Source: a virus
Virus record (IMG/VR): IMGVR_UViG_3300025137_000257
Span: 1 to 25,804 of that record
DNA: 25,804 nt
Direction: 5' to 3' (one strand)
The notes under the pieces: model-generated
Seen by the model: only the letters and a program-made list of their open reading frames with translations
The model's database searches: none
What the model was told of the DNA's origin: nothing
In this document: piece by piece, positions 1-25,804 of the stretch
How the letters are laid out: each line of letters begins with the position of its first letter
Position numbering within the stretch: the stretch's first letter is position 1
Translations under genes and position numbers: made by a program

Positions 1-3000
1 GACGCAGAGGCAGAGGCTCGTCTGGACGCCGAAGTTGAAGAGGTTGAGGTAAAGCCAGACGTAGACACCACGAAGTTTACAAACGCTGCCAAGAAAGAAA
101 TTGAAGCCAAGGGTTACGGCCAAGAAATTATTAGTCTGGTTGAACCAAACGCAAACGGTAACGTGGGCAAGCCACAGATTGTGGCAGCCAAGGAACTCTT
201 TGATCTACGTGCGCAATCGGCGAAAGACGGAGCCGCTCTTGCAAAAGCTGTTGGTGGTAAAGTACCAGAGGCAGCAGCCGAAGTTGTTCCCGATCAACCC
301 ACAACAAACGCCATGTCTAACTTGGCCGAAACGATCAAGGCCATCGCAAACAAAGATGCGTCAGTCATTTCTAAATTTTCTTCAACACTGGAAGATGCTA
401 CGCCAGACAGGCCATACGTTAATTTTAAAAGTGTGGGAAGCAAAGCATCCATCAAAGCAAACAAGCTTCTCATGGACGCAGGCTTAACACTCGATGACGT
501 TGCGCCCAGCGCCGAAAACACAATCGGCACAAAGGAAATTAATGCCGCCATCAAAAACAACAAGGGTCAGACAAACCCAGACGCCCAAAAAATGGAAGAC
601 CTTATCGTCAAGTTCGTAGGTGAGATTGGCGAAGACGTAGATCAAGCCGATGTCCGTGTCGAACTGGAAGAAAGACTGAACTCGTCTGACATAGAATTTG
701 AAACAGACGACATGATGGCACGATACGATGCTCTTAACGACAGCATTAACGAAGACTTGGCCGACCAAGTGGCTATGCGCAAGCTCGAAGATAAGATCAT
801 ATCAGCTTTCGAACCCACAGGCGTGCAGAAAGCCAACATTAGAGATTACAGAAAACTTCTACTGGAGCCAGACGACGCTGGAAATCCAAGCGACTTCACA
901 CCAGAAGATGCATTACGTCTGGCCACTTTAAAAGAAATTAAAGTCGGCAAGATTATGCAAGAGGCGGCCCCAGAGACGATACCTACAATCCTAGTTGATG
1001 GCCGTCGTGTAAACATTCGATCAGCAATGTCAAAGCATCGTCTCGACCCCACCTCTTTCGCTTCCCAAAACAAGCGTATGGGTACGAGTGATGCCATTGA
1101 ACGTGCTGCGCAGTTCGAAGGTGCTGGCCGAAACAACAACGGACGTATTATTGCCACGCTCCGCAAGGGCGCACGCCTAAATAAAAACGACATGGATCGC
1201 ACTGAGCACAAGTCCCTGCTTGATGCTAACGAAAACTTCTTCATGAGCGCCAACGTCATGGACGAAGTTGCAGCAGTTACTCGTGCTCAAACAAATGCGA
1301 GAGCAAATGCAAAAGGCACAAAGATAATTCGGGGGGACGGTAAGAACAAAACTGTCCAAATGAAGGAAGGTGACTTCCTTCCAACTATAGTTCCATTCAC
1401 CGCTAACCGTTCTACTCAAGTCAACACGATGGGCGGCACGACAGACGTACCCGCTGGCACAACGGTTTACGCTGACGGTATAACCAATCGTGTGTATGAC
1501 AGCGAGGCGACCATCGCGCACAAGCGTGGTGAAGTTTTTGTAAAAACAGACAAGAAATCTTTGATTAAAGAAGATGTAATTGTTGTTGATGCCAAGCCAG
1601 TAGATAGTTCTTTAAGCGAAGGCATGGACGTCTCCGCTCAAATGAAAAAAGACCAGCCTGCCGCTCCAACATCTGCTCTGCTTGACCCTCGTCTTGGCAG
1701 TCGTGTCCCAATCATCAGACAGAAAAAAGATAAAGACTTGCAAGGCGAGCGCATCATACGTGTAATGTCTCGCGCACAGGCCAGAAATAATTACACAGTC
1801 GAACAACTGGCTGGCGGTGAAGGCATTGAGAACTTTGATGTCCAGTACCTACCAGAGTTTGTAATACCCACGACAGAAAGACAAGAAGACCTTCTTAAAG
1901 CGTGGGGCAGCTCAGAAAGATTTGTTGCACAAGAGGGCTTTAAACCCCTTGGTGGTATATTCTTTAACGGGAACGCGACAGGTGTGGGCTTCCCTGTCTC
2001 TGAGAAGCTCATAGCCAAGGCAGAGCTGGACACAAGCAAGCTTTCTGAAGCACAGACGATGGCTTTAGATCGGCGCTCCAGCAAGCCTACCAGCGAGCGT
2101 AAGAGCCTAACTGTTGGCCAAGTAATTTCCTTTATCAACAAGGCTGAGAACGCACCTCTACCCAAAACAGAGAACGACATGGCTGTGCTCATCAGTGACC
2201 TTGAGCAAATGCACATGATCATACGTCAGTCCACACCAGAGGGATACGTCAAGAGCACCATAGACAGGGTGCAAGCGGCAACAGACATCGAGACAATACT
2301 CAACAAAGTCTCACCAGAAGAAGGCGCAGCAGCAGCCAAGCTTATTGAAAACTTGGGCGGCGATCCAACTCGCGCACCTGTCTTGGTAGAGGCAGACGGA
2401 AAGACTTATAAATACAATAGCGAGCTGACCTACGAACCAAGCACGAACGAGGTAATTGTTCAGCCAAAATCTGATACAGACTACAATCTTAGCCCTTCAG
2501 AGATGACACACATGGACTTGATGCGTGGTGTGTCTCAGTGGGCGTATCACAACATCCTTACGCCAGAAGATCGTATGAAATTCTGGGGTGCTCTCAAAAG
2601 AGAGATCGTGTCTGGAGATACTAAACTTTTACAAAGTGCAAAAAAATACGCTCCACATACACAGGGTGCTGCTGGCCGCATATTCTCAGACAACTTCGTG
2701 AGCTGGGCGTTAGAGAAGCGCTCCGCTGGCCTGTTCGAAGACAAGTCTTATTGGAAGAAAATTCAAAGCTACATCAAAGGTATATTCGACCGTTACTTCA
2801 GCAACAAGAAGATCGACCCATCACTTGAAGGTCTATTCTCCAAAGTGCTTCCTGACTTTGAGATGCAACAGCGCAAGCTCGGTGACTTCGCAGACCCAAA
2901 GACAGCAGCGGGGCGCACGTACGCAGGCTATGCTGCCAAACTGGAGTATGCAGACGAACTCGTACGAGCGGCTATCATCCGTCACTCTGGCTCTGATGCT

Positions 3001-6000
3001 AGTGACGAGGCAGTCATCAATGCCTTTATGGAAATACGGAATGTGATGGCATCTGGTATGGCATCGGTTGGGCCGCGATCACCAAAAGACATATACGGTT
3101 CTAAGCCACACTTTAAAGGCAAAACCCTGATGCCCTTCAAGCGGCATGCTGATATAATTAGTGGAAGGCTTGCTGACATTAATGAAATACTTTCTGGTAA
3201 ACCTTTTATTGAAGAGGGTGCTGCAAGTGATGCGCTCATTGGCGCACAACAGGAAGGCTTATTCAGCATTAAGGGCGACCCCATAAAGAAGGCCGCTATG
3301 CTTATTGATCTTTGGGAAAACGGTCACAAGAATTTTACGCCAACAACCAAGCCGCCAACAAAGAATGTAAACGAGGAGTTTACAACCGCTGAGTATGCTA
3401 CGCGCACTATGCAACGCGCTATCAGGCATGCGTTCAAGACGGCAGAAAACAGTGAGCTGGCCTCAAAGCCCATGAGCTGGAAAAATTTAGGGCAGCCCAA
3501 GCCTAAGTCTGTCAAACGCGCAATCAATCAAACAAGTGAAAAGCAGGCAGCCGCAAGAAAAGCAGCAGAGTTAATTCGCACAGGTAAAGAGAAAGGTCTG
3601 GCCAAGAAAACAGGACGGGGAGACGACCCGTTTACTGCATCACTGCGGGGGAAAAGCTCCAGAGAATTAGAGGAGGCATTCATAAGCGCAGACAGCACAG
3701 ATCGCGAAGAGCAGATCGCCTTTATGATGCTAGAAAAAGACAACCTCAACTACGAGCAAGGGTTAATAAAAGCTGTCCCAATCCCCGACGACATTGGGCG
3801 TATGCAAGAACCAGAATTACTACAGATGCTGCGAGATGCTGTTCGCGATGGAGACGGTGACACAGTAGACATGCTCCTGTGGAACAACACTCGTCGTATT
3901 CAGCGCAACAAGTTCACTAAGAACAACGCCAGCCAGAAGATGCCCAAGCTCTTGGAGAACGTCTACCTCCGCGAGCGCATAAAGGCAGAGGTTGATGCAA
4001 GCGCAGGCGTATCGACCACAGCAGGCATACCACCTAGCGCACCATTTAATGTGCGCAATATCCTGTCCTACCTTACCCACCGCGACCCAGTGGTAAACTA
4101 CACCCAACGGACAATGGCATACCGCATGATGAACCTCATGGGGAAAGCAACACGGGACGTGCTAGACGACACGAACATCATGTCAGCTACAGACATGGCC
4201 CGTCTCGCTGGCGTTGATCCCGCTGGTGTTAAGAATGCGGCAATGGATTTCCGTGGCGAGCAGTTCAAAAAGTTCCGTGCAGACACACGTCGCCTCGCCA
4301 TTGGCCTGACCAAGGGGAACTCTAACCCGTTCGATGTCGTCCATGAAATCGCGCACACAGTCGTGCGTGCTGGCATGCTTCCTGAGAAAGAGATGGATGC
4401 AGTAGTACAGTTATACCGCAGCTCTGACGACAAGCTGAAATCACGTATCAACAAAGACTATGGAGGTAAGTATGGAGACGCAAGTGAGGCACAGAAGGAG
4501 CTTATCCTTGCCGAAGAATGGTTCGCGGAAAGCCTCGCCAAATACATGGGCGAGCGCGTTGCAAGGGGAGACATTCTTGAAGCCCTCAACAGTGGCGATC
4601 TCTCCTCTCTTAGCCTAAAGAACTCTTTCCACACGGCAATCGACAGAGCGAGAGAGTTTGTTGCCTACATTGTCAACGGCCTCATTGGCCGTAAGGACGT
4701 AAAGCAGCAGTTCCGTCAGCTCATGTTCTACGGAGACATGTTCGAAGCACCGAGCAAGGGGCCGCTGGCTGTATTAGGTAGACGTGGACGCGCTGTGTCT
4801 CCAACATACGCACACCAATTCGCGAACGATGTCATGCGTCACTCTACCCCTGCACGCATGGCAGCAATCAAGAAATACACTGGCGGCGGTAAGTTTAGCG
4901 AAGACGAAAACGGGCCAGTTACTTACTACCATGCGACCCCGAATGGTAAGGCTTTTGACAGCCAGACGAACCCAGACGTAGTTATGTCTGACGGAGACGG
5001 AGCATTCGGCCCTGGCATTTACATTTCGCCAGACGCAAAAACTCTCGACGCAGCCTATGCGAGACGACCCACAATAGGCGCAATGACGTCTATGATCTCA
5101 CGCTCAAACCTGTCAGACGAGATTAAAGAAGAACTCAAGGATGCCGCAAACCAGCTTGGCCTAGTCCGTTCTGAAATTTCTCAGAAGCGCAGAGAATACG
5201 CAACTGCCAGCGATAGCCTCGATGACTATAACTCCCAACAGGACGGTATGCTTGGTGGCATTCGCTTTGACGATCTCGATGACGAAAGCAAGGACATGCT
5301 TGCCTTCGAGCGTGACATCATGGTCAAAACAAAAGAGGACGTTCAAGACGTACTTGATGACCTACTAACAATAGAGCAAAGCATAGACGACCTACTCATC
5401 CATCACGGTATGGTAGGAGACCCTGCCGTGATGCCCCTCTACACGCGGATGATAAATACGGCAGACTTCTCTCTGAACACAGAGCACTACTTGGGTGGCC
5501 CCTTCATGCAGGCGGTATTCAGTAGGATGGTAGGCACTGGTCTCATGGACGAGGAAGCTCTTGGTAAACGTCTGGCCGCAGCGCCAAGTGAAAACCTTAA
5601 TGGTGATCAAGCGTATAAGTTTCTTGCAGGCATAATCGAAGAAGCCAACGGCGGCTCTCGCGTGCAGTCAAAGAGTACGCTCAACGGTATGCTGGAGGAG
5701 ATGGGTTACGACAGCATGAAAACGTCTCACATGAGCACGATCTCTGACCGTGATATGTACGGCGATATGACAGAAGAAGGCGCACGTCTTGGCTCTGCTA
5801 AGATATATGATGCTTTCGTACTGTTCAGCCCAGAGCAGGCAAAGCATGTTGAGGCCAAGCACTTCGACCAAGACGACGCTCGTATGTACTATCGTGAAAG
5901 CCCCTTGGCCACAAAAGGCTTCAATGGCTCAATGACTGTTGAGATGTCAAAGGGTAATATAGACAAGGCAGAGCCAGCGATGGCCACTCAATTCCTAGAC

Positions 6001-8595
6001 AACCTCGAAGCCAATGGTGCGGAGCCTGATCTTGTAGATGCGATGGGTTCGATCATGCGCCAGCGTGTACTCAAACCACGAGAAGAGAAGGCAGTCACAA
6101 AGCTAAGTCCGATGGGCTTTCTCAGTGCTCAGTCCACTAACATGGAACGTATGGGAATGAACTGGCTCGGCGGCTGGTATCGTGATCACTTCCCAAATCA
6201 GAACCAGACCTTTGCTAAGAAATTCATGCCTGTGTATCATGCGCTCAAGCGTCTGCCAGATGCTGGCGGCAAGGCAACCAACTGGTTCAAGAAGAGCCAA
6301 GTGCTCGTGGGCATGGGTGATCCGAAGCAGCCTGCCTCACATAAAAAAATAATGACAGCTCTTCGCTTTGGCCTAGACAGCAGGGCTGGCAAGAACTTAA
6401 CGGCAGACGAGTACAACGTCGCTACTCAGATACGCGAGAAGTTTAACGACGAACATCAAGGCATGCGAGATGCTGGTATGTTTGTCGGATACCGTCGTGA
6501 CTACGTCCCACAAGTCTGGGTGCCTGAGAAGATACGCGATAATGAGCCTGAGTTCCGTGATGCAATGCGTGCGTACTACTACAAGGAAAAGACAGCCGAA
6601 GGAAAAGTAGTTACCGAGACAGAAGCAGACGAGTTTGTAGACGGAATTACTGAAACCCTGTCTGGATTAGACAACGACGATGGTGTAATGACTGGCAGCT
6701 TCCGTGGTTCGTCTACGTCACCAGCCGCTTCGTCCATAGACTACAGTAGAATGATCGAGCTGGAGAAACATCCAGAGATCATGAAGCTTATGGATAAGTT
6801 TTTAGAGAACGACCTCGAAACCATGCTGGTTAAATACTTCGAGAGCACCTCAAGAAGGATGCTGCACGTAGAAAAGTTTGGCCTCAACTCGCATGGCGTC
6901 AGTGACTACATAGCAGCAGCAGAAGGTGGCAAGAAAGGCATAGCCAAGCTGCTCTCCACGAATAAAGAGTACGTCAAAAATTTCCGTATCGTGGACGGCA
7001 ATGGCGTGGAAGAGGTTGACCTCAAAGACCAGACATTAATGCCATTCTCAAATAAACCAGCGAAAGGTCAAGAGTTTGCTGACGTCTTGGTAGAGGTATT
7101 CAACTCGCCAGCGGGAGCGCCAGCCGCTCGTGACATGCTAGACAAGGTTGCCCCTCGGATCAGCGGTGAGATACCACTGACATATCAACGTCGGGCAGAT
7201 GCAATCATGGGTGCTTTGTCTGACTTTAAAGGCGAGCCAACTCCGATTACTAAGGACGCTCACGGCTTCATCGAGAACGCTATGCGTGTGTCTCGCAAGC
7301 AGCCAATCAATGGTGGGGCAGCCAACGGACGGACGATGCTACAGACAAGCCGCGCCCTACGTTCAATAAACAACGTAACACTGCTTGGCTTTACAACTCT
7401 AACATCTCTTGGCGATCTCGCCCTCCCAATCATTAGGTCACAGTCGTTCTCATCATGGGCTAAAGCTCAGTACAATCTGGCCGCTGATCCAGAATACTCA
7501 CGCGCTATGAAGGAGATTGGCGTGGCAATGGAGAACATTGTCCATGACCGTATGATCCACATGTACGGTGGAGTAGACAGCAAAGGAAGTAACGCCTTCT
7601 TTAACGCGACAATGCTGACACCTTGGACAGACATGAACCGCAAGATGGCAGGCGCAGTCGGGTACGAGACATTCAAGATGTACCAGACCAAGACAGCCAA
7701 GCATTACAATCCTAATGTTGCTCTCGAAAATCAGTCTCGCCAATACAAGATGGCATATCGCCAGCTTAGTATGTTCGGCATGCAAGACTACGCAAAGGGT
7801 CAGCGCAGGGGAGACACGTCTTTATCTGATAGAAAGCTGCTCGATGACGATAAGGCTTTGCGTATGGGTGTGCTAAAGTTTGCAAACCAAAGCGTCTTCC
7901 AACCTAACGCAGACGACACTCCTTTGTGGGCGCAGACACCCACAGGTGCGCTGCTCTTCCAGCTTAAATCATTCCCGCTAATGATGCAGCGCATGGCAGG
8001 CAATGTTCTGACAGAGGCTTACAGACACCGTAACTTTAAACCACTGCTCTACTTCATGACACTCGGCCCTGCATCTGGCGCTGGTGCTCTGGCTATTAAA
8101 GATATTGTTCAGCGACGGGGTGGCGAGGACGAGAAGTCTCCAGAGGTTCGCGTGCGCAACGCAGCCAAGTTTATGGGCTACGACGAGAAGGTACACGGAA
8201 ACGAGCAAAACTTCTTAGGCTGGTATCTCGAAGGCTTAATGCAGATGGGTGGCTTCGGTTTGATTGCAGACGTACTGCACTCGTCTGCCAGTCAGGTAGA
8301 CAACGGTGCCTACGGTCAGCAGCGCATCTGGTCTACTCTTCTTGGCCCATCATATGGTCTAGGTAACTCAGCAATTACTATGACGGCTGGAATAAAAGAT
8401 GCCGCTATGGGTTCAACACCAGCGAGCAACGCTAAAGAGAGGTCAGCAGCTCGCGAGTTTGCTTCGCGTATCCCTGTTGTTGGTGGCGTCCGCTCTGCCA
8501 GAGAGGGGATCACTGATCGTCTGGCTGGTGAGAAAAGTGAAAGCTCTGGTGGTCGTTCGGCATTTAAAAGTGGGTTCAGTAACGCATTCAAATAG
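1..8595 (+). CDS. Giant polyvalent-type virion/ejection protein (5' partial)
   Basis: The frame is open from the first base of the window, so at least 2864 residues are encoded and the true start is upstream. Visible units (numbered from base 1): two E3-binding/PSBD-like segments at about residues 27-64 and 150-184; a metallopeptidase-like segment without catalytic residues at about 834-950; an intact HEIAH motif at 1448-1452 with EEWFAE at 1505-1510 as likely third-ligand region; an ADP-ribosyltransferase-like domain with YYHAT at 1642-1646, FGPGIYIS at 1669-1676 and a C-terminal SPEQ near 1944; then a long helical C-terminal half with a hydrophobic stretch near 2683-2704. This mix of peptidase, ART and helical regions in one chain is the pattern described for phage 'polyvalent proteins', thought to be injected with the DNA. 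It sits just upstream of the lysis genes, as internal virion proteins often do. Exact role is inferred. The stop lies 9 bases before the next start. Confidence 0.9.
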   Translation, partial: DAEAEARLDAEVEEVEVKPDVDTTKFTNAAKKEIEAKGYGQEIISLVEPNANGNVGKPQIVAAKELFDLRAQSAKDGAALAKAVGGKVPEAAAEVVPDQPTTNAMSNLAETIKAIANKDASVISKFSSTLEDATPDRPYVNFKSVGSKASIKANKLLMDAGLTLDDVAPSAENTIGTKEINAAIKNNKGQTNPDAQKMEDLIVKFVGEIGEDVDQADVRVELEERLNSSDIEFETDDMMARYDALNDSINEDLADQVAMRKLEDKIISAFEPTGVQKANIRDYRKLLLEPDDAGNPSDFTPEDALRLATLKEIKVGKIMQEAAPETIPTILVDGRRVNIRSAMSKHRLDPTSFASQNKRMGTSDAIERAAQFEGAGRNNNGRIIATLRKGARLNKNDMDRTEHKSLLDANENFFMSANVMDEVAAVTRAQTNARANAKGTKIIRGDGKNKTVQMKEGDFLPTIVPFTANRSTQVNTMGGTTDVPAGTTVYADGITNRVYDSEATIAHKRGEVFVKTDKKSLIKEDVIVVDAKPVDSSLSEGMDVSAQMKKDQPAAPTSALLDPRLGSRVPIIRQKKDKDLQGERIIRVMSRAQARNNYTVEQLAGGEGIENFDVQYLPEFVIPTTERQEDLLKAWGSSERFVAQEGFKPLGGIFFNGNATGVGFPVSEKLIAKAELDTSKLSEAQTMALDRRSSKPTSERKSLTVGQVISFINKAENAPLPKTENDMAVLISDLEQMHMIIRQSTPEGYVKSTIDRVQAATDIETILNKVSPEEGAAAAKLIENLGGDPTRAPVLVEADGKTYKYNSELTYEPSTNEVIVQPKSDTDYNLSPSEMTHMDLMRGVSQWAYHNILTPEDRMKFWGALKREIVSGDTKLLQSAKKYAPHTQGAAGRIFSDNFVSWALEKRSAGLFEDKSYWKKIQSYIKGIFDRYFSNKKIDPSLEGLFSKVLPDFEMQQRKLGDFADPKTAAGRTYAGYAAKLEYADELVRAAIIRHSGSDASDEAVINAFMEIRNVMASGMASVGPRSPKDIYGSKPHFKGKTLMPFKRHADIISGRLADINEILSGKPFIEEGAASDALIGAQQEGLFSIKGDPIKKAAMLIDLWENGHKNFTPTTKPPTKNVNEEFTTAEYATRTMQRAIRHAFKTAENSELASKPMSWKNLGQPKPKSVKRAINQTSEKQAAARKAAELIRTGKEKGLAKKTGRGDDPFTASLRGKSSRELEEAFISADSTDREEQIAFMMLEKDNLNYEQGLIKAVPIPDDIGRMQEPELLQMLRDAVRDGDGDTVDMLLWNNTRRIQRNKFTKNNASQKMPKLLENVYLRERIKAEVDASAGVSTTAGIPPSAPFNVRNILSYLTHRDPVVNYTQRTMAYRMMNLMGKATRDVLDDTNIMSATDMARLAGVDPAGVKNAAMDFRGEQFKKFRADTRRLAIGLTKGNSNPFDVVHEIAHTVVRAGMLPEKEMDAVVQLYRSSDDKLKSRINKDYGGKYGDASEAQKELILAEEWFAESLAKYMGERVARGDILEALNSGDLSSLSLKNSFHTAIDRAREFVAYIVNGLIGRKDVKQQFRQLMFYGDMFEAPSKGPLAVLGRRGRAVSPTYAHQFANDVMRHSTPARMAAIKKYTGGGKFSEDENGPVTYYHATPNGKAFDSQTNPDVVMSDGDGAFGPGIYISPDAKTLDAAYARRPTIGAMTSMISRSNLSDEIKEELKDAANQLGLVRSEISQKRREYATASDSLDDYNSQQDGMLGGIRFDDLDDESKDMLAFERDIMVKTKEDVQDVLDDLLTIEQSIDDLLIHHGMVGDPAVMPLYTRMINTADFSLNTEHYLGGPFMQAVFSRMVGTGLMDEEALGKRLAAAPSENLNGDQAYKFLAGIIEEANGGSRVQSKSTLNGMLEEMGYDSMKTSHMSTISDRDMYGDMTEEGARLGSAKIYDAFVLFSPEQAKHVEAKHFDQDDARMYYRESPLATKGFNGSMTVEMSKGNIDKAEPAMATQFLDNLEANGAEPDLVDAMGSIMRQRVLKPREEKAVTKLSPMGFLSAQSTNMERMGMNWLGGWYRDHFPNQNQTFAKKFMPVYHALKRLPDAGGKATNWFKKSQVLVGMGDPKQPASHKKIMTALRFGLDSRAGKNLTADEYNVATQIREKFNDEHQGMRDAGMFVGYRRDYVPQVWVPEKIRDNEPEFRDAMRAYYYKEKTAEGKVVTETEADEFVDGITETLSGLDNDDGVMTGSFRGSSTSPAASSIDYSRMIELEKHPEIMKLMDKFLENDLETMLVKYFESTSRRMLHVEKFGLNSHGVSDYIAAAEGGKKGIAKLLSTNKEYVKNFRIVDGNGVEEVDLKDQTLMPFSNKPAKGQEFADVLVEVFNSPAGAPAARDMLDKVAPRISGEIPLTYQRRADAIMGALSDFKGEPTPITKDAHGFIENAMRVSRKQPINGGAANGRTMLQTSRALRSINNVTLLGFTTLTSLGDLALPIIRSQSFSSWAKAQYNLAADPEYSRAMKEIGVAMENIVHDRMIHMYGGVDSKGSNAFFNATMLTPWTDMNRKMAGAVGYETFKMYQTKTAKHYNPNVALENQSRQYKMAYRQLSMFGMQDYAKGQRRGDTSLSDRKLLDDDKALRMGVLKFANQSVFQPNADDTPLWAQTPTGALLFQLKSFPLMMQRMAGNVLTEAYRHRNFKPLLYFMTLGPASGAGALAIKDIVQRRGGEDEKSPEVRVRNAAKFMGYDEKVHGNEQNFLGWYLEGLMQMGGFGLIADVLHSSASQVDNGAYGQQRIWSTLLGPSYGLGNSAITMTAGIKDAAMGSTPASNAKERSAAREFASRIPVVGGVRSAREGITDRLAGEKSESSGGRSAFKSGFSNAFK

Positions 8596-8604
8596 GAGTG
8601 AAAT

Positions 8605-8805
8605 ATGACAATAGCGATGGAGAAAGTGCTGGCTTGGAAGCTCTTACCACGCGCCATGATGCTGGTCATGACCATCATGTATGTTCGAGTTCTGGAATGG
8701 GGTATGTCACTAGAAGAGTTGTCTACACAGCAGAGCGCAATGATCAGCGTATGCAGCGGGGCCATGACTGGGACAATAGCTGTGTGGATAGGTCACGAGA
8801 AATGA
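8605..8805 (+). CDS. Small two-helix membrane protein, possible holin-like
   Basis: A 66-residue protein with two hydrophobic segments, about residues 17-31 and 44-62, and short charged ends, so it is most likely an inner-membrane protein. The start ATG is preceded by GGAG with a 7-base gap, overlapping the end of the giant gene, which supports this start. It opens the run of small genes leading to the 3TM holin and the endolysin, so a part in lysis (holin, antiholin or membrane anchor) is inferred from position and size. No family is recognised with certainty. An overlapping frame starting at 8598 is rejected because it lacks membrane character and cuts across two better-supported genes. Confidence 0.65.
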   Translation: MTIAMEKVLAWKLLPRAMMLVMTIMYVRVLEWGMSLEELSTQQSAMISVCSGAMTGTIAVWIGHEK

Positions 8806-8806
8806 T

Positions 8807-9034
8807 ATGCGCCTCGCTTTCATACTCGTCTGTGTACAAATCGAAAGCGGATTGGCTCTCCCGATTGGAGGGGATGCATTCTTTTTGGACGTCTACCGAT
8901 GTCTCGAATTTGCCAAGGCCATTGAAAATTCAGCTAACCAAGTTTGGGTTGGACGCCAATATACCTACGAACGAAAGACTGGCTGTGAATGTCAGCCAAG
9001 ATTTGCACCCCCTAAAACAAAATTCTGGGATTAG
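8807..9034 (+). CDS. Small exported Cys-containing protein, spanin-like position
   Basis: A 75-residue protein with a hydrophobic N-terminus (residues 1-20) that looks like a signal sequence or membrane anchor, followed by a polar region with Cys32, Cys60 and Cys62 and a Pro/Lys-rich tail. It starts two bases after the upstream stop, so translation is probably coupled. It lies between the small membrane protein and the holin, where spanin components often sit, but it lacks a clear coiled coil or lipobox. It shares a layout (aromatic pair, F-x5-Cys, then a distal Cys) with the proteins at 9428-9625 and 11504-11713. Function unknown. Confidence 0.6.
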   Translation: MRLAFILVCVQIESGLALPIGGDAFFLDVYRCLEFAKAIENSANQVWVGRQYTYERKTGCECQPRFAPPKTKFWD

Positions 9035-9038
9035 TTAA

Positions 9039-9431
9039 ATGTTACAAGCACTCATAGGCCCAATCGCTGAACTCGCAGGCGGTTGGTTAAAAGGAAAGGC
9101 AAGCGCCCAAGCTGCGTCAGCAAACCTCAAGTTGGTAGAGGCCGAGGCGAAAGCTACCATCATGAAGTCGGCTGCCACATCCGAAGCTGAGTGGGAAAAG
9201 CTTATGGCGCAAGGCACTCAAAATTCTTGGAAGGATGAGTATCTGGTTTTGCTTTTTAGTATCCCGCTTATACTTTCGTTTCTTCCTTTTGAGTGGTCAA
9301 AACAGGCAGTGACAGACGGTTTTGCTGCACTAGAAACCATGCCTCAATGGTACAGCTACACCTTGGGGGTAATCGTAGCGAGTAGCTTCGCAGTTAGATC
9401 AGCAACTAAATTTTTTGGCGGCAAAAAATGA
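9039..9431 (+). CDS. Holin of the GTA 3TM type
   Basis: A 130-residue protein. Residues 1-60 form an Ala/Lys/Glu-rich amphipathic region beginning LQALIGPIAELAGGWLKGKA. Two strongly hydrophobic segments follow at about 69-84 and 105-119, then a basic tail ending in KKFF-like and GGKK residues. This organisation matches the 3TM holin family found in alphaproteobacterial gene transfer agents and phages (PF11351-like). A holin forms lesions in the inner membrane that release or activate the endolysin encoded two genes downstream. The stop overlaps the next start in an ATGA, so the genes are translationally coupled. The ribosome site is weak, which fits coupling to upstream translation. Assignment is from layout and recognised sequence style, not from a search. 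Confidence 0.8.
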   Translation: MLQALIGPIAELAGGWLKGKASAQAASANLKLVEAEAKATIMKSAATSEAEWEKLMAQGTQNSWKDEYLVLLFSIPLILSFLPFEWSKQAVTDGFAALETMPQWYSYTLGVIVASSFAVRSATKFFGGKK

Positions 9432-9625
9432 TTTGGACTGCGGTCTTCCTAGTCTGCTCTTCAACGAGCTGTAACTCAATAGGAAGTCCGTTCTTTCAAA
9501 CGAGAGAAGTATGCGAACTTGCTGTCCAAAATTTTGGACTACAAGCCATAACTGAAATCCACCCCGATCATAAAATTTTAGCTTGGAAGTGCATCAGTTT
9601 CTTAGACGTGAACATCAATGCATAG
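9428..9625 (+). CDS. Small exported protein with two cysteines
   Basis: A 65-residue protein with a hydrophobic N-terminus (IWTAVFLVC), a Ser-rich junction, then Phe22-Phe23, Cys29 and Cys55. The N-terminus may be an export signal or membrane anchor, and the paired cysteines could form a disulfide outside the cytoplasm. It begins in an ATGA overlap with the holin gene and ends 11 bases before the endolysin start, so it is part of the lysis cassette. It resembles two other small proteins in the window in layout (8807-9034 and 11504-11713). A spanin-like or periplasmic accessory role is possible but not shown. Confidence 0.6.
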   Translation: MIWTAVFLVCSSTSCNSIGSPFFQTREVCELAVQNFGLQAITEIHPDHKILAWKCISFLDVNINA

Positions 9626-9636
9626 GAGAAAAAGAC

Positions 9637-10122
9637 ATGACATTTAAACTCAGTAAGCGCAGCCTAGACAGGCTCGAAGGCGTAGACGAGCGGCTGCAAT
9701 CTGTTGTAAAGAGCGCGATCCACATGACAGAAATAGATTTCGGTGTGATTTGCGGCATGCGTACGGTTGATGAGCAGCGTGCTCTTGTAAAATCTGGGGC
9801 AAGCCAGACGATGAAGAGCCGTCATCTTGAAGGCAAGGCAGTAGACTTGATGGCCTATGTGCAGACGTCTGAGGGTTCAAGGGCATGCTGGGAATTAAAC
9901 GTCTACGATAATATCGCTGACGCTATGGCCCAAGCAGCCAAGGATGCAGGCGTTGCAATATGTTGGGGAGCATCTTGGTCAACAGGAACCATCCCTTACC
10001 CAATGGACATTCGTCATTGGAACGGAACGATGGAAGATGCAATGAACGCTTACATAGACAAGAAGCGTGCAATGGGTAAGCGTGCGTTCATGGATGGCCC
10101 ACACTTCGAACTGATTGATTAG
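9637..10122 (+). CDS. Endolysin, M15-family peptidoglycan peptidase
   Basis: A 161-residue protein of the VanY/M15 zinc peptidase type used by many phages as an L-alanyl-D-glutamate endolysin that cuts the peptide stem of peptidoglycan. The zinc-binding pattern is visible: SRHLEGKAVDL gives His63 and Asp70, and DGPHFEL gives His156, with Asp153 and Glu158 nearby. The upstream ICGMRTVDEQ segment is also typical. There is no signal peptide, in keeping with release through the holin. AGGAGA lies 7 bases before this ATG and marks the start; an earlier in-frame start at 9583 lacks this. The stop codon overlaps that of the convergent 58-residue gene by two bases. Confidence 0.93.
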   Translation: MTFKLSKRSLDRLEGVDERLQSVVKSAIHMTEIDFGVICGMRTVDEQRALVKSGASQTMKSRHLEGKAVDLMAYVQTSEGSRACWELNVYDNIADAMAQAAKDAGVAICWGASWSTGTIPYPMDIRHWNGTMEDAMNAYIDKKRAMGKRAFMDGPHFELID

Positions 10123-10295
10123 ATATTGAGGCCAGCCTTACGGAGCTGGCTGATAAACTTCTTGAGATCGCTTCGTGCGTAATAAAGATTATGCTTTGCG
10201 TCAGGATGAGAGAGAAGTTCCTCGTACTCCCTGATATGTACCATCCTTTTGAGATGATCCATCTCTGCCTTCTGCGCTGGGTTCAAGTCTGTCAT
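10119..10295 (-). CDS. 58-residue hypothetical phage protein
   Basis: A short gene that reads MTDLNPAQKAEMDHLKRM and continues as a charged, probably all-helical protein ending RKAGLNI. Its ATG overlaps the stop of the DUF3310 gene in an ATGA, so it is the last gene of the leftward early operon by translational coupling. Its TAA overlaps the endolysin TAG (bases 10119-10122), so the two operons meet with no gap. No family is recognised. The amino-acid composition, the coupled start and the complete filling of an otherwise empty 170-base gap are the support. Confidence 0.7.
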   Translation of the reverse strand: MTDLNPAQKAEMDHLKRMVHIREYEELLSHPDAKHNLYYARSDLKKFISQLRKAGLNI

Positions 10296-10501
10296 GTCTC
10301 GCTGTCTATCTGTCTAATACGTTCGTCGCATATGTGCCGTATCTTCTCATAGTCTAGTCGACGTTCTCCCTTTTCACGCAAGACACGCTTGATGATGTCC
10401 GCATCCCAAGGATTTAGATTGTACTCCAGCCATATATCCCACGGCTGAATACGTCTCTTCGAGTAGTCAGACTTGCCGACGTTAAAATTACGAGTGTTCA
10501 T
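10292..10501 (-). CDS. DUF3310-like small phage protein
   Basis: A 69-residue protein. The segment SDYSKRRIQPWDIWLEYNL followed by a helix with DADIIKRVLREKGE and LDYEKIRHICDERI matches the pattern of DUF3310 proteins (aromatic start, 'PWD' and a downstream KG-x-DLxKAxxYL-like helix), common in phages as small proteins of unknown role in nucleotide or DNA metabolism operons. The start at 10501 has a strong GAGGGGAAG ribosome site; a longer frame to 10552 would overlap the upstream gene. The stop forms an ATGA overlap with the following 58-residue gene. Confidence 0.7.
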   Translation of the reverse strand: MNTRNFNVGKSDYSKRRIQPWDIWLEYNLNPWDADIIKRVLREKGERRLDYEKIRHICDERIRQIDSET

Positions 10502-10503
10502 GC

Positions 10504-10689
10504 TCACTTCCCCTCCTCGTTCAAAGCATTGGCCGCTATAAATCTGTACCAATCTACACCCTCGCTGACCTCGGCCACGTCTCTGATCAGTGTTAGAGCT
10601 TCGATGTATCTCTCGTTGTCCTCGGTCAGACGCTTAATCTTTTTCTCGTCTGGGTTCGTAAACCTCGACATGTCCCACTTGGCCATCAT
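10504..10689 (-). CDS. 61-residue hypothetical protein
   Basis: A small charged protein starting MMAKWDMSRFTNPDEKKIKR with a central helical stretch (LTEDNERYIEALTLIRDVAE) that could form a short coiled coil. It has no membrane segment. Its ATG overlaps the stop of the upstream nuclease gene in an ATGA, and its stop lies two bases before the DUF3310 start, so it belongs to the same leftward operon. Not recognised as any family; helical coiled-coil proteins of this size in phage early operons are common and mostly uncharacterised. Confidence 0.65.
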   Translation of the reverse strand: MMAKWDMSRFTNPDEKKIKRLTEDNERYIEALTLIRDVAEVSEGVDWYRFIAANALNEEGK

Positions 10690-11507
10690 CCACCTTTAGG
10701 TTTTGGTTCGTATAGTTTGTAATCATCACAGGGGTCATGGCACTGGCGATCATGCTTGTCGCAATGCCACCCACCATCCTCTCTGGGAAAGGCAGAAGTG
10801 CAAGTAGAGCAGCGTACTTCCACCTCCAGCCCTTCCCAGCAGGCGGCCTTCTTGAAACAGAAGTTGCACCGCCAGTCGTCTGCCCTGTCTGACACCTTTT
10901 CGGCATTGCCAGACATGACATTCTCAACGCGAGACATGAGGTAGGAATACTGAATGCTATCGTACTCAACAAACTCACAATGATACTCGCTAGTGTTCTT
11001 CGATATCGCGATAAAGACAGCTTCCCTAAAGCCAGACATGCCCATCATCATCTGCAACTGATCAAAATATTTCGGATGCGCTTTCTTCACGCCGTGCTTA
11101 ACAAATTTCTGAAAGCTGGCGTGGTTCATAGACTTGATTTCAAGACAGCGCAGAACGCCATCGTCTGTCTCGATGTGTCCGTCCATGTGGCACGAGACGT
11201 GACCACCGTACATGCTGTAGCTGTGCTGTCTGCCCGTCAGTCCATCCACCTCAAAGACACGGACGTCTGCATTTTTTTTGAGGTCGCTCACCACGATGTC
11301 TTCAAGAAGGTGACCCAGCGCAAAAATGCGCTGGGTACGAGGGGCGATCTGAGGTTCTGGAAAGCCCCGAAGAGAGTACGCTAGAGCGGCATCGCAAGGA
11401 GACCCAACACCTGATGCTCCGATGTACTCTCTCGCCCTTTGTATTTTACGCTGAGTATATCCAACGTCTATTGCCTGCACGATCTCTTCGGCGGTTGTAA
11501 TTTTCAT
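10686..11507 (-). CDS. PD-(D/E)XK nuclease, Cas4/AddB-like with Cys cluster
   Basis: A 273-residue nuclease of the RecB/Cas4/YqaJ type. Visible motifs: Cys38 in GVGSPCDAAL, Asp109 in CHMDGHIE, Glu123 and Lys125 in LEIKSMN (the ExK core), Gln150 in KYFDQLQMMMG, and Cys214, Cys217 and Cys223 near the end of the nuclease domain. One early Cys plus three late Cys is the arrangement of Fe-S clusters in Cas4 and AddB. A further Cys/His-rich tail (Cys233, Cys236, Cys249, Cys256, Cys260) looks like an added zinc-binding module. It probably processes DNA ends to make single strands for the Sak4-like and SSB-like proteins encoded upstream. It starts in an ATGA overlap with the preceding small gene. Family is clear; the Fe-S cluster and precise activity are inferred. 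Confidence 0.85.
   Translation of the reverse strand: MKITTAEEIVQAIDVGYTQRKIQRAREYIGASGVGSPCDAALAYSLRGFPEPQIAPRTQRIFALGHLLEDIVVSDLKKNADVRVFEVDGLTGRQHSYSMYGGHVSCHMDGHIETDDGVLRCLEIKSMNHASFQKFVKHGVKKAHPKYFDQLQMMMGMSGFREAVFIAISKNTSEYHCEFVEYDSIQYSYLMSRVENVMSGNAEKVSDRADDWRCNFCFKKAACWEGLEVEVRCSTCTSAFPREDGGWHCDKHDRQCHDPCDDYKLYEPKPKGG
11313..11336. repeat. Perfect 10-bp inverted repeat inside the nuclease gene
   Basis: ACCCAGCGCA, four bases, then TGCGCTGGGT. The arms pair perfectly and would form a strong hairpin in RNA from either strand. It lies inside the nuclease coding region (residues about 58-65), so it is not a usual terminator site and no T-run follows on either strand. Confidence 0.75.
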
Positions 11508-11713
11508 GGACGTGCTCGTGGTCGGATAAGTGCTTTTGATGGTATGTCTGTTGGCTTACACACAGCGAGACTGTCCTCGTAGTGTTTATAAACTTCTGCA
11601 TAGATCGACGATAATGCCTGACTGCACGCCGCAGACGAGGGGAAGAGCAGCTTTGACTGCACTTCCTCGCCTTCGACAACGTACGAGATTATCATTACCG
11701 TCCAAAACAACAT
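11504..11713 (-). CDS. Small exported protein with two cysteines
   Basis: A 69-residue protein with a hydrophobic N-terminus (MLFWTVMIISYVV), then Leu23-Phe24, Cys30 followed by SQA, and Cys52, with a basic tail. The layout matches the small lysis-cassette proteins at 8807-9034 and 9428-9625: aromatic, five residues, cysteine, then a second cysteine 22-28 residues later. It starts three bases after the SSB-like gene stop and ends in an ATGA overlap with the nuclease start, so it is firmly part of the leftward operon. Why an exported protein sits in a recombination operon is unclear; inhibition of another phage or of a host envelope process is speculation. Confidence 0.65.
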   Translation of the reverse strand: MLFWTVMIISYVVEGEEVQSKLLFPSSAACSQALSSIYAEVYKHYEDSLAVCKPTDIPSKALIRPRARP

Positions 11714-11716
11714 GAC

Positions 11717-12148
11717 TTAAAATGGTATCTCGTCATTGATGTCGCTACCAACAGGCATGTAACTTTTAATCTCTGGCCATGTATTACCATCGTCACGGGG
11801 CTTGCCTAGCTCAACTTTAATTTGAACCTTCAGTCCCTTTAGTGATGCCACATCATCTGGCTTGTCTGGGTTTGGATGCCTGCTTGCTTGCAACAAAGCT
11901 TTTAATTGAGCTTGACCAATTTCCACGGCTTTTTTGGTGGAGTTGACTACGTTAAAATCGTTGCGGATTGTCTTCTCATCTTTGTCATGAAAATTCACAC
12001 GCACCATGTAGTGCTTGGGATTAGCACACTGCCTAACCTCTGCGTCTGAAATGGTAACTTCGTGTGTTCCTACACCAATTCTATTGCTAGTTGGGCCACC
12101 GTCTGCATCTACATCAGACAAATCTAAATCTTTGAAATTAAAACTCAT
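11717..12148 (-). CDS. DUF669-like single-stranded-DNA-binding protein
   Basis: A 143-residue protein of the DUF669 type. It has a compact beta-rich middle (GTHEVTISDAEVRQ, HYMVRVNFHDKDEKT, LKVQIKVELGKPRDDG) and an acidic tail ending NDEIPF, which resembles the DDDIPF tail of bacterial SSB used to recruit partner proteins. It is encoded directly after the Sak4-like ATPase with an ATGA overlap, matching the known pairing of Sak4 recombinases with an SSB in phages. It should coat single-stranded DNA and assist annealing or recombination in the cytoplasm. The family call rests on the fold pattern and tail, and is fairly safe. Confidence 0.8.
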   Translation of the reverse strand: MSFNFKDLDLSDVDADGGPTSNRIGVGTHEVTISDAEVRQCANPKHYMVRVNFHDKDEKTIRNDFNVVNSTKKAVEIGQAQLKALLQASRHPNPDKPDDVASLKGLKVQIKVELGKPRDDGNTWPEIKSYMPVGSDINDEIPF

Positions 12149-12918
12149 GCTGCTTTCTCCTTAATTTTTTTCTCTGCCATCCGAGCCAGCAACTCAGTGA
12201 CATCGTCGCAGCGCTCGACTGCTTTTAATTTACGTTGAGGATCACGGGTCTTGCCGTGCCAGCCAGACACTTCGTCTGTTGCGAAGTGACGGACGACTTT
12301 GGGTGGCCCACCTTCGGCTGTCTCGGTCGTGCGAACGCCAGCGAAGACATGATCAAAGATAGCGGGAATGTGCTTGGCAACTGCGTTACCCTTCACCAGC
12401 GGCCAGTATTGAGTGACACCATTCGCGTCATCTTCTTCCTTGGCTAGGCAAGTAACGAACACATGCACAGGTAGGTCACGTATCTGTTTGAGAACTCCTG
12501 TCATCATACGACTGTTGTCGCCCCACTTTTCAAAGCCGTTCTTATTGTTGGCATGTACCTCTTCAAGGTGTTCCATCAGGCGGTCAGACATCTCAGTAAG
12601 ACTGTCGATTGCTACCCACTTGTAGCCTTGAGCTTTGAGAAACTCAGGATGCGTAAGCCACTTGAAGATTTGCATAAAGCTGTAAACACCAGCGTCCTCA
12701 TCGCACTCACCATCCCAACTGGTGAATGGAATATAATCTATATCGACATCTTCGACAGACTTGAGGCCAGCTTCACCGCTGACGATCAGTCCTTTTCCAT
12801 ATCGCTTTTGGTAAAATCTACACTGGTATGTTTTCCCAAATCCGTGGTGAGCGTAGAGCATTGTCTTACTGGGGCCGTCGCTCATCAGTGACCCAGTACT
12901 GCTTGGTTTGAATTTCAT
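12145..12918 (-). CDS. Sak4-like RecA-fold recombinase ATPase
   Basis: A 257-residue P-loop ATPase of the AAA_24/Sak4 type. Walker A reads YAHHGFGKT (residues 22-30); the first P-loop glycine is replaced by Ala23, while Gly28, Lys29 and Thr30 remain. Walker B is WVAIDS at 101-106 and a sensor-like strand is VHVFVTCLAKEED at 151-163. Sak4 proteins are remote RecA homologues that anneal or exchange single-stranded DNA with an SSB partner, here the next gene. It is the first gene of the leftward early operon; AAGGAAATGAT precedes the ATG. It diverges from the Cro-like gene across a 94-base control region. Confidence 0.85.
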   Translation of the reverse strand: MKFKPSSTGSLMSDGPSKTMLYAHHGFGKTYQCRFYQKRYGKGLIVSGEAGLKSVEDVDIDYIPFTSWDGECDEDAGVYSFMQIFKWLTHPEFLKAQGYKWVAIDSLTEMSDRLMEHLEEVHANNKNGFEKWGDNSRMMTGVLKQIRDLPVHVFVTCLAKEEDDANGVTQYWPLVKGNAVAKHIPAIFDHVFAGVRTTETAEGGPPKVVRHFATDEVSGWHGKTRDPQRKLKAVERCDDVTELLARMAEKKIKEKAA

Positions 12919-12951
12919 ATCATTTCCTTATTTTTCGTACCGACAATTCCA

Positions 12952-12980
12952 TTGACTGTACTTGACACCTTCCGTATGTA
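12952..12980 (+). promoter_or_regulatory. Predicted rightward promoter of the Cro-like/primase operon
   Basis: TTGACT (12952-12957), 17 bases, then TATGTA (12975-12980). The expected start is near 12987, giving a leader of about 26 bases before the ATG at 13013, with AGAGGAAA as ribosome site. A second TTGACA begins at 12962 but has no -10 at a useful distance. The -10 box is overlapped by the predicted operator at 12978-12996. Confidence 0.6.
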
Positions 12981-12996
12981 TCCTAAGAGGTACACC
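12978..12996 (+). promoter_or_regulatory. Predicted operator, third copy of GTATCC-N7-TACAC
   Basis: The sequence GTATCCTAAGAGGTACACC shares length and both ends with two sites upstream of the LuxR/integrase operon (19696-19714 and 19734-19752). It spans the -10 and start of the rightward promoter, so a bound protein would block it. On the other strand TTGCTT, 17 bases and TACATA straddle the same site, a weak candidate for the leftward promoter of the Sak4 operon. Confidence 0.55.
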
Positions 12997-13012
12997 AAAG
13001 CAAGAGGAAAAA

Positions 13013-13234
13013 ATGAAAAACTTAAATATCGGCAGGCTTGTCCGAGACTTGGGTGGAGCCGCCGCAGTCGCAAACGCAGTAGGGGTTGTCAGGACGGCCC
13101 CCTATGCTTGGGTGCGCAGGGGTCACATTCGAACAACCGTACTAGAAAAAATAAAAACAGCTCATCCCGAACTTGAGCTAGACAAATACTTTGAGGAGAC
13201 AAAGAATGAAAACAAACATGGAGGCAGCTCTTGA
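13013..13234 (+). CDS. Cro/YdaS-like DNA-binding regulator
   Basis: A 73-residue protein with one helix-turn-helix: LGGAAAVANAVGVVRTAPYA and then WVRRGHI, at about residues 14-39. The pattern (Gly-Gly, 'AVANAVGV', a Trp and an Arg-Gly) is that of phage Cro and YdaS-type repressors. The start is chosen for AGAGGAAA a few bases upstream; an in-frame start at 12962 would lie within the promoter. It is the first gene of the rightward operon and overlaps the primase start by 29 bases. It is a candidate for binding the operator over its own promoter and the two sites at 19696-19752. Whether it acts as Cro or as the lysogeny repressor cannot be told from sequence. Confidence 0.8.
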   Translation: MKNLNIGRLVRDLGGAAAVANAVGVVRTAPYAWVRRGHIRTTVLEKIKTAHPELELDKYFEETKNENKHGGSS

Positions 13235-15119
13235 ACTGCTTGATCTTGGATGGTCAATCATACCATGCAAGCCCGACACAAAGCGACCAAGAATTAAGTG
13301 GAAGCAATATCAAGACGTCCTTCCAACTTATGAAGAAGTAGAGCAATGGTGGACTGACTTCCCGAACGATCCAATTGCGCTTATCACTGGCGCTATCTCA
13401 GGTGTCGTAGTTGTGGATTGCGACAACGAAGAGGCACTGCACGCAGCGTTTGATTCGGATATGAAGTCACCCTATCGTGTTCAGACAAAGCGCGGCCATC
13501 ATCTTTATTTCAAGCATCCAAGAGATGGTGTTCGTCGTGGCCCAAGGGCAGGCGTCAACAGTCGTGGTGCAGATTGGCCTCGCATAAATGGATTGGACTT
13601 CCGTGGAGATGGATCATACGCTCTCTGTCCACCTTCCAACAACTATACTTGGGACATCCCGTCTGGCTTTGACTTAGACCCTGACGAGTTTCCCGTCTGG
13701 GAAGACTGGTCTCCAAAGCTTAAAGAGGAAGGAACGTTTACCTTTGCCGATCTCGATCTAAGCGATGTGGTCGCACGTAATCCCGACGAGTTTATCAGTG
13801 AGTGGGATCGAACGGCCAAGTATGTGAGGGAGACATATCCTACAACTTTAAAGATACCAACTGGTGTGGGTAACGGTCGTAATGAACGTGTTATGAAGTA
13901 CATATCTGAGCAGATAATGGAGGGTAACTTTGGCCCCGAATTGCGCGTGCGTGGCTATGCTTTCATGAATGAATTTTTCGAGCACCAGTTACCAGAGGCC
14001 GAGTTCGAGGCTACCTGTCGGAGTATGGAGCAGAGCGAGAAGCGTAATCATCCAGACAGATTTGATGACAAGGGTGACTACATACATCGTAAAAAGATTG
14101 ACGAAGATAAGGAAGCCGAGACTGGTGGAGGTCGTCTCCGAAAGCTCATCATGATGCACGATGCAGAAGACATGATAGAAAAAAGCTCGGCAAGACAATA
14201 CCTTATCGAACCTTGGCTGCCTCCAGCATCAATCACTCAGGTCTACGGCTACAGTGGTCACGGTAAGTCGATGTTCGTACAGAACGCAATGGCTGCACTG
14301 GCGGCAGGCAAGAAATATTTCGGGCCGTTCGAGATCATGAAGCCATCCAAGGTTTTATATCTCGACTTTGAGATGGGCATGTCAACCATTGCTCGACGTC
14401 TGCTTGAGATGCGTCAAGTACACGGAGATACACAAGACAGGCTACAAATCTGGACGCCGTTTCTAGACAACCATGAGATGAACCTACGAACCAAAGAAGG
14501 TCTGATTGAATTGCAGGGCTGGGTAGACAGCGTTAAGCCAGATGTAGTTGTGGTAGATACACTGCGCACAGCATACGCTGGACTTATGGAAAACTCAGCA
14601 GACGAGTGGGCAAAGGTCAATCAGTTGGCCGTGCGGCTACGCAATGCTGGCTATGCCGTCATCCTCGTTCACCACAGCAACAAGCCAAGTGAGAGTGGTG
14701 TCGGGCGAGAGGCGGGAAGCACGAACCAGCTCACTGTACTAGAGACACAGATCAGAGTGACGCAAGTCTATCAGGACGAGGACACGGCCCGACAGAACGC
14801 TGCTATCCACGACGACAGCTACGAGCGTCCAGTATGGCCGAGCCTGTCAGCCAAGCTGGCTCCAGACTTCAGCCTGTTCATGGTGATGGAGGTTCGTTAC
14901 GGAAAGGTGCGTGAGTGGAGTGACGCGCATGACCGTGTGCAGTGGATCGGCTTCGCGCAGAACAATCGGACAGACGAGCGGTGTGTTGTGTCGTCAAAGT
15001 CTACCAAGCAGCGTGCGAAAGACATGGCCCTCGACGGCAAGGATATTGAGGAGATTAGTCGTATTCTACAACGACCAAATCGTCAGCTTCGGGAGTGGTT
15101 GGAGATTGGTTCGGCTTGA
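13206..15119 (+). CDS. Primase-polymerase / RepA-type helicase fusion
   Basis: A 637-residue replication protein. The N-terminal third is a bifunctional primase-polymerase (archaeo-eukaryotic primase) domain: LLDLGWSIIPCKPDTKRP at the front, VVVVDCD with Asp71 and Asp73 as metal ligands, and RGHHLYF (residues 96-102) with the catalytic His. The middle is a RepA/AAA_25 helicase: Walker A GYSGHGKS at 348-355, Walker B VVVVD at 447-451 and VILVHHSN at 485-492. The last 30 residues look like a helix-turn-helix (IEEISRILQRPNRQLREWLE). It should prime and unwind phage DNA at the fork. GAGGAG lies 6 bases before the chosen ATG; a slightly earlier in-frame start at 13191 lacks it. Its 3' end overlaps the antisense gene at 15055-15216. 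Confidence 0.92.
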   Translation: MKTNMEAALELLDLGWSIIPCKPDTKRPRIKWKQYQDVLPTYEEVEQWWTDFPNDPIALITGAISGVVVVDCDNEEALHAAFDSDMKSPYRVQTKRGHHLYFKHPRDGVRRGPRAGVNSRGADWPRINGLDFRGDGSYALCPPSNNYTWDIPSGFDLDPDEFPVWEDWSPKLKEEGTFTFADLDLSDVVARNPDEFISEWDRTAKYVRETYPTTLKIPTGVGNGRNERVMKYISEQIMEGNFGPELRVRGYAFMNEFFEHQLPEAEFEATCRSMEQSEKRNHPDRFDDKGDYIHRKKIDEDKEAETGGGRLRKLIMMHDAEDMIEKSSARQYLIEPWLPPASITQVYGYSGHGKSMFVQNAMAALAAGKKYFGPFEIMKPSKVLYLDFEMGMSTIARRLLEMRQVHGDTQDRLQIWTPFLDNHEMNLRTKEGLIELQGWVDSVKPDVVVVDTLRTAYAGLMENSADEWAKVNQLAVRLRNAGYAVILVHHSNKPSESGVGREAGSTNQLTVLETQIRVTQVYQDEDTARQNAAIHDDSYERPVWPSLSAKLAPDFSLFMVMEVRYGKVREWSDAHDRVQWIGFAQNNRTDERCVVSSKSTKQRAKDMALDGKDIEEISRILQRPNRQLREWLEIGSA

Positions 15120-15216
15120 TGGACAGCACTTTTGCCTTCGGAAAATGTATCCGCACCTCATCAATTAATTTTGCAACAGATGGATATTTTTTACGATTTT
15201 CTTCCACAGTAGTCAA
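15055..15216 (-). CDS. 53-residue hypothetical, antisense to the primase 3' end
   Basis: A small frame that reads like a true protein: TTVEENRKKYPSVAKLIDE, then VRIHFPKAKVLSIKP and an acidic end DDLVVVEYD. The start is TTG at 15216 or GTG at 15207; AGGCG lies about 10 bases before the TTG. A promoter-like pair (TTGACT, 17 bases, TACAAC) lies about 100 bases upstream on the same strand. Its last 65 bases overlap the primase gene in the opposite direction. The hydrophobic-polar spacing and Lys/Glu-rich helix followed by beta strands are unlike a chance antisense frame, and the style recalls small phage proteins of unknown role. Unproven. Confidence 0.5.
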   Translation of the reverse strand: MTTVEENRKKYPSVAKLIDEVRIHFPKAKVLSIKPNQSPTTPEADDLVVVEYD

Positions 15217-15265
15217 AACAGTACAACGCCTAACCAGAGCCTAAAGTCTTTACTCTCTCTGTTCT

Positions 15266-15282
15266 CCCCGACTACGTCGGGG
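15266..15282. repeat. Hairpin CCCCGAC-N3-GTCGGGG in the intergenic region
   Basis: A perfect 7-bp stem with a 3-base loop in the 271-base gap between the primase and the next rightward gene. No T-run follows on either strand, so it is a weak rho-independent terminator. It could mark the 3' end of the primase message or sit in the leader of the antisense small gene. Apart from this, the promoters at 15311-15339 and 15356-15397 and the antisense gene, nothing else is seen in this gap. Confidence 0.55.
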
Positions 15283-15310
15283 ATAACATCAATCGCTCAG
15301 ACGCTCTTGC

Positions 15311-15339
15311 GTTGTACTGGTTCTGAACCGATAAGTCAA
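15311..15339 (-). promoter_or_regulatory. Possible leftward promoter for the antisense small gene
   Basis: On the minus strand TTGACT (complement of 15334-15339), 17 bases and TACAAC (complement of 15311-15316). The -10 is only a fair match. It would give a leader of about 85 bases containing the hairpin at 15266-15282 before the TTG at 15216. Confidence 0.35.
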
Positions 15340-15355
15340 CACCTTTAGTTTACTA

Positions 15356-15397
15356 TTGACACCTCACGAACTGGCTCATAATTCTTCTGTATGAGCC
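15356..15397 (+). promoter_or_regulatory. Promoter and operator-like inverted repeat of a leaderless gene
   Basis: TTGACA (15356-15361) and CATAAT (15377-15382) lie 15 bases apart, slightly short. A perfect inverted repeat GGCTCAT (15373-15379), 11 bases, ATGAGCC (15391-15397) covers the -10, and its right arm contains the ATG of the next gene. Transcription would begin at or beside that ATG, and no ribosome site precedes it, so a leaderless message is likely. The repeat is a good operator candidate for the HTH protein encoded there. Confidence 0.5.
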
Positions 15398-15684
15398 GCA
15401 TAGACCTCAGTGAAAAAGACTTGACCTGGCTTCGCGACGTTCACGAAGACGAGACGTATCCAGCTATGGCCAAACGCCTTGGCTGCTGCGTCGATACACT
15501 AAAGCGCATCCTTGTACGCGAAGGTCTCCAAGATTTCGACGGGGCCAAGTACCAAGTCAGACGACGAAACAACGTAACATTTTGGCAACGACCATGTCTC
15601 GATTGCGGATCAGAGCAGAGCCGTCCGCGCATGTGGTTCTACTGCTCACCTTGCCGCAAGCTGCGTGGCTACACGGATGAGTAA
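15391..15684 (+). CDS. HTH and zinc-finger small regulator
   Basis: A 97-residue protein with an N-terminal helix-turn-helix (ETYPAMAKRLGCCVDTLKRI, about residues 21-40) and a C-terminal four-cysteine zinc site: Cys69 and Cys72 in CLDC, Cys85 and Cys88 in CSPC. The two modules suggest a DNA-binding protein, possibly acting on its own promoter through the inverted repeat over the -10 and start codon. There is no Shine-Dalgarno sequence upstream, and the promoter position implies a leaderless message. Its stop overlaps the next gene (nuclease) by 8 bases, so both are co-expressed. Family not named; the role as autoregulator is inference. Confidence 0.7.
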   Translation: MSRIDLSEKDLTWLRDVHEDETYPAMAKRLGCCVDTLKRILVREGLQDFDGAKYQVRRRNNVTFWQRPCLDCGSEQSRPRMWFYCSPCRKLRGYTDE

Positions 15685-16096
15685 ACAAAAGAACAAAGGT
15701 GACAACTACGAGCGAGAACTCGCAGCTCACATCAACGAACATACTGGCCTGACAACAGCTATACGCGCCCCCCTATCTGGCGGTGGTGCTATAGGCGTCC
15801 TGTCTGGAGGTGCTGACCTCATGGGTGTGCCAAACTTATTCGTCGAGGCCAAGAGAGTAGAGCGTCTCAACTTCCACGACGCCATGCGACAGGCCGAGCG
15901 CAACACAGACAAGACAGAAAGCCCAGACATCCCCGTCGTCATCAACCGCAAAAACAGAATGCCTACTGGCCAGTCACTTTGTCTGCTCAGACTGGACGAC
16001 CTCCTCTTCTTCTATCGCTACTATCTAAAGTGTGAAGGATACGTCTTGGAGGACGAACCAAATGACAGCCAACCTACGGATAGTGCAACGCAATGA
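15677..16096 (+). CDS. Holliday-junction-resolvase-like PD-(D/E)XK nuclease
   Basis: A 139-residue nuclease of the Hjc-like fold. Visible elements: KGDNYERELAAHI (Glu12 or Glu14 in the first helix), a basic loop IRAPLSGGG, SGGADLMG with Asp47, and LFVEAKRVER with Glu57 and Lys59 as the catalytic ExK. The pattern 'KG-x-YERELA ... SG ... aDl ... vEaK' is that of archaeal-type resolvases and related phage nucleases that cut branched DNA during recombination or packaging. It starts inside the end of the previous gene (ATGAGTAA) rather than at an earlier GTG at 15665. It is followed by an overlapping small gene. A different DNA-end nuclease role is possible. Confidence 0.75.
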   Translation: MSKQKNKGDNYERELAAHINEHTGLTTAIRAPLSGGGAIGVLSGGADLMGVPNLFVEAKRVERLNFHDAMRQAERNTDKTESPDIPVVINRKNRMPTGQSLCLLRLDDLLFFYRYYLKCEGYVLEDEPNDSQPTDSATQ

Positions 16097-16361
16097 CGAC
16101 CCATCTGACAAAGTAGCAGCAAGAATAATAGGTGCAGACGTGTATGACAAAGAGGACGTTATCGCTGCTGCCGAGCACCTACTAAAGTCAGCCAAGGACG
16201 GAGACATAAAAGCTTTCGCCGTCTGTTACCTTTCTTCATCAGGAAATTCTACTGGCTCGTTCGTCACATCTGGCTGTCAAGATGACGTCCACGCAACGAT
16301 TGCGGGGATAGAAATCATGAAGCAGCGCTTTGTATTCGAAGCGATAGACGAAGAGGACTGA
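16062..16361 (+). CDS. 99-residue hypothetical phage protein
   Basis: A soluble protein with an alpha-beta pattern: TANLRIVQRNDDPSDKVAA, then a helix-rich centre (EDVIAAAEHLLKSAKDGDIK), a strand (AFAVCYLSSSG) and an acidic end. The start at 16062 has GGAGG 9 bases upstream; an in-frame start at 16032 is less likely. It overlaps the nuclease end by 35 bases and stops at 16361, one base into a long UUCG hairpin. The centre resembles small phage or prophage proteins of unknown function that often sit beside replication genes; not identified further. Confidence 0.7.
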   Translation: MTANLRIVQRNDDPSDKVAARIIGADVYDKEDVIAAAEHLLKSAKDGDIKAFAVCYLSSSGNSTGSFVTSGCQDDVHATIAGIEIMKQRFVFEAIDEED

Positions 16362-16385
16362 CCTCTCCCCCTTCGGGGGTCGGTC
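16360..16385. terminator. UUCG-loop hairpin between two rightward genes
   Basis: CCCC with loop-closing C(UUCG)G and GGGG (16368-16379), extended by GACC and GGTC outside. It is a very stable RNA hairpin but lacks a T-run, so it is at best a partial terminator or an mRNA-stabilising or processing site upstream of the gene at 16401. Confidence 0.45.
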
Positions 16386-16400
16386 AGAGCGTAAGTAGTT

Positions 16401-16862
16401 ATGATTGATCCTGTCTCAGCAATTACGATTGCAACGTCTGCATTTTCTGCTCTCAAAAAAGGTATGCAAATCGGCAAGGATTTGGAGGGCATGGCAACAG
16501 ATTTGTCTCGCTGGGCTGGGGCCATGTCTGACCTAGACTTCTGTGACAGGAAGAACCAGAACCCGTCTGTGTTTCAAATCCTTGGCGGCGGGGTCGAAAG
16601 CGATGCGATGGCCATCTTCGCGGCCAAGAAAAAGCGGGACGCCATGCGTGCCGAACTCAAAGATTATATCAGCGTTGTGTATGGCCCGTCACATTGGGAG
16701 GAACTCCTCCGTATCGAGGCAGAGATCAGAGTGCAAAGGAGAGACAACGAGTACAGACGACTTGAGATTGTACAATCCATCAAGGAATGGACAGCAGGCA
16801 TAGCCCTCTTCTTTATCCTGATCGGTGCTCTCTTCGGTCTCGTCTGGCTGATGACCATATAA
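16401..16862 (+). CDS. C-terminally anchored phage membrane protein
   Basis: A 153-residue protein. The front (IDPVSAITIATSAFSALKKG) is a mildly hydrophobic helix, the middle (LGGGVESDAMAIFAAKKKRD to YEVRRLEIVQ-like) is charged and helical, and the end (GIALFFILIGALFGLVWLMT) is a clear membrane segment. This layout and the conserved phrases 'ILGGGVESDAMAIFAAKKK' and 'YGPSHWEELLRIE' are familiar from hypothetical proteins of marine cyano- and other phages; a virion or membrane role is guessed, not known. It ends two bases before the A-run of the convergent terminator, so the same element may terminate both operons. A weak ribosome site lies upstream. Confidence 0.7.
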   Translation: MIDPVSAITIATSAFSALKKGMQIGKDLEGMATDLSRWAGAMSDLDFCDRKNQNPSVFQILGGGVESDAMAIFAAKKKRDAMRAELKDYISVVYGPSHWEELLRIEAEIRVQRRDNEYRRLEIVQSIKEWTAGIALFFILIGALFGLVWLMTI

Positions 16863-16889
16863 AAAAAGAGCGAGGCTAACCCCGCTCTT
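16861..16889 (-). terminator. Strong rho-independent terminator of the leftward operon
   Basis: A 10-bp stem with one mismatch (AAGAGCGAGG at 16866-16875 against CCCCGCTCTT at 16880-16889, loop CTAA) followed on the minus strand by seven T residues. The stop codon of the winged-helix gene (16876-16878) lies in the loop. It may also serve the rightward gene ending at 16862, though that strand has only a short T stretch. Confidence 0.85.
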
Positions 16890-17121
16890 CTACTCCCCAA
16901 TGCTCTAAGTATTTTTTATAGTTTGGGCCTAGTGTCCATGAACTTCCGTCCTTAACCAGTACCCTTACATGTCTGAGTGTCTGCATGCACTCACTTACGA
17001 CACCTTGCGTGACACCTAACGCATCAGCTACCTGACGTTGCGTCAACTTCGGATGTGTCCTCCCCAACATCTGGCCCACCAGTATCCCCGTCTTGATCTC
17101 CATCGGCTTGAGCCTGTGCAT
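16876..17121 (-). CDS. Winged-helix DNA-binding regulator
   Basis: An 81-residue protein (75 if it starts at the Met at 17103). The segment LTQRQVADALGVTQGVVSEC, then LRHVRVLVKDGSSWTL, is a helix-turn-helix plus wing as in MarR/ArsR-like or replication-initiator winged helices. The 5' 98 bases overlap the end of the upstream gene in another frame, an unusually long overlap. It is the last gene of a three-gene leftward operon and ends within the terminator loop. It may bind one of the palindromes at 17492-17509 or 17584-17601 upstream of the operon, which is inference. Function beyond DNA binding unknown. Confidence 0.7.
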   Translation of the reverse strand: MHRLKPMEIKTGILVGQMLGRTHPKLTQRQVADALGVTQGVVSECMQTLRHVRVLVKDGSSWTLGPNYKKYLEHWGVEERG

Positions 17122-17326
17122 CTCTGTCAGCTACCCTCATGACACTACGAGTAGACCATCCCACGTCTCCCAACGCCTGACTTAACTTCGTCAGAACATT
17201 GGCAGCAGTGTTGGCACCCGTAAGATTTTTATTAAATTCAACTTCAACATTAACGAGATCATCTCCCTGCACAATCGCATAGATGTTCCCTACCTCAATG
17301 GCTTGTGGTTGTTTTACTTCGCTCAT
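17024..17326 (-). CDS. 100-residue hypothetical protein with acidic tail
   Basis: Residues 1-65 look folded (MSEVKQPQAIEVGNIYAIVQ, then GDDLVNVEVEFNKNLTGANT and a helix), and residues 66-100 are a disordered Asp/Gly/Glu-rich tail. The tail is encoded in the stretch shared with the winged-helix gene, so the overlapping frame may have shaped its composition. It overlaps the upstream 59-residue gene by 32 bases. No family recognised. Small acidic proteins of this kind can be DNA mimics, but there is no direct support here. Confidence 0.65.
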   Translation of the reverse strand: MSEVKQPQAIEVGNIYAIVQGDDLVNVEVEFNKNLTGANTAANVLTKLSQALGDVGWSTRSVMRVADRDAQAQADGDQDGDTGGPDVGEDTSEVDATSGS

Positions 17327-17474
17327 TGCCAGCCTCCGTACGCTTCGTGTCTAAATAATACTGAAGCTCAGAGAACCCATCGAAGTAATCTGCCTGCATC
17401 TTCTCAGACATCTTGTCGTAGGCTTTCTCCAGCTCATCGCTCATTACTTCGTAAAATTTTTCTTTCATGTTCAT
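17295..17474 (-). CDS. 59-residue hypothetical protein
   Basis: A short gene reading MNMKEKFYEVMSDELEKAYD, then KMSEKMQADYFDGFSELQYY, with a polar tail. It is probably helical and soluble. It starts 17 bases below the palindrome at 17492-17509, making it the first gene of the leftward three-gene operon, and overlaps the next gene by 32 bases. The ribosome site is weak (GGTGA). Two Met codons (17474 and 17468) are possible starts. Not recognised; the good codon pattern and operon position are the support. Confidence 0.6.
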   Translation of the reverse strand: MNMKEKFYEVMSDELEKAYDKMSEKMQADYFDGFSELQYYLDTKRTEAGNERSKTTTSH

Positions 17475-17491
17475 AAGTCACCGTGATGTTT

Positions 17492-17509
17492 TACATTAGT
17501 TACAATGTA
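17492..17509. promoter_or_regulatory. Operator-like palindrome upstream of the small leftward operon
   Basis: TACATT, 6 bases, AATGTA. The arms are perfectly inverted and lie 17 bases upstream of the first ATG, where a repressor would block transcription or translation. The winged-helix protein of the same operon is a natural candidate binder. Confidence 0.45.
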
Positions 17510-17523
17510 GCGCTTACACTACA

Positions 17524-17535
17524 CACCTTCGGGTG
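17524..17535. repeat. CACC-UUCG-GGTG hairpin
   Basis: A 4-bp stem closed by a C(UUCG)G tetraloop in the region between the small leftward operon and the tRNA. There is no T-run beside it. It may be an mRNA leader structure of the leftward operon. Confidence 0.4.
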
Positions 17536-17583
17536 CATTGCAATTATTATATTGCGTCCAATTTAGATATGTTATCGCCTGTT

Positions 17584-17601
17584 TGTGTGTAATTACACAC
17601 A
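17584..17601. promoter_or_regulatory. Perfect 18-bp palindrome TGTGTGTAATTACACACA
   Basis: A fully symmetric 18-base site, unlikely by chance. Its half-site TGTGTAAT recurs as two direct copies at 17902-17909 and 17913-17920, 11 bases apart (about one helical turn), on the other side of the tRNA. It is a strong candidate binding site for a dimeric regulator, excisionase or integrase. Confidence 0.65.
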
Positions 17602-17613
17602 TTTTTTATACTC

Positions 17614-17744
17614 TTTGGGTACTAGCATCCATGCTCAAAAGATACTCCAAAGGTTTCAAACTCTTAACTCTTATCAGGTGTATAACTCTTTGGGTGTGTA
17701 TCTTCCTCATCACCGTCATTGGTAAGGGCGTCATATCTTTGGGT
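17614..17744 (+). repeat. Three direct repeats of TCTTTGGGT, possible integrase arm sites
   Basis: Copies with core TTTGGGT at 17614-17620, 17689-17695 and 17738-17744; the second and third continue GTG and GTC. All lie within 200 bases of the tRNA on its 5' side and in one orientation. Short direct repeats beside an attachment core are the usual form of integrase arm-type sites. None is seen on the other side of the tRNA. Confidence 0.5.
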
Positions 17745-18965
17745 GTCTACAGCCTTTGACACGTCGATACTAGGTGAGGGAGTTTGGACACCTTCGGAAA
17801 TTTTTGTTTGATTTAGCCGTCTTAGCTCAGTGGTAGAGCGTTTCCTTGGTAAGGAAGAGGCCGCGAGTTCGATCCTCGCAGACGGCACCACCCCCTCTTC
17901 GTGTGTAATATCTGTGTAATTTGACACCTTAGACCCACCCAACAATCCAACGGTGCTATCCAGATGCGACGGTGCAAGATGCGCGTAGCGCATCACCATC
18001 GCCAAAGACGTGTGACCCAACAGGTCAGCGACCGCTTTCATACTGGCCCCAGCTTGCACCAGATGCGAAGCAAACGTGTGCCGACAATCATGACAATTAA
18101 AGTTCTCAATCCCTGCCCTCTCCTTGGCAAGGTTGAAGAAATCATAAAACCCTTCACGCGCCCACGGCGAGACAGAGTAATCAGACTTACCGTATCTCGC
18201 CAGCCTCTTGTTGTACTTAAAAACAAAACCATTCGTAGCCTTGGCTCTCGCCTCTACCATGTCCCGTATCTCAGTGTGCAGTGGAACCCTGCGCACCCTT
18301 AACTTCTTGGCCTTGCCCTTCCTCGTGCTCAACAGAACCTCACCGCCAAGCACATCCTCGCGCTGCAATTTAAAACATTCGCCCAGCCTTGCGCCCGTAT
18401 AGAAAAGAAACTTGAGAACGTCCCGACTATTCTCGTCAGGCATAGCAGCTATCAGTGCATCGCGTTGATCCACATCCAGCCACCTCGTCCTCCCATCTCC
18501 CTCGCTTGGCTTAACCAACGTCAACTCTGGCACAGACAAGCCCATCTTCCGACCATAGGTCAGACAAGAAGATATGCTTGCCATCTCACGTCTGACACTG
18601 GACGCCTTGTTTCCCTTGCTCACCAAATACTCAGTGACCTCAAGCGTCTTCAGTGTAGACAACTCACGTCGCCCAAACCTCCGATCAAACCTATCAAGTG
18701 CCATTCGATCTGTGTCACCCACACCATCTGGCCTACCAAAGAATAGACGAACACAATCACCAACTGTCTTAGTTGCATCCTCTTTGCTCGTCTCGGTAGA
18801 ACTAACAGCGTCCATTAAAATCTCAGACATCTTCTTGTTCGCCCAAGCTTTCTCATGGAACGTATGGCCTGTGCTCCGACGCACAAAGACCTTACGCCCA
18901 TCCTTCCTGACAAGAGTTCCAACGACTTGCCAGACGTCATTCCTGAGTTTGAGTTTTAGCCCCAT
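17664..18965 (-). CDS. int: Tyrosine recombinase, phage integrase
   Basis: A 433-residue integrase. It has an N-terminal arm-binding-like region, a SAM-like core-binding domain (about residues 68-150) and a catalytic domain with all active residues: Arg193 in TGARLGE, Lys in TRKGKAKK (217-219), His292 and Arg295 in HDCRH, His318 in LGHTS and Tyr327 in MRYAHL. It would integrate the phage at a tRNA-Thr gene. Residues about 359-384 (VPSARIELAASSLPRKRSTT region) are the antisense translation of the tRNA, a known sign of integrases that overlap their attachment site; the frame runs 50 more codons beyond it. The catalytic domain ends before the tRNA, so the tail is probably dispensable. The ATG at 18965 is preferred over a GTG at 19001, which overlaps the upstream gene. 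Confidence 0.95.
   Translation of the reverse strand: MGLKLKLRNDVWQVVGTLVRKDGRKVFVRRSTGHTFHEKAWANKKMSEILMDAVSSTETSKEDATKTVGDCVRLFFGRPDGVGDTDRMALDRFDRRFGRRELSTLKTLEVTEYLVSKGNKASSVRREMASISSCLTYGRKMGLSVPELTLVKPSEGDGRTRWLDVDQRDALIAAMPDENSRDVLKFLFYTGARLGECFKLQREDVLGGEVLLSTRKGKAKKLRVRRVPLHTEIRDMVEARAKATNGFVFKYNKRLARYGKSDYSVSPWAREGFYDFFNLAKERAGIENFNCHDCRHTFASHLVQAGASMKAVADLLGHTSLAMVMRYAHLAPSHLDSTVGLLGGSKVSNYTDITHEEGVVPSARIELAASSLPRKRSTTELRRLNQTKISEGVQTPSPSIDVSKAVDTQRYDALTNDGDEEDTHPKSYTPDKS
17816..17890 (+). tRNA. tRNA-Thr (anticodon GGT)
   Basis: A complete cloverleaf with encoded CCA. The acceptor stem GCCGTCT pairs perfectly with AGACGGC; the D stem is GCTC/GAGC; the anticodon loop TTGGTAA gives anticodon GGT; the T stem is GCGAG/CTCGC around TTCGATC; discriminator A, then CCA at 17888-17890. 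It decodes threonine codons ACC and ACT. No stem carries a damaging mismatch, so it should be functional. It lies inside the antisense 3' part of the integrase frame. Confidence 0.95.
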
Positions 18966-18967
18966 CG

Positions 18968-19408
18968 CTACGCCGCCACTCCATGAATTATAGAGTGACA
19001 CGGATCAGGATCAGAGTACGTTGCGTCCCAATCCTTGGGCAAACCTCTGGCCATGATCATGTACGCGGCGGCATCCACCTCACGCATTGCGACAAGTGTC
19101 TTAGTCACGATCTCGCTGCGCGTGCTCACACCCAGCTTCCGCGCCAACGTCCGCACATGCACCTTCGCAGTGTTCAGCGTCACATTCATACGCTCAGAAA
19201 TCTCTTCATTGCTCGCGCTGCGTAGCACCATCTGCAAAACACAATGCTGCTTCACAGTCCAATTGTGAAAGAGCTGCGTTGCGTCCATCGACATAGCGGT
19301 CACCTCACTCTGGTTCGGCAGCGGTGTTGTCGTGCTGGGCCTAGCGTTCTGCATGTTCATTAGGATATGATCGAGCTTTGTCTCGATGCGATCTAGTTGT
19401 GTTGTCAT
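18968..19408 (-). CDS. LuxR/GerE-type HTH regulator
   Basis: A 146-residue protein. Residues 1-25 (TQLDRIETKLDHILMNMQ) form a short coiled coil that could drive dimerisation; a Pro/Ser/Thr linker follows; residues about 50-110 are a GerE helix-turn-helix: WTVKQHCVLQMVLRSASNEE, ISERMNVTLNTAKVHVRTLA and RKLGV. There is no sensory domain. It is co-directional with, and two bases upstream of, the integrase, so it is likely made with it and may regulate integration, excision or the operators at 19693-19752. As a stand-alone HTH beside an integrase it could be the lysogeny regulator or an excision control factor; this is inference. Confidence 0.8.
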   Translation of the reverse strand: MTTQLDRIETKLDHILMNMQNARPSTTTPLPNQSEVTAMSMDATQLFHNWTVKQHCVLQMVLRSASNEEISERMNVTLNTAKVHVRTLARKLGVSTRSEIVTKTLVAMREVDAAAYMIMARGLPKDWDATYSDPDPCHSIIHGVAA

Positions 19409-19637
19409 TTTTTTCTACCATTTTCATTGCGTTTGCTGTGTGTTTTTTTGCATGCGTACGAGAAAATGGTGGGGCAATCGGGGCAAAATCATTGTGCCAC
19501 GTACCTCCAACCCAGTCGCTGGTATTCATCACACTCCGTGTGGAGTTACTCTTTAAAATAGAGGATATACGATCCCCCTTGCGCAGCATGTCTGGCCATC
19601 CATACACGCTACATTCTTTACTATCTTTGTATTCCAT
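19341..19637 (-). CDS. 98-residue hypothetical protein
   Basis: First gene after the repressible promoter. It reads MEYKDSKECSVYGWPDMLRK and has a middle with WVGGTWHNDFAPIAPP, then a basic His/Lys-rich tail. GAGGAGAAG directly precedes the ATG, which supports it. The last 68 bases overlap the start of the LuxR-type gene in another frame. The front half looks folded; the tail, encoded in the overlap and just before it, may be disordered. No family recognised. The opposite-strand frame across this region has membrane-like composition and no ribosome site, so it was not chosen. Confidence 0.5.
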   Translation of the reverse strand: MEYKDSKECSVYGWPDMLRKGDRISSILKSNSTRSVMNTSDWVGGTWHNDFAPIAPPFSRTHAKKHTANAMKMVEKNDNTTRSHRDKARSYPNEHAER

Positions 19638-19692
19638 CTTCTCCTCTTCTGCATCCTGTCGTCGTGCAGCTCCGATTTATTTCAGTCCAATA

Positions 19693-19752
19693 AGTGTATC
19701 CCTACGAATACACTCTTGAACATACATCTAAAAGTATCCCCGTCAATACACA
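19693..19752. promoter_or_regulatory. Tandem operators GTATCCC-N4-AATACAC
   Basis: GTATCCCTACGAATACACT at 19696-19714 and GTATCCCCGTCAATACACA at 19734-19752 share 7 bases at each end with a variable 4-base centre, starting 38 bases apart. The first is part of a perfect inverted repeat AGTGTAT, 8 bases, ATACACT (19693-19714). They bracket the promoter of the operon, so cooperative binding by a repressor is likely. A related copy lies at 12978-12996. Confidence 0.65.
19719..19746 (-). promoter_or_regulatory. Predicted leftward promoter of the LuxR/integrase operon
   Basis: On the minus strand TTGACG (complement of 19741-19746), 16 bases, TATGTT (complement of 19719-19724), with the expected start near 19711. 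One operator copy covers the -35 and the other covers the start site. Confidence 0.6.
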
Positions 19753-19755
19753 AAG

Positions 19756-20223
19756 TTACAAATCAGCCAACAAATCTCGTAACTCCTTGAAAGAATCCGC
19801 AGATTTAAAAACAACCGCATCCGTAATTTCAAAGGACGTGCCACTTCTATCCGTTATTTTTTGTGTACCTCCATCCCTTCGCTGGCAAATGTAGTATTGT
19901 TTCGGCTCGCTCCGAGTACCCACAATAAAGTTTTCGAGAGCACCAACGGCATCCTTCACCTCAAAGAAAAACTCGCCCTCGATGCAATCAGCACCCTTGG
20001 CCGTCGCATCATACGAGACGAACGTCTTCATCCAATACGGCTGCCGTGCCTTCCATGTTTTCTTGCCGCTCTTCACGCTCGCCACCCCCTTTGTGAACGA
20101 CGCTGCTGGCATCATCAGCCCGTCCTCTTTCGCAGCTTCGCCCAACCTTTTGAGCATCACTTCCTTTTGCTGCTGTGTCATCCCCCGATAAATTTTCATG
20201 ACTTGCTCGTAAAATACTTCCAC
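19756..20223 (-). CDS. 155-residue hypothetical protein
   Basis: A soluble protein: an N-terminal helical part (VEVFYEQVMKIYRGMTQQQK) and a mixed C-terminal part with TFVSYDATAKGADCIEGEFF, KQYYICQRRDGGTQKITD and FKSADSFKELRDLLADL. The GTG at 20223 has AGGAG 6 bases upstream and is preferred to the ATG at 20250, which lacks one. The upstream gene's frame continues 215 bases into it. It is the last gene of the long leftward operon before the operators. The strand-rich centre suggests a small enzyme or binding domain, but no family is recognised. Confidence 0.7.
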   Translation of the reverse strand: MEVFYEQVMKIYRGMTQQQKEVMLKRLGEAAKEDGLMMPAASFTKGVASVKSGKKTWKARQPYWMKTFVSYDATAKGADCIEGEFFFEVKDAVGALENFIVGTRSEPKQYYICQRRDGGTQKITDRSGTSFEITDAVVFKSADSFKELRDLLADL

Positions 20224-21328
20224 CTTTAGCTCCTTTGCTTTTAAGTTCATAGTCGTGCGTGATCGTACCCAACTCGGCACTACCCACCCACTGTTCACCA
20301 ATCCATCTGGTCGTCATCGTGCCATCGGCATGAATAAACTTCCTCCAATGACCACGCCTGACGTGTCGTCTCTTCTGGCCACCACCACCCTTGAACATGC
20401 GCTCATAGCCTGTCGTCCCTCGTGGCTTGGGCAGATCAATCTCAATAATTTTCAGCTCGTTCCTCGGTACATTCCGACCCCACAACATACGGCGCACACC
20501 CGTCTCGACCTTACGTTCCTTCACGGTGTGCGGATAATTCAACAGTGCCAAGACAGCGATCAGGAACCTCATGTCTCCCGCGTAAACAATGGAAGATTGT
20601 TGTGCGATTTTCTTACGTTCCGTCTCAGGCAGTACGCCCTTGGGAAGCATCATGTTGCCAGCGTTTGATATGGCTGGGTTCATTCTGCGGTACATTTGCT
20701 CCAAGTATGGAGAGCCTGCGTGTTTGTCTACATACGGCTGACCAATCAGCGTCGGGCCATAGTGATCTTGCTGCTTATGGATTACATCAATGGGTTGATC
20801 TGGCTTTGTGCTGTACCTTCTCCCAAGTTTCATCACGTCCCGTGGGTCAAGCTCCTCATCGTTCCGCATGACGAATGCCATCGGTGGAACCATAACCATC
20901 TTGGTGTCTGGGTCTAGCGTGTACTGACTATAGCAGAATTGTTCGAGTGTCGGCTCTTGCCATATGTGATAGCCCACCATCAGACCCCATTTTTCTGGCA
21001 GCCACTCAAAGTCTTCCGCAAAATACTTATTCCATGTGCCATGCTCCTTGAGTAATTCCATACGCTTTATTTCGTTCCATTCGATCCACATGTTTTGAAA
21101 CGCTGGTATCGCCAGTTCGCACATTTCAACCAGCGACTTAGGCTTCACAAAGCTGGCCACGACTGCGTGCTCCAGCAAGCTATCACTCACAACAAACTTC
21201 TGCGAACCAATCAAACCTTGCTGGCACATCCTACGTGACGCCTCAGAACTAGAGTTTGACAGATAACTAAAGATGCCCTTGCGCGGTTGCGCAAGAGCGG
21301 CGAGTACGGTGTTGAACAGATCGCTCAC
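20009..21328 (-). CDS. 439-residue hypothetical phage protein
   Basis: A large unrecognised protein. The N-terminal part is helical and aromatic-rich (LVEMCELAIPAFQNMWIEWN); the middle has KWGLMVGYHIWQEPTLEQF and PPMAFVMRN; near residue 320 there is a basic VRRGHWRKFIHADG stretch, then ELGTITHDYEL. Similar 'RGHWR' ends are known to me from other phage hypotheticals, where the protein stops soon after; here the frame runs about 75 more low-complexity residues into the next gene. GTG at 21328 forms a GTGA overlap with the upstream stop and follows GGAGGAG, so it is chosen over an ATG at 21349. The long tail overlap could be natural or a frameshift. Function unknown. Confidence 0.75.
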   Translation of the reverse strand: MSDLFNTVLAALAQPRKGIFSYLSNSSSEASRRMCQQGLIGSQKFVVSDSLLEHAVVASFVKPKSLVEMCELAIPAFQNMWIEWNEIKRMELLKEHGTWNKYFAEDFEWLPEKWGLMVGYHIWQEPTLEQFCYSQYTLDPDTKMVMVPPMAFVMRNDEELDPRDVMKLGRRYSTKPDQPIDVIHKQQDHYGPTLIGQPYVDKHAGSPYLEQMYRRMNPAISNAGNMMLPKGVLPETERKKIAQQSSIVYAGDMRFLIAVLALLNYPHTVKERKVETGVRRMLWGRNVPRNELKIIEIDLPKPRGTTGYERMFKGGGGQKRRHVRRGHWRKFIHADGTMTTRWIGEQWVGSAELGTITHDYELKSKGAKGGSILRASHENLSGDDTAAKGSDAQKVGRSCERGRADDASSVVHKGGGEREERQENMEGTAAVLDEDVRLV

Positions 21329-21489
21329 TTCGTCTCCTCCTCGATCCATGACATCGCCGTGCAGATATCATCCCATATTTCATCACACAGTTCGTCACCT
21401 TCGGGTATGAGGTCTTCACGATATGCGTGAAGCGCATCCCACACTGTTTTAAACCAGCTATATCGATTTCCTTTCGTTAAACCCGTCAT
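21325..21489 (-). CDS. 54-residue acidic hypothetical protein
   Basis: A small acidic, aromatic protein: MTGLTKGNRYSWFKTVWDAL and then EGDELCDEIWDDICTAMSWI. Its ATG overlaps the upstream stop in an ATGA and its stop overlaps the next start in a GTGA, so it is a fully coupled operon member. The high Asp/Glu and Trp content with no membrane stretch suggests a small folded adaptor or inhibitor, but nothing is recognised. A longer frame to 21528 lies within the upstream gene and has no ribosome site. Confidence 0.65.
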   Translation of the reverse strand: MTGLTKGNRYSWFKTVWDALHAYREDLIPEGDELCDEIWDDICTAMSWIEEETK

Positions 21490-21836
21490 CGCTTCCCTCC
21501 CTTCACAAAGTTCAGACGCATCAGCCACGTCACCATCTCGTGCAGCGTGTCCTTACTGAACTCATTACGAAGCACGAAGCCTGCGTCAGCAGCAGCATCG
21601 AGGAATGCATCCCGCACGTCGTCTGCAACCGAACCAATCATCGCCTCGGTCAAGTCGTCTCCCTTCCTGGCTACGGCAATTACTGGCTCTTCCTCCTCCC
21701 ACATTGGTGCCTTCGGAACATACGGTCTCTTACGTGCAGTCGTCTCCCGACCACTCTCTGTCTGCGCTGGCTCATCAAAGCCAACACCCATCTCTGCCAT
21801 GCGTAACTTGGCGATCTTTGTTCTTGCATCAGTCAT
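21486..21836 (-). CDS. 116-residue hypothetical protein
   Basis: The N-terminal 55 residues are polar and probably disordered (RTKIAKLRMAEMGVGFDEPA, TARKRPYVPKAP, EEEEPV); the C-terminal half is helical (LTEAMIGSVADDVRDAFLDA and HEMVTWLMRLNFVKGGKR). It overlaps the upstream gene by 8 bases and the next by an ATGA, so it is translated as part of the leftward operon. No family recognised. The layout of a flexible front and a helical end suits a protein that tethers or recruits a partner. Confidence 0.65.
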   Translation of the reverse strand: MTDARTKIAKLRMAEMGVGFDEPAQTESGRETTARKRPYVPKAPMWEEEEPVIAVARKGDDLTEAMIGSVADDVRDAFLDAAADAGFVLRNEFSKDTLHEMVTWLMRLNFVKGGKR

Positions 21837-22155
21837 CGTCTTTCATCCTTTTTGTTTTGAAAAAACCTTCGTACTTGGGGTGCATCGCCATAAACAGACG
21901 AGCATAATAGGCGATGTAATCGTTCTTAATCTTGAACTCGCCCGTCGTTTTAACCGTCGTCTCCCACCTGATCTGGTTGATGATCAGCCATGCACTGAGC
22001 CTGTCATGACCAGCACCAATGGCCTCGAACGTGAACCGCTCGAACAACTCCCAGACATGCGGGTTCTCCTTGTGCCACAGCCACCACTGTTCTTTCTGGC
22101 TTAGTGGTATGCCCATAATTTTTTCATCAGCTCGCAGCTTCTCAGCGATACCCAT
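21829..22155 (-). CDS. 108-residue phage protein, conserved type of unknown role
   Basis: A helical soluble protein: NPHVWELFERFTFEAIGAGH, RLSAWLIINQIRWETTVKTT and NDYIAYYARLFMAMHPKYEG. This run of motifs (a 'P-x-V-x-x-LFERF' helix, 'IRWE', 'N-x-x-x-YYARLF', 'HP') is familiar from uncharacterised phage and prophage proteins. AAGGAGG lies 6 bases before the ATG at 22155, the best ribosome site in the operon, so this start is preferred to a TTG at 22161. It may be made at higher level than its neighbours. Role unknown. Confidence 0.75.
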   Translation of the reverse strand: MGIAEKLRADEKIMGIPLSQKEQWWLWHKENPHVWELFERFTFEAIGAGHDRLSAWLIINQIRWETTVKTTGEFKIKNDYIAYYARLFMAMHPKYEGFFKTKRMKDDD

Positions 22156-22297
22156 GCTCAACCTCCTTTATGATTGCTCTTACCTTGGCCAAGTCGCGGT
22201 GCCTCACACCCTTGACCTTAACTTTCTTGCCGACGCGCAACCAAAAGCGCATCTGCCACGCACGACGGGGATGCAGCCGCATCCACGCCCTGCGCAC
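22142..22297 (-). CDS. 51-residue very basic protein, start uncertain
   Basis: A small Arg/Lys/Trp-rich protein (VRRAWMRLHPRRAWQMRFWL, then VGKKVKVKGVRHRDLAKVRA). Its strong positive charge suggests nucleic-acid binding. The stop lies inside the next gene's start region. GTG at 22297, with AGGCGG 12 bases upstream, follows the CobT-like stop closely and is taken as start; TTG or ATG codons further upstream overlap the CobT-like gene, and a Met at 22282 is also possible. Confidence 0.5.
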   Translation of the reverse strand: MRRAWMRLHPRRAWQMRFWLRVGKKVKVKGVRHRDLAKVRAIIKEVEHGYR

Positions 22298-22313
22298 TGT
22301 ATATTTTGGCCGC

Positions 22314-24293
22314 CTATCCAAGCTTCGAAGCCTTGATGAGATCGCCAGACGTGACATCGAACTTGTCGTCGATCAGCAGCCGAGCCAATTGATCGAGAGC
22401 ACCCTTCGACAGGTCGTTGATATTCATGACCACAGCGTATCGCTCGTAGAATTGTTTGACCGCATCCGACGTGATGCCGATACCGACAAGCTCGGTGCCT
22501 CCCTTCTGAGCATGAGCAATGGCATCCCTCAGATGTGAGCGACGATGATCACGCCCCCCAGCAAAGCCATTGAACTCAGGAAGGCCATCGGACATCACCA
22601 TCAAGATGCGTCTCTTCTCTGGCCGCTTCCTCAAGCGCTCGTGAGCGAACAAGATAGCCTCGCCATCCACGTTGTGATGCATGTGATGCCCAGCCAGCGT
22701 ACCAATCGCAGCACGAGCATCCCTCAGTGTCTCTTCGAAGCTCTTGAATATGATGTGACGTATCGGAGAGTAACGACTGTACTTTTTCCTCATCGCAGAC
22801 AGTTGTTCGTCACGGGGGATCGCTTTTTCGAATGTCGTGAAGCCTATCAGTTCGAAGGCGACAGTCGTACGAACCAGACACTCGCACAGTGCAATTGCTG
22901 CCTGTCTGGCCAACTGTATCTTTCCGTACCGATCCATGCTTCCAGACATGTCGACCAGTATCTGCACCGCAGTGTCTATGTCTTGCGCTTCTTCACGACG
23001 CTTGAAGACATTGACCTGACCACTCACCGCAGCAACAAGCCGACGACTGTCGAGGCGACCATGCTCTCGGCCACCCTCCCAGAACCTGTCTTGCTTGGCC
23101 ATGAATGCACGAGCCAGCTTGCGACCCATCACATTGATTGTATCGCCCAGCTTGTTCTTTTCGGAGGTGTACATACGCTGGTTGCCATTGCTCAAAACAC
23201 GGCAAAAGACGTCATCAGGATGCGGCCCGTCTTCCAACGTTCGGTGACACACCCTATCGTACTCGGTTGTGTACAGCCTATAGTGTTTACCATCATGGCC
23301 CGTCAGACCAGCGGCCTTGAGCGTACCATCGAGACCACGCCTGAGATCAAAGTCGAGCGGAGTTACTTCGTCTGGCTCAGTTCCTCCTCCTCCCTCTGCA
23401 TCAGTTCGAGCACCAGTGTCTTCGCCTTCCTCTTCTTCTCCCGCGCTTGCTTCGCTGTCGTCCTCGTCTGCATCGTCCTCGTCTACGCCTCCCTCATCAG
23501 TAGATTTTGTGCCGTCTTCAGCATCAGATCGACGTGAGCTATCGCTGTCATCCTTGTCTCCATCGGATGGTTCACCGCCAGACCCGCCGTCTTCATCAGC
23601 TCCCGACTTAGGCTCACCAGTTCCGTCACCGCCCCCATCCTTTCGCTTTCTTTCTGCATCCTTGATGTCTCCATAGTAAATTTCTACTGCCAGCTTGATT
23701 GTCTCTGCGGTGTTCGCGCAGTCATGAATGCGAGACACCCACTCCTTCACCTTGGCCTGCAACTCTTCGGGTATCAGGGACATGCACTCGTCTACGCCCT
23801 TGATGCCATCGTAAGCACGACGGCCTTCCCAAGTCACAGCCAACGGGCCGACCGACGCCCAGCTCTGAAGGGCAGGGTCATCACTTCCATTGTTCTCCTC
23901 GAAGAACATCTCATTGCATGACGTAGCAACGGCAGACAGGTTCTTTTCGGAGCCTGCGTACTCACGCATGACCCTCTTCTCCAGCCACATATCTTCGATG
24001 GCATTGTGCAAGCCCTTGAGCACGGGCTTACCCTCGTCAAGCCACCGCTTGTATGTCTCCATCGTCAGCGGCATGTCGCTGTGTCTGTTGTGACCACCCT
24101 CGTGATCCACGTAGCCACGCATGACCATCTGTGTCTCGACGTCCACCTCTTTCTCGTGTGAGATCGAGGGCAAGTACACGTTCTTGCCATCAGTGGCAGC
24201 TCCGTCACCCTTGAAGATGACTTTCAGCTCTTTCTTACGACCGAAGACGCTACTTGTCTGCGTCATCTCGTGTTCGAATGTCTGTGATTTCAT
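22314..24293 (-). CDS. CobT-like protein: HExxH domain, acidic linker, VWA domain
   Basis: A 659-residue protein in three parts. Residues 1-215 form a helical domain with HEGGH at 64-68 and a helix LHNAIEDMWLEKR (95-107) whose Glu100 could be a third metal ligand, as in zincin-type peptidases. Residues 216-312 are an Asp/Glu/Gly/Ser-rich disordered linker. Residues about 440-640 are a von Willebrand A domain with metal site DMSGS (448-452), GFTTF (484-488) and SDG (568-570). Acidic linker plus VWA is the plan of CobT, the cobaltochelatase subunit that works with the AAA+ CobS. The partner ATPase is encoded upstream, with an 88-residue gene between and ATGA overlaps throughout. No CobN is visible, so chelation is not assured; a MoxR-VWA remodelling role is possible. 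Confidence 0.85.
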   Translation of the reverse strand: MKSQTFEHEMTQTSSVFGRKKELKVIFKGDGAATDGKNVYLPSISHEKEVDVETQMVMRGYVDHEGGHNRHSDMPLTMETYKRWLDEGKPVLKGLHNAIEDMWLEKRVMREYAGSEKNLSAVATSCNEMFFEENNGSDDPALQSWASVGPLAVTWEGRRAYDGIKGVDECMSLIPEELQAKVKEWVSRIHDCANTAETIKLAVEIYYGDIKDAERKRKDGGGDGTGEPKSGADEDGGSGGEPSDGDKDDSDSSRRSDAEDGTKSTDEGGVDEDDADEDDSEASAGEEEEGEDTGARTDAEGGGGTEPDEVTPLDFDLRRGLDGTLKAAGLTGHDGKHYRLYTTEYDRVCHRTLEDGPHPDDVFCRVLSNGNQRMYTSEKNKLGDTINVMGRKLARAFMAKQDRFWEGGREHGRLDSRRLVAAVSGQVNVFKRREEAQDIDTAVQILVDMSGSMDRYGKIQLARQAAIALCECLVRTTVAFELIGFTTFEKAIPRDEQLSAMRKKYSRYSPIRHIIFKSFEETLRDARAAIGTLAGHHMHHNVDGEAILFAHERLRKRPEKRRILMVMSDGLPEFNGFAGGRDHRRSHLRDAIAHAQKGGTELVGIGITSDAVKQFYERYAVVMNINDLSKGALDQLARLLIDDKFDVTSGDLIKASKLG

Positions 24294-24556
24294 AGTATGT
24301 CCTCCAAATTTATGCGCTTGATGTGAATGTCGTTCGCTTGCATGAACTCATTGGGTTCATCACACTCGACGTCATACTCATCGACCCATTCACCGCAGAC
24401 CCACTCGCTGAACTGCTCGTACTGGTCTTGGTCGATCACGTACGCATGGCTTGTTTGATCGTACGTCACGACGACCAAACAGCTTGTGATTGCGGGTGCT
24501 TGGCCAGCTCTCCACTGGCCAACGTGGTAAAGTTCTGGTTGCATTACGTGTGTCAT
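24290..24556 (-). CDS. 88-residue protein between the CobS- and CobT-like genes
   Basis: An acidic soluble protein: PAITSCLVVVTYDQTSHAYV, then DQDQYEQFSEWVCGEWVDEY and MQANDIHIKRINLEDIL. A beta hairpin-like front and an acidic helical end suggest a small folded domain. Its ATG overlaps the CobS-like stop and its stop overlaps the CobT-like start, both as ATGA, so the three proteins should be made together in fixed ratio. It may be an adaptor or regulator of the AAA+/VWA pair; that is inference from position. No family recognised. Confidence 0.7.
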   Translation of the reverse strand: MTHVMQPELYHVGQWRAGQAPAITSCLVVVTYDQTSHAYVIDQDQYEQFSEWVCGEWVDEYDVECDEPNEFMQANDIHIKRINLEDIL

Positions 24557-25804
24557 GCCACCACCCGATCTACGATGCCTGACAACACCGCTCTGTCTGT
24601 GCTGGATGCACGAGCAAGCACGACAGTATCGAACGCACGCTTGAGTGCCTTCTGGCTCTCCTTGCCAGTGGACATGCCACCAAAGATCGCCACCGCATTT
24701 GCCAATGCGACCATGCCACGAGGTGACATAGGCTGGAGAACTTTGGCTGACTTGAACGCTGCAAGATGCTCGGTCACATAGGATGTGATGACCTTGCGAT
24801 GCGCCTCGTCTAGGTTGGGAACCTTGCGCTTGATGAGCCTGTTGCGATCTATTGCATCGAGGTAATCTATCTCAGCCCACACGGTGAAGCGGTCGAGCAA
24901 CGCCAGTGACTGAGGTCGAGCACCAGCATACATGCCATGCTCATCACCTTGGCCTTGAGTATTACCCGTGGCGAACATGCGGAACATCTGATGTGGCTTG
25001 ACGAGACGACCACCATCCTCGGTCAACAGCAGGCCATTGCCTTCGAGAGCACGCTGCATGACATAGGCTACGTCTGGCCTGACAAAGTCGATCTCGTCAC
25101 AGCACAGCATGTATGGCCCAGACATTGCTTGAGGCAAGATGCCATCGGCAAACGACGAGACAGTCACACCATCCTCGGTGCTCAGTACGTCACGACCGAT
25201 CAAGTCCATGCGAGTGATCTCGCTGTCGAAGTTGACCCGCATGAACGGCCACAAGAGCACGGCACATATCTGCTCGACGAGTGTCGTCTTGCCTGTCCCT
25301 GTGTGACCATAGAGGTAGGCACGCTGGTTGGTCATGATGCCGAACAGACAGCGCAGCAATTCCTCTGGCCGAAAGATGTAGTCTGGATCGACTGGCGGCA
25401 CATGTGGATGTGTGCCTTCCCATTCCCACATGACCATGTCGAAGTCGAACATGTGTTTGTTTGTACCCGTGATACCAAACAGCTCGGCTGCGTTCTTGGT
25501 CACGACATTACCCGCTGGAATTGGCAATGGGCCAGACGTCGTAGCTGGTGCCGCAGCAACAGGAGCCATCGACATCTTGCTTGCTGCCTTGCGTGCCTCG
25601 GTCAACTCGTCTGTGCTTTTCGATAGCTTCAGCTCAAGTGCTGCAACCTCAGACGATGCAGTGTTAATCGTTGCGACCATGTCCTCGATACACGGCAGAC
25701 CCTGTGTCTTGAGCACAGCGTCTAGTATCATGGCCTGCCCACTGTCTGGCATGACAAGCCTCGGTGTGGTTGCGATCTTGGCTACGTCTTCGACGGCCAA
25801 TTTC
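24553..25804 (-). CDS. CobS-like MoxR-type AAA+ ATPase (5' partial)
   Basis: At least 415 residues; the frame is open to the window edge, so the true start is probably outside. Numbered from the TTG at 25800: a helical N-terminal region with Ala/Pro-rich linker (about 65-98), then an AAA+ core with Walker A GHTGTGKT (165-172), Walker B MLCCDEID (231-238), sensor-1 FATGNTQGQGD (276-286), an arginine finger in LLDRF (Arg304) and sensor-2 SPRG (Arg361). The sequence style is CobS/MoxR. In cobaltochelatase CobS forms hexameric rings with CobT; phage CobS-like proteins are known in marine phages but their role is not settled. It heads a coupled cassette with the 88-residue and CobT-like genes. Confidence 0.88.
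   Translation of the reverse strand, partial: KLAVEDVAKIATTPRLVMPDSGQAMILDAVLKTQGLPCIEDMVATINTASSEVAALELKLSKSTDELTEARKAASKMSMAPVAAAPATTSGPLPIPAGNVVTKNAAELFGITGTNKHMFDFDMVMWEWEGTHPHVPPVDPDYIFRPEELLRCLFGIMTNQRAYLYGHTGTGKTTLVEQICAVLLWPFMRVNFDSEITRMDLIGRDVLSTEDGVTVSSFADGILPQAMSGPYMLCCDEIDFVRPDVAYVMQRALEGNGLLLTEDGGRLVKPHQMFRMFATGNTQGQGDEHGMYAGARPQSLALLDRFTVWAEIDYLDAIDRNRLIKRKVPNLDEAHRKVITSYVTEHLAAFKSAKVLQPMSPRGMVALANAVAIFGGMSTGKESQKALKRAFDTVVLARASSTDRAVLSGIVDRVVA

Follow-up and report, generated by a model that had tools for sequence, protein, structure and literature searches.

The window analysed here is the whole of IMGVR_UViG_3300025137_000257, a linear tailed-phage fragment of 25.8 kb from IMG/VR. 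It encodes an integrase, a PrimPol-helicase, Sak4, a Cas4-like exonuclease, an endolysin and a 2864-residue virion protein, whose ORF (1-8595) is open at its 5' end and weakly matches phrog_6958 (virion structural protein) and phrog_16310. The window also carries three consecutive genes for a CobS-like AAA+ ATPase, a small acidic protein and a CobT-like protein (Table 1), and the ATGA overlaps described in the initial annotation were seen at both of their junctions. An additional 110-residue ORF (21829-22161) matches phrog_13625 (unknown), and a comparable ORF separates cobS from cobT in the locus L088.

Table 1. Genes, domains and sites of the CobS/CobT-like locus
Feature	Coordinates	Strand	Evidence or remark
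CobS/MoxR-like AAA+ ATPase, 416 residues	24553..25803	-	PF07728 (AAA_5) 3e-15; phrog_249 4e-51; motifs
88-residue acidic protein	24290..24556	-	lineage-specific; ATGA overlaps with both neighbours
CobT-like protein, 659 residues	22314..24293	-	metallopeptidase-like N-terminal domain, acidic linker and VWA domain
CobT-like N-terminal domain, residues 1-215	23649..24293	-	PF06213; AlphaFold2
HEGGH, residues 64-68 of the CobT-like protein	24090..24104	-	within predicted helix 52-71
N97-A-I-E100-D101-M-W-L-E105	23979..24005	-	predicted helix 90-111; second half of the predicted metal site
Acidic linker, residues 216-320	23334..23648	-	net charge -28
CobT_C VWA domain, residues 429-641	22371..23009	-	MIDAS D448/S450/S452/D569 intact

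CobS and CobT form the AAA+ part of cobaltochelatase, and MoxR-VWA pairs remodel proteins. The identification of the first gene as a CobS-like AAA+ ATPase was borne out by its Pfam and PHROG matches and by the Walker A (GHTGTGKT, residues 166-173), Walker B (CCDE, 234-237) and sensor-1 (FATGN, 277-281) motifs, but the contig end truncates the ORF at its N-terminus, leaving 416 residues as compared with 652 in L004 and 617 in CRP-810. The long acidic linker reported for the CobT-like protein is likewise real, as is the intact VWA metal site, in which D448, S450, S452 and D569 are invariant across an alignment of 11 sequences. The locus presents the hallmarks of a MoxR AAA+/VWA pairing, namely an AAA_5-type ATPase adjacent to a VWA protein with an intact MIDAS.

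Pfam searches with the CobT-like protein returned both CobT domains (CobT_C/VWA at 1e-37 and the CobT N-domain at 9e-10), and a solved CobT chain matches it at 1e-36. The N-domain of the phage protein also aligns over its length with PDB 21vu_H (E 0.0036), and every one of the 35 viral or prophage N-domains that were aligned is matched by PF06213. These sequence comparisons mark the protein as genuinely homologous to cellular CobT. The family is broadly distributed: whole-protein BLAST recovered 47 phage records, none of which reached 60% identity, and relatives of CobS and CobT were found in 531 phage and 1003 plasmid records, respectively. The initial annotation had postulated an added peptidase-like domain; the helical N-terminal domain does bear a peptidase-like site, but its being an addition is not supported, the domain being CobT's own PF06213 domain, whose site was lost from, or never present in, bona fide CobT.

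The presence of HEGGH in this helical domain was confirmed by an ORF check and by the predicted structure. The motif is not a chance occurrence, because amino acid composition predicts only about 0.025 HExxH per 215 residues and because HExxH followed by N..xD...E was found in 70 of 70 full-length viral relatives collected by the VWA motif alone; an earlier scan pattern contained HE and gave biased HExxH counts, so the VWA-only query is the one used here. Among 20 phage proteins with 17-74% identity to that of the window (alignment A4), H64, E65, H68, N97, D101, E105 and G114 are invariant. HExxH occurs in the N-domain of annotated relatives from phages of Roseobacter, Rhizobium, Escherichia, Salmonella, Vibrio and Rhodococcus and from Cobavirinae, as well as in the Cyrano/SSU5-type phages and phage-plasmids, which carry HEVAH and have E. 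coli as a host. It is also found in the cyanophage genes annotated as 'peptidase' and in gp2 of HHTV-2. In the last virus (L019), the metallopeptidase-like domain and the VWA domain occupy separate ORFs, gp2 and gp3, which shows the modules to be separable. A text search for CobT, HExxH and phage together found no paper.

A different picture emerged for cellular CobT versus the phage family. A PF06213 search of 150 genomes from one bacterial phylum, that of Paraburkholderia, gave 39 matches, and HExxH was absent from the scanned N-terminal region of all of the 30 best, which typically read RG.ADS.AL and EQARVEA; one of these ORFs (L229) is visibly out of frame, leaving 29 informative sequences. 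The weakest of the 39 matches (G091) is of the phage type and contains HECGH. Within a representative set at <60% identity, D101 and E105 are retained in 60 of 60 sequences with HExxH and N97 in 59, and the three residues are never retained together in the 16 sequences that lack HExxH, although these sequences share ancestry and do not count as independent events. HExxH and N/D/E behave as one unit in these alignments. This site has been lost in Nican01, ANB28, Kistimonas and an Acinetobacter plasmid copy, and peptidase activity would therefore be dispensable in some lineages. On an unrooted tree built from VWA columns only, the HExxH state changes five times, at least three of these changes being forced by starred branches; a shared site lost several times is a simpler account than one gained several times, the direction itself being inferred. 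In two further sequences (L070 and L071), which retain N, E, D and E, HExxH is replaced by the one-residue-longer HEAGGH.

The AlphaFold2 model of residues 1-215 (pLDDT 94, pTM 0.89) is helical with two short strands. N97, D101 and E105 are predicted to lie about one turn apart on their helix, which is separated from the HEGGH helix in the core model by one short helix alone, and the invariant D101 and E105 are candidate third metal ligands. The initial annotation had proposed comparing this domain with zincin families. The CobT-like protein of the window matches no Pfam peptidase family, and PF13203 in particular is unmatched by it and by every member of alignment A3. A Foldseek search with the whole N-domain had no significant match in the PDB, and in BFVD the only clear hits were members of the same family, among them HHTV-2 gp2 and proteins of Gordonia phages. 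When the core (residues 1-135) was compared with the PDB, the top two hits were both chains of selecase (4qhi; E 0.23 with probability 0.51, and E 0.26), which are not significant; lower in the list, and equally non-significant, were BlaR1 (TMq 0.52), the VgrG2b effector domain, an aminopeptidase N complex and many ferritins. Selecase is a minigluzincin metallopeptidase, and the model leans towards a minigluzincin-like core through this statistically non-significant structure match. By hhalign, HExxH and the TDG strand that precedes it align with DUF2201_N, which in N4 gp25 forms a putative metallopeptidase domain, at E 8e-4 and 24% probability with fourteen sequences; the same comparison was not significant with seven. 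A weak profile match to AcrIIA26 (E 0.0035) depends on an acidic helix and was dismissed as fortuitous.

The small protein between the two genes is acidic as described (88 residues, net charge -14). No Pfam, PHROG or phage (tblastn) match was found for it, and its sole homologue lies on one contig, recorded twice as L005 and L022. It had been put forward as a partner within the machine, an idea that does not generalise beyond this one relative, and the protein is probably not a core component. The same three-gene order was looked for in 70 viral loci, 53 of which have cobS directly adjacent to cobT; with the small gene not conserved, a conserved three-gene cassette is ruled out.

The phage genes have been interpreted in terms of vitamin B12. 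According to PMC8651126, cobST is widespread in tailed viruses, the 'peptidase' annotation of cyanophage cobT is mistaken, and viral CobST serves B12 metabolism, likely relying on host CobN. In the auxiliary metabolic role proposed there, phage CobST together with host CobN would supply more cobalamin for phage nucleotide synthesis through class II RNR. The homology to CobS and to both CobT domains, including the solved CobT chain, is real, T5S1 (Cobavirinae) carries an RNR, cobaviruses are named after a B12-dependent RNR (PMC6775973), and a phage could still use CobN of its host. The window had been reported to contain no CobN, which a search confirmed; since absence from a 25.8-kb fragment is weak evidence by itself, CobN (PF02514) was sought in 42 virus or phage records with CobT- and/or CobS-like genes. 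It was found in none of them, as compared with 32 of 39 genomes with cellular CobT, and the same search found no CobN in E. coli, which was among the control genomes and is a host of some of these phages. The RNR large subunit was undetected in 30 of the 42 records, some of which are fragments, so a general role in supplying B12 to RNR is unlikely. Moreover, the HExxH site is kept in phages and missing from bona fide CobT. The suggestion that the pair does not insert cobalt is supported by both the CobN result and this site, and we regard the auxiliary metabolic explanation as quite improbable.

Gene context bears on what the pair might act on. In cyanophages, cobS and the 'peptidase' gene lie between recombination genes and those for the sliding clamp and clamp loader. 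The pair is found upstream of DnaE in SSU5, Cyrano, Nican01, ANB28 and Rhizobium phages; in ICP2 and T5S1, genes for primase/helicase or polymerase come after it, and in five prophage-like loci cobTS is followed by DnaE. In all five of the prophage-like loci tested (L102:10256-13606, L113:9535-13056, L109:9684-13046, L119:10625-14125 and L121:10480-13899) this DnaE carries at its C-terminus a domain of the UDG superfamily (PF03167, E 2e-6 to 1e-8), forming a polymerase/uracil-glycosylase-like fusion; a cellular DnaE (L118) shows an OB-fold match there instead. Listeria phage LP-026 also has a CobS-like gene; the three larger neighbouring genes that were read showed neither HExxH nor a MIDAS motif.

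The initial annotation had suggested processing of a virion or host protein; the former would be done by a MoxR/VWA chaperone for virion assembly whose peptidase processes structural proteins, as proposed for jumbo-phage pairs (PMC7824862). A published analogy with a tail-assembly MoxR-vWA pair and the analogous DUF2201-type pair of GAP32, which adjoins virion genes, speak for such a role, but CobT-type pairs mostly adjoin replication, recombination or other early genes, and in the window the giant virion protein is encoded on the other strand and at the far end from the pair. Judged by position, gene context favours a replication-stage or takeover role, and virion processing appears distinctly unlikely. 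HExxH might instead bind a metal without cleaving, in a metal-insertion or protein-activation chaperone like NorQD. PMC13036017 describes metal insertion by MoxR-VWA pairs such as NorQ/NorD, and several lineages retain the protein without the site; set against this, the putative catalytic glutamate E65 is invariant together with the ligands in the 20 sequences of A4, although metal binding by itself would not call for it. We consider this non-cleaving function unlikely.

The evidence as a whole points to a MoxR-type AAA+ ATPase and a VWA co-factor with a zincin-like metallopeptidase N-domain, which is probably what the pair is, and not a cobaltochelatase. What was observed is the homology, the intact motifs, a site conserved in the phage proteins and missing from cellular CobT, and the absence of CobN; metal binding, proteolysis, complex formation and the target we infer. 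In such a machine, the AAA+ ring would dock the VWA protein via its MIDAS, ATP hydrolysis would strain or unfold a bound protein target, and the target would be presented to the HExxH site for limited cleavage, with the acidic linker giving the peptidase domain its reach. Because the pair usually lies in the early or replication part of the genome, a host or replication protein would be a likelier target than a capsid protein. Most of the related phage gene pairs, including the core pair of marine cyanophages, seem to fit this AAA+ metalloprotease-like interpretation. More tentatively, the chelatase N-domain of CobT may be a dead protease, descended from an AAA+-coupled metallopeptidase that is still active in phages, with phage 'cobST', including the cyanophage core pair, constituting a widespread replication-stage AAA+ metalloprotease; this extension remains somewhat doubtful.

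Phage genes that commonly bear a vitamin B12 enzyme label look here like an ATP-driven protein-remodelling machine with a zinc-protease-like site. If the pairs are proteases or remodellers, a well-known account of auxiliary metabolism has to be revised, the 'peptidase' annotation that PMC8651126 considers an error is probably correct, and a possible origin for cobaltochelatase comes into view. For the phage CobT-like family, the present evidence favours the peptidase reading over that of PMC8651126.

Among known systems, aerobic cobaltochelatase CobS/CobT (PF06213, PF11775) shares with the phage pair a CobS-type AAA+ ATPase and the order of N-domain, acidic linker and VWA domain. In contrast, the phage pair lacks CobN and possesses HExxH with N/D/E, whereas none of the 30 chromosomal CobTs has HExxH. 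Another parallel is the cyanophage pair of 'peptidase' (T4-GC 146) and cobS, the latter counted among the core genes of cyanophages under cobalamin biosynthesis (PMC3037559), with HEVGH, N..ED..IE, the MIDAS sequence DWSGS and cobS a few genes away; however, this pair is very divergent, has small genes between its two members, and is annotated under peptidase and porphyrin/cobalamin biosynthesis. The same plan of an AAA+ ATPase and a DUF2201_N metallopeptidase with a DUF2201 VWA-like domain is seen in N4 gp24/gp25 and GAP32_210/211. In N4 gp25 and GAP32_211, HExxH is followed by N-x3-D-x3-N, whose inner spacing is that of N-x3-D-x3-E in the phage CobT-like proteins, but these pairs belong to separate Pfam families (PF13203/PF09967) with weak profile similarity to the phage CobT-like N-domain. 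N4 gp25 itself (L180 11164-12306; PF13203 3e-87, PF09967 VWA-like 1e-46) is annotated as an HNH endonuclease, a label that looks wrong. Finally, PMC7824862 describes in some jumbo phages a MoxR ATPase with a metallopeptidase-vWA co-factor, for which virion assembly and processing were proposed; by its description, this group 2.2 pair likewise combines a MoxR AAA+ ATPase with a VWA co-factor that bears a metallopeptidase domain at its N-terminus, and the paper makes no mention of CobS or cobalt. Most likely, the phage pair analysed here is a MoxR/VWA machine of a generally known type, a variant with a metallopeptidase-like domain that has been wrongly filed as cobaltochelatase.
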